From Pseudomonas sp. P8_241 (lineage in GTDB: Bacteria; Pseudomonadota; Gammaproteobacteria; Pseudomonadales; Pseudomonadaceae): a stretch of DNA of 64,000 nucleotides. Each line of letters begins with the position of its first letter. Position 1 is the first letter of the stretch. The notes beneath the pieces were generated by a model. It saw only the letters and a list, made by a program, of their open reading frames with translations. It had not been told where the DNA came from and searched no databases. The translations under genes were made by a program, and so were the position numbers. Location: positions 5,024,501-5,088,500 of the forward strand of contig NZ_CP125377.1 of NCBI RefSeq assembly GCF_034008315.1, given 5' to 3'. Positions 1 to 64,000 of this stretch are shown piece by piece.

Positions 1-1153
1 CCAAAGCAGCAGAGCAGCTAACATTAAGCAACGTAGAAATGGTGCTATAAGCCCCGATTTCTAACTCAACCTTGCGCGGGTGTTGGAAAATTTCATCTCG
101 GGCAAGACCTTTGGCAGCTGTTACACATTCACGCACGTTCTTATCACAGAGGTCCAAGATACCTAATACCGTGCCAGTCATGATTTCATTGTGGTTATTC
201 ATGAAAGCTGCCGCTCCAGCATCTACGAAAGCTGAAATGACCTTTCCGCGAACCATGGAGAGCCTTCGACCCACCTTCATGCCCTGGATTTCTTTGACAA
301 GCTGATTTTTCTGGTGGTCACCAAGGACAAGGCACAAGATTTCAAAGACCTTATCCCACTCAAGGATGCCCATCTCTACACCATCTTCCAAATCAAGAAT
401 GGCGTAGCAGAAGTCATCAGAGACCTCCATCAGATTAGCCAGCGGATGACGGCACCGCCAACCATCACCCAGTTTCAACAAACCAGTCGCATCGGCCACT
501 TCATTGAACAAATCCAACTCAGAGCAGTAAATACCGTATTTGTTCTGGAGAGGTCTTTGCAGGTTTATAGCATCACCCGACAGCCAGGGATACTTAATGA
601 AAGCCCCCAATGACGCATAGGTCAGGCGCATCCCTCCTTCATACGGATGATACTCTGAGGTGGTTAAAACCCTAAACCCTTGGGCATTACCTTCAAATCG
701 ACGCAAATCAGTAGCTTCATTGAATGGCAAGTGTTCAATCATCTTTGCTCCAACATCACTGGAGAACCAGTGACGAATAGCTTCTTCACCTGTATGTCCA
801 AATGGAGGGTTACCAATGTCATGAGCCAAACAAGCAGTTTGGACAATATCACCAATATCAGAAGCTGAATGTTGCCCAGGGATAAGTCTTTCATTCAGCA
901 GCTCTTGGCCTACTCTCACGCCCAACGTGCGACCAACGCAAGCGACTTCCAGGCTGTGTGTGAGTCGATTATGAACATGGTCATTGGTAGCGAGAGGATG
1001 AACCTGAGTCTTCCTTGCGAGCCGCCTGAAAGCCCCGGAAAAAACAACCTTGTCATGATCCGAGTGGAAAGGTGAACGGCCCAGCTCAGATTTAGGAGGC
1101 CGGCCGCCAAGACGAGTGTTATTCAGCAACTTATCCCAACTCATGCTTTCCAT
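1..1153 (-). CDS. dgt: Deoxyguanosinetriphosphate triphosphohydrolase-like protein (partial, runs off left edge)
   Basis: HD-superfamily nucleotide triphosphohydrolase that would cleave dGTP to deoxyguanosine and triphosphate. Read on the minus strand from ATG 1153, 384 residues are visible without a stop. The family signatures are clear: RSPFHSDHDKVVFSGAFRRL near residues 26-44, KTQV and NDHVHNRLTHSLE near 48-69 (metal-ligand His66), LAHDIGNPPFGH at 109-120 (the HD pair), and FEGNAQGFRVLT further on. An ATG at 1144 is an alternative start, but GAGAGG lies about 5 bases before the ATG at 1153. Base composition is clearly more AT-rich than the rest of the window, which suggests acquisition. 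The C-terminus is outside the window. Housekeeping or anti-phage role cannot be decided from this sequence. Confidence 0.92.
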   Translation of the reverse strand, partial: MESMSWDKLLNNTRLGGRPPKSELGRSPFHSDHDKVVFSGAFRRLARKTQVHPLATNDHVHNRLTHSLEVACVGRTLGVRVGQELLNERLIPGQHSASDIGDIVQTACLAHDIGNPPFGHTGEEAIRHWFSSDVGAKMIEHLPFNEATDLRRFEGNAQGFRVLTTSEYHPYEGGMRLTYASLGAFIKYPWLSGDAINLQRPLQNKYGIYCSELDLFNEVADATGLLKLGDGWRCRHPLANLMEVSDDFCYAILDLEDGVEMGILEWDKVFEILCLVLGDHQKNQLVKEIQGMKVGRRLSMVRGKVISAFVDAGAAAFMNNHNEIMTGTVLGILDLCDKNVRECVTAAKGLARDEIFQHPRKVELEIGAYSTISTLLNVSCSAAL

Positions 1154-1752
1154 GACAGCCTCTCAAACCACTTATATAATACCCGACATAATAGCTTATT
1201 TGGATTACATTTCAAAATCCATTTATAACCCTAAACTCAAGACGCCCCCAAAGACTTGATTTTCAGCCCGCCAATCGCTATCTATTCACAATAACAAACC
1301 GCCCTACCCTACCAATTTAAAAACGAACTCAACTTCAGACCTACCACACGAAAATATTTATCAAACCGCTGTGCTTTTTTTTCAGAAAACAACTTTCATT
1401 TACTTTGATGTGTCATTGAAGAACTGACGCGTCACAACCCTTAAGCTCAACAACACCAGAAGTCTGCGCGGCGAACCAATCGAGCAGCTGACCAACGCTG
1501 CTGCCCGCGCCTGTTTTGACCAACAAGACACGCCGCAGGTGTCACTGGAAGTTACCGACCGTTCCAACCTCTAATTGAGTTTCGATAGATCGGCCATATC
1601 ACCCTACTTTATGGCGGATCCCCCCTCTCAGTTTTAAATACACTCAAGTCTAACGGAATCGCCCTACAGCTCACGCCGAGCAAACTGATCGCAAAGTCGG
1701 CGTTTATCAGGGAACAATCAGCCTCCCTCTGTTCGACAGATGAGAGTGTTCC
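1154..1752. other. Gene-poor, AT-rich intergenic region
   Basis: About 600 bases separate the dGTPase start from the receiver gene. The part up to about 1420 is AT-rich and I see no convincing reading frame in it. A short GC-richer open stretch at 1428-1574 may be a gene remnant and is listed separately. The promoters of both flanking genes should lie here, but I could not pick a strong -35/-10 pair. Confidence 0.5.
1428..1574 (+). pseudogene. Possible C-terminal gene remnant
   Basis: From just after a TGA at 1425-1427 to a TAA at 1572-1574 there is an open stretch of 48 codons with GC-rich, protein-like codon use. It reads RVTTLKLNNTRSLRGE at the start and ends QVSLEVTDRSNL. It has no ATG, GTG or TTG start at its beginning and no ribosome-binding site. 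It could be the surviving 3' end of a gene lost when the neighbouring AT-rich DNA was inserted. I do not recognise the family, and chance openness is possible. Confidence 0.3.
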
Positions 1753-2145
1753 ATGGCTGACGACGATCTACGCATTCTCCTGGTGGAAGACCACCCCTTC
1801 CAGCTCAGAGCGACTCAATACTTGCTGGAAAGTTATGGTTTCACCCAATTGACCGCCACCGACAGTGCCAAAGGCGCCATGCAAAAAATGCTCGGAGCCG
1901 CGCAACCCTTTGATATTCTTTTATGTGATCAATGCTTACCTGACTTGACTGGGCTCGACCTGGTGCAGTTCGCCAGTCATCGCGGAATGATCAGACAAGC
2001 CATTCTTCTCAGCAGCCTGACATCTACTGAGTTGGACGGGCTCGAGAAACAAGCGACTGAATACGGACTGCCATTGCTCGGATACTTGATCAAACCACTG
2101 AAACAAACAGAATTCAGAAATTTATTGACCTTGGCAACATTATAA
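1753..2145 (+). CDS. Single-domain response regulator (receiver only)
   Basis: A 130-residue protein that is one CheY-like receiver domain with no output domain. The acidic pair is in LLVEDHP, the phospho-acceptor is Asp59 in LLCDQCLPDLTG, and the conserved lysine is Lys114 in YLIKPL. GAGAG sits about 8 bases before the ATG. It precedes a NarL-type regulator and a BvgS/EvgS-type hybrid kinase on the same strand, so it may be an extra phosphate acceptor or sink for that kinase (inference). The P. aeruginosa Roc systems have a similar kinase/regulator pair, and in one of them the additional receiver protein carries an EAL domain, which is absent here. Confidence 0.88.
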   Translation: MADDDLRILLVEDHPFQLRATQYLLESYGFTQLTATDSAKGAMQKMLGAAQPFDILLCDQCLPDLTGLDLVQFASHRGMIRQAILLSSLTSTELDGLEKQATEYGLPLLGYLIKPLKQTEFRNLLTLATL

Positions 2146-2286
2146 AAAACACCACCAAAACAGCAGATAACTAATCCTCATAAAGCTTACAAGAGATGAC
2201 ACCCAAGACCACGGATAATTTGTGTGATCTTTCAAGATTTCTTATAAAAAACCCAGTTGCCATGTAGTCCGCTTCTCCTTCGAGTG

Positions 2287-2300
2287 TAGGATTTTTCCTA
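2287..2300. promoter_or_regulatory. Palindrome TAGGA-TTTT-TCCTA upstream of the NarL/BvgA-type regulator
   Basis: A perfect 5-bp inverted repeat with a 4-base spacer, about 90-104 bases before the ATG at 2391. A -10-like TATATT at 2299-2304 partly overlaps it and has no good -35, which suits an activator-dependent promoter. BvgA-type regulators bind inverted heptads close to TTTCCTA, and half of this palindrome is exactly TTTCCTA. Autoregulation by the encoded regulator is inference. Confidence 0.4.
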
Positions 2301-2390
2301 TATTGATGCTACAGGTCAGTCCGTTCACACGTGAGCCAAACCATCTGAGCTAAGGTGCGCGCTTTATCTGAGCTCGCATGGGATTTTATT

Positions 2391-3017
2391 ATGAACTCCG
2401 TTTTTATTGTCGATGACCACCCAGTCATCCGCCTTGCCGTTCGAATGTTACTGGAACACGAAGGTTACAAAGTTGTCGGCGAAACGGATAACGGGGTCGA
2501 CGCTATGCAAATGGTTCGCGAATGCATGCCTGACCTCGTCATTCTCGACATCAGCATCCCGAAGCTGGACGGTCTGGAAGTACTTTCCCGTTTCAATGCC
2601 ATGAGTACCCCGCTGAAAACACTCGTATTGACAGCACAATGCCCGACACTTTTCGGCATTCGCTGCATGCAGTCAGGAGCCTCTGGTTATGTGTGCAAAC
2701 AAGAGGACCTGAGTGAACTCGTCAGTGCGATTAAAGCGGTGTTATCAGGTTACAACTACTTTCCCAGCGAAGCCTTGAATCCCGTGCGTGGCGATGAAGC
2801 ACGCTGCGCCGAACTGGAGCTCTTCAAGTCGGTGAACGACCGGGAACTGATGGTGCTGCAACTTTTTGCACAAGGGCGCACCAACAAGGAAATTGCCAAA
2901 GGCATGTTCCTCAGCAACAAGACCGTGAGTACTTATAAAAAAAGACTCATGCAAAAACTCAAGGCCAAATCTCTGGTTGAACTCATTGAGATGGCAAAAC
3001 GCAACGCACTTGTGTGA
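2391..3017 (+). CDS. NarL/LuxR-family response regulator, BvgA/EvgA type
   Basis: A 208-residue two-domain regulator. The N-terminal receiver has FIVDDHP, phospho-acceptor Asp53 in LVILDISIP and a lysine in YVCKQED. The C-terminal LuxR-type helix-turn-helix has REL, FAQGRTNKEIAKGMFLSNKT and VSTYKKRLMQKL. An upstream in-frame ATG at 2355 would add 12 residues, but homologues begin at MNSVFIVDDHP, so ATG 2391 is chosen. The gene is followed 8 bases later by the hybrid kinase, so the two are very probably co-transcribed and form a cognate pair. RocA1 and EvgA are the closest recognisable relatives; target genes are unknown. Confidence 0.9.
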   Translation: MNSVFIVDDHPVIRLAVRMLLEHEGYKVVGETDNGVDAMQMVRECMPDLVILDISIPKLDGLEVLSRFNAMSTPLKTLVLTAQCPTLFGIRCMQSGASGYVCKQEDLSELVSAIKAVLSGYNYFPSEALNPVRGDEARCAELELFKSVNDRELMVLQLFAQGRTNKEIAKGMFLSNKTVSTYKKRLMQKLKAKSLVELIEMAKRNALV

Positions 3018-3025
3018 GAGCCTGA

Positions 3026-6000
3026 ATGCCCAGTCGTTTAATGGATGATCTGATACGGGTAACAACAGGTTTATGCCTGAGCATTCTTGTGTCCGCGGCG
3101 CAGGCCAGTGAGAACTACAGGTTGCTCGGACGCTCAAAGGCCGGAAATCTGGAAGTTCAACTGGATGAATCACAACGACAATGGCTCAAACAGAAACGCG
3201 AACTGAGTCTCGGCACTTCGGCTCCCGATTATCCACCTTTTGATCTGACCACCAGCCGTCACGACTACGAAGGGTACACCGCTGACTACGCTGGTATCCT
3301 GAGCAAAATTACCGGATTGCCCATCAAGGTTCAGCGCTTCGAGTCGCGCGGGGCGGCAATCGCCGCACTGGAAAACGGCGAAGTCGATCTGCTTGGTACC
3401 GCCAATGGATACGAAGCCAGCAATGCCGACATTGCCCTTTCCACTCCCTATGCCGTGGATCAGCCTGTCCTGGTGACCCGGGAGGGAGAAACCCGGTCCC
3501 TGACCGAAGGTCTTGCAGGACTGCGTCTGAGCATGGTGTATCACTATTTGCCGCTGTCGGAGGTCAAGGCGCTGTACCCCAACGCAATGATCACGTCCTA
3601 TCCTTCCTACCAGAACGCAATAAACGCCGTCGCCTTCGATCAGGCGGACGTTTTCCTGGGCGATACCATTTCAACCCACTACATGATCAACAAGGGGTAC
3701 CTGAACAATATTCGCATGGCCAACTTCGGCAAACACGAAGCCCATGGTTTCAGCTTCGCCGTACGCAAGAGTCACCGGGAACTGCTCGGCATCATCAACA
3801 CGCTGATCGCCGCCATTCCGGTCAGTGAACGAGAAAGTATCGCCAAACGGTGGAGCGCGGGCAGCGACATTCTCCTGACCGACCAAAAGCTGCAACTCAC
3901 CGACCGTGAGGAGCGCTGGCTGATGCAACATCCAATCGTGCGTGTAGTTGCCAATGAAGCATTTGCACCGCTGACCTTTTTTGACAGCGATGGCAAACTT
4001 CGCGGCGTCACGGCCGACCTGCTTGAATTGATCAGACTACGCACCGGTTTGCGCTTTGATATCCGCCGCAGCCGAAGCGATGACGAGATGATCGAACAAA
4101 TCAAAAACAATCAGACCGACGTGATCGCAGCCCTGCTTCCCAGCACCCAACGTCAAACCACGCTGAACTTCACCCGCCCCTTTCTCGAAAACTCCTACGT
4201 CCTGTTGACCCGTAAAGCTACCGACAGCCCGACCAATCTTTCGCAACTTGATGACAAACGCCTGGCAATTGCCCGAGGCAATCCGCTGATGGAATATCTG
4301 CGCAGGGAGTTCCCCCGGATCAAATTGATTGAAACTGCAGACACTTTCAGCGCTGTTGAAATGCTCGCCGAAGGGGCGGTGAACTCGTTGATTACTGCCA
4401 ACTATTTCATCTCGTCCCAACTGTTCGAACACACATTGCAGATCAGCACGACCATCGGCACCGAACAGGCCGCGTTCTCTCTCGCCACCGCTCAGGAAGC
4501 CAAGGAGCTGAATGCCATTCTCGACAAGGCACTGCTGAGCATCGCGCCTGAAGAACTGGGCATCATCAACAGCCGCTGGCGGGGTTATTCCGCATCCTCG
4601 CAAAGCACTTGGCGAAACTATCACCGGGTGTTCTATCAGATCGTCATCGGGGCAGGTGTGTTGCTGCTGATTTCCGTTGCCTGGAACGATTACATGCGGC
4701 GTCAGATCAAGCAGCGCAAAGCAGCCGAGCGTGCACTGAACGACCAATACGAGTTCATGCGATCGCTGGTCAATGGCACACCGCATCCCATTTACGTACG
4801 CGATCGCCAGGGCCTGCTGCAAAGCTGCAACGACAGCTATCTGCGAGCGTTCAGTGCCAGACGCGAAGATGTCATTGGCAAAAGTGTCATGCAAGGGACC
4901 ATCAGCAACGTGTTCGAGGCTCGGGAGTACCAGGCTGATTACCAGCGGGTCATCGCCGAAGGACGACCGTTGATTGTCGATCGGGAGTTGCACATCGGCG
5001 GGCGACGGCTGACGATTTATCATTGGATTCTTCCCTATCGCAATTCCCGCGGTGAAGTACAAGGGATCATCGGCGGCTGGATCGACATCAGTGAACGGCG
5101 ACAACTGTTCGATGATCTACGGTGTGCGAAAGAGCGTGCCGATGACGCCAACCGCGCCAAAAGTACGTTCCTGGCGACCATGAGCCATGAAATCCGTACA
5201 CCGATGAATGCGATCATCGGCATGCTCGAACTGACGCTAAAACGCATTGATCAGCAGCATCCAGATCGTCCGGCTATCGATGTCGCGTACAACTCGGCGA
5301 AGGATCTGCTGGATCTGATTGGCGACATTCTCGACATCGCCCGGATTGAATCCGGACACCTGAGTCTGAGCCCTGAGCGCGTCAACCCAGGTGAACTAGT
5401 GGCGTCGGTGGTTCGAATATTCGATGGCCTGGCGCGACAGAAAAAGCTCGAGCTTTCACTGGAATTCCATCCCGTCCGGCCGACAATCGATCTTCTGCTC
5501 GACCCGTTACGCTTCAAGCAAGTGCTGTCGAACCTGATCAGCAATGCCATCAAGTTTACGGAACGGGGTCAGGTCAAAGTGATTGTCGAGCTGCAAGACG
5601 CCGCGAAGCCCGAACAAGTGCAGTTACGTTTACAAGTCCACGACAGTGGTATTGGCATTAGCGATCAGGATCAACAGCGCCTGTTCGAACCTTTCGCCCA
5701 GGCCGCCAACGCCGTGCAGTCCGCCAGAGGTGGTGCCGGGCTAGGTCTCGTGATCAGCCGTAACTTGTGCGAAATGATGGGCGGCAGCTTGCAACTGAAC
5801 AGTCAGCCGGGCGTCGGCACTCAGGTCGAGGTATCTCTCTTGCTAGAAACGCTGCCTGTGCAGCATTTAGCACAACCAGCCGAGGTACAGATCAATGTCG
5901 CCAAAGCCCCGCTGAATGTACTGGTGGTCGACGATCACTCGGCCAATCGCTTGCTCATGTGCCAGCAACTGGAGTTTCTCGGACATCGATACCAAGTCGC

Positions 6001-6655
6001 GATGGATGGTCGGGAAGGATTCGATGCGTGGAAAATCGAGCCGTTTGATCTGGTTATTGCGGACTGCAACATGCCCATCATGAGCGGCTACGAATTGGCT
6101 CGAGCCATTCGCAGACATGAGCACCAACACAGACGCCCTGCTTGCACCATTCTTGGCTTCACCGCCAACGCTCAGCCCGAAGAAATACAACGCTGCAAAA
6201 AGGCCGGGATGAATGATTGCCTGTTCAAACCCCTTCCTCTGAACGCCCTGAGTCAATGGGTTGAAGGGGTAAAACCGCGCATCGACAAGCCTGCATTCAG
6301 TCTGCAGGGGCTACACCTGCTGACGGGAGGAAACCCGGTGCTGGACAGGCGCTTGTTGACCGAGTTGCTGGACAGCAACCGTCAGGACCTGCAAATACTG
6401 CAGTCGTTATCTCAGACCGGGGACAAACAGGCATTGCTCGACATCGCACACAAAATCAAGGGTGCAGCACGGATCGTGCAAGCCTCTCGCTTGATCGAAA
6501 GTTGCGAGGCGCTCGAAACTACCTGCCAAGGGATCTTCAATGACAACGAAATGGCCGTTTACATAAAAAGCCTTCAGCGCGCCATGGATGAACTGGAGCA
6601 TGCATTGCGGATACAAATCAGAAAAAACGACGAAAGCAGAATGACAGAGCCTTAA
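3026..6655 (+). CDS. BvgS/EvgS-type unorthodox hybrid sensor kinase
   Basis: A 1209-residue inner-membrane phosphorelay kinase. In order: signal peptide (about 1-28), two tandem periplasmic type-3 solute-binding (Venus flytrap) domains (about 50-280 and 300-525), a transmembrane helix (about 535-555), a PAS domain (about 570-690), HisKA with His721 in MSHEIRTPMNA, HATPase with GAGLGLVIS, a receiver with Asp1013 in VIADCNMPIMSG, and a C-terminal HPt with His1142 in DIAHKIKGAAR. All four phosphorelay sites are intact. It starts 8 bases after the regulator gene. Relatives are BvgS, EvgS and RocS1. The ligand is unknown; solute-binding domains of this type often bind amino acids or nicotinate-like compounds. 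Confidence 0.93.
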   Translation: MPSRLMDDLIRVTTGLCLSILVSAAQASENYRLLGRSKAGNLEVQLDESQRQWLKQKRELSLGTSAPDYPPFDLTTSRHDYEGYTADYAGILSKITGLPIKVQRFESRGAAIAALENGEVDLLGTANGYEASNADIALSTPYAVDQPVLVTREGETRSLTEGLAGLRLSMVYHYLPLSEVKALYPNAMITSYPSYQNAINAVAFDQADVFLGDTISTHYMINKGYLNNIRMANFGKHEAHGFSFAVRKSHRELLGIINTLIAAIPVSERESIAKRWSAGSDILLTDQKLQLTDREERWLMQHPIVRVVANEAFAPLTFFDSDGKLRGVTADLLELIRLRTGLRFDIRRSRSDDEMIEQIKNNQTDVIAALLPSTQRQTTLNFTRPFLENSYVLLTRKATDSPTNLSQLDDKRLAIARGNPLMEYLRREFPRIKLIETADTFSAVEMLAEGAVNSLITANYFISSQLFEHTLQISTTIGTEQAAFSLATAQEAKELNAILDKALLSIAPEELGIINSRWRGYSASSQSTWRNYHRVFYQIVIGAGVLLLISVAWNDYMRRQIKQRKAAERALNDQYEFMRSLVNGTPHPIYVRDRQGLLQSCNDSYLRAFSARREDVIGKSVMQGTISNVFEAREYQADYQRVIAEGRPLIVDRELHIGGRRLTIYHWILPYRNSRGEVQGIIGGWIDISERRQLFDDLRCAKERADDANRAKSTFLATMSHEIRTPMNAIIGMLELTLKRIDQQHPDRPAIDVAYNSAKDLLDLIGDILDIARIESGHLSLSPERVNPGELVASVVRIFDGLARQKKLELSLEFHPVRPTIDLLLDPLRFKQVLSNLISNAIKFTERGQVKVIVELQDAAKPEQVQLRLQVHDSGIGISDQDQQRLFEPFAQAANAVQSARGGAGLGLVISRNLCEMMGGSLQLNSQPGVGTQVEVSLLLETLPVQHLAQPAEVQINVAKAPLNVLVVDDHSANRLLMCQQLEFLGHRYQVAMDGREGFDAWKIEPFDLVIADCNMPIMSGYELARAIRRHEHQHRRPACTILGFTANAQPEEIQRCKKAGMNDCLFKPLPLNALSQWVEGVKPRIDKPAFSLQGLHLLTGGNPVLDRRLLTELLDSNRQDLQILQSLSQTGDKQALLDIAHKIKGAARIVQASRLIESCEALETTCQGIFNDNEMAVYIKSLQRAMDELEHALRIQIRKNDESRMTEP

Positions 6656-6703
6656 CTATGCTTGGACGCTAAGCAGTGCGTTAACCCTCCTGGAGAACCT
6701 GCA

Positions 6704-9649
6704 ATGCCAAGCCCACTGCGCCCGGACCCACGCCGGTTTCCGCTGCACGTCCATATCAGCGTCATGTTCACCTTCCTGTTGTTGCTGACCGGAGTGGTGC
6801 TGGGCATTTTCAATTATCGGCAAACCACGCAAATCATCCTTTCCAGCAGTGAAAAACTCTTCAACCGCATTGAGCAGGATGTCCGCCTGGACCTGCATGC
6901 CACCTATGAACCGATTCGACACCTGCTGAGCCTGTTGGCGACCAACCCGGCGAGCCAGTCGTCGGACCTGGAGCAACGCCTGGCACTGCTCAAGCCGTTT
7001 AGCCAATCCCTCAAGGACAATCCCGATCTGGCCTCGTTATACCTGGGCTATGACAACGGTGATTTCTTCATGGTTCGTCCGCTGCGGACCCAGGATCTGA
7101 AAGCCCTGCTCAAAGCTCCCGAGGCAGCGCACTATCAGGTCTGGAGCATCGAGCATGACGACAGCGGCCAGCCTCGCTCAAAATCCCTGTTCTTCGATCG
7201 GAATCTGACCCTGCTCAGCCGTCAGGACAACCCGGGGGATAATTACGATCCACGCACCCGCGCCTGGTTTGCCAAGGCCCGCCTTGATGACAATCAAATC
7301 ACCACCGAGCCGTATATCTTTTTTTCCACCCATGAGGTTGGCACGACACTGGCCCGCCGTAGCGGTGATAACGCAATCATCGGCGCTGACCTGACCCTGG
7401 CCGAACTCAGCGCGACCCTGGCCAAGCACGTCGTGACCCCCAACACTGAAATTGTGCTGTTCGATGCCCAAGGCAATGCCATCGCCTACCCCGACAGCCG
7501 CAAGTTGATCATCGACGATCAGACGGCGCGCCTCGCCAAGGCTGCCGACCTGAGCCCCAGTCTTGGCGCCCTGCTCAGAAGCCCTCCGCAAGGCAATCGA
7601 CTGAACGCCAACGGCCGACAGTGGATCGTGGCCCGCAGCAGCATGCAGGAGGGAGGGCCCAATGGACTGCAACTCGCATTGCTGGTGCCCGAGGACGAGT
7701 TGCTCGTTGATGCCTATCGCATGCGCTGGCAAGGTGCCCTGATTACATTGGCAACACTGTTGTTGTGCTTGCCGCTGGGTTGGCTGATCTCCAGAGTCCT
7801 GGTCAAACCCCTACGGGCGCTGGTGCAGGAAGCCGACGCAATTCGCAGTTTCGATTTCAATTTTCCGCTTTCCCGTCGCTCGCCGGTTCTGGAGGTGGAC
7901 CAACTGAGCGTGTCCATGGCGCGCATGAAGGACACGTTGGCGAGCTTCTTCCAGATCACCGACAGCCTCAGTGCTGAAACCCGCTTTGCCCCATTGTTGC
8001 AACGGGTACTATTTGAAACAGTGAAAATCGGTCAGGCCCAGGCCGGGCTGATCTACCTGCGTGAGGGTGACGGTGATCGCATGGAGCCCCAAGGACTGGT
8101 GATCAACGACAGCGCCGAGGACTTGTCGTCATTCGACATTCAGGCTCACGCGCTCCAAGACCCGCAAAGCCCGTTATGGCTGCAACAGTTGGCAAAGGCC
8201 GACAATGTTGTCAGCAGTCTCGGGTTCGAACAGGCGGGGGATTTGCAAAAAGTGATGCTCGCGCTGGAATGTCCGCGGGTTCACCTGATCGGTATCCGAC
8301 TGCACAATCGGCATAATGAAACGGTTGGCCTGCTGGTCTTCCTGTTGTCCGACAGTGGTAGCCAGAGTGACCTGGAAAAACTCAAACCGGACCGCATCGC
8401 GTTTCTCCAGGCAGTGTCCGGTGCGGCAGCGGTGAGTATCGAAAGTCAGCGCCTGCAAGCTCGGCAGAAACAACTGCTGGACGCCTTCATTCAACTACTG
8501 GCCGGAGCAATCGACGCCAAAAGTCCCTATACCGGCGGTCATTGCCAGCGAGTGCCGGAACTGACGCTGATGCTCGCTCAGGCGGCAGCGGCCAGCCAGG
8601 CACCTGCCTTCAAGAGTTATCAACCCACCGAGGATGAATGGGAAGCACTGCACATTGCCGCCTGGCTGCATGATTGCGGCAAGGTCACCACCCCGGAATA
8701 CGTTGTCGACAAAGCCACGAAACTGGAAACCCTGAATGATCGCATCCATGAAATCCGCACCCGATTCGAGGTGCTTAAACGCGATGTCTGGATCAACTAT
8801 TGGCAAGCCCTTGCCCAAGGTGGCGAAGAACAAAGGCTAGTGCAGCAGCGCAGTACCGAACTGGCCGAACTGGATGATGATTTTGCCTTCGTCGCCCGTT
8901 GCAACCTCGGTAGCGAAGCCATGGCCGAGGCCGACATGCAGCGTTTGCGCGCGGTGGCCCAACGGACCTGGAGCCGAACCCTGGATGACCGTTTAGGTGT
9001 GTCCTGGGAAGAAAACCGGCGACAGGCACAAACGCCGCCGCCCGCCCTGCCTGTCGATGAACCGTTGCTGGCGGACAAAGCCGAACACCTGTTCGAGCGC
9101 CCCGAGAACGAACGAATCCCGGAAGACAATCCCTGGGGATTCAAACTCGATGTACCGACCTACAAGTACAATCGAGGCGAACTGTATAACCTGAGCATTG
9201 CCCGGGGCACGCTGACGAGCGAAGAGCGATACATCATCAATCACCACATGGTGCAGACGATTCTGATGCTCAACCATCTGCCTTTCCCCGGCCACCTGAG
9301 TACCGTCGCGGAACTGGCCGGTGGGCATCATGAAAAAATGGACGGCACCGGTTATCCAAAACGCTTGAAACGCGAAGACATGAGCCTGCCGGCACGGATG
9401 ATGGCGATTGCCGATATTTTCGAAGCACTGACAGCCGCCGATCGTCCATACAAGAAGGCCAAGACCTTGAGCGAAGCGCTGGGCATCATGGCCTTCATGT
9501 GCCGTGACGCCCACATCGACCCGGAACTGTTCGGGCTATTTCTCGACGCACACATCTATTTGCAGTACGCCCGGCGTTTTCTCGATCCACAGCAGATCGA
9601 CGCCGTGGACACGGCAAGCTTGCTGAGCAAGGCTGGTTTAACGAGTTGA
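6704..9649 (+). CDS. Cache-HAMP-GAF-HD-GYP cyclic-di-GMP phosphodiesterase
   Basis: A 981-residue membrane protein. A transmembrane helix near 15-37 is followed by a periplasmic dCache-like sensor (about 45-335), a second helix (about 340-362), a HAMP segment, a GAF-like domain (about 425-595) and a C-terminal HD-GYP domain. The metal and signature motifs are WLHDCGK, INHHMVQT, GGHHEKMDGTGYP and ADIFEALTAADRPYKK. About 190 residues separate the HD motif from the HHMVQT region, far more than in a compact HD-GYP domain. TGGAG lies 9 bases before the ATG at 6704, 48 bases after the hybrid kinase, so it probably belongs to the same operon and links the phosphorelay to c-di-GMP turnover (inference). 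Confidence 0.88.
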   Translation: MPSPLRPDPRRFPLHVHISVMFTFLLLLTGVVLGIFNYRQTTQIILSSSEKLFNRIEQDVRLDLHATYEPIRHLLSLLATNPASQSSDLEQRLALLKPFSQSLKDNPDLASLYLGYDNGDFFMVRPLRTQDLKALLKAPEAAHYQVWSIEHDDSGQPRSKSLFFDRNLTLLSRQDNPGDNYDPRTRAWFAKARLDDNQITTEPYIFFSTHEVGTTLARRSGDNAIIGADLTLAELSATLAKHVVTPNTEIVLFDAQGNAIAYPDSRKLIIDDQTARLAKAADLSPSLGALLRSPPQGNRLNANGRQWIVARSSMQEGGPNGLQLALLVPEDELLVDAYRMRWQGALITLATLLLCLPLGWLISRVLVKPLRALVQEADAIRSFDFNFPLSRRSPVLEVDQLSVSMARMKDTLASFFQITDSLSAETRFAPLLQRVLFETVKIGQAQAGLIYLREGDGDRMEPQGLVINDSAEDLSSFDIQAHALQDPQSPLWLQQLAKADNVVSSLGFEQAGDLQKVMLALECPRVHLIGIRLHNRHNETVGLLVFLLSDSGSQSDLEKLKPDRIAFLQAVSGAAAVSIESQRLQARQKQLLDAFIQLLAGAIDAKSPYTGGHCQRVPELTLMLAQAAAASQAPAFKSYQPTEDEWEALHIAAWLHDCGKVTTPEYVVDKATKLETLNDRIHEIRTRFEVLKRDVWINYWQALAQGGEEQRLVQQRSTELAELDDDFAFVARCNLGSEAMAEADMQRLRAVAQRTWSRTLDDRLGVSWEENRRQAQTPPPALPVDEPLLADKAEHLFERPENERIPEDNPWGFKLDVPTYKYNRGELYNLSIARGTLTSEERYIINHHMVQTILMLNHLPFPGHLSTVAELAGGHHEKMDGTGYPKRLKREDMSLPARMMAIADIFEALTAADRPYKKAKTLSEALGIMAFMCRDAHIDPELFGLFLDAHIYLQYARRFLDPQQIDAVDTASLLSKAGLTS

Positions 9650-10132
9650 TCAGCAGTCTGTCAGGCGCAAAAAAATCGCTGCCAACTGTTCAATGCCCAC
9701 CTGATCCTGCGCGGTGAAACGCGCGAGTTTCGGACTATCGAGATCGAGCACACCGATCAATCGGCCCTCCTTTACCAACGGCACGACCAGTTCACTGTTC
9801 GATGCACTGTCGCAGGCAATGTGGCCGGGAAACGCGTGTACGTCCTCCACCCGCTGAGTCTGCAAGGTCGCCGCCGCTGCCCCGCACACACCACGACCAA
9901 ACGGAATTCGCACACACGCGATCTGCCCCTGGAACGGGCCAAGCACCAGTTCTTCGTTGCGATTGAGATAGAAACCGGCCCAGTTAAGGTCATCGAGCTG
10001 ATTGAACAGAAACGCCGAAAACTGAGCGGCATTGGCAATGAAATCCCGCTCGTGCGCCAACAAGGACTCCAGTTGCGCATGCAACATGCCGTAGCCTTCG
10101 AGGCCCTGGCCGCTCTTTTGTAAATCGATCAT
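9650..10132 (-). CDS. Free methionine-(R)-sulfoxide reductase (GAF domain)
   Basis: A 160-residue fRMsr, which reduces free L-methionine-(R)-sulfoxide. The three family cysteines are present at 73, 83 and 107 (IACVRIPF, RGVCGAAA, HIACDS). Their 10- and 24-residue spacing equals that of the characterised yeast enzyme. Its ATG overlaps the stop of the upstream ATPase gene in an ATGA, so the two are translationally coupled. It ends next to the convergent HD-GYP gene. The chosen start replaces a longer upstream extension whose composition is not protein-like. Confidence 0.93.
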   Translation of the reverse strand: MIDLQKSGQGLEGYGMLHAQLESLLAHERDFIANAAQFSAFLFNQLDDLNWAGFYLNRNEELVLGPFQGQIACVRIPFGRGVCGAAAATLQTQRVEDVHAFPGHIACDSASNSELVVPLVKEGRLIGVLDLDSPKLARFTAQDQVGIEQLAAIFLRLTDC

Positions 10133-11130
10133 GCCTTGTGCTCCAACAGTTTCAGCCCGACCCAATAACGGGCAAATTGATAGGCGCATCGTCCATTGCG
10201 ATTGCCCCGGCCCGTGGCCCAACGCACGGCCAGAATGTCCAGCTCTTCGGTGCGCTGCCACGTCAGTCCCGACTTGTCGGCCAATTGCCCGATCCAGTGC
10301 TCGACGACGTTGAGAAAGTGCTCTTGGGTAAACGGGTAGAATGACAACCATAGGCCGAAGCGGTCCGACAGCGCGATCTTGTCTTCCACCGCCTCGCTTG
10401 GATGCAGCTCACCGTCGACGCGTTTCCAGTTTTCGTTATCGCTTTCCTTTTCTGGCACCAAGTGGCGACGGTTGGACGTGGCGTACAGCAGCACGTTATC
10501 CGGAGCCTGCTCCAGCGAGCCATCGAGGACACTCTTCAGCACCCGATAATCACCTTCCCCTGACTCGAACGACAGGTCATCGCAAAACAGCACGAAACGC
10601 TGGGGCAACCTGGCGATCTGTTCAACGACGCGGGGCAAGTCGGCCAGGTGATCACGCTCGATCTCGATCAAACGCAGTCCCGCCGCGGCGTGCTCGGCCA
10701 GCAAGGCGCGCACCAGCGACGATTTACCGGTGCCGCGCGAACCCCACAGCAATGCGTGGTTGGCAGGCATGCCGTCAAGGAACTGCTGGGTATTTCGCCC
10801 CAGCTGCTCGACTTGCCGGTCGACGCCGATCAGGTCCGACAGACGCATGTCGAGGCTGACCTTCAGTGGTAACAGAAATCCGCTGCGACCTTCTCGCTGC
10901 CAGCGCGCAGCCAGGCATTGAGTCCAGTCAATGGCCTGCCGGGGAGCAGGCAGCAAGGGCTCGATGCGGGCCAGAACGGAATCGGCACGTTCAAGAAAAG
11001 CATTCAATCGGGAATCCACGACTTCTCCTAGGGCACGTTCACAGTAATGATGGCGGTAAAACGACGAAACACAGCGTCCAACAAGCGACTCACCCCGCTG
11101 CACAAGGCTCGTCAGAGCATCGGTCGCCAT
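10129..11130 (-). CDS. AAA-family ATPase, DUF815 type
   Basis: A 333-residue ATPase. Walker A is GSRGTGKS at 130-137, Walker B lies in RFVLFCDDLSF near 180, and LYATSNRRHL resembles a sensor region. This matches the DUF815 family, whose biochemical role is not established. The start at ATG 11130 gives MATDALTSLV and removes a low-quality extension. It is the first gene of a two-gene unit with fRMsr (4-base ATGA overlap) and is divergent from sagS about 55 bases away, matching the P. aeruginosa neighbourhood next to sagS. Confidence 0.88.
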   Translation of the reverse strand: MATDALTSLVQRGESLVGRCVSSFYRHHYCERALGEVVDSRLNAFLERADSVLARIEPLLPAPRQAIDWTQCLAARWQREGRSGFLLPLKVSLDMRLSDLIGVDRQVEQLGRNTQQFLDGMPANHALLWGSRGTGKSSLVRALLAEHAAAGLRLIEIERDHLADLPRVVEQIARLPQRFVLFCDDLSFESGEGDYRVLKSVLDGSLEQAPDNVLLYATSNRRHLVPEKESDNENWKRVDGELHPSEAVEDKIALSDRFGLWLSFYPFTQEHFLNVVEHWIGQLADKSGLTWQRTEELDILAVRWATGRGNRNGRCAYQFARYWVGLKLLEHKA

Positions 11131-11184
11131 GCATGATCGGCTATGCTTGAGCAGCGAAAAGAAAAGGAAGTGACACACCCGCCC

Positions 11185-13506
11185 ATGGATATCAAATTCA
11201 CCAACCGGCTATCTTACAAACAAGCCCGGCTTACCGTGCTGGTCGGTTTTATTCTGGGCACGCTGCTCAGCCTGGTGCAAATCAGCATCGATTATGCCAG
11301 TGAAGACGCCTCCATCAATCGTGAAATCCTGTCTTTACTGGAAATCAGCCACAATCCGGCCTCGCGCATTGCCTATAACATCGACGCCGAACTCGCCAAG
11401 GAGCTGACCCAGGGCCTGTTGCGCTCACCGGCAATAATCGGCGCGAAGTTGACCGATAACAACGCAACCGTGCTGGCCAACGTCAAGCGTCCGCCGATGG
11501 AAAGCAACTATCGGGTGATCAGCGACTACCTGTTCGGGGCCAATCGGCGCTTCGAGGATCGTCTTTACCTGAGTCACTTGCCGAATGAATCCCTCGGCAC
11601 GTTGCAGCTCGACGTCGACACCTACTCTTTCGGCAACCGTTTCCTGCGTCGCGCCGAAGTCACGCTGCTCAACGGCTTTGCGCGCAGCCTGATCCTGACG
11701 GGCATCCTGCTGGCCCTGTTTTATGTGATGTTGACCAAACCCCTGGTGCGGGTGATTCGCGAGCTTAGTAGCCGAGATCCGCGCAGCGCTGAGCCGACGA
11801 CGCTGGAGTGTCCAGCCGGGCATGCCAAAGATGAAATTGGCGTGCTGGTCAAGGTTGCCAACCAGCAATTCAAAAATATCGCAACGGAAATCCAGCAGCG
11901 GCGCAACGCCGAAAATCGCCTGACCGATTACCTTGGTCAACTGGAAAACATCGTCTCGGCCCGCACCACTGAACTCAAGGCGATCAATGCCCGGCTCAGC
12001 CAGTCCAATCAGGAACTGGAGATCGCCCGCAGCACCGCGCTGGAAATGGCCGAAGCGCGATCGGTATTCCTGGCCAATATGAGTCACGAAATCCGCACCC
12101 CCCTCAACGGGTTGCTCGGCATGATCGCCCTGTCCCTCGACGGACCGCTCAATTCCGAACAGCAGCAGCAACTGTCCATTGCCCACGACTCGGGCAAAGT
12201 TCTGGTGGAGCTGCTCAACGATATCCTTGACTTGTCGAAGTTCGATGCCGGCCAGCTCGAACTCGAAAACATTCCGTTTGACCTGGGTTCGCTGATCGAA
12301 GACACCGCCAACCTGTTGTCGCAAAACGCCGCGCCAAGCGTGGAGCTGACCTGCCTGATCGATCCGCAATTCCCGGCACTGGTGCTCGGCGATCCGACTC
12401 GCGTTCGACAGATCGTCAGCAACCTGCTGTCAAATGCCCTCAAATTCACCCGATTCGGTCGGGTCGATGTACGCCTGGCGACGTTCGAGGGCGGTGTCAG
12501 AATAGAAGTCTGCGACACCGGCATCGGTATCCCACTGGATGCCCAGTTCAAGATTTTCCAGCCATTTACCCAGGCCGGTGCCGGCATTACACGGCAATTT
12601 GGTGGCACAGGACTGGGTCTGGCGTTGACCTATAACCTCTGCGAAGCCATGCAGGGGCGCCTGACCATCAGCTCCGAGGCGGGTTTTGGCAGCCAGTTCT
12701 GCGCGATTCTGCCGTTGCCCAGTCACACTCGTTTCTTGCCTCCTGTGCCATTGCAAGGCAAGGTTATCGCGATCACTGCCGCCAGCAGTGGCCTGGCAGA
12801 GCTGCTGGGCACAGTGTTGCCTGGCTGGGGACTCGAATTTCAGCGGCGCTCCATCGATGATCCGCTGAATGGCGTGGAGCTCGACGTGCTGATCACCGAC
12901 TGCCCCGAATGCCTGTTCAACCTGCGCCCTACCGTTACCGCACCCATTTTGCTAGTGACGGCCTACGGTAACTTCATGCCCAGCGAAGAGGTCAGCGCAC
13001 TTGCCCCGTTGCAGCAACAGGCTCGGCCCTTGGCACGTACGGCGCTGTACCAGTCCTTGCAACGGATTCTGCAACCGGAACACAACACGCTCAACGAAGC
13101 TCGTCCCGACGCGCAGAACCTTCAGCGTCGCGGGCGCGTTTTGCTTGTAGAGGACAATCCGGTCAACCAATTGGTGGCCAAGGGCATGCTCGGCAAACTC
13201 GGCTGTGAGGTGGTCACCGCCGCCCACGGTGCCGAGGCGCTGGATCATCTGGAGCTGCGTGATTTCGATCTGGTACTGATGGACTGCAACATGCCGGTGA
13301 TGGACGGCTATGAAGCCAGCCGACATATCCGTCGCAGCGGGCGTTGGCCGCATTTGCCCATTGTCGCCCTGACCGCCAACGCGATGTCCGAAGAGCGCGA
13401 ACGTTGCCGTGCGGCAGGCATGAGCGACTATCTGGCCAAACCCTTCAGGCGCGAGGAACTGGCAGCCCTGCTGGATTTATGGATCCCTCTTACGACAGCG
13501 CCTTGA
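11185..13506 (+). CDS. sagS: Hybrid sensor histidine kinase SagS
   Basis: A 773-residue inner-membrane hybrid kinase. Two transmembrane helices (about 15-37 and 168-190) enclose a periplasmic sensor, followed by HAMP, a coiled coil, HisKA with His301 in NMSHEIRTPLNG, HATPase with GGTGLGLALTYN and a C-terminal receiver with Asp700 in LMDCNMPVMDGY. SagS in P. aeruginosa feeds the HptB and BfiSR pathways that control attachment and biofilm tolerance. Identification rests on domain layout, length and conserved downstream neighbours ospR-gpx-msrB. The ATG at 11185 has only a distant AGGAAG; GTG 11170 is an alternative. The 3' end overlaps convergent ospR by 17 bases. Confidence 0.87.
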   Translation: MDIKFTNRLSYKQARLTVLVGFILGTLLSLVQISIDYASEDASINREILSLLEISHNPASRIAYNIDAELAKELTQGLLRSPAIIGAKLTDNNATVLANVKRPPMESNYRVISDYLFGANRRFEDRLYLSHLPNESLGTLQLDVDTYSFGNRFLRRAEVTLLNGFARSLILTGILLALFYVMLTKPLVRVIRELSSRDPRSAEPTTLECPAGHAKDEIGVLVKVANQQFKNIATEIQQRRNAENRLTDYLGQLENIVSARTTELKAINARLSQSNQELEIARSTALEMAEARSVFLANMSHEIRTPLNGLLGMIALSLDGPLNSEQQQQLSIAHDSGKVLVELLNDILDLSKFDAGQLELENIPFDLGSLIEDTANLLSQNAAPSVELTCLIDPQFPALVLGDPTRVRQIVSNLLSNALKFTRFGRVDVRLATFEGGVRIEVCDTGIGIPLDAQFKIFQPFTQAGAGITRQFGGTGLGLALTYNLCEAMQGRLTISSEAGFGSQFCAILPLPSHTRFLPPVPLQGKVIAITAASSGLAELLGTVLPGWGLEFQRRSIDDPLNGVELDVLITDCPECLFNLRPTVTAPILLVTAYGNFMPSEEVSALAPLQQQARPLARTALYQSLQRILQPEHNTLNEARPDAQNLQRRGRVLLVEDNPVNQLVAKGMLGKLGCEVVTAAHGAEALDHLELRDFDLVLMDCNMPVMDGYEASRHIRRSGRWPHLPIVALTANAMSEERERCRAAGMSDYLAKPFRREELAALLDLWIPLTTAP

Positions 13507-13951
13507 TTTGCCCCAGCAGTTGATCCAGACCATTGCGCAAGTCATTCAAGCGATCCAGGTCGACCCCGCTGTCACACAACAGCTGCGCCTTGAGTGGCCC
13601 AACCTGCTCACGCAAGGCCTGCCCAGCTGGCGACAGACTCAGATGCACCTCACGCTCGTCCCGCGCCGAACGCTGGCGCTGGACCAATTGCAGCTGCTCA
13701 AGACGCTTGAGCAACGGCGTCAGCGTGCCGGAATCCAGGGCCAGACGCTCGCCCAGCGCCTTGACGGTGGGCTGCTGCGGCGCAGTTTCCTGCCACTCCC
13801 ACAAAACCAGCATCGCCAGGTATTGCGGGTAAGTCAGGCCTAATTGATCAAGCATCGGCTTATAGGCACGAATCACTGCCCGGGACGCGGCGTACAGTTT
13901 GAAACAGAGCTGGCTGTCCAGTTTCAGCGAATCGACGGACAAGGTATTCAT
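13490..13951 (-). CDS. ospR: MarR-family thiol-redox regulator OspR
   Basis: A 153-residue MarR/OhrR-type repressor. The winged helix includes [14 protein letters not shown] and [12 protein letters not shown], and the wing has RSARDEREV. Cys16 (SQLCFKLY) and Cys126 (LLCDSGV) are the two redox cysteines expected of the OhrR/OspR group. OspR senses peroxide and represses the glutathione peroxidase gene. Its ATG overlaps the stop of gpx (ATGA), so regulator and target form a two-gene operon. Nested AATTG/CAATT palindromes upstream of gpx are the likely operator. The 17-base tail-to-tail overlap with sagS is notable. Confidence 0.9.
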
Positions 13952-14433
13952 TTGAGCAGGGCTTCGATCTCGCGGTTCAAGTCCTGCGGCTTGGTCGCCG
14001 GGGCGAAACGCTTGACCAACTGACCATCCTTGCCGATCAGGAATTTGGTGAAATTCCATTTGATCCCTTGGGAACCCAGCACACCTGGCGCGCGTTTTTT
14101 CAGTTGCACAAACAGCGGATGGGCGTCAGAGCCGTTGACATCAATCTTTTTGAACAGCGGAAAAGTGACGCCGAAATTCAGCTCGCAGAACTCGGAAATT
14201 GCCCCTTCGTTGCCCGGCTCCTGCTTGCCGAACTGGTTGCAGGGAAAACCGAGCACCACCAGGCCTTGATCCTTGTAGGTCTGCCAGAGCTCTTCCAGTC
14301 CCTTGTATTGAGGGGTGAAGCCACATTTACTGGCCGTATTGACCACCAGCACGGCTTTGCCGGCGAAATCCGACAGGGTCTTTTGCTCACCCTTGATGGT
14401 GGTGCAAGGGATGTTCAGCAGATTGTCGCTCAT
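13948..14433 (-). CDS. gpx: Glutathione peroxidase (Cys type)
   Basis: A 161-residue thioredoxin-fold peroxidase that reduces H2O2 and organic peroxides. The peroxidatic Cys37 is in NTASKCGFTPQY. FPCNQFGKQEPG and KWNFTKFL carry the conserved Gln, Trp and Asn. Cys83 (EFCELNFG) is at the position of the resolving cysteine of thioredoxin-dependent family members, so thioredoxin rather than glutathione may be the reductant (inference). It is the first gene of the gpx-ospR pair. Confidence 0.94.
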   Translation of the reverse strand: MSDNLLNIPCTTIKGEQKTLSDFAGKAVLVVNTASKCGFTPQYKGLEELWQTYKDQGLVVLGFPCNQFGKQEPGNEGAISEFCELNFGVTFPLFKKIDVNGSDAHPLFVQLKKRAPGVLGSQGIKWNFTKFLIGKDGQLVKRFAPATKPQDLNREIEALLK

Positions 14434-14475
14434 GGTTAAGGTTTCCGATGGGAGGAAGAACCGTAAAGGTAGCTA

Positions 14476-14496
14476 ACAATTGAATTGTGTGCAATT
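14476..14496. promoter_or_regulatory. Candidate OspR operator upstream of gpx
   Basis: Two overlapping palindromes: ACAATT-G-AATTGT at 14476-14488 and AATTG-TGTG-CAATT at 14483-14496. On the minus strand a promoter-like TTGCAC-N17-TACCTT overlaps them, about 45-60 bases before the gpx ATG. MarR/OhrR-type repressors bind AT-rich palindromes of this kind. Assignment to OspR is by position and family. Confidence 0.55.
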
Positions 14497-14520
14497 TAAA
14501 TAATCAACCCAGCGACACCC

Positions 14521-14598
14521 GTAGGAGCTGCCGAAGGCTGCGATCTCTTAATCACCTCTATTTGAGGCCAAAAGATCGCAGCCTTCGGCAGCTCCTAC
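14521..14598. repeat. Paired inverted REP element (GTAGGAGCTGCCGAAGG type)
   Basis: A GTAGGAGCTGCCGAAGGCTG arm and its reverse complement flank a short spacer between gpx and msrB. The same sequence family recurs at 22401, 29744 and, with variants, at 19364, 32302 and 56281. It can form a long hairpin that may stabilise or terminate msrB mRNA. Confidence 0.85.
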
Positions 14599-14608
14599 GG
14601 GGCTCGCA

Positions 14609-15004
14609 TTACCCTCGCGGTACCAGGTCCAGGCACACCGAGTTGATGCAATATCGCAGGCCGGTAGGTGGTGGCCCATCCGGGAACACATGACCCAGGT
14701 GTGCATCGCATTTGGCGCAAACCACTTCGGTACGGATCATGCCGTGGCTGACATCGCGGATCTCGGTCATGGCACTGTCACCGATCGGTGCGTAGAAGCT
14801 CGGCCAGCCGCAGCCGGAATCAAATTTGGTTTTGGAGTCGAACAGCGGCTCGTTGCAGCAGATGCAGTGGAAGATACCGTCGATCTTGCTGTCGTTGTAT
14901 TTGCCGGAGAACGGTCGTTCGGTACCTTTGAGGCGGCACACGTTGTATTGCTCTGGATCGAGCATCGCCTTCCATTCTTCCAGGGTTTTTTCCAACTTTT
15001 CCAT
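14609..15004 (-). CDS. msrB: Peptide methionine-(R)-S-oxide reductase MsrB
   Basis: A 131-residue MsrB that reduces methionine-R-sulfoxide in proteins using thioredoxin. Two CxxC pairs bind zinc (Cys47/Cys50 in HCICC and Cys96/Cys99 in VCAKC). SGCGWPSF carries Cys65, and the catalytic Cys119 is in LRYCINS. GTG 15010, ATG 15007 and ATG 15004 are in frame; GAGG is 7 bases before 15004, which is therefore preferred. It lies between gpx and divergent alaA, as in P. aeruginosa. Confidence 0.94.
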
Positions 15005-15230
15005 CATCACACCTCAGCAGCTGAAAAAGCCCGATCTGTACCTTTTCCACGGATCGGGCGGCACGTATGATTGCGCCTCGTCAAAGCCCAGTCTGGCAGC
15101 CGGACCGCGCGCATTCAAACGGATTTATGGGTGCCGCATCTCAAGGCGTCAGGCCTGTGTGAATACGCAGGATTCCCAGCACGGTTGTTCACACGCCGCC
15201 TGGATCGTTCATTTTCGGGAACACATCGCC

Positions 15231-16442
15231 ATGCAGGTCAGCAAATCGAACAAGCTCGCCAACGTCTGCTACGACATTCGCGGCCCAGTGCTCAAGCACG
15301 CCAAACGCCTGGAAGAGGAAGGCCATCGCATCCTCAAGCTGAACATCGGCAACCCGGCGCCCTTTGGTTTCGAAGCGCCGGATGAAATCCTCCAGGACGT
15401 CATCCGCAATTTGCCAACAGCACAAGGCTACAGCGACTCCAAAGGCCTGTTCAGCGCGCGCAAGGCTGTAATGCAGTACTACCAGCAAAAGCAGGTGGAA
15501 GGCGTTGGCATTGAAGACATCTACCTGGGCAACGGCGTTTCCGAACTGATCGTGATGTCGATGCAGGCCTTGCTCAACAATGGCGACGAAGTGCTGGTGC
15601 CGGCACCTGATTATCCGTTATGGACCGCAGCCGTGAGCCTGTCCGGCGGCAATCCGGTGCACTACCTGTGCGACGAGCAAGCCAACTGGTGGCCGGACCT
15701 GGCCGACATAAAGGCCAAGATCACCCCGAACACCAAGGCGCTGGTGATCATCAACCCGAACAACCCGACCGGCGCGGTGTATTCCAAAGAAGTGTTGCTG
15801 GGCATGCTGGAACTGGCCCGCCAACACAATCTGGTGGTGTTCTCCGACGAAATCTACGACAAGATCCTCTATGACGATGCCGTGCACATCTGCACCGCCT
15901 CCCTGGCACCGGACCTGCTGTGTCTGACCTTCAATGGTCTGTCAAAGTCCTATCGTGTAGCCGGCTTCCGCTCCGGCTGGATCGCCATTTCCGGTCCCAA
16001 GCACCATGCCCAAAGCTACATCGAAGGCATCGACATGCTGGCCAACATGCGTCTGTGTGCCAACGTGCCGAGCCAGCACGCGATCCAGACCGCGCTTGGC
16101 GGCTATCAGAGCATCAATGACCTGGTACTGCCGCAGGGCCGCCTGCTGGAGCAGCGCAACCGCACCTGGGAGTTGCTCAACGACATCCCGGGCGTGAGCT
16201 GCGTCAAGCCGATGGGGGCGCTGTATGCATTCCCGCGCATTGACCCGAAGGTGTGCCCGATTCACAACGACGAGAAATTTGTCCTCGACCTGCTGCTTTC
16301 CGAGAAGCTGCTAGTGGTGCAAGGCACCGCGTTCAACTGGCCATGGCCGGACCACTTCCGTGTCGTGACCCTGCCACGGGTAGACGACCTGGACATGGCC
16401 ATCGGGCGCATCGGCAACTTCCTCAAGTCTTACCGCCAGTAA
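15231..16442 (+). CDS. alaA: Alanine-synthesising aminotransferase AlaA
   Basis: A 403-residue fold-type I PLP aminotransferase (glutamate:pyruvate transaminase), close to the 405 residues of E. coli AlaA. Family marks include LNIGNPAPFGFEAPDEI, the PLP-binding INPNNPTGAVY and SDEIYDKI, and the Schiff-base lysine in FNGLSKSYRVAG. The start at MQVSKSNKLAN matches the family N-terminus; a longer in-frame extension reaches into divergent msrB and is not credible. A GGGA about 10 bases upstream is a weak ribosome-binding site. Confidence 0.93.
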   Translation: MQVSKSNKLANVCYDIRGPVLKHAKRLEEEGHRILKLNIGNPAPFGFEAPDEILQDVIRNLPTAQGYSDSKGLFSARKAVMQYYQQKQVEGVGIEDIYLGNGVSELIVMSMQALLNNGDEVLVPAPDYPLWTAAVSLSGGNPVHYLCDEQANWWPDLADIKAKITPNTKALVIINPNNPTGAVYSKEVLLGMLELARQHNLVVFSDEIYDKILYDDAVHICTASLAPDLLCLTFNGLSKSYRVAGFRSGWIAISGPKHHAQSYIEGIDMLANMRLCANVPSQHAIQTALGGYQSINDLVLPQGRLLEQRNRTWELLNDIPGVSCVKPMGALYAFPRIDPKVCPIHNDEKFVLDLLLSEKLLVVQGTAFNWPWPDHFRVVTLPRVDDLDMAIGRIGNFLKSYRQ

Positions 16443-16759
16443 ACGGCCTTACCACCGTGCGACGTGAGTGTCCGTCGCCCGGTGATTCATTCAGCAACAC
16501 ATACTGACGTCCCGCAATTCTCTGCCGCTGCCGTCCTCAACCGATAACGCCGTACCTGTTTGCGCCTGACGGACCGTGGGACTTCGAGGTAAATCGACTT
16601 TTAAACACTTCCGTCTTGCGCCTCGGAAATGTCCTGCAAACAGCTAAGCTATTGCCGTAGGACACAGTTTGAAATAGTCACCCAGTTGAATACCCCGGTG
16701 CAGCACCTTATATACCCCGCAGTACGCTACATCTTTAGCTCAAGGAGATTTCTACAACC
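16443..16759 (+). other. alaA-htpX intergenic region
   Basis: This 317-base stretch has no gene. Its 3' part holds the htpX promoter and leader, listed separately. I see no strong terminator for alaA. Confidence 0.6.
16686..16714 (+). promoter_or_regulatory. Sigma-70-type promoter of htpX
   Basis: TTGAAT at 16686-16691 and TATATA at 16709-16714 are separated by 17 bases, 46 bases before the htpX ATG. A further TTTGAAATAG just upstream with CCCCGGT resembles heat-shock elements but the spacing is poor. Confidence 0.6.
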
Positions 16760-17650
16760 ATGATGCGCATCCTGCTGTTTTTGGCCACTAACCTGGCGGT
16801 CGTGCTGATTGCCAGCATCACCCTGAGCCTTTTCGGCTTCAACGGGTTCATGGCGGCCAATGGGGTTGATCTCAACCTCAATCAGCTGCTGATTTTCTGT
16901 GCGGTCTTTGGTTTCGCCGGCTCGCTGTTCTCGCTGTTCATCTCCAAGTGGATGGCGAAGATGAGCACCAGCACCCAGATCATCAGCCAGCCGCGCACTC
17001 GCCATGAACAATGGCTGCTGCAAACCGTCGAGCAGCTGTCCCGCGAAGCCGGAATCAAGATGCCGGAAGTGGGTATCTTCCCGGCTTACGAAGCGAACGC
17101 GTTCGCTACGGGCTGGAACAAGAACGACGCTTTGGTCGCCGTCAGCCAGGGTTTGCTCGAGCGCTTCTCGCCGGATGAAGTGAAAGCCGTCCTGGCCCAC
17201 GAAATTGGCCACGTCGCCAATGGCGACATGGTCACGCTGGCGCTGATCCAGGGTGTGGTGAACACCTTTGTGATGTTCTTCGCACGGATCATCGGTAACT
17301 TCGTCGATAAAGTGATCTTCAAGAACGAAGAAGGCCAGGGCATCGCCTACTACGTGGCGACCATCTTCGCTGAACTGGTTCTGGGCATCCTGGCCAGCGC
17401 CATCGTCATGTGGTTCTCGCGCAAGCGCGAGTTCCGTGCAGACGAAGCCGGTGCCAACCTGGCGGGCACTGCCGCAATGATCGGTGCCCTGCAGCGACTG
17501 CGTGCGGAACAGGGGCTGCCAGTGCACATGCCGGACACCCTCAATGCATTTGGTATCAACGGTGGCATCAAGCAGGGGTTTGCCCGCATGTTCATGAGCC
17601 ACCCGCCACTGGAAGAGCGTATCGATGCGCTGGCGCGTCGTCGCGGCTAA
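16760..17650 (+). CDS. htpX: Membrane zinc protease HtpX
   Basis: A 296-residue M48B endopeptidase of the inner membrane that helps degrade misfolded membrane proteins with FtsH. Two N-terminal hydrophobic segments (about 4-24 and 37-57) precede the zinc motif HEIGH at 147-151. Two more hydrophobic segments follow, then the third ligand region [13 protein letters not shown] at 16743-16747 serves ATG 16760 or the adjacent ATG 16763. A strong terminator follows. Confidence 0.95.
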
Positions 17651-17671
17651 GAGACTTCACAGCAAAAATTG

Positions 17672-17700
17672 AAAGGCCCGCAGCGATGCGGGCCTTTTTT
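17672..17700 (+). terminator. Rho-independent terminator after htpX
   Basis: AAAGGCCCGC, a six-base loop and GCGGGCCTTTTTT form a GC-rich stem with a T tract 21 bases after the htpX stop. Confidence 0.9.
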
Positions 17701-17728
17701 CTGGTCGAAAAAGTCAGTGTTTTTCAGG

Positions 17729-17810
17729 GCCTCATCGCGGGCAAGCCCGCTCCCACAGGATCTGTGAACACCACAGATCATTGTGAGAGCGGGCTTGCCC
17801 GCGATGAGGC
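17729..17810. repeat. Paired inverted REP element (ATCGCGGGCAAGCCCGC type)
   Basis: GCCTCATCGCGGGCAAGCCC and its reverse complement flank a spacer that also contains CTGTG/CACAG. This REP family differs from the GTAGGAGCTG type used elsewhere. It sits between convergent htpX and tpm. Confidence 0.85.
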
Positions 17811-17827
17811 CGGGACTGGGAACTTTA

Positions 17828-18484
17828 TTAGCGGCTGGAAACCCGATACACCCGCTCCTCAAGCCGTGTGACACCTGCCTCCAGGAATTTCCCGCTCTCG
17901 CCCAGCACATCCTGATCTTCCAGGATTTTCAGCGCCCATGAATCCCCGAACAGCCTCTGCACCTCATCATCAAGTACGGCAAACGGTGGACCGGGCATTT
18001 GCGCCTGCTCATAGTCCAGAGTAATCAACAGGCCAAGGGACTCCTTCGGCAATACCCGCTTCAAATGGGCGGCATAGCGCTCGCGCATTTCGGTCGGCAA
18101 TGCGATCAATGCCGCACGATCATAAAGCGCAGAGCAATCGGCAACATCCCCGGCCGTCAGCTCAAAGAAATCGCCACACCACAACTCAATGGAACCTGCC
18201 CGATAAACCTTGAACGGTCCCTGCTCGCTGACGGCCGGGTCAAAGCCATGTTCGCTGAAAAAATGCTCAACGGCTTTTTCCGACAGTTCGATTCCCAAAA
18301 CCTCATGACCCTGATGGGCGAGCCACAGCAGATCCAGGCTTTTCCCACACAAGGGCACCAATACGCGCGCGCCTTCTTCCAGGCTTAACGCCGGCCAGAA
18401 CCGCTTCAGATAAGGGTTCACCTGCGGCAGATGAAAGCCGATCTGGTTCGACGCCCATTTCTTGTGCCAAAACTCCGGCTGCAT
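17828..18484 (-). CDS. tpm: Thiopurine S-methyltransferase
   Basis: A 218-residue SAM-dependent methyltransferase of the TPMT family, which in Pseudomonas methylates thiopurines and confers tellurite/selenium methylation. The family N-terminus is [18 protein letters not shown]. The SAM motif is [16 protein letters not shown], followed by [10 protein letters not shown] and the [10 protein letters not shown] segment. The ATG at 18484 is preceded by GGGG about 10 bases away. Confidence 0.94.
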
Positions 18485-18586
18485 AAATAACCCCGAAAAT
18501 TCGATCAAAAAACCCTAAAACTTATATTAGATTTAGATCAATGACTGATTGAAGATGACAGCATCTTAACTCTCAGGAGCTTATTC

Positions 18587-19354
18587 ATGTTCCCCAGCCT
18601 ATACATATCTCATGGCTCCCCCATGCTGGCACTCGAACCCGGCGCCAGCGGACCAGCCCTTGCGCGCCTCGCCGCCGAGATGCCGAAACCCGAGGCCATC
18701 GTGATTGTTTCGGCGCACTGGGAAAGCAATGAGCTGCTGGTCAGCGCAAATCCGCAGCCTGAAACCTGGCATGACTTCGGTGGTTTTCCCAAGGCCCTGT
18801 TCGACGTGCAGTACCCGGCAGCGGGTGATCCAGCGTTGGCCGCAAAGGTTGTCGAGCTGCTGAAGTCCAATGACCTTGCCGCACGCCTCGACACCCAGCG
18901 ACCGTTCGACCATGGCGTTTGGGTCCCCTTGTCGTTGATGTATCCGCAGGCGGATATCCCGATTGTTCAGGTTTCCCTGCCCACCCGTGGCGGCCCTGCC
19001 CTGCAAACCCGCGTCGGTCATGCCTTGGCCGGACTGCGCGAGCAAGGCGTGTTACTGATCGGCTCCGGCAGCATTACCCATAATCTGCGGGAGCTGGACT
19101 GGCATGCCGGCCCGGAAAGCGTTGAACCCTGGGCGCAATCATTCCGTGACTGGATGATCGAAAAACTCGCGGCGGACGATGAAGCCGTGCTGCATGACTA
19201 TCGCGCGCAAGCGCCAAACGCCGTGCGCAACCATCCGAGTGATGAGCATTTGTTGCCGCTGTACTTTGCTCGCGCCTCCGGTGGCGATTTCAGCATTGCG
19301 CATCAAGGATTCACCCTGGGCGCGCTGGGCATGGACATCTACCGATTCGGCTAG
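18587..19354 (+). CDS. DODA-type extradiol dioxygenase (YgiD-like)
   Basis: A 255-residue class III extradiol dioxygenase of the LigB/DODA family, which includes 4,5-DOPA dioxygenase. Metal and catalytic histidines appear in YISHGSPM, VSAHWES, FDHGVWVP and SGSITHNL. CAGGAG lies 9 bases before the ATG. It is divergent from tpm. The physiological substrate in Pseudomonas is not known. Confidence 0.9.
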   Translation: MFPSLYISHGSPMLALEPGASGPALARLAAEMPKPEAIVIVSAHWESNELLVSANPQPETWHDFGGFPKALFDVQYPAAGDPALAAKVVELLKSNDLAARLDTQRPFDHGVWVPLSLMYPQADIPIVQVSLPTRGGPALQTRVGHALAGLREQGVLLIGSGSITHNLRELDWHAGPESVEPWAQSFRDWMIEKLAADDEAVLHDYRAQAPNAVRNHPSDEHLLPLYFARASGGDFSIAHQGFTLGALGMDIYRFG

Positions 19355-19363
19355 CGGAAAAGC

Positions 19364-19436
19364 AAAAGATCGCAGCCTTCGACAGCTCCTAAGGGATCGC
19401 ATTTCTTTGTAGGAGCTGGCAAAGGCTGCAATTTTT
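19364..19436. repeat. Degenerate REP pair
   Basis: AAAAGATCGCAGCCTTCGAC and a mismatched opposite arm (GTAGGAGCTGGCAAAGGC) flank a short spacer. It is a decayed copy of the REP family seen at 14521. Confidence 0.75.
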
Positions 19437-19442
19437 CCCAGG

Positions 19443-19479
19443 CAAAAAAAAATCCCCGAACCAGTCGGGGATTTTTTAT
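19443..19479. terminator. Bidirectional terminator between convergent genes
   Basis: A-rich tract, AATCCCCGA, short loop, TCGGGGATT and T tract. The symmetry lets it terminate both the dioxygenase (plus) and deaD (minus). Confidence 0.88.
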
Positions 19480-19505
19480 GTTCGATCAATCAGCCCGAGA
19501 GCGGA

Positions 19506-21179
19506 TCAATCTTCGCGGTAGCGACGCAGCTTCAACTGCTTACCGGCAACGCGAGTGTCCTTCAGTTTGGTCAGCAACTTCTCCAGACCATCTTCCGGCA
19601 GCTCGACGAGGCTGAAGCTGTCACGCACCTGGATGCGACCGATCGCTTCACGTGCCAGACCACCTTCGTTAAGGATGGCGCCCAGCAGGTTCTTGGCAGC
19701 GATACCGTCACGCGCGCCCAGCGCGGTACGGCAACGTGCACGGCCTTCGCCCAGTGGCATCGGAGCGCGACGCTCGCGGTCACCACGCTCAGGACGATCA
19801 CCGGAACGCTCTGGACGATCGCCACGCGGTGCGTTGTTCGGCACCAGTGGACGTTCTTTCTCGATAGCGGCCAGGTTCAGCGCTTGACCGTTGGTAGCCT
19901 TGCGCAGCAGGGCTGCGGCCAGGGCACGTGGGCTGCAACCGATGTCGGCGGTCAGGCGATCGAGCAGATCACCGTGAGTCGATTCGGCCTCAGCCACCAG
20001 CGGCGACAGGCTGTTGGTCAGTTTCTTGATGCGCGCATCCAGAACGGCTTGAGCGTCCGGCAGGCGAACTTCAGCAACCTTCTGACCGGTTACACGCTCG
20101 ATCACTTGCAGCATGCGGCGCTCACGTGGAGTCACCAGCAGCAGCGCACGACCTTCGCGACCGGCACGGCCGGTACGGCCGATACGGTGAACGTAGGACT
20201 CTGGGTCGTACGGCATGTCCACGTTGAACACGTGAGTGATGCGCGGAACGTCCAGACCACGAGCGGCAACGTCGGTCGCCACAACGATGTCCAGACGGCC
20301 ATCCTTGAGGGAGTCGATCACGCGCTCACGCTGGTTCTGGGCGATGTCGCCGTTCAGCGCAGCGGCTTTATAGCCTTTGGCTTCCAGGGCACTGGCCAGG
20401 TCCAGGGTCGCTTGCTTGGTGCGCACGAACATGATCAGGGCGTCGAAATCTTCCACTTCCAGCAAGCTGAGAACGGCAGAAGTCTTCTGGTCGGCGTGAA
20501 CCAACAGGTGAGCCTGTTCGATCGCGGTAACGGTCTGGGTCTTGGTCTGGATCTTCACGTGTTGCGGATCGCGCAGATGGCGTTCAGCAATGGCACGGAT
20601 CGACTGCGGCAAGGTGGCCGAGAACAATACGGTCTGACGGGTTGCAGGCAGGGCCTTGAAGATAACTTCCAGGTCGTCCATGAAGCCCAGCTTGAGCATT
20701 TCGTCGGCTTCGTCGAGAACCAGGTGGTTCACGGTCGCCAGTACTTTTTCGTCGCGACGCAGGTGATCGCACAGACGGCCCGGAGTGGCGACAACGATCT
20801 GTGCGCCATTACGGATTGCTTTCAATTGTGGGCCCATCGGCGCGCCGCCGTAGACAGCCACAACAGTTACGCCCGGCATTTGCTTGGCGTAAGTTTCGAA
20901 AGCGGTTGCAACTTGTAGCGCCAACTCACGAGTTGGGGCCAGGATCAGGGCTTGCGGTTCGCGCTTTGCAGGATCGATGCGATGCAGGATCGGCAGGGCG
21001 AACGCAGCGGTTTTACCCGTACCGGTTTGCGCCTGACCAATCATGTCGTGACCGGCCATGATGATCGGGATCGATTGCTGCTGAATAGCCGATGGCTCTT
21101 CGTAGCCAGTCGCGGTGACGGCTGCAAGAATATTCGGATTAAGATTAAAAGCGGCGAAGCCGCCGGTTTCCTGGGTCAT
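19506..21179 (-). CDS. deaD: DEAD-box RNA helicase DeaD/CsdA
   Basis: A 557-residue cold-shock type DEAD-box helicase acting in ribosome assembly and mRNA unwinding. The Q motif (GYEEPSAIQQQSIP), AQTGTGKT, LDEADEML, SAT, and HRIGRTGRAGR are in order. A C-terminal DbpA-like RNA-binding domain follows an Arg-rich linker with RGDRPERSGDRPERGDRER. AGAGGCAG precedes the ATG at 21179. A promoter-like TATAGT about 220 bases upstream suggests a long 5' leader, as in E. coli deaD. Confidence 0.94.
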   Translation of the reverse strand: MTQETGGFAAFNLNPNILAAVTATGYEEPSAIQQQSIPIIMAGHDMIGQAQTGTGKTAAFALPILHRIDPAKREPQALILAPTRELALQVATAFETYAKQMPGVTVVAVYGGAPMGPQLKAIRNGAQIVVATPGRLCDHLRRDEKVLATVNHLVLDEADEMLKLGFMDDLEVIFKALPATRQTVLFSATLPQSIRAIAERHLRDPQHVKIQTKTQTVTAIEQAHLLVHADQKTSAVLSLLEVEDFDALIMFVRTKQATLDLASALEAKGYKAAALNGDIAQNQRERVIDSLKDGRLDIVVATDVAARGLDVPRITHVFNVDMPYDPESYVHRIGRTGRAGREGRALLLVTPRERRMLQVIERVTGQKVAEVRLPDAQAVLDARIKKLTNSLSPLVAEAESTHGDLLDRLTADIGCSPRALAAALLRKATNGQALNLAAIEKERPLVPNNAPRGDRPERSGDRPERGDRERRAPMPLGEGRARCRTALGARDGIAAKNLLGAILNEGGLAREAIGRIQVRDSFSLVELPEDGLEKLLTKLKDTRVAGKQLKLRRYRED

Positions 21180-21601
21180 GGGTCTGCCTCTAAGTGCATC
21201 CGCAAAGACCCATGCTCCAAAGCTGCGCGTGCCGTGTTGAGACTCAAGAGTCGCCCTGGCAGCTTTGTCGGCGGGGATTTGCGAAAACGAATGAATGAAA
21301 AGAATCGTCAAGGAAGAGTCCGCGGGGCGGACGTGCAGCCGAAGCTGGCTTCGGGGAATTGCGCTACCTAAACGCGGCCCGGTTAAAGGCCGGCGCGCAC
21401 TATACCGGAATTAGCTCGAAAAGGGAGCTTTTTTTATCAGATATGCACCGAATACACCTTTGTGTCACAGGCTTTGCGAATAATCGATCAGCCGTCTATT
21501 TTTCAAAGGCCCGGCCTTGCAGGTGATAGCGCTAAAACGCTTCACCCTTTGCTGTGCAGACCGCCTGTCTGACACGCCTCTCCCACCCCGAGGACCGCTC
21601 C
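21180..21601. promoter_or_regulatory. Divergent deaD/crotonase intergenic region with long deaD leader
   Basis: A 422-base region without a gene. On the minus strand, TATAGT (complement of 21399-21404) is a likely -10 for deaD and implies a leader of roughly 210 bases. AGCTC-GAAAAGG-GAGCT followed by seven T residues near 21413-21437 looks like a weak plus-strand terminator. The crotonase promoter is not obvious. Confidence 0.45.
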
Positions 21602-22393
21602 ATGAATCAGCCCTGCTCCAGTCGTGTCAGCCGCGAAAGCAAGGGTCATGTGTTCTTGATCGGTCTGGATCGGGTGGCCAAGCGCAATGCCTTCGATCTC
21701 GACCTGCTCAATGAACTGAGCCTGGCGTATGGCGAGTTCGAAGCCGACGCTGCGGCGCGGGTGGCGGTGGTGTTTGGTCATGGCGAGCATTTTACCGCCG
21801 GACTCGACCTGGTGAACGCCAGCGTCACCCTGACTGAAGGCTGGCAGGCGCCGCCGGGCGGCTGCGATCCGTGGGGCGTGTTCGCAGGCCCGCGAGTCAA
21901 TAAACCGGTGATTGTCGCCGCGCAAGGCTATTGCCTGACCATTGGCATCGAATTGATGCTGGCAGCCGACATCAACCTTTGCGCCAGCAACACCCGGTTC
22001 GCGCAAATGGAAGTGCAGCGCGGAATTTTTCCATTTGGCGGTGCCACCCTGCGACTGCATCAAGTCTCAGGCTGGGGCAATGCGATGCGTTGGTTGCTGA
22101 CTGGAGATGAATTCGACGCCCACGATGCGCTGCACCTGGGATTGGTGCAGGAAGTCATGGCCAGTGAGGATCTGCTCCCCCGGGCGATTGAACTGGCCGA
22201 ACGCATTGCCCGGCAGGCGCCGCTTGGCGTTCAGGCCACGCTCATGTCTGCGCGACAGGCCCGTTATGAAGGGGAAACCGCAGCGGCGCAGGGGTTGCCG
22301 CCGCTGGTGAAGAAGCTGATGGCCAGCGAGGATGCTGCCGAAGGCGTGCGGTCGATGGTGGAGCGCAGACCCGGAGTTTTCAAAGGCTGCTGA
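21602..22393 (+). CDS. Crotonase-family protein (enoyl-CoA hydratase-like)
   Basis: A 263-residue crotonase fold protein. The oxyanion-hole segment is HFTAGLDLV and the second is CLTIGIELMLAADINLC. The first catalytic Glu position is retained in QMEVQRGIFPFGG. The usual second glutamate, in the stretch before LLTGDEF, appears replaced (GNAMRWLLTG), so classical hydratase activity is doubtful. GAGGA lies 8 bases before the ATG. The neighbourhood with deaD resembles PA2840/PA2841 of P. aeruginosa. Confidence 0.88.
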   Translation: MNQPCSSRVSRESKGHVFLIGLDRVAKRNAFDLDLLNELSLAYGEFEADAAARVAVVFGHGEHFTAGLDLVNASVTLTEGWQAPPGGCDPWGVFAGPRVNKPVIVAAQGYCLTIGIELMLAADINLCASNTRFAQMEVQRGIFPFGGATLRLHQVSGWGNAMRWLLTGDEFDAHDALHLGLVQEVMASEDLLPRAIELAERIARQAPLGVQATLMSARQARYEGETAAAQGLPPLVKKLMASEDAAEGVRSMVERRPGVFKGC

Positions 22394-22400
22394 AAAACGC

Positions 22401-22471
22401 GTAGGAGCTGCCGAAGGCTGCGATCTTTTGACGTTCAAGACCAAAAGATCGCAGCCTTCGGCAGCTCCTAC
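22401..22471. repeat. Paired inverted REP element
   Basis: GTAGGAGCTGCCGAAGGCTG and its complement flank a spacer, between the convergent crotonase and spermidine-synthase-like genes. It belongs to the same family as 14521. Confidence 0.85.
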
Positions 22472-22488
22472 ACGGAGATTTGTATGCC

Positions 22489-23244
22489 TCAAGTCGCCGG
22501 GCGAATGCACTTGATCAGCGAATCCAGCGAATACCCCAACCGCGGCGCCAGCGCTTCGGCGCGGGCGGCCAGGCCTTGCCTGTCCAGCACCTGATCCAGC
22601 TCCGACGGCACGATCAGGATCACATTGCCCTCTTTCACCGGCAGTTCCCAATAATGGCGGTGATACAACCCGCGCAACAGGGCGGCGCCCAACGGTTTGC
22701 CATCGTCGGTGGCCCATTGGTTGATCACCAGCCAGCCACCGGGGTTCAGGCGTTTCTGGCAGTTTTCCAGGAAACTCCAGGCCAGATGCCCGACACCGGG
22801 ACCGACGTCGGTGTACAGATCGACGAAAATCAGGTCCGCCGGCTCTGCGGTATCGAGCAATTCCAGCGCATCGCCCACCCGGATGTACAGGCGCGGATCG
22901 TCATCCAGCCCCAGGTACTCGATAGCCAAACGCGGGACGTCGGGGCGCAACTCGATGGCCTCGACATCTTCCAGCGGCAGGAACTTGAGACAGGCCTGGG
23001 TCAGCGTACCGGCACCGAGGCCGAGGAACAGCGCGCTTTCCGGCTGCTCATGGCACAGCGCACCGATCAGCATCGCGCGGGTGTAGTCGTACTCGAGCCA
23101 ACTCGGATCGGCGGTGAACACACAGCTTTGTTCGATGGCATCACCGAACTCGAGAAAACGGTAATCGGCCACTTCCAGCACGCGGATCACACCAAACTCG
23201 TCCTGCACCTCGGCGAGCAGATGCTCGACGCGCTCCTCAGTCAT
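22489..23244 (-). CDS. Spermidine synthase-like methyltransferase-fold protein
   Basis: A 251-residue Rossmann-fold protein related to SpeE. The nucleotide-binding glycine motif is LFLGLGAGTLTQA, with VEAIELRPDV and LIFVDLYTD following. It lacks the N-terminal beta-hairpin domain length of true SpeE, so it may not make spermidine. AGGAGA lies 6 bases before ATG 23244; a longer upstream reading is not protein-like. Confidence 0.82.
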   Translation of the reverse strand: MTEERVEHLLAEVQDEFGVIRVLEVADYRFLEFGDAIEQSCVFTADPSWLEYDYTRAMLIGALCHEQPESALFLGLGAGTLTQACLKFLPLEDVEAIELRPDVPRLAIEYLGLDDDPRLYIRVGDALELLDTAEPADLIFVDLYTDVGPGVGHLAWSFLENCQKRLNPGGWLVINQWATDDGKPLGAALLRGLYHRHYWELPVKEGNVILIVPSELDQVLDRQGLAARAEALAPRLGYSLDSLIKCIRPAT

Positions 23245-23393
23245 TTCGTCTCCTGATCGCTGCCTGGCCCGGCAACGCGCTGAACCGCAACATGAAGCGG
23301 CAAAGGCGCGATTGTCCGCGAAGCGACGGGAACAGGTCACGCACTAATTTGCTGATAACATGACCGTCCGAGCGAAAAACACTAGAGACCGTG

Positions 23394-24740
23394 ATGAGCC
23401 AACCCTGGAGCCCTGACAGCTGGCGCGCCCTGCCGATCCAGCAACAACCCCAATACCCCGACGCCGCACATTTGCAGCATGTCGAGCAAACCCTGGCCAG
23501 CTATCCGCCGCTGGTGTTTGCCGGTGAGGCCCGGGAGTTGCGGCGTCAGTTTGCCGAAGTGACCCAGGGCCGCGCTTTCCTGTTGCAGGGTGGCGATTGC
23601 GCCGAAAGCTTTGCCGAATTCTCCGCGGCAAAAATCCGCGACACCTTCAAGGTGCTGCTGCAAATGGCGATTGTCATGACGTTTGCGGCCGGTTGTCCGG
23701 TGGTCAAGGTCGGGCGCATGGCCGGTCAGTTCGCCAAGCCCCGCTCGGCCAACGACGAAACCATCGATGGCGTGACCCTGCCCGCCTACCGTGGGGACAT
23801 CGTCAACGGCATCGGTTTCGACGAGAAAAGCCGCGTGCCGGACCCGGAACGCCTGCTGCAGTCCTATCACCAGTCCACTGCCACCCTGAACCTGTTGCGC
23901 GCCTTCGCCCAGGGCGGGTTTGCCGACTTGCATCAGGTGCACAAGTGGAACCTCGATTTTATTGCCAACTCGGCACTGGCGGAAAAGTACAGTCACCTGG
24001 CCGACCGTATCGATGAAACCCTGGCGTTTATGCGCGCCTGCGGCATGGACACCTCGCCACAACTGCGCGAGACCAGCTTCTTCACCGCCCACGAAGCGTT
24101 GCTGCTCAACTACGAAGAAGCGTTCGTGCGCCGCGACAGCCTGACCAACGATTATTACGACTGCTCGGCACATATGCTGTGGATCGGCGACCGCACCCGC
24201 CAGCTCGACGGCGCCCACGTCGAATTCCTGCGCGGGGTGAACAACCCGATAGGCGTCAAAGTCGGCCCGAGTATGAACCCGGACGACCTGATTCGTCTGA
24301 TCGACGTGCTCAACCCGGACAACGACCCGGGTCGTCTGAACCTGATCGCGCGGATGGGCGCGAACAAGGTCGGCGATCACTTGCCGCAGTTGATCCGCGC
24401 GGTGCAGCGTGAAGGCAAGCAAGTGCTGTGGAGTTCGGACCCGATGCACGGCAATACCATCAAGGCCAGCAGCGGCTACAAGACCCGCGACTTCGCGCAG
24501 ATCCTTGGGGAAGTGAAGCAATTCTTCCAGGTCCACGAAGCGGAAGGCACCTATGCCGGCGGCATCCATATCGAGATGACCGGGCAGAACGTTACCGAGT
24601 GCATCGGTGGTGCTCGGCCGATTACCGAGGATGGATTGTCGGATCGATACCACACCCATTGCGACCCGCGGATGAATGCCGATCAGTCGCTGGAATTGGC
24701 GTTTTTGATTGCCGAAACCTTGAAGCAGGTTCGACGCTAA
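23394..24740 (+). CDS. Class II 3-deoxy-7-phosphoheptulonate (DAHP) synthase
   Basis: A 448-residue type II (plant-like) DAHP synthase, which condenses PEP and erythrose-4-phosphate at the entry of the shikimate pathway. Typical segments are [32 protein letters not shown] (metal Cys), [41 protein letters not shown] and [15 protein letters not shown]. The preceding GTG at 23391 is in frame but ATG 23394 is preferred. It corresponds to the PA2843-type enzyme. Confidence 0.94.
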
Positions 24741-24755
24741 ATCGCGTCGCACTTA

Positions 24756-24821
24756 TCGCCGGCAAGCCAGCTCCTACAGGAATGTGCAACCCCTTGTAGG
24801 AGCTGGCTTGCCAGCGATGGC
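24756..24821. repeat. Paired inverted REP element (GGCAAGCCAGCTCCTAC type)
   Basis: TCGCCGGCAAGCCAGCTCCT and a near-complement flank a short spacer between convergent genes. It combines parts of the two REP families seen elsewhere in the window. Confidence 0.8.
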
Positions 24822-24827
24822 GTCAGC

Positions 24828-26057
24828 TCAGTCGCCACCAACCTGTGCCAATGCAACCCGCAACCTGTCCGCACTCGCCCTAGGGCAATTCAACTGAACC
24901 TGCGCCAACCCCAGCCAATCCGCCATCTGCCGCAGATTGACCGCCAGCGCCAGCATCCCCTCGTCATCCAGCTCCGTCTCCTCTTCATGCACCGCGTGCA
25001 CCGCCAATCGCCCCGCCGCCCTTTCCGCACGCAAATCAACCCGTGCAGCAATTCGCTCGTTGTGCAAAAACGGCAAGACGTAATAGCCGTAGACCCGCTT
25101 GTCCTGCGGCGTGTAAATCTCCAGCCGATAGCGAAAGTCGAACAGACGCTCCGTCCGGCTGCGCTCCCAGATCAGCGAATCGAAGGGTGACAACAATGCA
25201 CTGGCCTCGACCTTGCGCGGCACCTTGGGCTCGGACAGGCAATAGGCCGGTTGCTTCCAGCCTTGAACTTCGCAGATAAGCAACTCGCCCGCTTCGACCA
25301 ACTCCGCCAATCGCGGACGACTGTCCGCGGGATTGAGTCGAAAGTAATCGCGCAGATCCTTTTCCGTGCCGACACCCAACGCGGTCGCTGCATGCAGCAA
25401 CAGTCCACGCTGCGCTTCGGCTTCATTCAGAGGCGGTTGCGCGAGGATCGCCGAGGGAATCACCCGCTCCGGCAAATCGTAAAGTCGTTCGAATCCGCGA
25501 CGTCCGGCCACGGTCACTTCGCCAGCGGCGAACAGCCATTCCAGTGCGTGCTTTTCTGCGCTCCAGTCCCACCACGGTCCGGCCCGCTCCTGACGGGTCG
25601 ACAAACTCCCCGCCCCCAGCGCGCCCCGCTCCTCGACCAAAGCCAGCACCCGACGAATCGTGTCCTGCTGTTCATGACCAAAACGCGCCAATTGCTGATA
25701 AATGTCTTCGCCACGGCTCGCGCGCTGCATGCGCCAGCGCATCAACGGGTACATCGACAGAGGCAGCAACGAAGCTTCATGCCCCCAATACTCGAACAAC
25801 GTACGTCGTCGGCCCTGACTCCAGGCAGCCTGATCAAGCAAATCAGATGAGTAGTTGCCGAGGCGGGAAAACAGCGGAAGGTAGTGCGATCGCACCAACG
25901 CATTGACTGAATCGATCTGCAAAATGCCCAGCCGTTCGATCAGGCGATTGAGCGCAACAGCTTTGATCGTCGCTGGCGAAGACCGCCCATTGAACCCTTG
26001 GGCGGCCAGCGCCAGACGCCGAGCCTGTTTGAGGGTAAAGGACAATGTTGCGGGCAT
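24828..26057 (-). CDS. YcaQ-like winged-helix DNA glycosylase
   Basis: A 409-residue HTH_42 family protein. E. coli YcaQ removes alkylated bases and unhooks interstrand crosslinks. The catalytic QxD motif is present in LGILQIDSVNALVRSHYLP. LFEYWGHEASLLP is the family signature and FDSLIWERSRTERLFDFRY is in the C-terminal half. Of three in-frame ATGs, AGGAG is best spaced (6 bases) for 26057. Confidence 0.87.
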   Translation of the reverse strand: MPATLSFTLKQARRLALAAQGFNGRSSPATIKAVALNRLIERLGILQIDSVNALVRSHYLPLFSRLGNYSSDLLDQAAWSQGRRRTLFEYWGHEASLLPLSMYPLMRWRMQRASRGEDIYQQLARFGHEQQDTIRRVLALVEERGALGAGSLSTRQERAGPWWDWSAEKHALEWLFAAGEVTVAGRRGFERLYDLPERVIPSAILAQPPLNEAEAQRGLLLHAATALGVGTEKDLRDYFRLNPADSRPRLAELVEAGELLICEVQGWKQPAYCLSEPKVPRKVEASALLSPFDSLIWERSRTERLFDFRYRLEIYTPQDKRVYGYYVLPFLHNERIAARVDLRAERAAGRLAVHAVHEEETELDDEGMLALAVNLRQMADWLGLAQVQLNCPRASADRLRVALAQVGGD

Positions 26058-26121
26058 GGGCATCTCCTTGTCTGCTCGCAACCTACCTCACCGGTAAGGG
26101 GTTTGTGTAGCGTGGCTCCCA

Positions 26122-26337
26122 TCATTTATGCATCGGGTCGTTCCAGAACGGCTTGATCGACTCGTTCTCCACATCCGCACGGCTCATGCCGATGTCCTTG
26201 AGTGCCTCGTCGCTCAGGCTCGCCAGCAATTCGCGTTCGCGATGCAATTCGTACCAGCGGCTGACCTTGTGCAGCAGATCGGAGATCAGGTGAACCGAAT
26301 GGTGTTCTGCGCCATGAAACTCATGTTGACCTTTCAT
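26122..26337 (-). CDS. DUF1127 small protein (YjiS-like)
   Basis: A 71-residue basic protein whose C-terminal half matches DUF1127: LHRERELLASLSDEALKDIG followed by MSRADVENES. GGAGGG lies 8 bases before the ATG. It is divergent from the LysR gene at 26433, 95 bases away. Some DUF1127 proteins influence RNA turnover or phosphate and carbon metabolism; the role here is unknown. Confidence 0.88.
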   Translation of the reverse strand: MKGQHEFHGAEHHSVHLISDLLHKVSRWYELHRERELLASLSDEALKDIGMSRADVENESIKPFWNDPMHK

Positions 26338-26432
26338 CTTGTTGCCCTCCGTTTGGATGGCTCCAGTCTCGCGCCAGGTCTAAGATCAATCCAACGAATG
26401 TTTCTGATGTCACATATCTCGGAGATTGATGC

Positions 26433-27287
26433 ATGTCGGCCTACCCGAGTATCGATACCGATGTACTGCGCACCTTCGTCGCCATTGCCGACCAGGGCGG
26501 TTTTACCCGCGCCGGTGCACTGGTCAATCGCACCCAGTCGGCGGTGAGCATGCAGATGAAGCGACTGGAAGAGGACGTGCTGCAACGTCAGTTATTCCAG
26601 CGTGACGGGCGGCAAGTGCGCCTGACTGCCGAAGGTCAGGTATTGCTCGGGTATGCGCGACGAATCCTCAAGCTGCACAGCGAGGTGTTCAATACGCTGC
26701 GCGAACCGGACATGGTCGGCATGGTGCGCATCGGCACGCCGGACGATTATGTGATGCGTTTCCTGCCCGGGATTTTGCGGCAGTTTGCCCAGTCCTATCC
26801 GCTGATCCAGATCGAAGTGCACTGCGAATCCTCAAAACAGCTGTTGATGCGGCAGGATCTCGACCTGTCCATCGTCACCCGCGAGCCGGGTAGCGAGATC
26901 GGCCAGCTGTTGCGCAAGGAACGGTTTGTCTGGGCCGAAGCACAGTGTTACAGCGCCCATGAACAGACGCCCCTGCCGCTGGCTATGTTCAACAGTGATT
27001 GCTTCTGCCGCTTGTGGGCGTGCAATGCGCTCGATGCCCAGGGGCGCGATTACCGCGTCGCGTACAACAGCGACAGCCTGTCGGCGATCATGGCCGTGGT
27101 CAGCGCAGGTCTGGCCGTCACCGCACAACTGGAAAGCCTGATCACTGCGGACATGCGCATTCTGGGTGAGGCCGAAGATCTCCCGGTACTGCCAGAGGCC
27201 AGCATCATGCTGGTGCGTAACCTGCACAACCCTTCGCCCATTACCGAATGCCTGGCCGAGCACATCATCGAGGGCTTCAAACTTTAA
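26433..27287 (+). CDS. LysR-family transcriptional regulator
   Basis: A 284-residue LysR regulator. The N-terminal helix-turn-helix is LRTFVAIADQGGFTRAGALV plus TQSAVSMQMKRLEE. The effector-binding domain begins near residue 92 (VRIGTPDDY). It is divergent from the DUF1127 gene and its 3' end overlaps the convergent TauE/SafE gene by 11 bases. Divergent placement suggests it may control DUF1127; the effector is unknown. Confidence 0.9.
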   Translation: MSAYPSIDTDVLRTFVAIADQGGFTRAGALVNRTQSAVSMQMKRLEEDVLQRQLFQRDGRQVRLTAEGQVLLGYARRILKLHSEVFNTLREPDMVGMVRIGTPDDYVMRFLPGILRQFAQSYPLIQIEVHCESSKQLLMRQDLDLSIVTREPGSEIGQLLRKERFVWAEAQCYSAHEQTPLPLAMFNSDCFCRLWACNALDAQGRDYRVAYNSDSLSAIMAVVSAGLAVTAQLESLITADMRILGEAEDLPVLPEASIMLVRNLHNPSPITECLAEHIIEGFKL

Positions 27288-28026
27288 ATGCGAGCATCAC
27301 TGCGCAAAACACCAGGAAGCCGCAAAAAAGACCGCGCAATCGTCGCTCAGGCAACGCGTGGGCAATTTTCACCCCCCAGCTGATGCTCATCAGGCCTCCG
27401 ATCGCCAAGGGTATGCCAATCAACCAGTCAACCTGGTGGTGCACGGCGTACGTCACCAGTGTGACGCCCGTGCTGGGCAGCGCCAATGCCAGCGACAACC
27501 CCTGAGCCACTACCTGACTGGTGCCGAACACACTGGTCAGCACTGGCGTCGCCACTACCGCCCCGCCCACCCCGAACAGACCGCCCATCGCACCGGATGC
27601 AGCGCCGAGCACACCCAACCAGGGCCAGGAATAGTTCATCTGCGACGCGTCCGGTGCGCTGGCGGAAAACATTCTCAGCAGGTTGTAGGCCGATAACGCC
27701 ACCAGGAACGCAACGAAACCGATACGCATGGTTTGGGCATCGATCCCTACCGCCCAGATGGACCCGAGCCAGGCGAAGCAAAAACCCATCGAAGCCAGCG
27801 GCAGTGCGTGGCGCAGTACAATACGGTTGCGCTGGTGATAGCGCCACAGCGCCAACATGACGTTGGGCACCACCATTACCAGAGCTGTGCCTTGGGCAAT
27901 CTGCTGATCGAGGCCGAACAGCACACCCAGCAGCGGGATGGCGATCAATCCCCCGCCGATGCCAAACAGTCCACCGAGCGTGCCCAGGGCTGCGCCAAAA
28001 ACCAGGTACATCAAAAACTCAATCAC
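27277..28026 (-). CDS. TauE/SafE-family (TSUP) membrane transporter
   Basis: A 249-residue inner-membrane protein with about eight hydrophobic segments. The two family repeats are GTLGGLFGIGGGLIAIPLL near residue 17 and GAMGGLFGVGGAVVATPVL near 140. TSUP proteins export sulfite, sulfoacetate or related anions. The start is GTG 28026 with AAGGGAAAA upstream. The substrate is not predictable from sequence. Confidence 0.9.
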   Translation of the reverse strand: MIEFLMYLVFGAALGTLGGLFGIGGGLIAIPLLGVLFGLDQQIAQGTALVMVVPNVMLALWRYHQRNRIVLRHALPLASMGFCFAWLGSIWAVGIDAQTMRIGFVAFLVALSAYNLLRMFSASAPDASQMNYSWPWLGVLGAASGAMGGLFGVGGAVVATPVLTSVFGTSQVVAQGLSLALALPSTGVTLVTYAVHHQVDWLIGIPLAIGGLMSISWGVKIAHALPERRLRGLFCGFLVFCAVMLAFKV

Positions 28027-28196
28027 AAGCGATTTTCCCTTTGCGTCAGGCCTTTCATCCTACGCAGATGATTCTGGCGCGGAAATAAAAAGCAACCTAT
28101 CGACTTCGCGATACTCGCCTCAACGCCGGCCAGAACTATCTGGCGCATTAAAGATTTGCCCGCTAGATTCCAAGGATCACTGAAAAAGGTTTCCAC

Positions 28197-28658
28197 ATGA
28201 CCACCGAGCGCATCACACCGGATAACTGCGAGCAGCTGTTGCTGGATAATCAGGTCTGCTTCGCCCTGCATTCCACGTCGTTGATGATGACCAAGGTCTA
28301 CAAACCGCTGCTGCAGACACTGGGGCTGACTTATCCGCAATACCTGGCAATGATGGTGCTGTGGGAACGGGACGGTTTGACCGTAGGCGAAATAAGCACG
28401 CGACTGCTGACCGATCCTGGCTCACTCACTCCGCTGCTCAAACGCCTGGAAGCTGAAGGTTTGCTCAGCCGTACTCGCAGCCGCGAAGATGAACGGGTGG
28501 TGAACGTCGAGTTGACCGAGCAGGGTCGCGCCTTGCGGGACAAGGCCCGGGATATTCCCCAGTGCATCCTCGGCGCCAGCGGCCTGACGCTCGAGCGCCT
28601 GCAAAAATTGCAAGCCGATCTGCAAGAGCTGCGCAGCCACCTGCAAGACCGCCTGTAA
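28197..28658 (+). CDS. ohrR: Organic-hydroperoxide-type MarR regulator OhrR
   Basis: A 153-residue MarR protein. The reactive Cys21 is in DNQVCFALHS, and [16 protein letters not shown] and [16 protein letters not shown] form the winged helix. Cys123 (PQCILG) gives the 2-Cys arrangement. It is a clear paralogue of OspR at 13490. In P. aeruginosa ohrR adjoins its target ohr; here the next gene is an RNA methyltransferase and no ohr lies on either side. Confidence 0.88.
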   Translation: MTTERITPDNCEQLLLDNQVCFALHSTSLMMTKVYKPLLQTLGLTYPQYLAMMVLWERDGLTVGEISTRLLTDPGSLTPLLKRLEAEGLLSRTRSREDERVVNVELTEQGRALRDKARDIPQCILGASGLTLERLQKLQADLQELRSHLQDRL

Positions 28659-28735
28659 TGTTCCAAGTAAAAAAATCCCCTGTGGGAGCGCAGTTGCCCG
28701 GGAAGGCGGCCGTCCGAACACCACCAATCTACAAA

Positions 28736-28765
28736 CTGACCACCCTCCCCCAATCCCCGTATAAT
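28736..28765 (+). promoter_or_regulatory. Sigma-70-type promoter of the RNA methyltransferase
   Basis: CTGACC at 28736-28741 and a perfect TATAAT at 28760-28765 are 18 bases apart. The -10 element ends 29 bases before the GTG start. Confidence 0.55.
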
Positions 28766-28794
28766 CGCGCTTTTTTTAGAAAGGCACCCCGCTC

Positions 28795-29265
28795 GTGGCA
28801 GACAAACGGTACAGCTGCATTGGTTTGTATAACCCCAAATCACCGGAGAACGTCGGTTCGGTGATGCGCGCCGCTGGCTGTTATGGCGTGGCCTCGGTGT
28901 TTTACACCGGCAAGCGCTATGAACGCGCCGCCGATTTCGTCACCGATACCAAGCGTGTCCACTACGATATCCCGCTGATCGGCATCGACGACCTGAAAAA
29001 AATCCTGCCACTGAACTGCGTTCCGGTCGCCGTGGAACTGGTCGATGGCGCCCGTCCGTTGCCGGAGTACACCCACCCCGATCGCGCGCTTTACATCTTC
29101 GGTCCGGAAGACGGCTCGCTGGATAAAGAGATTCGCGACTGGTGCGAAGACGTGGTGTACATCCCGACCACGGGTTGCATGAACCTGGCCGCGACGGTCA
29201 ACGTCGTGCTCTACGACCGCATGGCCAAAGGGCTCAACACCCGCTCGGGACCGAAATTTCGCTGA
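28795..29265 (+). CDS. SpoU/TrmH-family RNA 2'-O-methyltransferase
   Basis: A 156-residue SPOUT methyltransferase that is only the catalytic knot domain. Motif 1 is NPKSPENVGSVMRAAGCYG, motif 2 is ALYIFGPEDGSL and motif 3 is IPTTGCMNLAATVNVVLYDR. The start is GTG 28795 with AAAGG upstream. The short length resembles TrmL-type enzymes, but the RNA target cannot be assigned. Confidence 0.88.
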   Translation: MADKRYSCIGLYNPKSPENVGSVMRAAGCYGVASVFYTGKRYERAADFVTDTKRVHYDIPLIGIDDLKKILPLNCVPVAVELVDGARPLPEYTHPDRALYIFGPEDGSLDKEIRDWCEDVVYIPTTGCMNLAATVNVVLYDRMAKGLNTRSGPKFR

Positions 29266-29356
29266 GTCAACGCATATTCGATGGAACAAGCGGCCCGCCC
29301 CGGCAGTCAGCTTTACTATCGAGTCTGAAGCAGCCCTTCCTGCCTGGAGAAAGATC

Positions 29357-29734
29357 ATGAGAGAACTCAAGCGCGTCGAACGAATCGAATCCACCCCATT
29401 CCAGACCCCTGTCGATCAGAATGTTCAGGGCTGGGAACGCATCGGTTCTATCGCCGGTGGCGTAGTGATGGTGGGTAAGGGCCTGCGTCGCGGCGGGATC
29501 TTCGGGTTGATCCAGGTCGCCATCGGCGGTGTTGCTCTGGCCCGTGGTATTACCGGCCACAGTTCGGCGAAAAGCCTGTTGGAGAAAAGCCGTCAGGACA
29601 TGAACAACGTGCGGGCGAAAATCCAGCGGGCGGGTGAAGAGCTGAGCCAGTTGAAAGCCAATGCCGAGGCGGCAACCAAAACCGCAACGGTGACGGGCAA
29701 TGATTCATTGAATTCACCGAAAACCGGCGTTTGA
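29357..29734 (+). CDS. DUF2892-like small membrane protein
   Basis: A 125-residue protein with ERIGSIAGGVVMVGKGLRRG near residue 27, then a hydrophobic helix pair and GGVALARGITGH. This fits DUF2892 inner-membrane proteins. A predicted coiled, polar C-terminal tail (residues 70-125) extends beyond the usual domain. TGGAGAAAG precedes the ATG. Function unknown. Confidence 0.8.
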   Translation: MRELKRVERIESTPFQTPVDQNVQGWERIGSIAGGVVMVGKGLRRGGIFGLIQVAIGGVALARGITGHSSAKSLLEKSRQDMNNVRAKIQRAGEELSQLKANAEAATKTATVTGNDSLNSPKTGV

Positions 29735-29743
29735 TGATTCAAA

Positions 29744-29820
29744 GCAAAAGCTCGCAGCCTTCGGCGGCTCCTATGGGTGTACGCACCCTGCAGGAGGCGC
29801 CGAAGGCTGCGAGCTTCTGC
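29744..29820. repeat. REP pair, variant arms
   Basis: GCTCGCAGCCTTCGGCGGCT and its near-complement flank a short spacer between convergent genes. It is a variant of the 14521 family. Confidence 0.8.
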
Positions 29821-29823
29821 TCC

Positions 29824-31053
29824 CTATTCGAGCAACCCGGTATCGAGGACTTTGGAGGAGTCGCCGATAACACTTTCTGACAGCTCAACAAAGTCCTTGG
29901 TATCAACGCTCTCCAGACGCATCGCGCCGCGCAGCACATCATCCAGTGATCGCTTATTGCGAGTCTTCAAGCGAATCTCGCGATCCAGCTCCTGCAACAA
30001 CAGAACGGCCTTGGCCACCTGCGCCGGGCTGGCCTGCTCACCGCGCAAGGTCGTGACCTTCTGGCTGCTCTTCAGCAGTTTTCCATGCAAGCTGTCGAAC
30101 CGTTCATCGCTCATGCCACCAGCACGGCGCACCAGTTCAATGGCGTAATACTCGGCAAACCCTTCGCTGATCCAGTCGCTGCGCTGCTTGTCGTTGATCC
30201 GCCCCAATACCTGTGCCAACTCCCGCACCAACGCACTGGTGCCGCTTTCGCTGACCAACGGCAGACGGCTGTTCAGGTAGATCGACTCATGTGCCGCCAG
30301 ACTGCCGCGCCACATAGGATCGCTGGCGCCCACGATCAACAGCTTGGTGGGATGACGAGGAAACACCGCTTGCACTTGCGGCCAGACAAACGTCAACAGC
30401 GTCAGCACATCCATCCGGCGCATGCCCTGCCCTTGCGGGGAGCTGACGGTGACCTCGGTTTCGCCCAGTCGAGTGCGACGGCTACCAAGTTGACCAGCGA
30501 GCATCCAGCCTGTGGGTCGGTCGAACAGTCGGGACGGATTATCGATACGGAATTTATTTTTGCCGATCCGCGGCCAGGCAGTTTCGACGCTCTTCCAGCC
30601 GCCGGGAAGCTCGAGCTCAAGACGTGAAACCAATTCGATACCGTCCTGCTGATCGAGGCGGGCGGCCGGCACCAGATCGTCGCCGCGCATCAATGCCCAG
30701 TTCGGTGTCATGCGCGTATCGAAACTGCCGCTCTTGCGACCGTGGCTGATACGAACGCGATAGGTCAGGCTGGCCTTGTCGGCGGCCGGTCGCCAGAGAC
30801 CGCGCGCCTCCTTGCCTGGGCTCAGCTGCCATTGCCCATCGGCCTTGAAGTCGCTGTAGTGACTGCCGTCGCCGAGGTCGAAATCCAGGCTGCGCACCAC
30901 CGAACCTCGTGCCAGCGTCAGGCGCACTTCGGCCTGGTCGCTTTGCGGCAACAGGCGCACGTGATAATCCAGATCAACCTTCTGAGCGGCCCACACGGGC
31001 GAGCCCAAGAGCAGACATCCAACCGTCAACGCCAGCCGCCATCCCACAGCCAT
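29824..31053 (-). CDS. Secreted gluzincin-like protein with lost zinc ligands
   Basis: A 409-residue exported protein. The signal peptide is near 1-22 (ending VWAAQ), followed by a beta-rich N-terminal region and a helical C-terminal half. The latter resembles M61/M1 gluzincin folds: SALVRELAQVLGRI sits where HExxH is expected and SDWISEGFAEYYA matches the downstream Glu helix. Both histidines of HExxH are replaced (RELAQ), so it is probably not an active metallopeptidase. AAGGAG is 5 bases before ATG 31053, favouring it over GTG 31059. The family link is by motif only. Confidence 0.75.
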   Translation of the reverse strand: MAVGWRLALTVGCLLLGSPVWAAQKVDLDYHVRLLPQSDQAEVRLTLARGSVVRSLDFDLGDGSHYSDFKADGQWQLSPGKEARGLWRPAADKASLTYRVRISHGRKSGSFDTRMTPNWALMRGDDLVPAARLDQQDGIELVSRLELELPGGWKSVETAWPRIGKNKFRIDNPSRLFDRPTGWMLAGQLGSRRTRLGETEVTVSSPQGQGMRRMDVLTLLTFVWPQVQAVFPRHPTKLLIVGASDPMWRGSLAAHESIYLNSRLPLVSESGTSALVRELAQVLGRINDKQRSDWISEGFAEYYAIELVRRAGGMSDERFDSLHGKLLKSSQKVTTLRGEQASPAQVAKAVLLLQELDREIRLKTRNKRSLDDVLRGAMRLESVDTKDFVELSESVIGDSSKVLDTGLLE

Positions 31054-31089
31054 ACACACTCCTTCGTGAAACGTCAGATCCGTGGGCGA

Positions 31090-31539
31090 TCAGCCAGCCC
31101 TGAAAATCAGATGATCTTCCCAGTCGTCTTCCGACACGCTGCCCTCGGCGAGCATGCGCCCGGACTGGGAGATGCGTTCGTGGTGCACCGCATCGCGATC
31201 ACCGCACACCAGGTGATGCCACAGCGGCAGGTCCTTGCCTTCACTGACCAGGCGATAGCCGCAGGTCGGCGGCAACCACTTGAACTCGTCGGCCTTGCCC
31301 GGCGTGAGCTGGATACAGTCCGGCACCGAATCGCGACGATTCGGGTAATCGCTGCACTGACAGGTTTTCAGGTCCAGCAGTTTGCAGGCGATGCGGGTGT
31401 AATAGACACTGTTGTCGTCTTCATCTTCAAGCTTTTGCAGGCAGCACAGGCCACAACCGTCGCACAGCGATTCCCATTCCTCCTGATCGAGTTGATCGAG
31501 GGTTTTGCGTATCCAGAACGGTTCTACTTTGGCAGCCAT
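31090..31539 (-). CDS. ycgN: YcgN/UPF0260 cysteine-cluster protein
   Basis: A 149-residue protein of the UPF0260 (YcgN) family. The cysteine cluster includes [33 protein letters not shown] and PDCIQLTP, likely binding a metal or Fe-S cluster. The start at MAAKVEPFW matches the family. It lies 36 bases downstream of the gluzincin-like gene on the same strand. Function unknown. Confidence 0.9.
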
Positions 31540-31703
31540 GGTTCGAGCATCGACATCAGATGGTGAAAAGGCCGCCAGTCTAGTGCCCGCAGGCCTTGCG
31601 GCCAAGCATTGGCGACTGCCGGTAGAACGTGCTTGTCAGTTTTAGCGCCGCCAAGTAGGGTTTCGCGTCGCTTCCACCTTCAAACGTAGCAAGGAATCTC
31701 TTG

Positions 31704-32297
31704 ATGAGTGCTAACCCACGCGTTGCCGAATACGCCATCCACCGACAGTTCACCGATCGCTGGTCGCCCCGCGCCTTCACCGGCGAAGCCATTCCCGAAG
31801 AAACCCTGCTGAGCTTCTTCGAAGCTGCACGCTGGGCACCGTCGGCGTACAACTCTCAACCTTGGCGGTTTCTCTACGCGCGTCGCGATACGCCAAACTG
31901 GGAGCGTTACCTGGGCCTGCTGAACGAGTTCAATCGCAGCTGGGCACAGCATGCTTCGGCATTGGTGATCGTGATCTCGAAAACCACCTTCGCCGCGCCT
32001 GGTGCCAGCGAAGAAACCCCGGCGCTGTGGCATACCTTCGACACAGGTTCCGCCTGGGGTCATCTGGCGCTGCAAGCGAGCATCAGCGGCTGGCACACCC
32101 ACGGCATGGCCGGTTTCGATCAGGAACTGACCCGCAAAGAACTGAACATTCCTGAAGGTTACGCGCTGCACGCGGCCGTGGCCGTCGGCAAGCTGGGCGA
32201 CAAGGCCAGCCTGGCGGAGTACCTGCAAGCGCGAGAGGAGCCAAGCCCGCGTCGTCCGTTGAGCGAGTTGGCGGCGGAAGGTGATTTCACCCTCTAA
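31704..32297 (+). CDS. Nitroreductase-family protein
   Basis: A 197-residue FMN-dependent nitroreductase fold. Typical N-terminal elements are RRxS-like DRWSPRAFTGEAIPEE and FEAARWAPSAYNSQPWRF. The C-terminal GYALHAAVAVGKLGD is the flavin-site segment. The ATG at 31704 is preferred over an adjacent TTG, with AAGGA about 9 bases upstream. Substrate unknown. Confidence 0.88.
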   Translation: MSANPRVAEYAIHRQFTDRWSPRAFTGEAIPEETLLSFFEAARWAPSAYNSQPWRFLYARRDTPNWERYLGLLNEFNRSWAQHASALVIVISKTTFAAPGASEETPALWHTFDTGSAWGHLALQASISGWHTHGMAGFDQELTRKELNIPEGYALHAAVAVGKLGDKASLAEYLQAREEPSPRRPLSELAAEGDFTL

Positions 32298-32301
32298 AAG
32301 C

Positions 32302-32357
32302 AAAAGATCGCAGCCTGCGACAGCTCCTACAGGAGCTGTCGCAGGCTGCGATCTTTT
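32302..32357. repeat. Perfect 27-bp inverted repeat (REP-derived hairpin)
   Basis: Two 27-base arms containing GATCGCAGCCTGCGACAGC and its complement are separated by only 2 bases. The A and T runs at its ends make it a plausible bidirectional terminator between the convergent nitroreductase and dehydrogenase genes. Confidence 0.9.
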
Positions 32358-32366
32358 TCCTGCGCC

Positions 32367-33299
32367 TCAATACCCGCGATTGAAATCCACTTCTCCGCGC
32401 AACGCCTCGCCCGCCTGATACGCCCGCAGGTTCTCGACAAACAACTGCACCATCATCGATGGCGATGTCGGCGCGGAACTGTGACCGGTCAGCAGCAAGC
32501 CCCAGGCAGTCCAGAAAGGATGGCGCTGCGGCAACGGCTCCTGGCGGCACACGTCAATCACTGCCCCCGCCAGATGCCCTTCCTTCAAAGCTTCAACCAG
32601 ATCCGCATCGACCACCGCCACGCCGCGTCCGACGTTGATGAACAACCCGGTCGCCTTGAATTGCTTGAACAGCGCGGCATCATAAATGTCGTGGGTGTCT
32701 GGCGTATTGGGCAGCAGGTTGACCACGAAATCCATTTCACCGACCAGGCGCGGCAGATCCGCCAGCGAACCGACTTCGACAAACGGCGCCTGCTCGCGAG
32801 CGCTACTGGCAACACCGTACAACTCGACGCCAAACGGCACGAGAAATTGCGCGACGGTTTGCCCGATATCACCCGTACCGACAATCAACACCTTGCGCCC
32901 CGCCAGACTCTGGCCGTGGCGACTGTCCCACTTGCGCTCGACCTGACTGACCAGCCTGGCCAGCACTTCACGCTCGTGCCCGAGCATGTACGTGAGCACA
33001 TATTCGGCCATGACCTGCCCGAAAATCCCCACCGCGCGGGTCAAACGATAGTGCCGTGGCAAACCGTCGGCCAGCAGCGGCGTGATGCCCGCCCAAGTCG
33101 ATTGCAGCCATTGTGGCTGATGGCCCTGACGCAACAGCGTCGCCAGCAGATCAGGCTGACCGAGCCAGACCGGGCAATCGGCGGCCTGGCTGGCCAATTC
33201 AGCAGAATCCCCGCTGGTCAGCACGTCCAGTTCCGGCGCTGCCTCGCGCAACAACCGGGCGTACTCGGGGTGGTCGTGTTCAGCAATCAGAACGCGCAT
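32367..33299 (-). CDS. D-2-hydroxyacid dehydrogenase (GhrA-like)
   Basis: A 310-residue NAD(P)-dependent dehydrogenase. The Rossmann motif is LIVGTGDIGQTVAQFL. The catalytic Arg is in FINVGRGVAVVD, Glu in CRQEPLPQRHPFW and His in LLTGHSSAPTSP. The GhrA-like subgroup reduces glyoxylate or hydroxypyruvate. The gene follows ycgL and rnd on the same strand, as in P. aeruginosa. Confidence 0.9.
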   Translation of the reverse strand: MRVLIAEHDHPEYARLLREAAPELDVLTSGDSAELASQAADCPVWLGQPDLLATLLRQGHQPQWLQSTWAGITPLLADGLPRHYRLTRAVGIFGQVMAEYVLTYMLGHEREVLARLVSQVERKWDSRHGQSLAGRKVLIVGTGDIGQTVAQFLVPFGVELYGVASSAREQAPFVEVGSLADLPRLVGEMDFVVNLLPNTPDTHDIYDAALFKQFKATGLFINVGRGVAVVDADLVEALKEGHLAGAVIDVCRQEPLPQRHPFWTAWGLLLTGHSSAPTSPSMMVQLFVENLRAYQAGEALRGEVDFNRGY

Positions 33300-33417
33300 G
33301 CTTCAACCTTTCAAAAGCGGTGCGGACAGCCGTCGATAAAGTATCAATCCATCGATGCGGCCATCGCCAAAATCAATCAGTGTTTCACAGTGGCTCTGAA
33401 CGGAGCCTGTCTGCCGA

Positions 33418-33711
33418 TCACATCGGATCGTTGCGGCGCAACAACTCTTCCGGCAAATGTTCGATGTACTCGTCTTCGGCCGGCGGCATTTGCAGGTGAT
33501 AACCCTGTTTATCAAGGTTTTCCAGCACGACCGTGATGTCTTCCCGCGACAGCTTGCGCTCTGGGCTCAACACCAGGTCAAAGGCGTGAATGGCTTTGCC
33601 GAAGGCGGCCATCAACGTTTCCGGCACGCGCTCCAGGGCATCGCTCTTGAGCACATACAGGTACATTTCGTTTCTTTTGGTACTGCGATAGATCGAGCAA
33701 ATTCGTTTCAA
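33418..33711 (-). CDS. ycgL: YcgL-domain protein, TTG start
   Basis: A 97-residue YcgL (DUF709) protein. The start is TTG 33711, overlapping the rnd stop (TTGA). This start is supported because [17 protein letters not shown], conserved across the family, begins at once; the next ATG would remove it. [20 protein letters not shown] is the other conserved block. Translational coupling to rnd is likely. Confidence 0.9.
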
Positions 33712-34841
33712 GGCTGTTCTCCGGCGGTGGCCAGGCTGTCGAGCAGCGCCTGGCCCATCAATTCGCGGCGCCAGCCACGCAGCGAATCAGGCAATTGGTA
33801 GGGACCATTGGGGAAGCCGCTCTTGAGCAGCGCTTCCAGGGTTTTCTTGCGCAGCATCAGTTCCGGCGCGATGTTCAGGCGCTCGGCCTCAGCCTGGCCG
33901 ATGGCTTTCATTTGCTTGAGCAACGCGGCGGCGTCCACCGGCAATGGCTCCGGCACGGCTGGCGGCCATTGATCAGGCGACACACTGCCAGAGCGTTTGA
34001 TCAGATCAAGCAGAAACTCGCCGTCCTGACGCACGGTACGCGGGTGCATGTCTTCGATTTTCGCCAGTGCGCCAAGGTTGTCCGGCTGGGTGCGCGCCAG
34101 CGGCCACAGCGAATGCTCACGGATGATGCGGTTGCGAGGCAGGTCACGGGCGCGGGCTTCCTTCTCGCGCCAGGCACAGAGCTCACGCAATACGACGAGT
34201 TGGGCGCGGGACAACTTCCAGGCCAGCTTGGCGTCGCGATAGACCTCGTACGGATCGATTTCGCGGCGCAGGTTGGCCACCAGTTCGGCGCCATCTTCCA
34301 GTACCCAGGCATATTTCTCGTCGGAAAGCTTCGGACGCAGCTGTACGAAAACCTCCGCCAGGTGCAGGGCGTCCTCGGCGGCATAGCTGATCTGCGTATC
34401 GGAAAGCGGACGTTGCAGCCAGTCGGAACGGGTTTCGCCTTTGGGCAGGTCGATACCGAGCACTTCCTGCACCAACCGCGAGTACCCCATGGAGAAACCC
34501 AGGTTCAGGTAAGCGGCAGCCAATTGCGTATCGAACAACGGCACCGGCAGGCTGCCGGTCAGGCGCAGCAAGACTTCGAGGTCTTCGCTACAGGCGTGGA
34601 CGACCTTGACCACGGCCGGATTTTCCAGCAGCGCGGATAAGGGCTTCCAGTCATTGATGGTCAGCGGATCAATCAGGTAAGCGCGTTGGCCGTCGCCGAT
34701 CTGCAGCAGGCCGGCAATCGGGTAGAAGGTGTCGACCCGCATGAATTCGGTGTCGAGGGCAACGAAAGGCAGCTGTTGCCACTCGGTGCAAAACCGACCG
34801 AGGCTATCGTTGTCGCGAATCCAGTGAATATCGATGGCCAC
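33708..34841 (-). CDS. rnd: Ribonuclease D
   Basis: A 377-residue DEDDy 3'-5' exoribonuclease for tRNA and stable RNA maturation. Exonuclease motifs are [21 protein letters not shown] and the [14 protein letters not shown] segment with the catalytic Tyr and Asp. The first HRDC domain is near 205-285 ([19 protein letters not shown]), with a second helical domain at the C-terminus. The start is GTG 34841 with GGGAGA upstream. Confidence 0.93.
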
Positions 34842-34964
34842 ACGGCTCTCCCTTGAAGAATGGCGCGCAGTATATATCGCCCCCGGCGATTTCCGCGCAT
34901 CCACTGAACAAGAGCATTAGCGAAAATTCATGCCAGACAAAAAGAATAGTCCGACAAAGCTGCG

Positions 34965-35627
34965 TTAGTTGGGCTTACCGAGCACGTAAATGCGCATTCG
35001 CGTGCAACCGGGCAGGAAATCCTGATGGCTGATCAAACGGAACCCGACCTGTCTGAATTCGCTTTCCACCTGGGCTTTGCTCGCCTGCCGCTGGGGCGCC
35101 GTGCCCTGAGCACCGGCAGTTTGCGGCATGAATCGAGCGTCGATCCGCACAGCAACGATGACCGTATCGCGACTGACCCTATGAAACTCGCCGAGCATCG
35201 CCAAACGATGCTCGGGGCTGACCAAGTGCTGAAACAGTCGCATGCAAAAAATGCTGTCGACCGCGTTTTCCGACAAGCCAATGGTGAATGCAGAACTTTG
35301 AAAGGTCTTGACCCGCTTCAACAAACTTTGGGGGTGGTGAGTACGGGCGTGATCGAGAATGTCTTGCGAGGGTGCGGTGGCCAGCACCACCCGATTCGCG
35401 TGCTCGGCCAGCACAGGCCAGAAGCGGCCGACATCGCATGTAACGTCGAGGATCAGGCCCGGTTCGCCGGCAATCTTCAGCGCATTGCGAACCAGGCGTT
35501 CCTCGCGCCAGAGCGTCAGGCGCCCGGCCAGGCCTGGGGATTGCGGCTGGAGGCAGACGCGCGCGTGCTCCTGAACGTAGCGCCGAGTGATCTCGAGCTC
35601 TATGGCGGATGGGGGTTGAGCGGACAT
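34965..35627 (-). CDS. Class I SAM-dependent methyltransferase
   Basis: A 220-residue Rossmann-fold methyltransferase. Motif I is LILDVTCDVGRFWPVLAE, degenerate relative to the usual GxGxG, and FCMRLFQHLVSPEHRLAML is the post-motif helix of the Methyltransf_11 type. ATG 35627 is preferred over an upstream TTG. Substrate unknown. Confidence 0.8.
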   Translation of the reverse strand: MSAQPPSAIELEITRRYVQEHARVCLQPQSPGLAGRLTLWREERLVRNALKIAGEPGLILDVTCDVGRFWPVLAEHANRVVLATAPSQDILDHARTHHPQSLLKRVKTFQSSAFTIGLSENAVDSIFCMRLFQHLVSPEHRLAMLGEFHRVSRDTVIVAVRIDARFMPQTAGAQGTAPQRQASKAQVESEFRQVGFRLISHQDFLPGCTRMRIYVLGKPN

Positions 35628-35692
35628 GTGCAATGACTCTTGGTGAACGATCTACAGGCTTGCGGCCATTGAGTGAAACGCCAACGCTGCCC

Positions 35693-37342
35693 TCAATCTT
35701 TGGCCAGCACGCCATCGATCACTGCGCTTCGACACCCGGCAAACATGTCCAGATCCTGGTTGTAGACCTTGCTGTTGACCTCCAGCAGACCCAACATCGA
35801 ATGGAACAAATTATCCTGGCTCAAGGGTTTTTCGCGACTCAGCTGCAGGCAATGAGTGTCCACCGAGAACGACTTTTGATAGCTGTCGGAGAACCAGGCC
35901 AGCATCGCCACACGCTTCTGTTGCTCTGGCGCCAACATGTAAGGCGTACCATGGAGGAACAGGTTGTATTCCCCCAGGGATTCACCATGGTCCGACAGAT
36001 ACAGCATGGCGGTATCAACCTTGTCCTGGTTCTTGCGCAGTAAATCGATCAGGGTCGACAACACATGATCGGTATACACCAACGTGTTGTCATAACCGTT
36101 GATGATGCTTTCGCGACTGCAATTGTTCAGTGCATTGCTTTCGCAGACCGGGGTAAAGCGTTCATATTCTTTCGGATATCGCTTGAAGTACTCCGGACCG
36201 TGACTGCCCATCTGGTGCAATACCAGTACCGTGTCCTTATCCAGAGTATCGATAAAGTGCTGCAGTCCCTGCAGCAGGATTTCGTCGCGGCATTCACTGT
36301 TGGCGCACAGGCCCGGGTCTTTCAGATTACTCACATCCTGAAGGGTGACGCGATCGCAGGTGCCTTTGCAGCCTGACTGATTGTCACGCCAGATTACCTC
36401 CAGTCCGGCACGCTTGAGCACATCCAGCAAACCTTCTTCATTCTTTGCCTTGCTCGCGTTGTAATCCTTGCGACCCATATTGGAAAACATGCAAGGCACC
36501 GATACAGCGGTTTCAGTGCCACACGAGGTCACATCGGTAAACGCTATCAGGCCGCGTTCCTTATCGAGCTTTGGCGTGGTATCACGGTCATAGCCGAGGA
36601 CGCCGAAATTCTCCGCGCGCGCACTTTCTCCCACCACCAGTACCGTCAGGGATTTACGACCATGAGTTTGCCAACTCGAATTTAACTGCGCATCCTCGCC
36701 AACTTTGACAAACGGCTGCTGCGCTGACACCAGCTGCTCACCCAGATACCTGGCCGTCGCGCCGATGTAATTGCTCGGCACCACCATCAAACGCAATTCA
36801 TGGTGATTTCGAAACAGTGAAGACAGGCCTTGATAGTTAATCAATGCGACACCACCGATAACCGCTGCGCACGCCAGCGACACTAAAGCTTTGCTCAGCA
36901 ACTCGCGGTGCCAGCGACGATATGCAATCGGAAGTTTCCACAACAATAACGACGGCAGGACACCCAGCAGAAGAATATAGATAAACAACTTGATCGACAG
37001 CAAACCACGCACTTCAGTGACATTGGTTTCTGCAAAGTTACGCAACATGCCGGCGTCCAGCAAAACACCGTATTGGCCCATGAAATACGCCACACTTGCA
37101 CTGACCATGAAGAGCAGTGTGAGAACGGGTTTAAGCAGCGATCGAAAAGCCATCAGCGTCAACAAAATATTGAACGCCGCGAAGATCATCAACCCGAATG
37201 CCACGCGCAGGACGATGCCTTTGCCATCTGACGCGGTGATTTCGAAAAGATGTTGCCAGAGAACAAAATTGAAGCCCATTAATAAAAAGGCACTGGCAAT
37301 CAGTGTCACCCATTCCGGGCGCACGGCTTTAATCTTCAACAT
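35693..37342 (-). CDS. eptA: Lipid A phosphoethanolamine transferase, EptA type
   Basis: A 549-residue inner-membrane enzyme that adds phosphoethanolamine to lipid A and so reduces binding of cationic antimicrobial peptides. Five transmembrane helices occupy about residues 1-165. The periplasmic sulfatase-fold domain has VVGESARAENF, the nucleophile Thr in CGTETAVSVPCMFS, HQMGSHGPEYF and YLSDHGESLGE. Several cysteines give the expected disulfides. No PmrA-type box was convincingly found upstream. Confidence 0.93.
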   Translation of the reverse strand: MLKIKAVRPEWVTLIASAFLLMGFNFVLWQHLFEITASDGKGIVLRVAFGLMIFAAFNILLTLMAFRSLLKPVLTLLFMVSASVAYFMGQYGVLLDAGMLRNFAETNVTEVRGLLSIKLFIYILLLGVLPSLLLWKLPIAYRRWHRELLSKALVSLACAAVIGGVALINYQGLSSLFRNHHELRLMVVPSNYIGATARYLGEQLVSAQQPFVKVGEDAQLNSSWQTHGRKSLTVLVVGESARAENFGVLGYDRDTTPKLDKERGLIAFTDVTSCGTETAVSVPCMFSNMGRKDYNASKAKNEEGLLDVLKRAGLEVIWRDNQSGCKGTCDRVTLQDVSNLKDPGLCANSECRDEILLQGLQHFIDTLDKDTVLVLHQMGSHGPEYFKRYPKEYERFTPVCESNALNNCSRESIINGYDNTLVYTDHVLSTLIDLLRKNQDKVDTAMLYLSDHGESLGEYNLFLHGTPYMLAPEQQKRVAMLAWFSDSYQKSFSVDTHCLQLSREKPLSQDNLFHSMLGLLEVNSKVYNQDLDMFAGCRSAVIDGVLAKD

Positions 37343-37718
37343 GATGTTTGACTATTCCTAAAAAGAGCGCCTGCGGTAAATGTGAAAATTTCATTAACCG
37401 AGACAGCACTAACTTTAAGCAGCCAACCATCAATTTTTTGTGAAAAATAAGCCAACGATTAGTTGCCGACTGATATCGAGCTTAACTTCCATACCATTTG
37501 AGAATGGTTCAGCTTTTGTTCAGGAATTACTTAAATAAGCACGCTCAACTGCTCATCAACTGCCGTCCAAATGCATGACCCACCCACGATCCGCACCAGC
37601 GCTATTTAATTTCTGGATTTCATTCTGCACATTCTGATTTGCAGCCTCCCGATCTTGCGCGCCTAATCGAACTTCATTTCACCCACGCCAATCTCCCCCA
37701 CTGACTCGGAATGCCTCC
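37343..37718. other. Intergenic region between divergent eptA and DMT exporter
   Basis: A 376-base AT-rich region without a gene; both promoters must lie here. I could not identify a clear PmrA, PhoP or sigma-70 match. Confidence 0.5.
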
Positions 37719-38636
37719 ATGAAAACCACCGGCTTCGCCGCCGCCCACCTCGGCATGCTGCTTTGGGCCTTGTTGGTCGCCGCATCATTTTCCGCGGCAG
37801 CACAGGTCAGCCAGGTCATAGACCCGGTCCTGCTGACCGGATTACGACTGCTGTTTTGCGCGGCGGCGTTTCTGCCGTTGCTACTGGTTAAAGGCGATAC
37901 AGGCGTGACTATTCGCGGACTGCTTGAGCATGGCGTCCTCGGATTGCTGTTGGCGATGTACTTCGGGTCGCTGTTCGAGGCTCTGCGCTATACCTCGGCG
38001 GTCAACACCGGGACCGTGTTCACGCTGGTGCCATTACTGACCCTGTTTTTCGAGTCCGTGCTGACACCTGACAGCAGCCTGAAACAACGAATATTGCCCA
38101 TGCTGACTGCCGCTACAGGCGCTGTTCTGCTGATCATGAAGGGAAGTGGGCCCGACGAACCGCCATCGTTTTACGCACTCTCGGTGTTTGGTGTCGGTTG
38201 TCTGGCAATGGCACTTTACGCGCCACTGAGCCAGCGTTTTAAAGCTGGCAGCCTGAAGGGTCGCAGCCCGGTGGCAATGACGTTCTGGAACATGTTGTTC
38301 GGCGCATTGTTTCTGCTGGTGTTCTGCGGATTCAGCGGCGGCTGGCGCTCAGCGTCGATGCTGACTGCCCACGACTTTTTCTGGCTGATTTATCTGGCGT
38401 TGTTTGCGACGCTGGCGACTTTCTGGCTGCTGCATCGTGCTATCGGTGAGATCGCACCCTCCTCAGTGATTTCGTACATTTACCTGAGCACGCTGTTCAT
38501 CACGATGTATCACTGGCTGTTGGGGCGTCAGTTGCCACTGCCATGGGAGGTTGCCGGGGCCGCTTTGGTGGCCATCGGTATGTTGGCCCTGTTGAGATCC
38601 AGCCGCCGATCCGTACCGGTCACGGTACAAGGCTGA
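37719..38636 (+). CDS. EamA-type DMT superfamily exporter
   Basis: A 305-residue membrane protein with about ten hydrophobic segments, organised as two EamA repeats. The conserved middle part of repeat one is FGSLFEALRYTSAVNTGTV and of repeat two ATFWLLHRAIGEIAPSSVIS. Such proteins export amino acids or metabolites. It is followed by a LysR gene on the same strand, which may regulate it. Substrate unknown. Confidence 0.88.
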   Translation: MKTTGFAAAHLGMLLWALLVAASFSAAAQVSQVIDPVLLTGLRLLFCAAAFLPLLLVKGDTGVTIRGLLEHGVLGLLLAMYFGSLFEALRYTSAVNTGTVFTLVPLLTLFFESVLTPDSSLKQRILPMLTAATGAVLLIMKGSGPDEPPSFYALSVFGVGCLAMALYAPLSQRFKAGSLKGRSPVAMTFWNMLFGALFLLVFCGFSGGWRSASMLTAHDFFWLIYLALFATLATFWLLHRAIGEIAPSSVISYIYLSTLFITMYHWLLGRQLPLPWEVAGAALVAIGMLALLRSSRRSVPVTVQG

Positions 38637-38749
38637 CGTGAGCCTGCATGAAAAGTCCCACAAGGCATTCTCCTGATTCCTCTGCTCCGCTAGGATCACT
38701 CACATACCTTGCGCACGTTCTGCGCCAGTAGCTCTGCGAGACAGAAAGG

Positions 38750-39682
38750 ATGCTGAACAGCAATTTGCTCAGAAAGCTCGACATGCAGGACCTCATGGTG
38801 TTCGTCGCCGTGTTCGAGCGAAACAACGTCACCGATGTCTCCGAGAGGCTTTGCGTCAGCCAGTCCACGGTGAGTTACTGCCTGAAAAAACTGCGCAACT
38901 GCTTCGATGACGAACTGTTCATCAATACCCGCTCAGGCATGCAGCCAACTGACAAGGCAGGCACGATGTACCCTCACATCCTGAGGATCCTCGACAGCAT
39001 CAACCTGTGTCACGCCGGCTCACCGACGTTCGACCCGACCTTGCGCTCAGTGACCTTCAACCTCTGCGCACCGGAATACTTCGAACAGCTAATCCTGCCG
39101 CGCTTGTTGAAACGCTTTGCTCTCGCCGAGCTTCCGGTGACGGTCAACATGCACAAGCTCGACGCCGACATTCCTGTCGACGCCTTGCGCGATGGCCGTC
39201 TTGACCTGGTGATTTGCTTCGGCCCGAATTTTCATCGCAACCACGCCGACCTCAAATCGCGCACGCTGCTTGAAGACGATCTGGTGTGTGTATTCGATAA
39301 ACGCGCTACACCGCTGGAGCATTTAAACCTGCAAGCGTACGTTGAACGCCGGCATGTATTTCCGACACCCTGGACCTCCACCACCAACATGGTCGATGGC
39401 TGGCTCGCACAACAGGGACAAAGACGCCAGATCGTCGCGCGCGCCAACAGTTACAGCGCGGCGCTGAAGATGATCGCCAGTACTGACTTCATCCTGACCC
39501 TGCCTCGGCGCATTCAGCAATTGCTCGCCACCGACGCGGCGTTCAATCATTGCGAAGCACCCGATGGCTTGCCCGGGTTCAGCCTCGATATGCAATGGCG
39601 TCAAAACCTAGATCAGGACGACGCCAACAGATGGCTTCGCGAACAAGTGATCCAGGCCTGCACAGAACAGGAAATTGCCTGA
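38750..39682 (+). CDS. LysR-family transcriptional regulator
   Basis: A 310-residue LysR regulator of the NodD-like branch. The helix-turn-helix region has MQDLMVFVAVFERNNVTDVS and SQSTVSYCLKKLRNCFDDEL; the effector domain starts near residue 93 (VTFNLCAPEYF). It ends 3 bases before the convergent tautomerase gene. Target and ligand unknown. Confidence 0.9.
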   Translation: MLNSNLLRKLDMQDLMVFVAVFERNNVTDVSERLCVSQSTVSYCLKKLRNCFDDELFINTRSGMQPTDKAGTMYPHILRILDSINLCHAGSPTFDPTLRSVTFNLCAPEYFEQLILPRLLKRFALAELPVTVNMHKLDADIPVDALRDGRLDLVICFGPNFHRNHADLKSRTLLEDDLVCVFDKRATPLEHLNLQAYVERRHVFPTPWTSTTNMVDGWLAQQGQRRQIVARANSYSAALKMIASTDFILTLPRRIQQLLATDAAFNHCEAPDGLPGFSLDMQWRQNLDQDDANRWLREQVIQACTEQEIA

Positions 39683-39685
39683 GAT

Positions 39686-40051
39686 TCAGTTGTTGATGGC
39701 CGTCTTGCTGTAGGACTCGCGATCGATGTCGAGGATTTCCACACACAACTGGACTTCGACACCCGCCGGCCATTCACACAACTCCTGCACCACAGCCAAT
39801 AAACTTTGCGACAATTGCTGCTTGATCTGCGCGGAACGACCGCTCAACAACGCCAGTTTCACATGCACGAACGCCCGTTCTGTCAACGCCGTACCGACCT
39901 TGAATGTCTCGACCTTCACTGCACGGCTCTTGATGTCGATTTCGGCGCCGAACTGACCGGACCCCACCAGCGTATTGTTCAGCCGCATCAACGCTACGTC
40001 GGCATTCAGTTCAGGTAAATTGGCGGTGTATTCCATGTGCAGGTGAGGCAT
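39686..40051 (-). CDS. 5-carboxymethyl-2-hydroxymuconate isomerase-family tautomerase
   Basis: A 121-residue tautomerase-superfamily protein. The catalytic N-terminal proline follows Met1 in MPHLHMEYTANLPEL, the start typical of the CHMI (HpaF) family. Other genes of the homoprotocatechuate pathway are not present in this window, so the substrate is uncertain. A run of nine G residues (nine C in the sense strand) lies 18 bases upstream of its ATG. Confidence 0.88.
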   Translation of the reverse strand: MPHLHMEYTANLPELNADVALMRLNNTLVGSGQFGAEIDIKSRAVKVETFKVGTALTERAFVHVKLALLSGRSAQIKQQLSQSLLAVVQELCEWPAGVEVQLCVEILDIDRESYSKTAINN

Positions 40052-40069
40052 GGCATTGATCCTGATAGT

Positions 40070-40078
40070 GGGGGGGGG
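40070..40078. repeat. Nine-base homopolymeric G tract
   Basis: Nine consecutive G residues lie between the tautomerase start (40051) and the LysR stop (40112). The tract falls in the leader of the tautomerase gene. Such tracts are slippage-prone. Confidence 0.9.
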
Positions 40079-40111
40079 AAAGATCCTACATATATCACGG
40101 CGACGCCCTGC

Positions 40112-41038
40112 TCACTCAGGCAGCGGCAACACAGCTCGCTCACTCATGAACCCTTCCAGACGCGAACGCAACCAGCGCTCGGCAGGGTCGGTATCGACAT
40201 GACTGAGCCAGACCATGGACAGGTCCAGGGTCGGCGTCTTGAACGGAAACGGCTCCTTGAACAAATGCCCGGATACGGCCATCGCCTCAGCGGTGTAGTC
40301 CGGCAGACTGGCAATCAGATCGGTCCCGGCCAGCAGGGCCGGCAACGAACTGTATTGCGGAACGGAGAGTACCACCTGTCGCGTACGACCAATCTCCGCC
40401 AGCCACTCATCGGCGTAGCCACTGACGTTGGCGGTATGGGAGACCAGCACATGGGGGCGTGAGCAATACTCATCCAGAGTCAGCGGCGTGTCGGAGGCGT
40501 CGGCCCGTAAAATGCTGGGCTGGATGTGACGCAACAACTTGCGCTTGGCATTGGCCGGCAGGCCGCGGGTCTGGCTGATACCCACCGTGATATCGCCGGA
40601 CGCCAACAGGTCGGGAATCCGCCAGTAATCGACATGCTGCACCACAAACACCACGCTGGGTGCCTCCTGGCGCAACGCACGCAGCAAGGGCGGCAACAGG
40701 CCAAATTCGACGTCGTCGGACAGCCCGATACGAAAGGTCATGGTGCTGCTGGAAGGATCGAAATCATGGGTAAGGCTCAAAGCCACTGACAGCGAATCCA
40801 GCGCCGGAGACAGATGCCGGATGATCTCCTCGGCTCGCGCCGTTGGCTCCATGCGACGTCCAACCCGAATAAACAGTGGATCATTGAACATCGCCCGCAG
40901 ACGGTTGAGCGCAGAGCTGATGGTCGGTTGACCCAAAAACAGCTTTTCCGCTACGCGAGTAACGTTGCGCTCAAGCATCAGCGTTTCGAACACCACCATC
41001 AGGTTGATATCGGCCTTGCGTAGCTCGTTGCGATTCAT
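40112..41038 (-). CDS. LysR-family transcriptional regulator
   Basis: A 308-residue LysR regulator. The N-terminal region has LRKADINLMVVFETLMLERN and GQPTISSALNRLRAMFNDPL; the effector-binding domain begins near 95 (MTFRIGLSDDVEF). It precedes the tautomerase on the same strand with 60 bases between. Its ligand and target are not predictable. Confidence 0.9.
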   Translation of the reverse strand: MNRNELRKADINLMVVFETLMLERNVTRVAEKLFLGQPTISSALNRLRAMFNDPLFIRVGRRMEPTARAEEIIRHLSPALDSLSVALSLTHDFDPSSSTMTFRIGLSDDVEFGLLPPLLRALRQEAPSVVFVVQHVDYWRIPDLLASGDITVGISQTRGLPANAKRKLLRHIQPSILRADASDTPLTLDEYCSRPHVLVSHTANVSGYADEWLAEIGRTRQVVLSVPQYSSLPALLAGTDLIASLPDYTAEAMAVSGHLFKEPFPFKTPTLDLSMVWLSHVDTDPAERWLRSRLEGFMSERAVLPLPE

Positions 41039-41140
41039 CCATTGCCCCCCTCAATCCCTAAGTCTGCTGACAGTTTAGGTAGTGGACACAACAGGCGTCT
41101 ATTCACAACCCTGAGATCTGTTGAAGCGAAGCTGCTCTGA

Positions 41141-41329
41141 GCGAGCAGCTTCACCACACACCATCAGACTCCTTGGTTGGCGTCTGATCATGCGTACCGG
41201 GTCAATTCAGCGTCGGCGCCAACAGACAATCGCTGGCAAGCGTTCGTGCGTTGGTGTCGGTCAGATGATGGTCCCAATTACAACGATGCGAATCAGATCG
41301 ATCGACAGATCACTGCTGGACTCGCTTAG
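41141..41329 (+). pseudogene. Possible gene remnant
   Basis: An open stretch of 62 codons from after TGA 41138-41140 to TAG 41327-41329. It contains NRWQAFVRWCRSDDGPNYND and ends DRQITAGLA. It has protein-like amino acid composition but no convincing start or ribosome-binding site. It could be the tail of a lost gene next to the integration site. I do not recognise it, and chance is possible. Confidence 0.28.
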
Positions 41330-41427
41330 AAACTGTCGGAAAATCAGCCTTTGGTCGAAAAACACTGAGCAATCCAGAGTATGGGCCAAAGTTTAGGCTG
41401 GCATTTTTTCAGAACCGCAGAAACGCA

Positions 41428-41451
41428 AAAGCCCTGAATAATCAGGGCTTT
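41428..41451. terminator. Terminator left of the integrated element
   Basis: AAAGCCCTGA-ATAA-TCAGGGCTTT hairpin with a T tract on the minus strand. Before integration it would have followed tRNA-Ser directly, so it is probably the original tRNA terminator, now displaced by the element. Confidence 0.75.
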
Positions 41452-41461
41452 AACGTATAGG

Positions 41462-41525
41462 TATGGCGGAGAGATAGGATTCGAACCCTAGGTACCGGTG
41501 AAGGTACAACGGATTTCGAATCCGT
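41462..41525. other. attL: partial tRNA-Ser copy
   Basis: A 64-base copy of the 3' part of tRNA-Ser(CGA), from TATGGCGGAGAGATAGG to GGATTTCGAATCCGT. It is identical to 51213-51277 except for one missing G. It ends at the anticodon stem and lacks the 5' half, so it is not a functional tRNA. Confidence 0.92.
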
Positions 41526-41617
41526 TTTCGCCCATAATGATCATTGGGCGCCCTTCCTCAGAACCCTTTCATGGCCTCATTTTCGACGCAGACCAACACA
41601 ACGACATTCCACACCAT

Positions 41618-41649
41618 TTGGGGGAATGGTTCCCCCAATTTTCCCCCAG
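41618..41649. repeat. Left arm-type repeat cluster
   Basis: TTGGGGGAA, TGG, TTCCCCCAA form a 9-3-9 palindrome followed by TTCCCCCAG, about 95 bases inside attL. A matching cluster with the same order and orientation lies inside attR. Candidate integrase or excisionase arm sites. Confidence 0.55.
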
Positions 41650-41696
41650 CGCTCTGCCGGCCGAACATACTCCCTATATAAAGGAAGGATGCGCAG

Positions 41697-42119
41697 TCAC
41701 GGCACATCCTTGAAGAAGACATGACCGCCCAGTTTCAGTGTCTTCTTCGCCTTCGCTGCCCAAGCCGGCGCCTTAATGCTGGTGGCGTAGTAATGCGTGG
41801 CGCCGCCGGTGGGATCAGGCACCTTGCCACCCATCACCTGCTCAGCGGCGATCTGCGCCTGAGCGAACTCGCGGAACGGGATTTGCTTCGCACCGGACAG
41901 GTAAGCGAAGTTCGGATCGTTCTTGTTCCAGCAGCTGAACTGGTACGGCTTCTGGCAGACACCGGCGTAGCCCTCGCCCCACCATGATTTAGCCTTGCCA
42001 TCGTTCACGCGGTTGCGAATTGTCCAGGCTACGGCGACCTGGCCGGCAAGGCTTTCCCCGCGAGCCTCGCCCCACAGCGTGCGCGCGAGGATGTCGCGGT
42101 CTCCTTCAGTGACGGTCAT
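41697..42119 (-). CDS. SleB-type cell wall hydrolase (endolysin)
   Basis: A 140-residue Hydrolase_2/SleB-family protein that cleaves peptidoglycan. Conserved elements are LARTLWGEARGESLAGQVAV with the catalytic Glu, VAWTIRNRV, YQFSCWNKNDPN and DPTGGATHYY. There is no signal peptide and no holin or spanin gene beside it. TGGAGAAA precedes the ATG. The usual role is host lysis. Confidence 0.9.
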   Translation of the reverse strand: MTVTEGDRDILARTLWGEARGESLAGQVAVAWTIRNRVNDGKAKSWWGEGYAGVCQKPYQFSCWNKNDPNFAYLSGAKQIPFREFAQAQIAAEQVMGGKVPDPTGGATHYYATSIKAPAWAAKAKKTLKLGGHVFFKDVP

Positions 42120-42134
42120 ATTTTCTCCAGGCGT

Positions 42135-42165
42135 AAAAAAGCCCGCACGTGGCGGGCCTGTTTTT
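42135..42165 (-). terminator. Terminator after the acetyltransferase-like gene
   Basis: Read on the minus strand, GCCCGC, a short loop and GCGGGC are followed by six T residues. It separates the AT-rich cargo gene from the endolysin. Confidence 0.8.
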
Positions 42166-42216
42166 CAAATTACATGCAGGGCTGTAATTGCAAAAATAAT
42201 ATAAACCTAAAGTAAC

Positions 42217-42987
42217 TTACCAAAATTTAAGAAGTTTCAGGAAGCTCGTCAAACGACTGTATTTGTGCACCGGGGAAGTATAATCCAGCGATTCTACCGT
42301 AGGAGTGTCTTCAACTGTCAAATTCCAGTAATCGGTCAGCGCTATAGAGCCTGGGTCATCTTTGTAATAAGGTTTTGTTAATGTCAAATGCGGGCGCTCC
42401 CATGCGATATCTTTCCGCACGACTTTTCCCGGCACCCCGACTATAATGCAGTTATTGGGAAATTTACCTTTCACGATACTGCCAATGCCCACGACGCTTC
42501 CGTCGCCGATGGTGGTCCCGCCCAGAATCCGCGTGTAAGCGCCAAGCCAAACATGATTACCAATCATCACATTTTTTGGAAGATTGATTCTTTTTCTGGT
42601 TCGCACATCGAATATTGGATGTCCATCATCTGCTCTTATCTCAACCTGAGAAGCGAACATGATGTCATCACCAAGGTGCACTGATGCCTTTTCAGCCGCA
42701 GATATATAGACCGGCGAAGTGCAATTTATTCCAGAGCCAATCTTGATCGTAGACTCAAACCCTACTCTCACAACACCACTGAAAGTGTTTTTTCCTATCT
42801 CGCAATAACCATCATCACAATCAAACATTATTGTAAGATTTCTATTTTTAGCTTCAGGATGAATAACCAGCTTGTTATTTTTTCCTGTAAACTCAACTTT
42901 AAAACCCGACTCGATGACGACCCCACAAGAAATTACATTATTATTGTCATCTTTATAATCTTGAATCTTAGTCAGAACAATCTTCAA
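42217..42987 (-). CDS. Hexapeptide-repeat acyltransferase-like protein, AT-rich cargo gene
   Basis: A 256-residue protein with a left-handed beta-helix made of hexapeptide repeats, e.g. MIGNHVWLGAYTRILGGTT and IGDGSVVGIGSIVKGKF, ending in NNCIIVGVPGKVVRKDI as in sugar O-acetyltransferases. There is no ATG start. TTG 42987 is chosen because GGAG lies 5 bases upstream; TTG 43008 is the longest alternative. Base composition is far more AT-rich than its neighbours, which marks separate acquisition. A lysogenic-conversion role in surface glycan acetylation is inference. Confidence 0.82.
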   Translation of the reverse strand: MKIVLTKIQDYKDDNNNVISCGVVIESGFKVEFTGKNNKLVIHPEAKNRNLTIMFDCDDGYCEIGKNTFSGVVRVGFESTIKIGSGINCTSPVYISAAEKASVHLGDDIMFASQVEIRADDGHPIFDVRTRKRINLPKNVMIGNHVWLGAYTRILGGTTIGDGSVVGIGSIVKGKFPNNCIIVGVPGKVVRKDIAWERPHLTLTKPYYKDDPGSIALTDYWNLTVEDTPTVESLDYTSPVHKYSRLTSFLKLLKFW

Positions 42988-43145
42988 ACCACACTCCAAG
43001 CGTGACAATCAAGCATTAGGCCCGGACTGTAACGGAAGTACATTTTTTTATCTAGCCGTTTTATTGACTGCCAAGGGATGTGGCTTATCGCGAGGTCAGA
43101 CCTCTCCAACCGACGTTCCGCGGGCTTGGAAGAAAGGAGTGGAAA

Positions 43146-43310
43146 TTATTTTTTGCCTGGCTCAGGAGCTGGATCAGGCACAGAAGTTGAATCAGGAACA
43201 GGGGTCATGGCTTCAAGCCCGCGAACCAGCATGGCAACTTCGCGATATGGCCGGGTTGTCAAATAATCAGCTACCGCCTGCGCCAATTGTTGTTCGATCA
43301 AAAATTTCAT
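43146..43310 (-). CDS. Small phage protein (54 residues)
   Basis: Begins MKFLIEQQLAQAVADYL and has a Pro-rich tail PDSTSVPDPAPEPGKK. GAGGT lies 9 bases before the ATG at 43310, and the upstream small gene ends 3 bases before it. Small proteins of this kind follow tail-fibre genes in Pseudomonas phages. Function unknown. Confidence 0.75.
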   Translation of the reverse strand: MKFLIEQQLAQAVADYLTTRPYREVAMLVRGLEAMTPVPDSTSVPDPAPEPGKK

Positions 43311-43313
43311 TGG

Positions 43314-43493
43314 TTATACCTCATTTGTTTGATTTGTGAGCAAGCTTGAATTGCGCGCTACGGCGTCCTCAAGGGCGGACATTCGGGCCAGAAGCCCCTC
43401 TACAGCTAAGGCAGTTGGAAGGATAAACTCATGGTGTTGTTGCTGCACGGAGCGGACGATCGGGGCAATGAACTCGTCGTAACCAAGCGACAT
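43314..43493 (-). CDS. Small phage protein after tail fibre (59 residues)
   Basis: Begins MSLGYDEFIAPIVRSVQQQH and ends SSLLTNQTNEV. Its ATG overlaps the tail-fibre stop by one base (TGATG), so it is translationally coupled. The second half is a likely short coiled coil. It may be a tail-fibre accessory or trimerisation protein (inference). Confidence 0.75.
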   Translation of the reverse strand: MSLGYDEFIAPIVRSVQQQHHEFILPTALAVEGLLARMSALEDAVARNSSLLTNQTNEV

Positions 43494-45976
43494 CACGTCG
43501 CCCCCCCCTTAACCGCATGATGCTGGAACCCTCCAAAGTCAATGCCCTTGGTTTGGATGGTGCGCTCCACGTCCTGAGCGCGAAACCCTTGGTGGAATCG
43601 ACTTCGTACTTTACTGCCATCGCGGGGCTTAACGACGGAAATTTCTTCGCCAGTTACAGGATCAAGCTCCAATTCAATATAGTCATCTCGCATGTCCCAC
43701 TTAAAATCAATCGGTTTCAAGTCAAGGATGAAATCGAGCCCCAGTAGGGTTTCCCGAATCTCAGCCTTGTCCCGTTCATCTGAACGGTTCTGCACAGTGC
43801 CATACACATAGAAGTTAGTAGCACTATCTCCGCCTTGGACCTGATTAGGACCGGACACCCGTGTATTCGCACCAAGCAGGGTGCTGTTGGATACCGATAC
43901 GGAAGGCGTCGAACCATCGATCATCACCAGTCCCGCCTGATATCCGATTGCAGTAGTGTTGATTGTCGGGCCCGAGTTGTTCAGTAATGCTCGATACCCA
44001 TGGGTTGTTACCCCGACCAAGGGGCCGACAGCATTCTCGCAGGAGTTGCTGCCAGAAATCGCGGAATTGCTAATAGACGTTACAGTCTTCGCAGCGTAGG
44101 CCCCGGACACAGTTGAGTTATTGCAAGTAGTTGTGTCAGAGGCGGCCTGCGACCCGTTAATTAATTTGTTCTGAGATAAAGGTGCATCGACCAAGGAGGT
44201 TGTCCAGTAAAGTCTGGCGTTTCCCGACCCATCTCCATTATAAGGGCAATATACAGTGAAGTTGTCACCACTGACGCTGAGTACATCCACCGGAAATCCG
44301 TGACCGTGGCCCGCATAGGCTGGGCCCCCTCCAGCCCAATAAATATTAGCGCGCCCACCTACAACGGCTGCATGCCCGGGAGCAGTTACAGTAATCACTG
44401 ATCCAATCTTGCTATAGGTAACGTAAGGATCACTAGGGTAATCACTCTTGACCTTTCCGCCGAATCCGGAAAGATTTTCTAGAAACTGCCCCGCAAGAGC
44501 GCCACATATTACGTTGTTGTTGCCCTTCCTTAAGTTGAAACCTGCTCTGTACCCGTTTGCCACCAAGACAATACCAGTGTATGACTTCGCAGCATCCGAT
44601 CCCAAAGCCACTATCTGTGTGGCAACGTTAGTATTGGGATCGAAGTTCTCGACCTGCGCATACCAGCCGCTCAAAACCTCGCCGGAAAGAGCGTTAGCGC
44701 CCATAGCCAGTACGGTGTCACAGTTGACTAGGCTCGCTCCTGTGTTCCGTCCCACGAGCACGTTAGCCCGGCCCGTGGTCAAAGACCTGCCTGCGTTACC
44801 GCCAAGCCCTACATTGCGTGTGCCTGCGATAGCTACGGTGCTGTATGAATCGGTAACAGGCTGCAAGCTGTATAGGGCGCACTCTCCCATGGCGAGGTTA
44901 TCGAAAGACTTTTGCGCCGTGCCGATTGCGTCAGGCCCAATAGCGATAGTTTGTTGGGCTCCTGTTGCAAGGGCTAATGCCCCTACCCCGGCCGCAAAGA
45001 TGCTCGAGTGGTATGCAAATTGGTTTGCTGGAGGCTGATAGCTTGGCGGAATTGAACCACCAGCTCCGCCAATACATACCACCCCGTTCCCGTCACGCAC
45101 CATTTTCCACATAGCTGGGTGAGTGACTGCGCCGATTTTGAAGTAGCCCCCATAATACTTGTTCCCCGTTGGGAAGGCATTTACTAGGTAGGTCTTGCCA
45201 AGCAGATCAACTTCTTTACCAGTGTGCACAACCTCCAGCGCTGTAAACTTCGAACTATCGTTAGTCGCCCCATCTCCGACAGCCAAGTAATCCTGCGGCG
45301 TTACGCTTTCTCGAAATTTATCTTGCCCTGTGCGGATAGCCGCACCTACGCCGGCCTGCTGAACACCGACAACATTGGAGCCGTCAGGCGCTGCAAGCAA
45401 AGCCCCATCCAGATTGTTAGGCTCCCACTCAGACGCCTTGTAAATGTATTCAAGGTCTTCTTCGCTGTTGAAATAGCGGTCACCCAGTTGTAGAGCAGCG
45501 CCGTCATTGCGCGCAATCGGCTCCGCGGAAAAGGTGCCAAGGAATGGTGCCACGCGAGCCGTGGCCAGATCAGCCGAATCCTCGGCGGCGTTTGCGGACT
45601 CAAGCGCGGCATCCATAGCGGCTTGAATGGCTGCAGCAGATAATGCGCGCTTGCCAGTATCCTCAGCCACGCCGGCAGTGTTGCTGTAGACGGCATAGAT
45701 TTCATCTGGATCGGCCGAGCGGACCAGGAAGATGGCGCCATCAGTTGTCCCGGCAATACCCGCAGCAGTCGTCGGATAAATCGTTGTAGCAAAGCTGATC
45801 TTTTCAGCGCCTTCCTCCTGAATGCTGACGATCACCTGTTTCAGGTTTTGGATATCGCCGGAGTCCGTAGGGATCGGATCAGCGCCGACCGCGTCATGAG
45901 AAAACCGGCTGATTATATCGCTGCCGATCTCGGCCTTTACCGTGGCGATCTCTAGCCGCTGGGTCTGGTCTGCCAT
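43493..45976 (-). CDS. Phage tail fibre/spike with C-terminal S74 chaperone domain
   Basis: An 827-residue structural protein. The N-terminal part (about 1-160) is Ala-rich and alpha-helical (AALESANAAEDSADLATARV), typical of the virion anchor. The middle (about 320-720) is a long repetitive beta region with recurring LGxNA/GYxAG units, like trimeric YadA-head-type repeats. The C-terminus carries a peptidase S74-type intramolecular chaperone: RSDERDKAEIRETLLGLDFI, PIDFKWDMRDDY and HQGFRAQDVE. The chaperone self-cleaves after trimer folding in the family. It is the likely receptor-binding protein. Confidence 0.9.
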   Translation of the reverse strand: MADQTQRLEIATVKAEIGSDIISRFSHDAVGADPIPTDSGDIQNLKQVIVSIQEEGAEKISFATTIYPTTAAGIAGTTDGAIFLVRSADPDEIYAVYSNTAGVAEDTGKRALSAAAIQAAMDAALESANAAEDSADLATARVAPFLGTFSAEPIARNDGAALQLGDRYFNSEEDLEYIYKASEWEPNNLDGALLAAPDGSNVVGVQQAGVGAAIRTGQDKFRESVTPQDYLAVGDGATNDSSKFTALEVVHTGKEVDLLGKTYLVNAFPTGNKYYGGYFKIGAVTHPAMWKMVRDGNGVVCIGGAGGSIPPSYQPPANQFAYHSSIFAAGVGALALATGAQQTIAIGPDAIGTAQKSFDNLAMGECALYSLQPVTDSYSTVAIAGTRNVGLGGNAGRSLTTGRANVLVGRNTGASLVNCDTVLAMGANALSGEVLSGWYAQVENFDPNTNVATQIVALGSDAAKSYTGIVLVANGYRAGFNLRKGNNNVICGALAGQFLENLSGFGGKVKSDYPSDPYVTYSKIGSVITVTAPGHAAVVGGRANIYWAGGGPAYAGHGHGFPVDVLSVSGDNFTVYCPYNGDGSGNARLYWTTSLVDAPLSQNKLINGSQAASDTTTCNNSTVSGAYAAKTVTSISNSAISGSNSCENAVGPLVGVTTHGYRALLNNSGPTINTTAIGYQAGLVMIDGSTPSVSVSNSTLLGANTRVSGPNQVQGGDSATNFYVYGTVQNRSDERDKAEIRETLLGLDFILDLKPIDFKWDMRDDYIELELDPVTGEEISVVKPRDGSKVRSRFHQGFRAQDVERTIQTKGIDFGGFQHHAVKGGAT

Positions 45977-46038
45977 TATGTATTTCCTTGGGGCGAATTT
46001 AATGAGCGCGACCAGGTGCGGTCGGCAGAGGAATAGGG

Positions 46039-47650
46039 TTAAAGCCAGTTGCTGGAGAAGAATTCGCCGCCGTTACTGATCAGCATGTCGGCCACCGCGT
46101 CAAAGATTGTGTCGATCTGGTCGTCGTGCGCGTGGGTGTCGTCAGCCGTGAAGGCCGAGGCTTCAGTGAGGAAGGGAGCGACCCAGTCGGTGGTGGCGAC
46201 GATCTCGCCGCGGTGATCGCGAACGTTCTCGATCTTGCAGCCTTGGTCGTCGTAGATGGCCGGCACGAACACCCGGCCCGACTTGAACCAGAGCACAGCG
46301 TCCATGCATCGGGTGACCTTGTTGGCAGCAGGGCCGCGCGGTTGCGGCTCGATCGGAATCGAACCCTTTTTGCTAATGGTCTGGATCAGGCCGGTGCCGC
46401 TCGACTTGTCCTCGACACGCATATAGCGCAGGGCCGCCGGACGAAATTGGTCCCACGGCTTCCATTGCTGCCATAGGCGTAGGGCGGCCGCTTCAAGATC
46501 GCCCGCGTCGTATTTGCCGCGATGAACCTCGATGATGTACAGGTTGCCGTCGACTCCCAGGCCGCAATGACTGAAGACCGAATAGTCGTGCTGCTCGCCA
46601 GTTTTTTTGCGCGGTATCGACGTACACGCCGCGCCAAACGAGGAAAGGCAACTGCTGATAGGTCTTGAACCAGTCGGCATCGATCATGCCGCCGCTCAAT
46701 GCCACCGGCTCCTGCTGGTACTGGCTGACCATGGTGTATGGGTCGCGGTCCCACAGCGCCATCAGATCGGCGACCGTCTCCTTGGCTGGCCAGTAGGACC
46801 AGTATTCAACGCCGCCACGGACGATTGAGGGACTGCTAAAAACGTCACGCTCGGCATGCTCGCGGATCTCTGCGGGAAGCCCTTCTATATATTCACGGGT
46901 GACCAGGGCCGGAACTTTAATGTGGCTGAAGTCCAGACCCATGCCGCCCTTGAGCAGGAAGCCTGACACGTCATCCGTGTGTAGGCGCTGCTGGGTGCAG
47001 ATGACCGGGGTGTCGGGCGATGCACGCCGACTGCGCAGGGTGTTGGTAACAATCCGTTGAGCCTTGGCTCGCATGGTTGCACTGAACGCACTGTCAGCCT
47101 TCTCGGGGTCATCCAGGTTGATGAATCCGGTAAAGCCTTCGGAGATGTAGCCGCCACGCACACCGGTGATCTGTCCGCCGGTGGATCGGCTGAAGATCTG
47201 GTGTTTATTCCGTCCGTTCTCGTCGGTGATGATCCAGTTGGCCACGTCAGCCTTGCCCAGCTCGCACGGCCATAACTCCTGGTACTCGGAGCTGGTGACG
47301 ATCGACTTGATGCGGTTGGAGTTCTCTTCGACCAGCGATTTCGAGTAGGACACGCTCAGGTTTCGCGTGCGGTCGAACTTGGTCATCACATAGGCAGGCA
47401 GGTGGATCGACCAGTATTCAGTCTTTGTGCCGCCCGGGGGCATGTTGAAAACGACGTTTTTAAGCTCGCCGGCCAGGACTTGCTTGGCCGTGTAGTCCAT
47501 GTATCGGTGGTGCCAGTTGCAGAGAAACTTCATCCCCTGATTGATCTGGAAGAAGACGCGCATGAAGGCAAGCGGGGAATGCTCGCTGATCAGTTTTGAT
47601 GCTTCCTTCTCCTCCCGACTCATTGAATCCCAGTCGAGAAGCGCACTCAT
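46039..47650 (-). pseudogene. Terminase large subunit, frameshifted at an A7 tract
   Basis: Would encode about 535 residues. The N-terminal ATPase part has MPPGGTKTEYWSIHLP (Walker A region) and GFINLDDPEKADS (Walker B region). The C-terminal nuclease part has TGEQHDYSVFSHCGLGVDG and DTHAHDDQIDTIFDAV. The two parts are in different frames; the break is at seven A residues on the sense strand (46602-46608) just after VYVDTAQK, inside the first nuclease motif. One A too many explains it. Transcriptional slippage could restore some full-length protein. The start overlaps the small subunit stop by 4 bases. Confidence 0.88.
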
Positions 47651-48096
47651 AGGCGATCAAGCACAGATTCGAGAGTCTTTTTGTCCACCGTGACTTGCGA
47701 CTTCGTTTCGATAGCGCCGCCATTCTTGCCAGTGATTTCGACGATCTTCTTGTCCAGGCCCAGCAGCTTGGCTTTGCCCATGGTGGCCGAGACAGCTGCC
47801 GAGGTTTGAGGGGTTTCAGCCGAGAGAGCAGCCTTCCGCGCCTCTTCCAGCTCCAACAGCAGCGTATCGACGGTGATCTGGTGTCGGTCCATGACAGCTT
47901 CCCTTAACTCGGCGAGCCGTTCCTGCACCTGAGGCCGCTGAAACAGGTTCCAGCCCTCGCGCTGCACGGTCTTTTCCGCCATCTTGGTGACGTTGTAGGT
48001 GCGACGGTAGGCCTCGGAAGCGTTGCCAGTCTCAATATAAGCGAGGCAAAACGACTCCATCTTGTCGGTGAATCGACGCTTTTTTGGCCTTTCCAT
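47647..48096 (-). CDS. Terminase small subunit
   Basis: A 149-residue Terminase_2-family DNA-packaging protein. The N-terminal DNA-binding part has FTDKMESFCLAYIETGNASE and AYRRTYNVTKMAEKTVQREG. A helical oligomerisation segment and the tail VDKKTLESVLDRL follow. ATG 48096 is preferred over GTG 48102. It overlaps the large-subunit start by 4 bases. Confidence 0.9.
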   Translation of the reverse strand: MERPKKRRFTDKMESFCLAYIETGNASEAYRRTYNVTKMAEKTVQREGWNLFQRPQVQERLAELREAVMDRHQITVDTLLLELEEARKAALSAETPQTSAAVSATMGKAKLLGLDKKIVEITGKNGGAIETKSQVTVDKKTLESVLDRL

Positions 48097-48161
48097 ATGC
48101 ACACCTACCCGTAACTCCCTCCCCCTTCAAAGTCAGCCGCTATAGCGGCAAGGACGAAGTC

Positions 48162-48860
48162 ATGCCTGAAATAAAGGAACGGCCGATCTTATTCTCGGCC
48201 CCGATGGTGCGCGCCATCCTGGAAGGCCGGAAGACGGTCACACGGCGCGCGCTGAACGAGCAGGCGCTGAAGAACATCGGCTACGGCGTTCAGCTCGGCG
48301 AGTGCCACGAACTGCCAGCCGAAGGACCGCTGCACCCGAACAGCGTCGGGTACTACAACGACTTCTGCCCATACGGCCAACCCGGTGACCAGCTGTGGGT
48401 GCGCGAGACATGGTACTGCGATCACTTCGAAGTTGAGCGTGGCCCATACCTGCAACCTGCCGACCTGGCGGATTTGGACCAGGCCCGGGAAGATGGCGAA
48501 CTCGTTTATGCGGCAGATGGCCTGACACCGTATGAGCAGGATCAGCCAACATGGAAGCCGAGCATCCACATGCCCCGCTGGGTCAGCCGGATCTTGCTGG
48601 AAATCACCGACGTACGCCTCGAGCGGTTGCAGGACATCAGCGAAGAACAGGCGCAGGCCGAAGGAATCGTAGGCGTGGCTTTCCGACCCGATGACGGCTG
48701 GCCGATTTGCACCGGCTATATGGTCGGGCCTGACGATGGGAAGACCGGCTTGCAGACGACAGCAGCCAAGGCCTTTGCGGGTCTTTGGGATTCTGTCGGC
48801 GGCGACTGGGACGCCAACCCATGGGTCTGGGTCGTCGAGTTCAAGCAGGTGACGCCATGA
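48162..48860 (+). CDS. ASCH/PUA-like phage protein
   Basis: A 232-residue protein common in phages and prophages. The conserved N-terminus is IKERPILFSAPMVRAILEGR followed by KTVTRRA. GQPGDQLWVRETWY and MPRWVSRILLEITDVRLERL are core motifs of this ASCH-like group, and the end is NPWVWVVEFK. The fold is linked to RNA or modified-base recognition, but the role is unknown. ATG 48162 is used, with AAGGACG upstream. It begins the plus-strand run that is divergent from terminase. Confidence 0.85.
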   Translation: MPEIKERPILFSAPMVRAILEGRKTVTRRALNEQALKNIGYGVQLGECHELPAEGPLHPNSVGYYNDFCPYGQPGDQLWVRETWYCDHFEVERGPYLQPADLADLDQAREDGELVYAADGLTPYEQDQPTWKPSIHMPRWVSRILLEITDVRLERLQDISEEQAQAEGIVGVAFRPDDGWPICTGYMVGPDDGKTGLQTTAAKAFAGLWDSVGGDWDANPWVWVVEFKQVTP

Positions 48861-48922
48861 TCATCCCAATAGCCGCCCCGCTCTACATGCTCTGGCTCAT
48901 CTACAAGGGGCCGTGGCGATGA
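48857..48922 (+). CDS. 21-residue hydrophobic micropeptide
   Basis: Reads MIIPIAAPLYMLWLIYK, then GPWR. Its ATG overlaps the upstream stop (ATGA) and its stop overlaps the next gene's ATG (ATGA), so it is coupled on both sides. It would form one short membrane helix. The double overlap argues for real translation; the function is unknown. Confidence 0.6.
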   Translation: MIIPIAAPLYMLWLIYKGPWR

Positions 48923-49380
48923 GTGATGCACCTATCGAGCCGCAGGAATATTTGTACGGCGTGAAGGTTGTCCAGATCGAGGACCTTCGCGTAGCCAGAG
49001 GGATGACTCGGCGCCCAGCGTCGTCATGCCGGCACAAGAAGCTGGTATACGACGAAAAGGAGCGCCGTGTCTGGTGCAGCGACTGCGAAGCCGAGGTTGA
49101 GCCCTTTGATGCGTTCGTTGGGATCGTTGAGGTTTTAAGCGGCGGCATGAGTTCGCTTCAGCGCCGGCGACGCGAACTGGACGAAGCCGAAAAATTCCAG
49201 ATGCGAAGCCGGGCCGCCAAGGTGATGGACGAAGCCTGGCGCAGCACGAAGATGGCGCCGCTATGCCCTCACTGCAACACCGCAATCCTTCCAGAGGATG
49301 TTGCGGGTGGTGTGGCCAGCACATCAAAGGCTCTAGTCGCCGCCGCCAGAAAGCGAAACGCCGCTCAATCCCCGAAGTAA
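48919..49380 (+). CDS. Cys-rich, zinc-ribbon-like phage protein
   Basis: A 153-residue protein with SSCRHKKLVYDE, VWCSDCEAEVEPFDAFVGIV and LCPHCNTAILPED. The paired CxxC motifs suggest zinc binding. The middle is a charged helical segment (RRRRELDEAEKFQMRSRAAK). ATG 48919 overlaps the micropeptide stop. Unrecognised beyond this. Confidence 0.75.
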   Translation: MSDAPIEPQEYLYGVKVVQIEDLRVARGMTRRPASSCRHKKLVYDEKERRVWCSDCEAEVEPFDAFVGIVEVLSGGMSSLQRRRRELDEAEKFQMRSRAAKVMDEAWRSTKMAPLCPHCNTAILPEDVAGGVASTSKALVAAARKRNAAQSPK

Positions 49381-49430
49381 GCCTGCCCCAACTCAACAGC
49401 CTGTCGGTGATCGGCGGGCGAGGAATTCGC

Positions 49431-49814
49431 ATGGCAGAAATTAAGTGCCACATGGGTCACACCCAGCACGTCAGCACCACCGACTGGGTTGCCGCGCTGA
49501 CACTCGACCAGCTCCGCTTCGCACGGGATGCCATGGACGAAAAGATCAAGGCAGCCGAGGCGCAGCCAAAGCGGATCGTTTGGCGCGTGTGCCGCGGCGG
49601 TGTCTGCGATGGCAACTACCGCGAAGACCAATACGAGAAGGCCGCCGACCACCTGCTGCGCATTTTCAAGGACAAGTTCATGGAAGAGGCGGCGGACTAC
49701 GTGAAGAAACCATACGGCACTGAAACCTTCCGGCGTGAGCTTCCAAGCATCGAGATCGAGCGCGTAACTCAGTTCGAGTACGACACCGAATGGTTTCCAG
49801 CAAAAACCGAATAA
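49431..49814 (+). CDS. Hypothetical phage protein (127 residues)
   Basis: Begins MAEIKCHMGHTQHVSTTDWV and contains LTLDQLRFARDAMDEKIKAA and KRIVWRVCRGGVCDGNY. It ends QFEYDTEWFPAKTE. GAGGAA lies 6 bases before ATG 49431. Mixed helical composition; no family recognised. Confidence 0.75.
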   Translation: MAEIKCHMGHTQHVSTTDWVAALTLDQLRFARDAMDEKIKAAEAQPKRIVWRVCRGGVCDGNYREDQYEKAADHLLRIFKDKFMEEAADYVKKPYGTETFRRELPSIEIERVTQFEYDTEWFPAKTE

Positions 49815-49865
49815 CCACCTTCTGTCGCCACGCGCGGCATGGAGCACCAAACAACGGAGCAACAA

Positions 49866-50117
49866 ATGAGCGATGACGCGGAAATAGTTTTTGTGGATGG
49901 ACTGGGCAAAATGCTCGGACGAACCGAAGCATCTGTCAGGGAAGGGATTCGCCGCGGCGTGGACTGGCTGCCCAAGAGCTTCAAAATGGGCACCAGGCAC
50001 TGCTGGCTGAAAGAAGATGTGCGGGAGTTTTTGCGCGGATGCCGCGACGGCGAAAACAAAGCACCGAAGGTCGGCAGAAAGCGGCAGGCGCCGCCAACGC
50101 TGAGGGGTGTGGCGTGA
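49866..50117 (+). CDS. Excisionase/AlpA-like helix-turn-helix protein
   Basis: An 83-residue protein with a winged-helix core, FVDGLGKMLGRTEASVREGI, RRGVDWLPKSFKMG and the wing TRHCWLKEDVREFLRG. This fits phage excisionases and AlpA/MerR-like regulators. GGAG lies 6 bases before ATG 49866. It is convergent with the integrase gene 8 bases away. It probably directs excision. Confidence 0.75.
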   Translation: MSDDAEIVFVDGLGKMLGRTEASVREGIRRGVDWLPKSFKMGTRHCWLKEDVREFLRGCRDGENKAPKVGRKRQAPPTLRGVA

Positions 50118-50125
50118 TTCTGGGT

Positions 50126-51103
50126 TTACCCCAGCTTCTCGGCCAAGTCGTGCGGGGAAAGGTGGGTGTACCGCTTGAGCATCGCCAGGGTCTTGTGCCC
50201 GGTGATACTCGCCACCTCCATCAAGGAAAGGCCGCGCTCGAACAGGCGGCTGGTTGCTTCGTGACGCATATCGTGAAGGCGGAGGTCTTTTATCTCTGCC
50301 GCTTCACAGGCCAGCGCGAAATAGTTGCTGACGCTGTCCATTTTCAAATGAAAGTACCTGCCGCCGTCAATTGGCGTCGGCAATCCCTCCAAGAGTTCCA
50401 CCGCCCGCGTTGATAGCGGGACGGACCGGCGCTCGCCGTTCTTCGTGTCTTCGAGGAATGCAACTCTTCCCCTGATCTGATCCTTCCGGAGCATTACCAG
50501 CTCCGATCGGCGCATTGCCGTCTCCACGGCCAGTTCGATGATGACTGGCAGCTCGGCATTGATCTCGCCGGCATGCTTATAGATGTTCTTCAGCTCTTTG
50601 GCCGTTGGTCGGCGCTCTCGCTGCTTGTTGCCCTTCGGCATGCGGATAGCTGTGCACGGGTTCTTCAGTCCATCGATACCCGAGTCCTTCGACGCAACTG
50701 TATATAGATGGCTGATCAGCGCGAGATCCAACCGAACAGTGGCAGTTGATTTCCCCGACTTCAATTGGGCGTCACGGTATGCGGCCATGTCGCTGGAGCG
50801 GATGGTCGCCAGCGATTTGGCGCCGTACTCCGACTTCTTCCACTTTTCGGCGCGGACCTTTTCCTGCTTCTCGCCCTTCTTGGTCTTGCTGACCTCATTC
50901 AGGTATCGCGTCAGAGCGTCTTCGAGCGTGGTGCTTTCCGCCTCCCGGGTGTCGACAAATCGCGAGCGAGACATATCGCCCTCGATCTCGGCAGCCCATC
51001 GCTGAGCTTCTGCCTTTGTGTCGAAGGTGGCTGAAAGTGTCGGGTATCCTTTGCGACGGATCTGGGCTCGCCAGGCGTCACCGCGTTTTTCGTAATAGGC
51101 CAT
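50126..51103 (-). CDS. Tyrosine-family integrase
   Basis: A 325-residue phage integrase with the N-terminal arm-binding domain, core-binding SAM-like domain and catalytic domain. The active-site residues are in AVETAMRRSELVML (Arg), DTKNGERRSVPLS (Lys region), LHDMRHEATSRLF (His and Arg) and GHKTLAMLKRYTHLS (His and nucleophile Tyr). The start at MAYYEKRGDAWRAQI fits the family; a longer reading extends into non-protein-like sequence. It lies beside tRNA-Ser, its integration target. Confidence 0.94.
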   Translation of the reverse strand: MAYYEKRGDAWRAQIRRKGYPTLSATFDTKAEAQRWAAEIEGDMSRSRFVDTREAESTTLEDALTRYLNEVSKTKKGEKQEKVRAEKWKKSEYGAKSLATIRSSDMAAYRDAQLKSGKSTATVRLDLALISHLYTVASKDSGIDGLKNPCTAIRMPKGNKQRERRPTAKELKNIYKHAGEINAELPVIIELAVETAMRRSELVMLRKDQIRGRVAFLEDTKNGERRSVPLSTRAVELLEGLPTPIDGGRYFHLKMDSVSNYFALACEAAEIKDLRLHDMRHEATSRLFERGLSLMEVASITGHKTLAMLKRYTHLSPHDLAEKLG

Positions 51104-51123
51104 GCGGGGATAGTAGCGCGAGT

Positions 51124-51168
51124 CTGGGGGAATGGCACGAGGGACCGATTCCCCCAAATTTCCCCCAA
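51124..51168. repeat. Right arm-type repeat cluster
   Basis: CTGGGGGAA at 51124-51132, TTCCCCCAA at 51149-51157 and TTCCCCCAA at 51160-51168, between the integrase start and attR. It mirrors the left cluster at 41618-41649. Confidence 0.55.
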
Positions 51169-51172
51169 ATAC

Positions 51173-51210
51173 AAAAAAGCCCCGAGGCGGTTAAGCGCTC
51201 GGGGCCTTTA
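51173..51210 (-). terminator. Terminator after tRNA-Ser, carried by the element
   Basis: On the minus strand GGCCCCGAG, loop and CTCGGGGC are followed by six T residues, just 3' of the tRNA. The element appears to supply a replacement for the displaced host terminator at 41428. Confidence 0.8.
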
Positions 51211-51212
51211 AA

Positions 51213-51277
51213 TATGGCGGAGAGATAGGGATTCGAACCCTAGGTACCGGTGAAGGTACAACGGATTTCGAATCCGT
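51213..51277. other. attR: direct repeat within tRNA-Ser
   Basis: The 65-base right copy of the attachment repeat, overlapping the 3' 63 bases of the intact tRNA-Ser. It differs from attL by one extra G in GATAGGGATTC. Confidence 0.92.
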
Positions 51278-51304
51278 CCCATTCGGCCACTCTGGCATCT
51301 CTCC
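51215..51304 (-). tRNA. tRNA-Ser (anticodon CGA)
   Basis: A 90-base tRNA with encoded CCA. The acceptor stem pairs GGAGAGA with TCTCTCC, the anticodon stem-loop is ACGGA-TTCGAAA-TCCGT (anticodon CGA), the long variable arm is typical of tRNA-Ser, and the T loop contains GGTTCGAATCC. It is the integration target of the phage-derived element. Confidence 0.96.
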
Positions 51305-51387
51305 AACGGCGCGCATCATAACAACACTTTCGTCGGAAGCGAACCCCCTTGGCGAAATATTTCTGTGCTATCAGATGCTTGCGCCGA

Positions 51388-52101
51388 TTAAAGCGGTACG
51401 CCCAGACGATTGGCGACTTCTTCGTAGGCTTCGATGACGTCACCAAGGCCCTGACGGAATCGGTCCTTGTCCATTTTCTTGCCGGTAGCCTTGTCCCACA
51501 GGCGGCAGCCGTCCGGGCTGAATTCGTCACCCAGGACGATGCTGCCGTCGTGGAATACGCCGAACTCAAGTTTGAAGTCGACCAGCAGCAGGCCAGCGTC
51601 GTCGAACAGCTTGCTCAGCACTTCGTTGACCTTGAGCGACAATTCTTTCATGCGAACCAATTGCTCAGCCGTGCCCCAACCGAAAGCCACGACGTGGGAT
51701 TCGTTGATGAACGGGTCGCCCTTGGCGTCGTCCTTGAGGAACAGTTCGAAGGTGTAAGGGTTGAGCTTCATGCCCTCTTCCACGCCCAGACGCTTGACCA
51801 GGCTGCCGGCGGCATAGTTACGCACGACGCATTCGACCGGAATCATGTCCAGCTTCTTGACCAGGCATTCGTTGTCGCCCAGCAGCTTGTCGAATTGGGT
51901 CGGTACGCCGGCCGCTTCGAGTTTCTGCATGATGAAGGCGTTGAACTTGTTGTTCACCATGCCTTTGCGGTCGAGCTGCTCGATGCGCTTGCCGTCGAAC
52001 GCCGAGGTGTCGTTGCGAAACAGCAGGATCAAGCGGTTAGCGTCATCGGTCTTGTAAACCGATTTGGCTTTGCCGCGGTAGAGTTCTTCACGTTTTTCCA
52101 T
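51388..52101 (-). CDS. purC: SAICAR synthetase PurC
   Basis: A 237-residue phosphoribosylaminoimidazole-succinocarboxamide synthase of purine biosynthesis. Typical segments are [48 protein letters not shown] and [14 protein letters not shown]. It is the last gene of the apparent dapA-bamC-MBL-purC operon, 28 bases after its neighbour. Confidence 0.97.
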
Positions 52102-52129
52102 GATGGGCTCCGCTTGCTAAGTAGATGGG

Positions 52130-52888
52130 CTAGGCGATATGTCGCCAGTCGAGCCCTGAATCTTGATCGGCCAGTTGCAGCCAGTCCGGGTCGCACCCGA
52201 GGGTGTCGACAAAACATTGCCGGGCCAGCTGCGGCAGGTTGTTCTTGCTGCTCAGATGGGCCAGGACCAGGTGTTGCAGGCCTTGCCAGCCCAACTCGGA
52301 CACCAGGAATGCCGCCTGGTGGTTATTCAAATGTCCCAGCTCACCGCCAACCCGCTGCTTGAGAAAGTACGGATAATGACCCCGAGCCAGCATGTCACGG
52401 CAATGATTGGACTCGATCATCAATGCATCGAGGTCCCGATAGCCCTCCAGCACCTTGTCACAATAGGACCCCAGGTCGGTCAACAGGCCGAAGCGCCGCT
52501 CACCATCACTGAACACGTATTGCGTCGGCTCTTGCGCATCGTGGGCCACGGCGATGACACCAATGCTCAAGTCACCGATTTGCAGCTGCTCGCCGCCTGC
52601 CAGAAGGCCCGCAGGCTCAATCGGTTTGCGCATCCCGCGCAGGGTTCCGCGACTGAGGTAGACAGGCAGATTGTAACGCCGAGACAGCAAACCCACGCCA
52701 TGCACGTGGTCGGCATGTTCGTGGGTCACGAGTATCGCGCTCAACTGCGCCGGGTTCACACCCAGGCGCAGCAAGCGTTTTTCGGTTTCCCGCAGGGAGA
52801 AACCACAATCTACCAGCACGTACGTATCAGCGCTGGCTATCAGCGTGCCGTTCCCTTGGCTACCGCTGCCGAGAACGGCAAAACGCAT
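52130..52888 (-). CDS. MBL-fold hydrolase, YycJ/WalJ-like
   Basis: A 252-residue metallo-beta-lactamase-fold protein. The metal motif is VTHEHADHVHGV, followed by the GLLTDLGSYCDKV and LMIESNHCRDML segments and AHLSSKNN. It starts 4 bases after bamC and precedes purC. Related YycJ proteins are 5'-3' DNA exonucleases; the role in Pseudomonas is uncertain. Confidence 0.88.
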   Translation of the reverse strand: MRFAVLGSGSQGNGTLIASADTYVLVDCGFSLRETEKRLLRLGVNPAQLSAILVTHEHADHVHGVGLLSRRYNLPVYLSRGTLRGMRKPIEPAGLLAGGEQLQIGDLSIGVIAVAHDAQEPTQYVFSDGERRFGLLTDLGSYCDKVLEGYRDLDALMIESNHCRDMLARGHYPYFLKQRVGGELGHLNNHQAAFLVSELGWQGLQHLVLAHLSSKNNLPQLARQCFVDTLGCDPDWLQLADQDSGLDWRHIA

Positions 52889-52892
52889 GTCA

Positions 52893-54008
52893 TCAGCCCA
52901 AATTGTCCTGAATCACGCTCAACACTTTGCGCGCTACATCAGCAGGCGCGACGGTGTTGATGTTTTTCTCGACGGTAACCTGGATGTTCTCGCCGACCTT
53001 GCTCAGGCGAACCTGATAACGCTCGGCACGGGCTTCAACTTCTTCCTTGTTCGGCGCGCTGCCGAACAAGCTGCTGAAGAAGCCAGGCTTGTCGTCTTTC
53101 TTCTCGGCTTTTTCCGCCAGGTTGATGTAGTACAGGCCCAGGCTGCGGTTGATGTCTTCAACGCGCCATTCACCCTGTTCCAGCGCACGACCGACACTCG
53201 ACCAGGCACGATCCAGATCGGTACCGACGTTCAGCACCGGGTTACCGCTGCCGTCCTCGCTCAGGCTCACACGGCTAGGCGCATCGAAATCTCGCGAAGC
53301 CAGCATGGAAACCGAACCGCCCTTCTCCGAGATGCGGCTCATGCTCGCGAGCATGTCGTCGACCAGGGCCGCGTCCAGACCGGTATTGACCGAACGGTTG
53401 GTGAAATCGACGTCGGCGGTGCTGCCGGCGGGCCGCTCGGCGCTGACCACATAGACTTCACTGGTGTTGCGTTGCACGCCCGGCTCGATGCGCACGCGCA
53501 CTCGGGTTTCGCTGTCGGTGCTGACACCGGCCGCACTCAGACGCTTGGCCATGGCTGCCGACAGTTCATCGGAATGTTGCCAGGTGGTAGTGAATTCGCC
53601 GGTTTGCGGACGCTGCTCATCCAGGCGGTACCCATTGTCCTGGAAGAACTGAACGGCCACGGGCCAGACTTCGGCCGGCGGGTTTTGCGCCAGGATCGAG
53701 CGCGAGTCACCGCTCTTCTGCAAGGAATACGCACTGGCGTTAGCCGCCGCCGTCAACGGTTGCGGTCGAGGAACGATGTATTCACCCTTGACGGTGTCAT
53801 CGGCTACGTTGCGCGGGATCGGCAGCAACGGGTCCAGACGCTTGGCGGAGGTGATGTCCGGCGGCAATTGCATCGGTGCAGTCTGTTGCGCTTCCAGGTA
53901 GTCGCTACCACGGTCACGGAAATAACCTTCCGGGCCCCAGACCCATCCACAGCCACTCGTGCTGGAGATGATCAAGGCAAGTGCGGAAAGTCCGGCCATT
54001 CGCTTCAT
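52893..54008 (-). CDS. bamC: Outer-membrane assembly lipoprotein BamC
   Basis: A 371-residue BamC/NlpB, a lipoprotein of the BAM complex. The signal peptide ends in a lipobox-like SSTSGCGW. An unstructured N-terminal stretch (DRGSDYLEAQQTAPMQLPPD) is followed by two helix-grip domains. AGGAAG precedes ATG 54008. It lies 17 bases after dapA, the conserved gammaproteobacterial arrangement. Confidence 0.93.
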   Translation of the reverse strand: MKRMAGLSALALIISSTSGCGWVWGPEGYFRDRGSDYLEAQQTAPMQLPPDITSAKRLDPLLPIPRNVADDTVKGEYIVPRPQPLTAAANASAYSLQKSGDSRSILAQNPPAEVWPVAVQFFQDNGYRLDEQRPQTGEFTTTWQHSDELSAAMAKRLSAAGVSTDSETRVRVRIEPGVQRNTSEVYVVSAERPAGSTADVDFTNRSVNTGLDAALVDDMLASMSRISEKGGSVSMLASRDFDAPSRVSLSEDGSGNPVLNVGTDLDRAWSSVGRALEQGEWRVEDINRSLGLYYINLAEKAEKKDDKPGFFSSLFGSAPNKEEVEARAERYQVRLSKVGENIQVTVEKNINTVAPADVARKVLSVIQDNLG

Positions 54009-54025
54009 GCGTTGTACTTCCTCAA

Positions 54026-54904
54026 TTAAACCAGGACGCTGCACTGGCGCAGGGCCGTGCGAAGCGTTTCATGACAGGGTGCGCTCAGCCAGGTCAGCGG
54101 CAAGCGAATGCCTTCGTGCATCAGGCCCATTTCGACCAAGGCCCACTTCACCGGAATCGGGTTGGCCTCGATGAACAGGTCCTTGTGCAACGGCATCAGT
54201 TTTTCGTTGATGGCGCGTGCAGTCTCGGCGTCACCCTTGAGCGCGGCCTCGCACAGGTCTGCCATTTCGCGCGGAGCGACGTTGGCGGTAACGGAAATGT
54301 TGCCCTTGCCACCCAGCAGGATCAGCTCAACCGCGGTCGGATCATCACCGGACAACACGATGAAATCCTTGCTTACGCCATCAAGGATGGCCTTCGCACG
54401 CTTCAGGTCGCCAGTCGCTTCCTTGATGCCGATGATGTTTGGCACGGTGGAAAGACGGATCACGGTCTCCGCCTGCATGTCGCAGGAGGTACGGCCAGGC
54501 ACGTTGTAGAGGATCTGCGGGATATCGACGGATTCGGCAATGTGCTTGAAATGCAGGTACAGGCCTTCCTGGGTCGGCTTGTTGTAATACGGTACGACCA
54601 GCAGGCAGGCGTCGGCGCCGGCCTCTTTGGCGTTACGGGTCAACTCGACAGCTTCGCGGGTCGAGTTGGCGCCGGTACCGGCAATTACCGGGATACGGCC
54701 GTTGACTTGCTTGACCACGGCACGGATGACTTCGATATGTTCGTTTACATCGAGGGTTGCCGATTCGCCGGTAGTGCCGACGGCAACAATGGCATGGGTG
54801 CCGTTTTCAAGGTGGAAGTCCACGAGTTTGCTGAGGCTGTCCCAGTCAAGACGCCCTTGTGCATCCATGGGTGTGACCAGTGCCACCATACTGCCCGCAA
54901 TCAT
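54026..54904 (-). CDS. dapA: 4-hydroxy-tetrahydrodipicolinate synthase DapA
   Basis: A 292-residue class I aldolase-fold enzyme of lysine and diaminopimelate synthesis. The N-terminus is [20 protein letters not shown], with [11 protein letters not shown] (pyruvate-binding), [11 protein letters not shown] and the Schiff-base lysine in [16 protein letters not shown] 54904 has GGAGCGG upstream; a longer reading is not credible. It is first in the operon with bamC. Confidence 0.96.
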
Positions 54905-55230
54905 GAAACCGCTCCTGCCGGAAAAAGAGAGCGGTAATGGTACTGGCGCCAAGATGCTTGCACAAGCGAAGTACTGCGCTGCCGCCATTCCCCTTGGCGC
55001 CGCTTTTCGCTACCCTTCAGACTTTGATCGGTACTGACAAGCTCGTCCGTCGGGTTTCAGCCTCCATTTTCGGCATCACAAGCCCCATTCCAGCGTTGCC
55101 ACTCCTCGCTCCTGCCATACTGGAGCACGTGCAACCAGCGCGTGAGGCTTTCTGAATTCGCATCCGCAGGCTTGCTCACGAAAAATACAGCCCTGAATGT
55201 ACCGACCGCTCATCGCTTTAGGAATGCTGC
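54905..55230. other. Divergent dapA-gcvR intergenic region
   Basis: About 326 bases without a gene. It must hold promoters for both genes, but no strong sigma-70 pair was found. AGGAATG before 55231 is the gcvR ribosome-binding site. Confidence 0.5.
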
Positions 55231-55791
55231 ATGTCCACCCCCACAGTTCGCGAACAATTCCTTGTCATCAGTGCCCTCGGCGCCAACCCCATGGAGCTGA
55301 CCAACGTCCTGTGCCGCGCCAGCCATGAAAACCGCTGCGCCGTGGTCACCTCCCGGCTGACCCGTCACGGCGAATGCAGTGCACTCGTACTGGAAATCAC
55401 CGGCAGTTGGGATGCACTGGCACGCCTTGAAGGCAGCCTCCCCATCCTGGCCAAGCGACACGCATTCACCGTCAACGTGGTGCGCAGCGCCGCCCTGGAA
55501 AACCGCCCGCAAGCCCTGCCGTACGTCGCTTACGTCAGCTCGGCCTACCGCTCGGACATCATCAACGAGCTCTGCCAGTTCTTCACCGACCACAACGTCG
55601 AACTGGAAAACCTGACCTGCGATACCTATCAGGCACCGCAAACCGGCGGCACCATGCTCAATGCCACGTTTACCGTGACCCTGCCGGCGGGTGTGCAGAT
55701 CAGCTGGCTGCGTGATCAATTCCTGGACTTCGCTGACGCGTTGAACCTTGATGCCCTGATCGAGCCGTGGCGCCCACAGAACCCAATGTAA
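55231..55791 (+). CDS. gcvR: Glycine cleavage regulator GcvR-like ACT protein
   Basis: A 186-residue protein with two ACT domains. The first begins FLVISALGANPMELTNVLCR and the second YVAYVSSAYRSDIINELCQF. In E. coli GcvR antagonises GcvA at the glycine cleavage operon. It is followed 10 bases later by bcp, the same pairing as in P. aeruginosa. Confidence 0.9.
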   Translation: MSTPTVREQFLVISALGANPMELTNVLCRASHENRCAVVTSRLTRHGECSALVLEITGSWDALARLEGSLPILAKRHAFTVNVVRSAALENRPQALPYVAYVSSAYRSDIINELCQFFTDHNVELENLTCDTYQAPQTGGTMLNATFTVTLPAGVQISWLRDQFLDFADALNLDALIEPWRPQNPM

Positions 55792-55801
55792 GGAAGCTTT
55801 C

Positions 55802-56275
55802 ATGGCCGTTGCCATCGACCAACCGGTTGCCGATTTCGAAGCGCCCGCGACCAGCGGGCAGACCGTCAGCCTCTCGGGTCTGAAGGGCAAGCAGGTGGTG
55901 CTCTATTTCTATCCGAAGGACAGCACGCCAGGCTGCACCACTCAGGGCCAGGGCTTCAGGGATCAACTGGACGCTTTCAAAGCGGCTAACACCGAAGTGT
56001 TCGGCGTATCTCGCGACAGCCTGAAGTCCCACGAAAACTTCAAGACCAAGCAAGCCTTTACGTTCGAGCTGATCAGCGACAAAGAAGAAGCGCTTTGCCA
56101 ACTGTTTGATGTGATCAAGCTGAAAAAGCTCTATGGCAAGGAATACATGGGCGTGGATCGCAGCACGTTCCTGATCGACAAGGATGGCGTGCTACGTCAG
56201 GAATGGCGCGGCGTGAAGGTGCCCGGGCATGTTGATGCTGTATTGGCTGCAGCTCAGGCATTGAATAAAGCCTGA
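55802..56275 (+). CDS. bcp: Thiol peroxidase Bcp (PrxQ-type)
   Basis: A 157-residue peroxiredoxin. The peroxidatic cysteine is in KDSTPGCTTQGQGFRD. The resolving cysteine that lies five residues later in E. coli Bcp is absent (QGQGF instead of a Cys). The third conserved Cys is present in EALCQLFDV. Reduction may therefore use a different partner. AAGGAAG precedes the ATG. Confidence 0.94.
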   Translation: MAVAIDQPVADFEAPATSGQTVSLSGLKGKQVVLYFYPKDSTPGCTTQGQGFRDQLDAFKAANTEVFGVSRDSLKSHENFKTKQAFTFELISDKEEALCQLFDVIKLKKLYGKEYMGVDRSTFLIDKDGVLRQEWRGVKVPGHVDAVLAAAQALNKA

Positions 56276-56280
56276 TTCTT

Positions 56281-56357
56281 AAAAGATCGCAGCCTGCGAC
56301 AGCTCCTACGGGATTACGCATTTCCCGGTAGGAGCTGCCGCAGGCTGCGATCTTTTT
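56281..56357. repeat. REP pair between bcp and perM
   Basis: GATCGCAGCCTGCGACAGC and a nearly complementary arm flank a short spacer between convergent genes. Related to the 32302 hairpin. Confidence 0.82.
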
Positions 56358-56362
56358 ACAAT

Positions 56363-57433
56363 CTAAAGCAGCGGCGCCACCACAGGCTCTTTACGCGGCC
56401 AGGCATCCAGTACGGCTTTGAACAGTGTCGCCAGGGGAATCGCAAAGAACACCCCCCAGAAGCCCCACAACCCGCCAAACAACAAGACCGCACAGATGAT
56501 CGCGACCGGATGCATGTTGACGGCTTCCGAAAACAATAACGGAACCAGTACGTTGCCATCCAGCGTCTGAATGATTCCGTACACTGCCATCAAGTATATG
56601 AATTGATCGCTCCACCCCCACTGGAACAGCGCAATCAAAAACACCGGGACCGTCACTACAACAGCGCCGACATACGGCACCACTACCGAAACCCCCACCA
56701 GCAACGCCAGCAGCGCCGCATAGTTGAGCTCCAGCACGACGAAAGCGAGGTAGGTCACACCGCCGCAAATGAAAATCTCGATGACCTTGCCGCGAATGTA
56801 ATTGGCGATCTGCCGGTTCATGTCATGTGCGACCCGAGTGATCAATGCCCGTTCACGCGGCAGATATCCGCGTACCCATTCACCGATCATTGCGCGGTCC
56901 TTGAGGAAAAAGAACACCAGAATCGGCACCAGCACCAGATAGATCATGATATTCACCAGCAGAGGCAGGCTCGACAGCGAAAAGGTCAGCGCCCACTGAC
57001 CGAACTTGCCGATTTCCCCCCGCGCCACTTCGATGGCCCGCAGCACCTGCTCGTCGGACACCAGATGTGGGTAACGTTCGGGCAAGAGCAACAAAAGCGA
57101 CTGCCACTTGGCGAGCATGCCCGGAAGCTCATTGAACAGTGTGATCAACTGATGCCACAGCAACGGTACGACCACCACGATGAATACCAGCAACAACCCC
57201 ATGAACAAAGCAAAAACCAGCCCCACCGCCACGCCTCCGGGAACACGCAGGCGCTCAAGTGACACCACCAGTCCCTGCATCAGATACGCCAGCACCATCC
57301 CGGCCAGGACCGGCGCGAGCATACCGCCCAACGTGAGCACAGCGGTGAACGCCAGAAAGAGCAGGACGGCCAACACCACCGCTTCTTCATCGGAGAAATA
57401 GCGCTGGATCCAGTCGCGAAACACTTTGAACAT
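56363..57433 (-). CDS. perM: AI-2E family transporter (PerM-like)
   Basis: A 356-residue inner-membrane protein with about eight transmembrane helices. The N-terminal pair precedes a long loop, and the C-terminal half has YVGAVVVTVPVFLIAL, IQTLDGNVLVPLLFSEAVNM and GGLWGFWGVFFAIPLATL, the AI-2E/UPF0118 signature. AAGGAATATTG precedes ATG 57433. It lies after tusA as in P. aeruginosa PA1006-PA1007. Substrate unknown. Confidence 0.9.
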   Translation of the reverse strand: MFKVFRDWIQRYFSDEEAVVLAVLLFLAFTAVLTLGGMLAPVLAGMVLAYLMQGLVVSLERLRVPGGVAVGLVFALFMGLLLVFIVVVVPLLWHQLITLFNELPGMLAKWQSLLLLLPERYPHLVSDEQVLRAIEVARGEIGKFGQWALTFSLSSLPLLVNIMIYLVLVPILVFFFLKDRAMIGEWVRGYLPRERALITRVAHDMNRQIANYIRGKVIEIFICGGVTYLAFVVLELNYAALLALLVGVSVVVPYVGAVVVTVPVFLIALFQWGWSDQFIYLMAVYGIIQTLDGNVLVPLLFSEAVNMHPVAIICAVLLFGGLWGFWGVFFAIPLATLFKAVLDAWPRKEPVVAPLL

Positions 57434-57465
57434 CAATATTCCTTAAGAACAAAACGCCGCAGATT

Positions 57466-57705
57466 TCAGGCTTTTTTCAACCAATAGCGGTAAACACCCG
57501 CCTCATCTTCTTCACGAAGCAGCGTATGACCGGCCAATCGGGCAAAGGTGCGAAAGTCGCGTTGCGAACCCGCATCGGTGGCAATCACCTTGAGCACCGC
57601 GCCGCTGGCCATCCGATTGAGTTCCATCTTGGCCTTGAGCAAAGGCAAAGGGCAATTCAGGCCGCTGGCGTCCAGCTCAACGTCATGCTCTACAGCGTCG
57701 ATCAT
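57466..57705 (-). CDS. tusA: TusA-family sulfur-carrier protein
   Basis: A 79-residue protein with the TusA active-site cysteine, Cys18, in ASGLNCPLPLLKAK. The P. aeruginosa homologue in this position is linked to molybdenum cofactor and nitrate respiration. It is 32 bases upstream of perM on the same strand and divergent from bepA. Confidence 0.93.
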   Translation of the reverse strand: MIDAVEHDVELDASGLNCPLPLLKAKMELNRMASGAVLKVIATDAGSQRDFRTFARLAGHTLLREEDEAGVYRYWLKKA

Positions 57706-57804
57706 TGCATCACTCCGGTGTCAGGTGCTTGGGTCGCCTAGAATATCTGGTCGCAACGCTGGTGTCCGGCTACAGTAAGGTCTTTGTCTTTTAAGGCTTT
57801 GTGC

Positions 57805-59238
57805 ATGACTTTTTTGCGCCCTACCCTGCTGACGCTCGCTTGCCTGCTCGCCTCACCGGGCTTCGCCGACGACTTGCCGTCACTCGGCGACGCCAGTTCT
57901 GCCATTGTCTCGCCGCAACAGGAATACCAGTTGGGCCGCGCCTGGCTGGCGATGCTGCGCAGCCAGGTATCGCAGCTCAACGATCCGCAACTCAAGGACT
58001 ATGTCGAATCCAGCGTCTATCGACTGGTGGAAACCAGCCAGGTCAGTGACCGGCGACTGGAGTTCATTCTGATCAACAGCCCTCAGCTCAACGCCTTTGC
58101 GGCGCCGGGTGGGATTGTCGGGGTCAACGGCGGTTTGTTCCTTAACGCCCAGACCGAAGGCGAGTATGCCTCAGTACTGGCGCACGAATTGGCTCACTTG
58201 TCGCAACGCCACTTTGCCCGCGGCGTCGAAGCCCAGCAGCGTATGCAAGTGCCGATGATGGCTGCCCTGCTGGCCGGCATCGTGATTGCCGCAGCAGGCG
58301 CCGGCGATGCCGGGATCGCGGCCATTGCGGGTACGCAGGCGGCGGCAATTCAGGAACAACGACGGTTCTCGCGCCAAAACGAGCAGGAGGCCGATCGCAT
58401 CGGCATTCTCAACCTGGAGAAGGCCGGCTACGACCCGCGATCGATGCCCAGCATGTTCGAGCGTCTGGGGCGTCAGTACCGCTTTGACGCCAAGCCGCCG
58501 GAATTTCTGCTGACTCACCCGGTCACCGAATCGCGGATCGCCGACACCCGCAACCGCGCCGAGCAGGCCCCTCAAGGCGGCATCGAGGACACTCTGCGCT
58601 ATCAATTGATTCGTGCGCGAGTCCAACTGATCTACGAAGAAACCCCAGGCCTTGGCGCCAAACGCTTTCGCGCTCAACTTGAGGAAAACCCCAAGAGCGA
58701 CGTAGCCCGTTATGGCTTGGCCATCGCTCAAATCAAGGGCGGCCAACTGAATGAGGCCCGGGAGAATCTCAAGTTGCTGCTGGCCAGGGCGCCGAACGAG
58801 ATCATCTACAACCTCGCTCAGGTCGATCTGGACATCACCAACAATCGCCTACCAGATGCCCAGTCCCGGGTTGACCGGATGCTGACCCAGTATCCCGGCA
58901 ACTATCCACTGAATCAGGTGCGCGTTGATTTGTTGCTCAAGCAGAACCGTACCGCCGATGCGGAAAAGGCCCTTGAAGGCCTGCTCAAGTCGCGTCCGGA
59001 CGACCCGGACGTGTGGTACCAGGTTGCAGAGACTCGCGGCCTGTCTGGCAATATCATCGGGCTGCATCAGGCTCGTGCGGAATACTTCGCACTGGTTGGC
59101 GATTATCGCCAGGCAATCCAACAACTGGACTTCGCCAAACGCAAAGCGGGCACCAACTTCCCGCTGTCGTCAAGGATCGATGCACGCCAACGCGAGCTGA
59201 TGGAGCAGGAACGCATGATCAAGGACATGATGGGCTGA
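57805..59238 (+). CDS. bepA: Periplasmic M48 metalloprotease BepA-like
   Basis: A 477-residue periplasmic protease and chaperone for outer-membrane assembly. The signal peptide is near 1-25 (ending GFADDLPS). The zinc motif HELAH is at 127-131 in VLAHELAHLSQRHF, the third ligand region is NEQEADRIG, and the C-terminal half is TPR repeats. AAGG lies 9 bases before ATG 57805; TTG 57784 is a poorer start. Confidence 0.94.
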   Translation: MTFLRPTLLTLACLLASPGFADDLPSLGDASSAIVSPQQEYQLGRAWLAMLRSQVSQLNDPQLKDYVESSVYRLVETSQVSDRRLEFILINSPQLNAFAAPGGIVGVNGGLFLNAQTEGEYASVLAHELAHLSQRHFARGVEAQQRMQVPMMAALLAGIVIAAAGAGDAGIAAIAGTQAAAIQEQRRFSRQNEQEADRIGILNLEKAGYDPRSMPSMFERLGRQYRFDAKPPEFLLTHPVTESRIADTRNRAEQAPQGGIEDTLRYQLIRARVQLIYEETPGLGAKRFRAQLEENPKSDVARYGLAIAQIKGGQLNEARENLKLLLARAPNEIIYNLAQVDLDITNNRLPDAQSRVDRMLTQYPGNYPLNQVRVDLLLKQNRTADAEKALEGLLKSRPDDPDVWYQVAETRGLSGNIIGLHQARAEYFALVGDYRQAIQQLDFAKRKAGTNFPLSSRIDARQRELMEQERMIKDMMG

Positions 59239-59251
59239 TTCTTTCTGGCAT

Positions 59252-59281
59252 AAAAAACCGCCTCTTTCGAGGCGGTTTTTT
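59252..59281. terminator. Bidirectional terminator between bepA and mucD
   Basis: A run of A, ACCGCCTC, TTTC, GAGGCGGT and T tract. It serves bepA (plus) and mucD (minus), which converge. Confidence 0.9.
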
Positions 59282-59299
59282 ATTCAGCCAACAACCGGA

Positions 59300-60727
59300 T
59301 TACTCAGCCAGCTTGAAGGTGATGAAGCTGGCACGACCTTGACGCAACACCCGCATCGACACCGAACGATTCTTCGGCAACGCCTTGGCAATGTCCGCAA
59401 ACTCCTTGGCGGAGCCGATGGCCTGATTGTTCAGGTGGGTAATCACATCGCCAGGCTGCAAGCCGATCAGGGCAGCAGGACCGTCCTGGACTTCCTTGAT
59501 CACCACACCACCCTTGAGGTCGTAGGTCTTCTTCTGCTCGGCGGTCAGTTCAGCCACCGACACGCCCAATCGGTTGCTGCTGCGCTCAATGCTGGAACCA
59601 GGCAAGGCATCCAGCTCTTTGTCCTCATCCGGGATGGCGCCAACTGTCAACGCGACATTCTTGCGCTTACCGTCTCGAATCACTTCCAGATCGGCTTTCG
59701 CGCCCTCCTTCAATGCACCTACCAAATGCGGCAGATCCGCCGACATGACGATCGGCTGGCCATTCATGCTCAGGATCACGTCACCGACCTGCAAGCCGCC
59801 TTTGGCAGCCGGGCCATCATCCTGAATTTGAGCAACGAGCGCACCGGCTGGTTTCTCCAGACCGAACGATTCGGCCAGATCCTTGCTCACTTCCTGAATC
59901 ACCACACCCAACCAGCCACGGCTGACCTTGCCGCCGGATTTCAACTGATTGGAAACATCCATGGCCACATCGATAGGGATCGCGAACGACACCCCCATGA
60001 AACCACCGGAGCGGGTATAGATCTGCGAGTTGATGCCCACCACTTCACCGTTCAGGTTGAACAGCGGACCACCGGAGTTGCCCGGGTTGATCGGCACGTC
60101 AGTCTGAATGAACGGCACGTAGTTTTCGTTCGGCAGGCTGCGCCCCACGGCACTGACGATACCTTGGGTGACCGTATGGTCAAAACCGAATGGCGAGCCA
60201 ATCGCCACAACCCATTGACCCGCTTTCAGATCCTGGGATTTGCCGAGCTTCAGAACGGGGAGATCCTTGCCTTCGATTTTCAGCAGCGCCACGTCGGAAC
60301 GCGGATCCGTGCCAATCAGCTTGGCCTTCATTTCACTGCGATCAGCGAGGCGCACGAGAATTTCGTCGGCGTCGGCGATCACATGGTTATTGGTCAGGAT
60401 GTAGCCGTCAGGTGAAATGATGAACCCCGAACCCAGGGACTGAGCCTCACGCTGACGATCACCGCGTGGCGAGCGTGGTTGCTGCGGCATGCCGCGCTCG
60501 AAGAACTCGCGAAGCATCGGCGGCAAGCCTTCGAGATCAGGCATCTGCTGGTTCACCTTGCGATCCGGCAGTTTCTGCGTGGTACTGATGTTCACAACCG
60601 CAGGCGAGGCTTGTTCGACCAGCTGCGTAAAGTCAGGCAATTCGACCGCTTGAGCGGTGACTGCCTGCCCCAGCAACAACACAGTGGCAAAGATGGAAAG
60701 GTAAGACTTCAAACGTGGTATCGACAT
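59300..60727 (-). CDS. mucD: Periplasmic serine protease MucD (DegP/HtrA)
   Basis: A 475-residue HtrA protease that removes misfolded envelope proteins and restrains AlgU activation. The signal peptide is near 1-27 (AVTAQAVELP). The catalytic triad is His in YILTNNHVIADAD, Asp in DPRSDVALL and Ser in INPGNSGGPLF. Two PDZ domains follow. ATG 60727 has GGGAG upstream. It is separated from mucB by 178 bases, and mucC is absent. Confidence 0.96.
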   Translation of the reverse strand: MSIPRLKSYLSIFATVLLLGQAVTAQAVELPDFTQLVEQASPAVVNISTTQKLPDRKVNQQMPDLEGLPPMLREFFERGMPQQPRSPRGDRQREAQSLGSGFIISPDGYILTNNHVIADADEILVRLADRSEMKAKLIGTDPRSDVALLKIEGKDLPVLKLGKSQDLKAGQWVVAIGSPFGFDHTVTQGIVSAVGRSLPNENYVPFIQTDVPINPGNSGGPLFNLNGEVVGINSQIYTRSGGFMGVSFAIPIDVAMDVSNQLKSGGKVSRGWLGVVIQEVSKDLAESFGLEKPAGALVAQIQDDGPAAKGGLQVGDVILSMNGQPIVMSADLPHLVGALKEGAKADLEVIRDGKRKNVALTVGAIPDEDKELDALPGSSIERSSNRLGVSVAELTAEQKKTYDLKGGVVIKEVQDGPAALIGLQPGDVITHLNNQAIGSAKEFADIAKALPKNRSVSMRVLRQGRASFITFKLAE

Positions 60728-60905
60728 ACGGCTCCCGTTACGACGAGCAGGGTTAAGCGATATGGAGCAAGGAACACCGGGAACAATACGCCGGTATTTT
60801 TGTTCCGGGAACAACAAACAAGGCCAGAGCCGAGGGGCTGTGACCTATAAGAAATTTTAGGGATTTATGCAAATTGAAATGCTCACCAAACATTTCGATT
60901 TCAGC

Positions 60906-61865
60906 TCACTGCTTGGTTGCAGCGGCATCGGTGCGCATTGAAAGCGCAATCCGTTCAGCGGTGCCGACCGGTATCTCGCCAACCACGGTCACCATCATAT
61001 CGCCCTGCGGGGTAGTCAAGCGTCGAGACACGGCAACGGTGGGGCCTAACTGAGTGCGAATATCGGTGACGGGTGCACCATTGAGCGATTCGAGGAACAC
61101 CGAGAAGCGTGCCAGACCATCGTCGTACATCAGACTGTTGACCTGAGTTTTTGTGTCTGGATCTTTGCGCGCGGAGCTGCTGGTCAACTCGAAACCTGGG
61201 GGCAGCCAGTCGGAATGCCAAACCGGTGCAGCCTTGACCGCGGAAGCCTTGTCATTTTCAAGATTGACGGGCTTGCAATCGGCGCCGGGTTGCAACGCGC
61301 TGTCGGATGGAATCTGCGCGGTATCCAGTTGCGTGAACTGGAAACGCTCCAACAATTGACCCTTGTCGTTAAGCAACAACGATTTGAGTGGAAGGCCGGT
61401 TTCTTTGTCCAGATGCAGTTCAAAACCGTATCGATGCTGGTCGCGTGGCGTCAGCGAAACGATCACTGCGGATCGCCCGGCAACACGCGACTTGCCGATC
61501 ACCGCAAGGTCATACCAATTCTTGAGCTTTTGGGGATCGAGTGCACGAGCGCCAGAACTGGGTGAATCTCCAAGCCCCGATATCAGCGTGCCACTAACGC
61601 ATTGAGTATGCCCATCAATGCGTACGACTTCCTGAGCAGACCCGTCGAGCTGTAGCAACCGCTCACGGACCTTGCCATCCTGGACGCGATGCCAGATGTT
61701 GTGGGTAGAAAAACTACCGTTACGCTCGTAGACGAAAGTACCCTTAAAGCTTTGCTGTTGCTCGGCCTGGCCAAGACGGTTCAACCAGTCCTGGGCCTCA
61801 TCGGCGTGGGCTGGAACAATGAACCAGCCACCGAGCAGAAGCGTAAGTAGAGGTATGGCGCGCAT
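60906..61865 (-). CDS. mucB: AlgU regulator MucB (RseB-like)
   Basis: A 319-residue periplasmic protein that protects MucA from proteolysis. The signal peptide is near 1-21 (VPAHADEAQ). The RseB fold has FKGTFVYERNGSFSTHNIWH, VRIDGHTQC and the C-terminal DGLARFSVFLESL. It begins 8 bases after mucA, so the genes are co-transcribed. Confidence 0.95.
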   Translation of the reverse strand: MRAIPLLTLLLGGWFIVPAHADEAQDWLNRLGQAEQQQSFKGTFVYERNGSFSTHNIWHRVQDGKVRERLLQLDGSAQEVVRIDGHTQCVSGTLISGLGDSPSSGARALDPQKLKNWYDLAVIGKSRVAGRSAVIVSLTPRDQHRYGFELHLDKETGLPLKSLLLNDKGQLLERFQFTQLDTAQIPSDSALQPGADCKPVNLENDKASAVKAAPVWHSDWLPPGFELTSSSARKDPDTKTQVNSLMYDDGLARFSVFLESLNGAPVTDIRTQLGPTVAVSRRLTTPQGDMMVTVVGEIPVGTAERIALSMRTDAAATKQ

Positions 61866-61873
61866 GATCCTCC

Positions 61874-62461
61874 TTAACGGTTTTCCAGGCTTGCAGCACG
61901 AGCGTAAGGCAGCGCGCTCTCCGTACCTTTCAATGCAGCCTGTTGTGCGTGTTGACGCAAGTACCCTGGCAGACGCTGATCGTGCCAGCCTGGCTGACCT
62001 TGCAGAACGCCATTGGCCATAGGACCGGTGGCTTCCGAACTTTCATTGTAGCCGGCCAGAACAGCTGGGCCTTTTACTTGAGGAACGGTCAAGCCTGGCT
62101 GGTTCGATTGCTGCGCAAGTTCGACACCGGCGATCTCGTCCTGATTATACAGGCGAACTCCCGCCAGCACTGCAAGCGTCACCGAAGCAGCGACCGCCAG
62201 ACGACCCAGGCTGCGCCATGGTCCACGGGTGGCTTTTGCCGGCACCGCTTCGTCCGCCAGTGCAGCTGAAACGGCCGCAGCGATGTCCAGGCGTGGAAGC
62301 AAGAGATCCTTGTGCATCACTGCCCGAGCGATCTGGTAACGAGCCCAGGTTTCACGGGTTTCAACATCGTCAAAGGCATTCAATACCCGACGCAATTCCA
62401 ATTCGTCCGCTTCGTTATCCATCACTGCGGACAGCGATTCCTGCAGGGCTTCACGACTCAT
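61874..62461 (-). CDS. mucA: Anti-sigma factor MucA
   Basis: A 195-residue inner-membrane anti-sigma factor. The cytoplasmic AlgU-binding part begins MSREALQESLSAVMDNEADE. One transmembrane helix is near 86-104 (LAVAASVTLAVLAGV). The periplasmic tail has NQPGLTVPQVKGPAVLAGYN. The gene is intact with no frameshift of the mucoid type. It starts 31 bases after algU. Confidence 0.96.
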   Translation of the reverse strand: MSREALQESLSAVMDNEADELELRRVLNAFDDVETRETWARYQIARAVMHKDLLLPRLDIAAAVSAALADEAVPAKATRGPWRSLGRLAVAASVTLAVLAGVRLYNQDEIAGVELAQQSNQPGLTVPQVKGPAVLAGYNESSEATGPMANGVLQGQPGWHDQRLPGYLRQHAQQAALKGTESALPYARAASLENR

Positions 62462-62492
62462 GGCGTTCCTCTCTTGGCTGTCGCCGCTGTCT

Positions 62493-63074
62493 TTAGTTTT
62501 CCTGCAACAACGGCTGCAGGGCTTTATCGATGGCCTCCCGGGCGCGGAAGATCCGGGAGCGCACGGTGCCCACCGGACATTGCATGACGCTCGCAATGTC
62601 CTCGTAACTCAGACCATCAAACTCACGTAAAGTTAAGGCCGTACGCAAATCTTCCGGCAGTTGCTGAATGGTTCGATGGACGGTGCCTTCGATCTCATCC
62701 CGCAGCAACGCCCGCTCTGGCGACTCGAGATCCTTGAGGCCATGATCGCCATCGTAGAACTCTGCATCTTCAGAACTGACATCGCTATCCGGCGGCCGAC
62801 GGCCGCGTGAAACCAGATAGTTTTTCGCCGTGTTGATGGCGATGCGGTAAAGCCACGTATAAAACGCACTGTCTCCGCGAAAATTTCCAAGTGCACGGTA
62901 CGCCTTGATAAAGGCTTCCTGTGCCACATCCTGGGCTTCATGGGTGTCGTGCACAAAACGCACGATCAACCCGAGAATTTTGTGCTGGTATTTCAGCACT
63001 AGCAGATCGAAAGCGCGCTTGTCGCCGCGCTGAACGCGTTCGACCAGTTGCTGATCCTCTTCCTGGGTTAGCAT
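62493..63074 (-). CDS. algU: Envelope-stress sigma factor AlgU (sigma-22)
   Basis: A 193-residue ECF sigma factor (RpoE-like) controlling alginate and envelope-stress genes. The N-terminus is MLTQEEDQQLVERVQRGDKR. Region 2 has DVAQEAFIKAYRALGNFRGD and region 4 has LREFDGLSYEDIASVMQCPV. CGAGGAG precedes ATG 63074. It heads algU-mucA-mucB-mucD and is divergent from nadB. Confidence 0.97.
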   Translation of the reverse strand: MLTQEEDQQLVERVQRGDKRAFDLLVLKYQHKILGLIVRFVHDTHEAQDVAQEAFIKAYRALGNFRGDSAFYTWLYRIAINTAKNYLVSRGRRPPDSDVSSEDAEFYDGDHGLKDLESPERALLRDEIEGTVHRTIQQLPEDLRTALTLREFDGLSYEDIASVMQCPVGTVRSRIFRAREAIDKALQPLLQEN

Positions 63075-63132
63075 GAACACTCCTCGATAAGCTCGGAGGA
63101 GGCTTGCAGAACTAAACCACCAGACTTGCAAA

Positions 63133-63160
63133 CATAGACTCGGGCTTTTCGCAAAAGTTC
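63133..63160 (-). promoter_or_regulatory. AlgU-dependent promoter of algU, proximal
   Basis: On the minus strand GAACTT (63155-63160), 16 bases and TCTATG (63133-63138). This fits the AlgU consensus GAACTT-N16/17-TCTGA and implies autoregulation. Confidence 0.65.
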
Positions 63161-63325
63161 TCCCCCTCCAGGCAAGTTTCCTGCGGGCTCTGATTTGGCA
63201 CGCACGAAAAGCGCAGCGCGAGTTGACCCGGCTGCGCGAATAATCTTGTTATCGGATTCACCGGCAAGGATCAAACCCCGATCCCGCACCGAAACCGACA
63301 CTGTCCCTTGATTCAGGCAACGGTC

Positions 63326-63354
63326 TATTGATCTTGGCCCTTTGGCAAAAGTTC
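63326..63354 (-). promoter_or_regulatory. AlgU-type promoter of algU, distal
   Basis: On the minus strand GAACTT (63349-63354), 17 bases and TCAATA (63326-63331). A second consensus-like site about 190 bases upstream of the proximal one. The P. aeruginosa algU gene also has more than one AlgU-dependent promoter. Confidence 0.5.
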
Positions 63355-63626
63355 CAAATATTTATGCGGCATCACCCCGACATTGTGCAACCCTGCAGGG
63401 AAAAATACTGTTAAATCGACGATACAGTCCTCGTGTCGCCCAAATGGCAGAAAAACCATCCGACGAAGCGTCCGATATTTTCCGTCACAGTAGTTTCACA
63501 ATGCCATGCCCGCTCGGGTATTGTGCCGCTCCCCCCCTCTATATACTAGTGGGCTGTGCGGCTGCCTCGACTCGCCAGTCCAGGTGCGCCAACCCCGACC
63601 CGGGTCGCTTTGAGCGGAATCCTGAA

Positions 63627-64000
63627 ATGAGCCAACAGTTTCAACACGATGTTCTGGTAATTGGCAGCGGCGCTGCCGGCTTGAGCCTTGCGCTAACCTT
63701 GCCCGGTCATTTGCGCATCGCGGTATTGAGCAAAGGCAACCTCGCCAATGGCTCGACCTTCTGGGCACAGGGTGGTGTTGCTGCCGTTCTGGATGATACC
63801 GATACCGTGGAGTCCCACGTCGACGATACGCTCAACGCTGGCGGCGGTCTGTGCCACGAAGATGCCGTACGCTTCACTGTCGAGCACAGCAGGGAAGCCA
63901 TCCAGTGGCTGATCGACCAAGGTGTGCCTTTCACCCGCGATGAGCACTTCAGTACAGACGATGGCGCATTCGAGTTTCATCTGACTCGCGAAGGCGGACA
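63627..64000 (+). CDS. nadB: L-aspartate oxidase NadB (partial, runs off right edge)
   Basis: The first 124 codons of a flavoprotein that oxidises aspartate to iminoaspartate in NAD synthesis. The FAD-binding motif is DVLVIGSGAAGLSLALTLP near residue 8. STFWAQGGVAAVLDDTDTVE and THE HTREGG-like end are typical (DDGAFEFHLTREGG). Divergence from algU is conserved in Pseudomonas. The ribosome-binding site is weak. Confidence 0.95.
   Translation, partial: MSQQFQHDVLVIGSGAAGLSLALTLPGHLRIAVLSKGNLANGSTFWAQGGVAAVLDDTDTVESHVDDTLNAGGGLCHEDAVRFTVEHSREAIQWLIDQGVPFTRDEHFSTDDGAFEFHLTREGG

What the first reader, a model, noticed from the sequence alone, without database searches (positions are those of the whole stretch)
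41462..51277. Compact phage-derived element in tRNA-Ser(CGA): terminase joined to a tail fibre, no capsid genes
The boundaries are exact (64/65-base direct repeat; intact tRNA on the right). The gene set has packaging, tail-fibre, lysis and integration modules but no portal, capsid, tail tube, tape measure, baseplate, replication or repressor. Either a single large deletion fused the terminase and fibre ends of a prophage, or this is a satellite that borrows structural proteins from a helper while supplying packaging and host-range functions. The intact integrase and excisionase-like genes suggest it may still move.
Basis: partly seen in the sequence, partly recalled or inferred. Interest (0 to 1): 0.75.

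Follow-up and report, generated by a model that had tools for sequence, protein, structure and literature searches.

The report
Prophage remnant from one internal deletion
This is the leftover of a once full-size virus integrated in a Pseudomonas chromosome, cut down to about ten kilobases by one internal deletion; it looks ordinary and not like a satellite element.

Summary
The element is real: 41462-51277, bounded by a 64/65-base repeat of the tRNA-Ser(CGA) 3' end. It is best read as a contractile-tailed prophage shortened by one internal deletion, not a satellite. The terminase-fibre join is no scar: in 58 of 58 close relatives with enough DNA the fibre follows terL directly, and in 58 of 58 a structural gene lies directly upstream of terS. 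The scar lies between terS and the ASCH-like gene, at 48105-48108, where the terS leader and an early-gene end overlap by 4 bases. Record G426 (47.9 kb) carries relatives of both ends (int 88%, xis 90%, terS 72%, terL 88%, fibre N terminus 62%) with about 36.5 kb of head, tail and early genes between. No short form was found: 0 of 80 ASCH loci carry terS; 0 of 36 int relatives carry terS or terL in the DNA held. terL is frameshifted; in 71 of 71 relatives one frame spans that place. The own genome shows no second copy of this terL. A conserved intergenic motif beside the scar is the more unusual observation.

The parts
41462..41525 (.). left attachment copy (64 nt of the tRNA-Ser 3' end)
41697..42119 (-). 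endolysin, Hydrolase_2 (SleB-like)
   Evidence: PF07486 E 1.7e-19; homolog at the same end of relative L057
42217..43008 (-). hexapeptide-repeat acetyltransferase, cargo gene after the fibre, in an AT-rich stretch
   Evidence: PF00132; best NCBIfam match WbbJ-type LPS O-acetyltransferase, far below its cut-off; GC 0.456 in 42500-43499
43146..43310 (-). 54-aa ORF, unknown
   Evidence: no Pfam or PHROG match
43314..43496 (-). 60-aa ORF, unknown
   Evidence: no Pfam or PHROG match
43493..45976 (-). tail fibre/tailspike, 827 aa, with C-terminal S74 chaperone; N terminus conserved in relatives of this phage group
   Evidence: PF13884, phrog_4636; relatives align over the first 56-196 residues
46039..46680 (-). 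terL C-terminal part (nuclease), separate frame
   Evidence: PF17289, phrog_38
46493..47650 (-). terL N-terminal part (ATPase); frameshifted against the C part
   Evidence: phrog_38 E 5e-65
47647..48102 (-). terS, terminase small subunit, open
   Evidence: PF03592, phrog_51
48105..48108 (.). deletion junction: 4-nt overlap of terS-leader homology (left) and early-gene-end homology (right)
48117..48154 (+). conserved intergenic motif with 14-bp palindrome (48136-48149) and Shine-Dalgarno-like AAGGA
48162..48860 (+). ASCH-like early gene (phrog_874)
48913..49380 (+). 155-aa early protein, phrog_8538
   Evidence: 86% in MT121966
49431..49814 (+). 127-aa early protein, phrog_10878 (one search lists a longer ORF from 49263)
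   Evidence: relatives at 53-94% in 4 of 80 ASCH loci
49839..50117 (+). excisionase-like 92-aa protein, phrog_6355, weak phrog_66
   Evidence: homolog near int in 36 of 36 int relatives at 68% or more
50126..51157 (-). tyrosine integrase
   Evidence: PF00589 E 2.6e-22; seven mapped relatives at 75-88% sit at tRNA-Ser(CGA)
51213..51277 (.). right attachment copy, overlapping the intact tRNA-Ser
51215..51304 (-). tRNA-Ser(CGA), intact

Best explanation
A full-size (about 46-48 kb) temperate phage with a contractile tail integrated at the 3' end of tRNA-Ser(CGA). One internal deletion of roughly 36 kb (estimated from G426) then joined the leader of terS to the end of an early gene just upstream of the ASCH-like gene. 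It removed portal, head, sheath, tube, tape measure, baseplate, replication and control genes, and kept the two prophage ends. The 4-base overlap suggests end joining or slippage at microhomology (inferred). terL also took a frameshift, before or after. What remains should not replicate or make particles (inferred); it may still be excised by its integrase (inferred), and its acetyltransferase may alter the host surface polysaccharide (inferred).
For: In 58 of 58 close relatives (52 of 52 distinct sequences) with at least 500 bases upstream of terS a baseplate, collar or other structural gene lies there, and in 58 of 58 with at least 600 bases after terL the fibre follows after 50-88 bases. 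Each side of 48105-48108 matches a different ordinary context. G426 has relatives of both ends in one 47.9-kb record: int 88%, xis 90%, terS 72%, terL 88%, fibre N terminus 62%; terS start to motif spans about 36.5 kb. The same int family sits beside tRNA-Ser(CGA) in 7 of 7 mapped genomes at 75-88%. No short form found. terL broken.
Against: No reading frame other than terL was seen broken, so decay is not advanced; int, xis, terS and fibre could be under selection (not tested). G426 has no match to the ASCH gene or to the 155-aa and 127-aa proteins, so the exact ancestor was not seen. More than one event could have produced the loss. An assembly error at the junction cannot be excluded without reads. 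In 4 of 71 relatives (L104, L106, L108, L114) terL is also not one whole frame, though broken elsewhere or cut, so the frameshift alone is weak evidence of decay.
Confidence: 0.93

Rival explanations
1. A phage satellite that carries its own terminase and fibre and borrows capsid and tail from a helper.
For: Compact, with open int, xis-like gene and terS; no head or tail-tube genes. A Pseudomonas helper-satellite pair is in print (PMC4936722, passages read).
Against: No conserved short form in the loci mapped; terL broken; no replication gene recognised and only a weak match of the xis-like protein to a regulator family (phrog_66, E 0.0091); no second copy of this terL and no family portal (without positive control) in the own genome. 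Each half is a piece of an ordinary prophage joined at one point.
Confidence: 0.04
2. A domesticated remnant kept by the host for lysogenic conversion: the acetyltransferase changes surface polysaccharide and so blocks phage adsorption. This concerns why the remnant stays and is compatible with the deletion reading.
For: The slot after the fibre holds changing genes: of five relatives' slot genes scanned, two look polysaccharide-related (acyltransferase 3 in L012; a sub-threshold O-antigen-ligase match in L015). Relatives of the window gene (31-43%) lie after the fibre in L074, L096 and L114. The window gene is nearest to WbbJ-type O-acetyltransferases.
Against: The other three slot genes (L016, L211, L057) gave no polysaccharide family. 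No test of selection or expression was made.
Confidence: 0.2
3. An assembly or sequencing artefact: the junction and the terL frameshift are errors in a genome that holds a full prophage.
For: The frameshift lies in a homopolymer run; no reads were available.
Against: The genome is one contig, rated 100% complete, and no second copy of this terL or family portal (no positive control) was found in it. The frameshift alone could still be an error.
Confidence: 0.03

Closest known systems
Defective (cryptic, 'grounded') prophages with internal deletions (PMC6379469, search listing and start of abstract only; the rest recalled)
   Same: att sites and integrase kept, lytic genes lost, cargo gene kept
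   Different: nothing essential; here the junction can be placed to 4 bases
Full-length Pseudomonas contractile-tailed prophages with terS-terL-fibre at the end of the late operon (G426 = IMGVR_UViG_2917106160_000001; contigs of P. rhodesiae, P. lactis, P. proteolytica, P. fontis; phage scaffold MT835615)
   Same: gene order from terS to fibre, terL 84-91% in those named; G426 also shares int and xis
   Different: they keep the head and tail genes and a terL open across the place where the window's is broken
Phi-AH14b satellite of Pseudomonas sp. ANT_H14 (PMC4936722, passages read)
   Same: small integrated element without structural genes in Pseudomonas
   Different: AH14b has AlpA-, primase- and helicase-like genes and a co-resident helper; none of these was recognised here
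PICIs, cf-PICIs, P4-like satellites (recalled; only search listings seen)
   Same: small size, integrase; some carry terminase genes (recalled)
   Different: no conserved short gene set, no replication module recognised, broken terL, no helper seen

Membership tests
Deletion-derived defective prophage | flanked by att repeats with integrase at one end | tested here: met
Deletion-derived defective prophage | full-length relatives contain the missing block at the junction | tested here: met
   58 of 58 loci with enough DNA; G426
Deletion-derived defective prophage | single junction joining two otherwise distant regions | tested here: met
   distance in G426 about 36.5 kb
Deletion-derived defective prophage | cannot produce particles | not testable with these tools
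   inferred from gene content and the broken terL
Phage satellite (P4/PICI/AH14b type) | conserved short gene set in several genomes | tested here: not met
   0 of 80 ASCH loci with terS; 0 of 36 int relatives with terS/terL in the DNA held; 58 of 58 terS contexts structural. Strains of the same species could not be searched
Phage satellite (P4/PICI/AH14b type) | own replication or regulatory module (primase, AlpA; taken from PMC4936722 and recall) | tested here: not met
   none recognised among 13 ORFs in Pfam and PHROGs; the xis-like protein has a weak match to an excisionase/regulator family (phrog_66, E 0.0091), and several small ORFs are of unknown function
Phage satellite (P4/PICI/AH14b type) | helper phage able to supply structure | tested here: inconclusive
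   no second copy of this terL and no family portal (no positive control) in the own genome; a contractile-tail region exists at C1:4037349; phages outside the genome cannot be tested
Phage satellite (P4/PICI/AH14b type) | induced and packaged | not testable with these tools
   needs an experiment
cf-PICI | carries its own capsid and packaging genes (recalled) | tested here: not met
   no capsid or portal family match among 13 ORFs; terL frameshifted

The most novel reading that the evidence does not exclude
A prophage caught on the way to becoming a satellite: with int, xis-like gene and terS still open, it could be excised and packaged by the terminase large subunit and particles of a related infecting phage, spreading its fibre and acetyltransferase genes.
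Probability: 0.05. Interest if true: 0.55.

Novelty: new member of a known kind. Interest (0 to 1): 0.13.

Why it matters
It removes a candidate satellite from the list and shows how gene order can mislead: terminase beside fibre looks like a scar but is the ordinary layout of this phage group. The junction can be placed to four bases, a clean example of prophage loss by one deletion. The conserved motif next to the junction, found in 83 of 298 genomes of the genus, is a better lead than the element itself.

Tried and rejected
Terminase-fibre fusion by deletion: rejected. Satellite: rejected as main reading. Plasmid relatives of the whole element by megablast: none. Programmed frameshift in terL: rejected, since in 71 of 71 relatives one frame spans the place. 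Helper search in the own genome: family portal 0 of 1 (the tool warns that an empty answer without a positive control shows nothing); phrog_2, which I recalled as a terminase family but whose label the tool did not show, 0 of 1 (its control rang in 11 of 14 genomes, so it says little); one sheath match in a region of contractile-tail genes (read by eye, not analysed further). Defence genes: none of six proteins (five from the window) matched PADLOC. RNA reading of the motif: fold z-score -1.39, 19 of 200 shuffles as good, so not supported by energy alone. Literature searches gave nothing used. The terS scan is not independent: the 24 loci at 64% or more that one search counted (24 of 24 with structural genes upstream) are contigs already found. 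Not mapped: the five genus genomes with terL at 50-52% (L006-L010), L120-L121, and five of the six places with int at 65-68%; the one of these mapped, G145, has a tRNA-Cys(GCA) beside int instead of tRNA-Ser. The nine terL loci at 44-49% were mapped but left out of the 58. Only 45 of the 68 viral records were searched for int and ASCH.
Full report
Observation. The element spans 41462-51277. A 64-nt copy (41462-41525) and a 65-nt copy (51213-51277) of the 3' end of tRNA-Ser(CGA) flank it, differing by one indel; the intact tRNA is 51215-51304 on the minus strand. In relative G002 (locus L356) the LysR region of the left flank (79% over 1219 bases), an intact tRNA-Ser and the right flank (92.7% over 1787 bases) lie together without the element, an empty site; of the seven LysR loci fetched this was the only one with the tRNA in reach (one was cut short by its contig end).

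Genes. From left to right: lysin (Hydrolase_2), hexapeptide acetyltransferase, two small ORFs, fibre/tailspike with S74 chaperone, terL, terS on the minus strand; then ASCH-like gene, 155-aa and 127-aa proteins and a 92-aa excisionase-like protein on the plus strand; integrase on the minus strand next to the tRNA. All 13 ORFs were scanned with Pfam and PHROGs. The ASCH label is weak (E 0.023, below the Pfam cut-off). terL is split into two overlapping frames at a run of seven A. In 71 of 71 relatives that hold both parts, one open frame spans the meeting place; in 65 of them this frame covers essentially the whole protein, two are cut by contig ends (L058, L105), and in four (L104, L106, L108, L114) the front part lies outside that frame.

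Gene order in relatives. Loci L048-L119 were mapped with the element's proteins and 20 proteins of the P. rhodesiae prophage (L014). Ten of these 20 were checked against PHROGs and nine matched: portal, head maturation protease, sheath, a virion structural protein, tape measure, baseplate hub, baseplate wedge, a structural protein and collar fibre. 63 loci have terL at 70% or more. 58 of them hold at least 500 bases upstream of terS, and all 58 (52 distinct sequences) have a baseplate, collar or structural gene there; five are too short to tell. 58 hold at least 600 bases after terL, and in all 58 the fibre N terminus follows after 50-88 bases. The nine loci at 44-49% were left out of these counts; in one of them, L109, terL is followed by the portal. 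Terminase beside fibre is therefore the ordinary layout of the close group, and the missing structural genes belong between terS and the early region.

Junction. Window sequence up to 48108 matches terS leaders of relatives; from 48105 on it matches the end of an early gene (stop codon 48112-48114), a conserved motif and the ASCH start. The overlap is CTAC. This is what a single deletion at microhomology would leave.

A full-length counterpart. Of 45 viral records with this terL searched for the integrase, 7 had a match at E <= 1e-10; three of these were 67-88% identical. G426 (47.9 kb) has int 88%, xis 90%, terS 72%, terL 88% and fibre N terminus 62%, with the structural block and early genes between. 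From its terS start to its copy of the motif is about 36.5 kb, the estimated loss. It lacks a match to the window's ASCH gene (ASCH relatives in 2 of 45 records) and to the 155-aa and 127-aa proteins, so it is a cousin and not the ancestor.

No short form. Of 80 ASCH loci (the best 80 of at least 589), 0 carry terS or terL in the DNA held. Of 36 integrase relatives at 68% or more in viral contigs, 0 carry terS or terL in the DNA held (up to 10 kb each side; in the window terS starts 2 kb from int), and 36 carry the xis-like gene. Seven genus genomes with int at 75-88% all have int beside tRNA-Ser(CGA); an eighth, at 66-68%, has tRNA-Cys(GCA) there. In the own genome no second copy of this terL was found, nor the family portal (no positive control). 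Other strains of the species were not available.

Function. Shown: the anatomy, the junction, the broken terL, the context in relatives. Inferred: loss of replication and particle formation; possible excision by int and xis; a role of the acetyltransferase in surface polysaccharide. In relatives the slot after the fibre sometimes holds polysaccharide genes (acyltransferase 3 in L012, a sub-threshold O-antigen ligase match in L015; three other slot genes gave none), and relatives of the window's acetyltransferase lie after the fibre in three loci.

The motif. Beside the junction lies CTCCCCCTTCAAAGTCAGCCGCTATAGCGGCAAGGA. In 169 collected copies 30 consecutive positions are over 90% conserved, but the copies were fetched mostly by ASCH or by the motif itself and an 18-base core was required, so this is partly by construction; the downstream ORFs fall into 32 clusters, and 161 of 169 copies have an ORF start within 70 bases, mostly 10-16 bases after the palindrome. 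A 22-base core with up to 1 mismatch occurs in 83 of 298 genomes of the genus (reversed control pattern 0) and in 3 of 293 drawn from the order: 3 of 8 in the genus, 0 of 285 outside. Phage records with it, at 90-98% identity: phiAH14a, PseuP_222, PseuP_224, SC_8_H2H8_2017 and scaffold MT836137. Rfam gave no match there at gathering thresholds. One guess is a regulatory or recombination-prone boundary between early genes; this was not tested.

Verdict. An ordinary defective prophage made by one internal deletion, with a second lesion in terL. Low interest; the motif deserves its own study.

Noticed in passing
window 48117-48154: Conserved intergenic motif with a perfect 14-bp palindrome just before a Shine-Dalgarno-like AAGGA; core in 83 of 298 Pseudomonas genomes and at least 120 viral-contig stretches, in front of many unrelated early phage genes (32 clusters). 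One literature search (two papers listed, neither opened) did not turn up a description.
   Followed up: partly
window 46602-46608: terL is split by a frameshift in a run of seven A on its coding strand; could be real or a homopolymer sequencing error.
   Followed up: partly
L038 and L046 (genome G329): The same integrase family (75%) at tRNA-Ser(CGA), with a second tRNA-Ser-like copy at L046:17547-17627, suggesting an island of about 22 kb with other cargo.
   Followed up: no
L012, L015, L074, L096, L114, window 42217-43008: The slot after the fibre in this phage group holds changing genes, some for surface polysaccharide modification.
   Followed up: partly
L236 (own genome C1:4025000-4044999): Contractile tail genes with sheath, elsewhere in this genome; P2-like by eye; prophage or tailocin not decided.
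   Followed up: no
window 42500-43499: The acetyltransferase stretch is AT-rich (GC 0.456 against 0.51-0.61 in the other 1-kb steps of the element), suggesting separate acquisition.
   Followed up: no
L104, L106, L108, L114: The front part of terL lies outside the frame that holds the rest, so other contigs may also carry broken terL genes or sequence errors.
   Followed up: no
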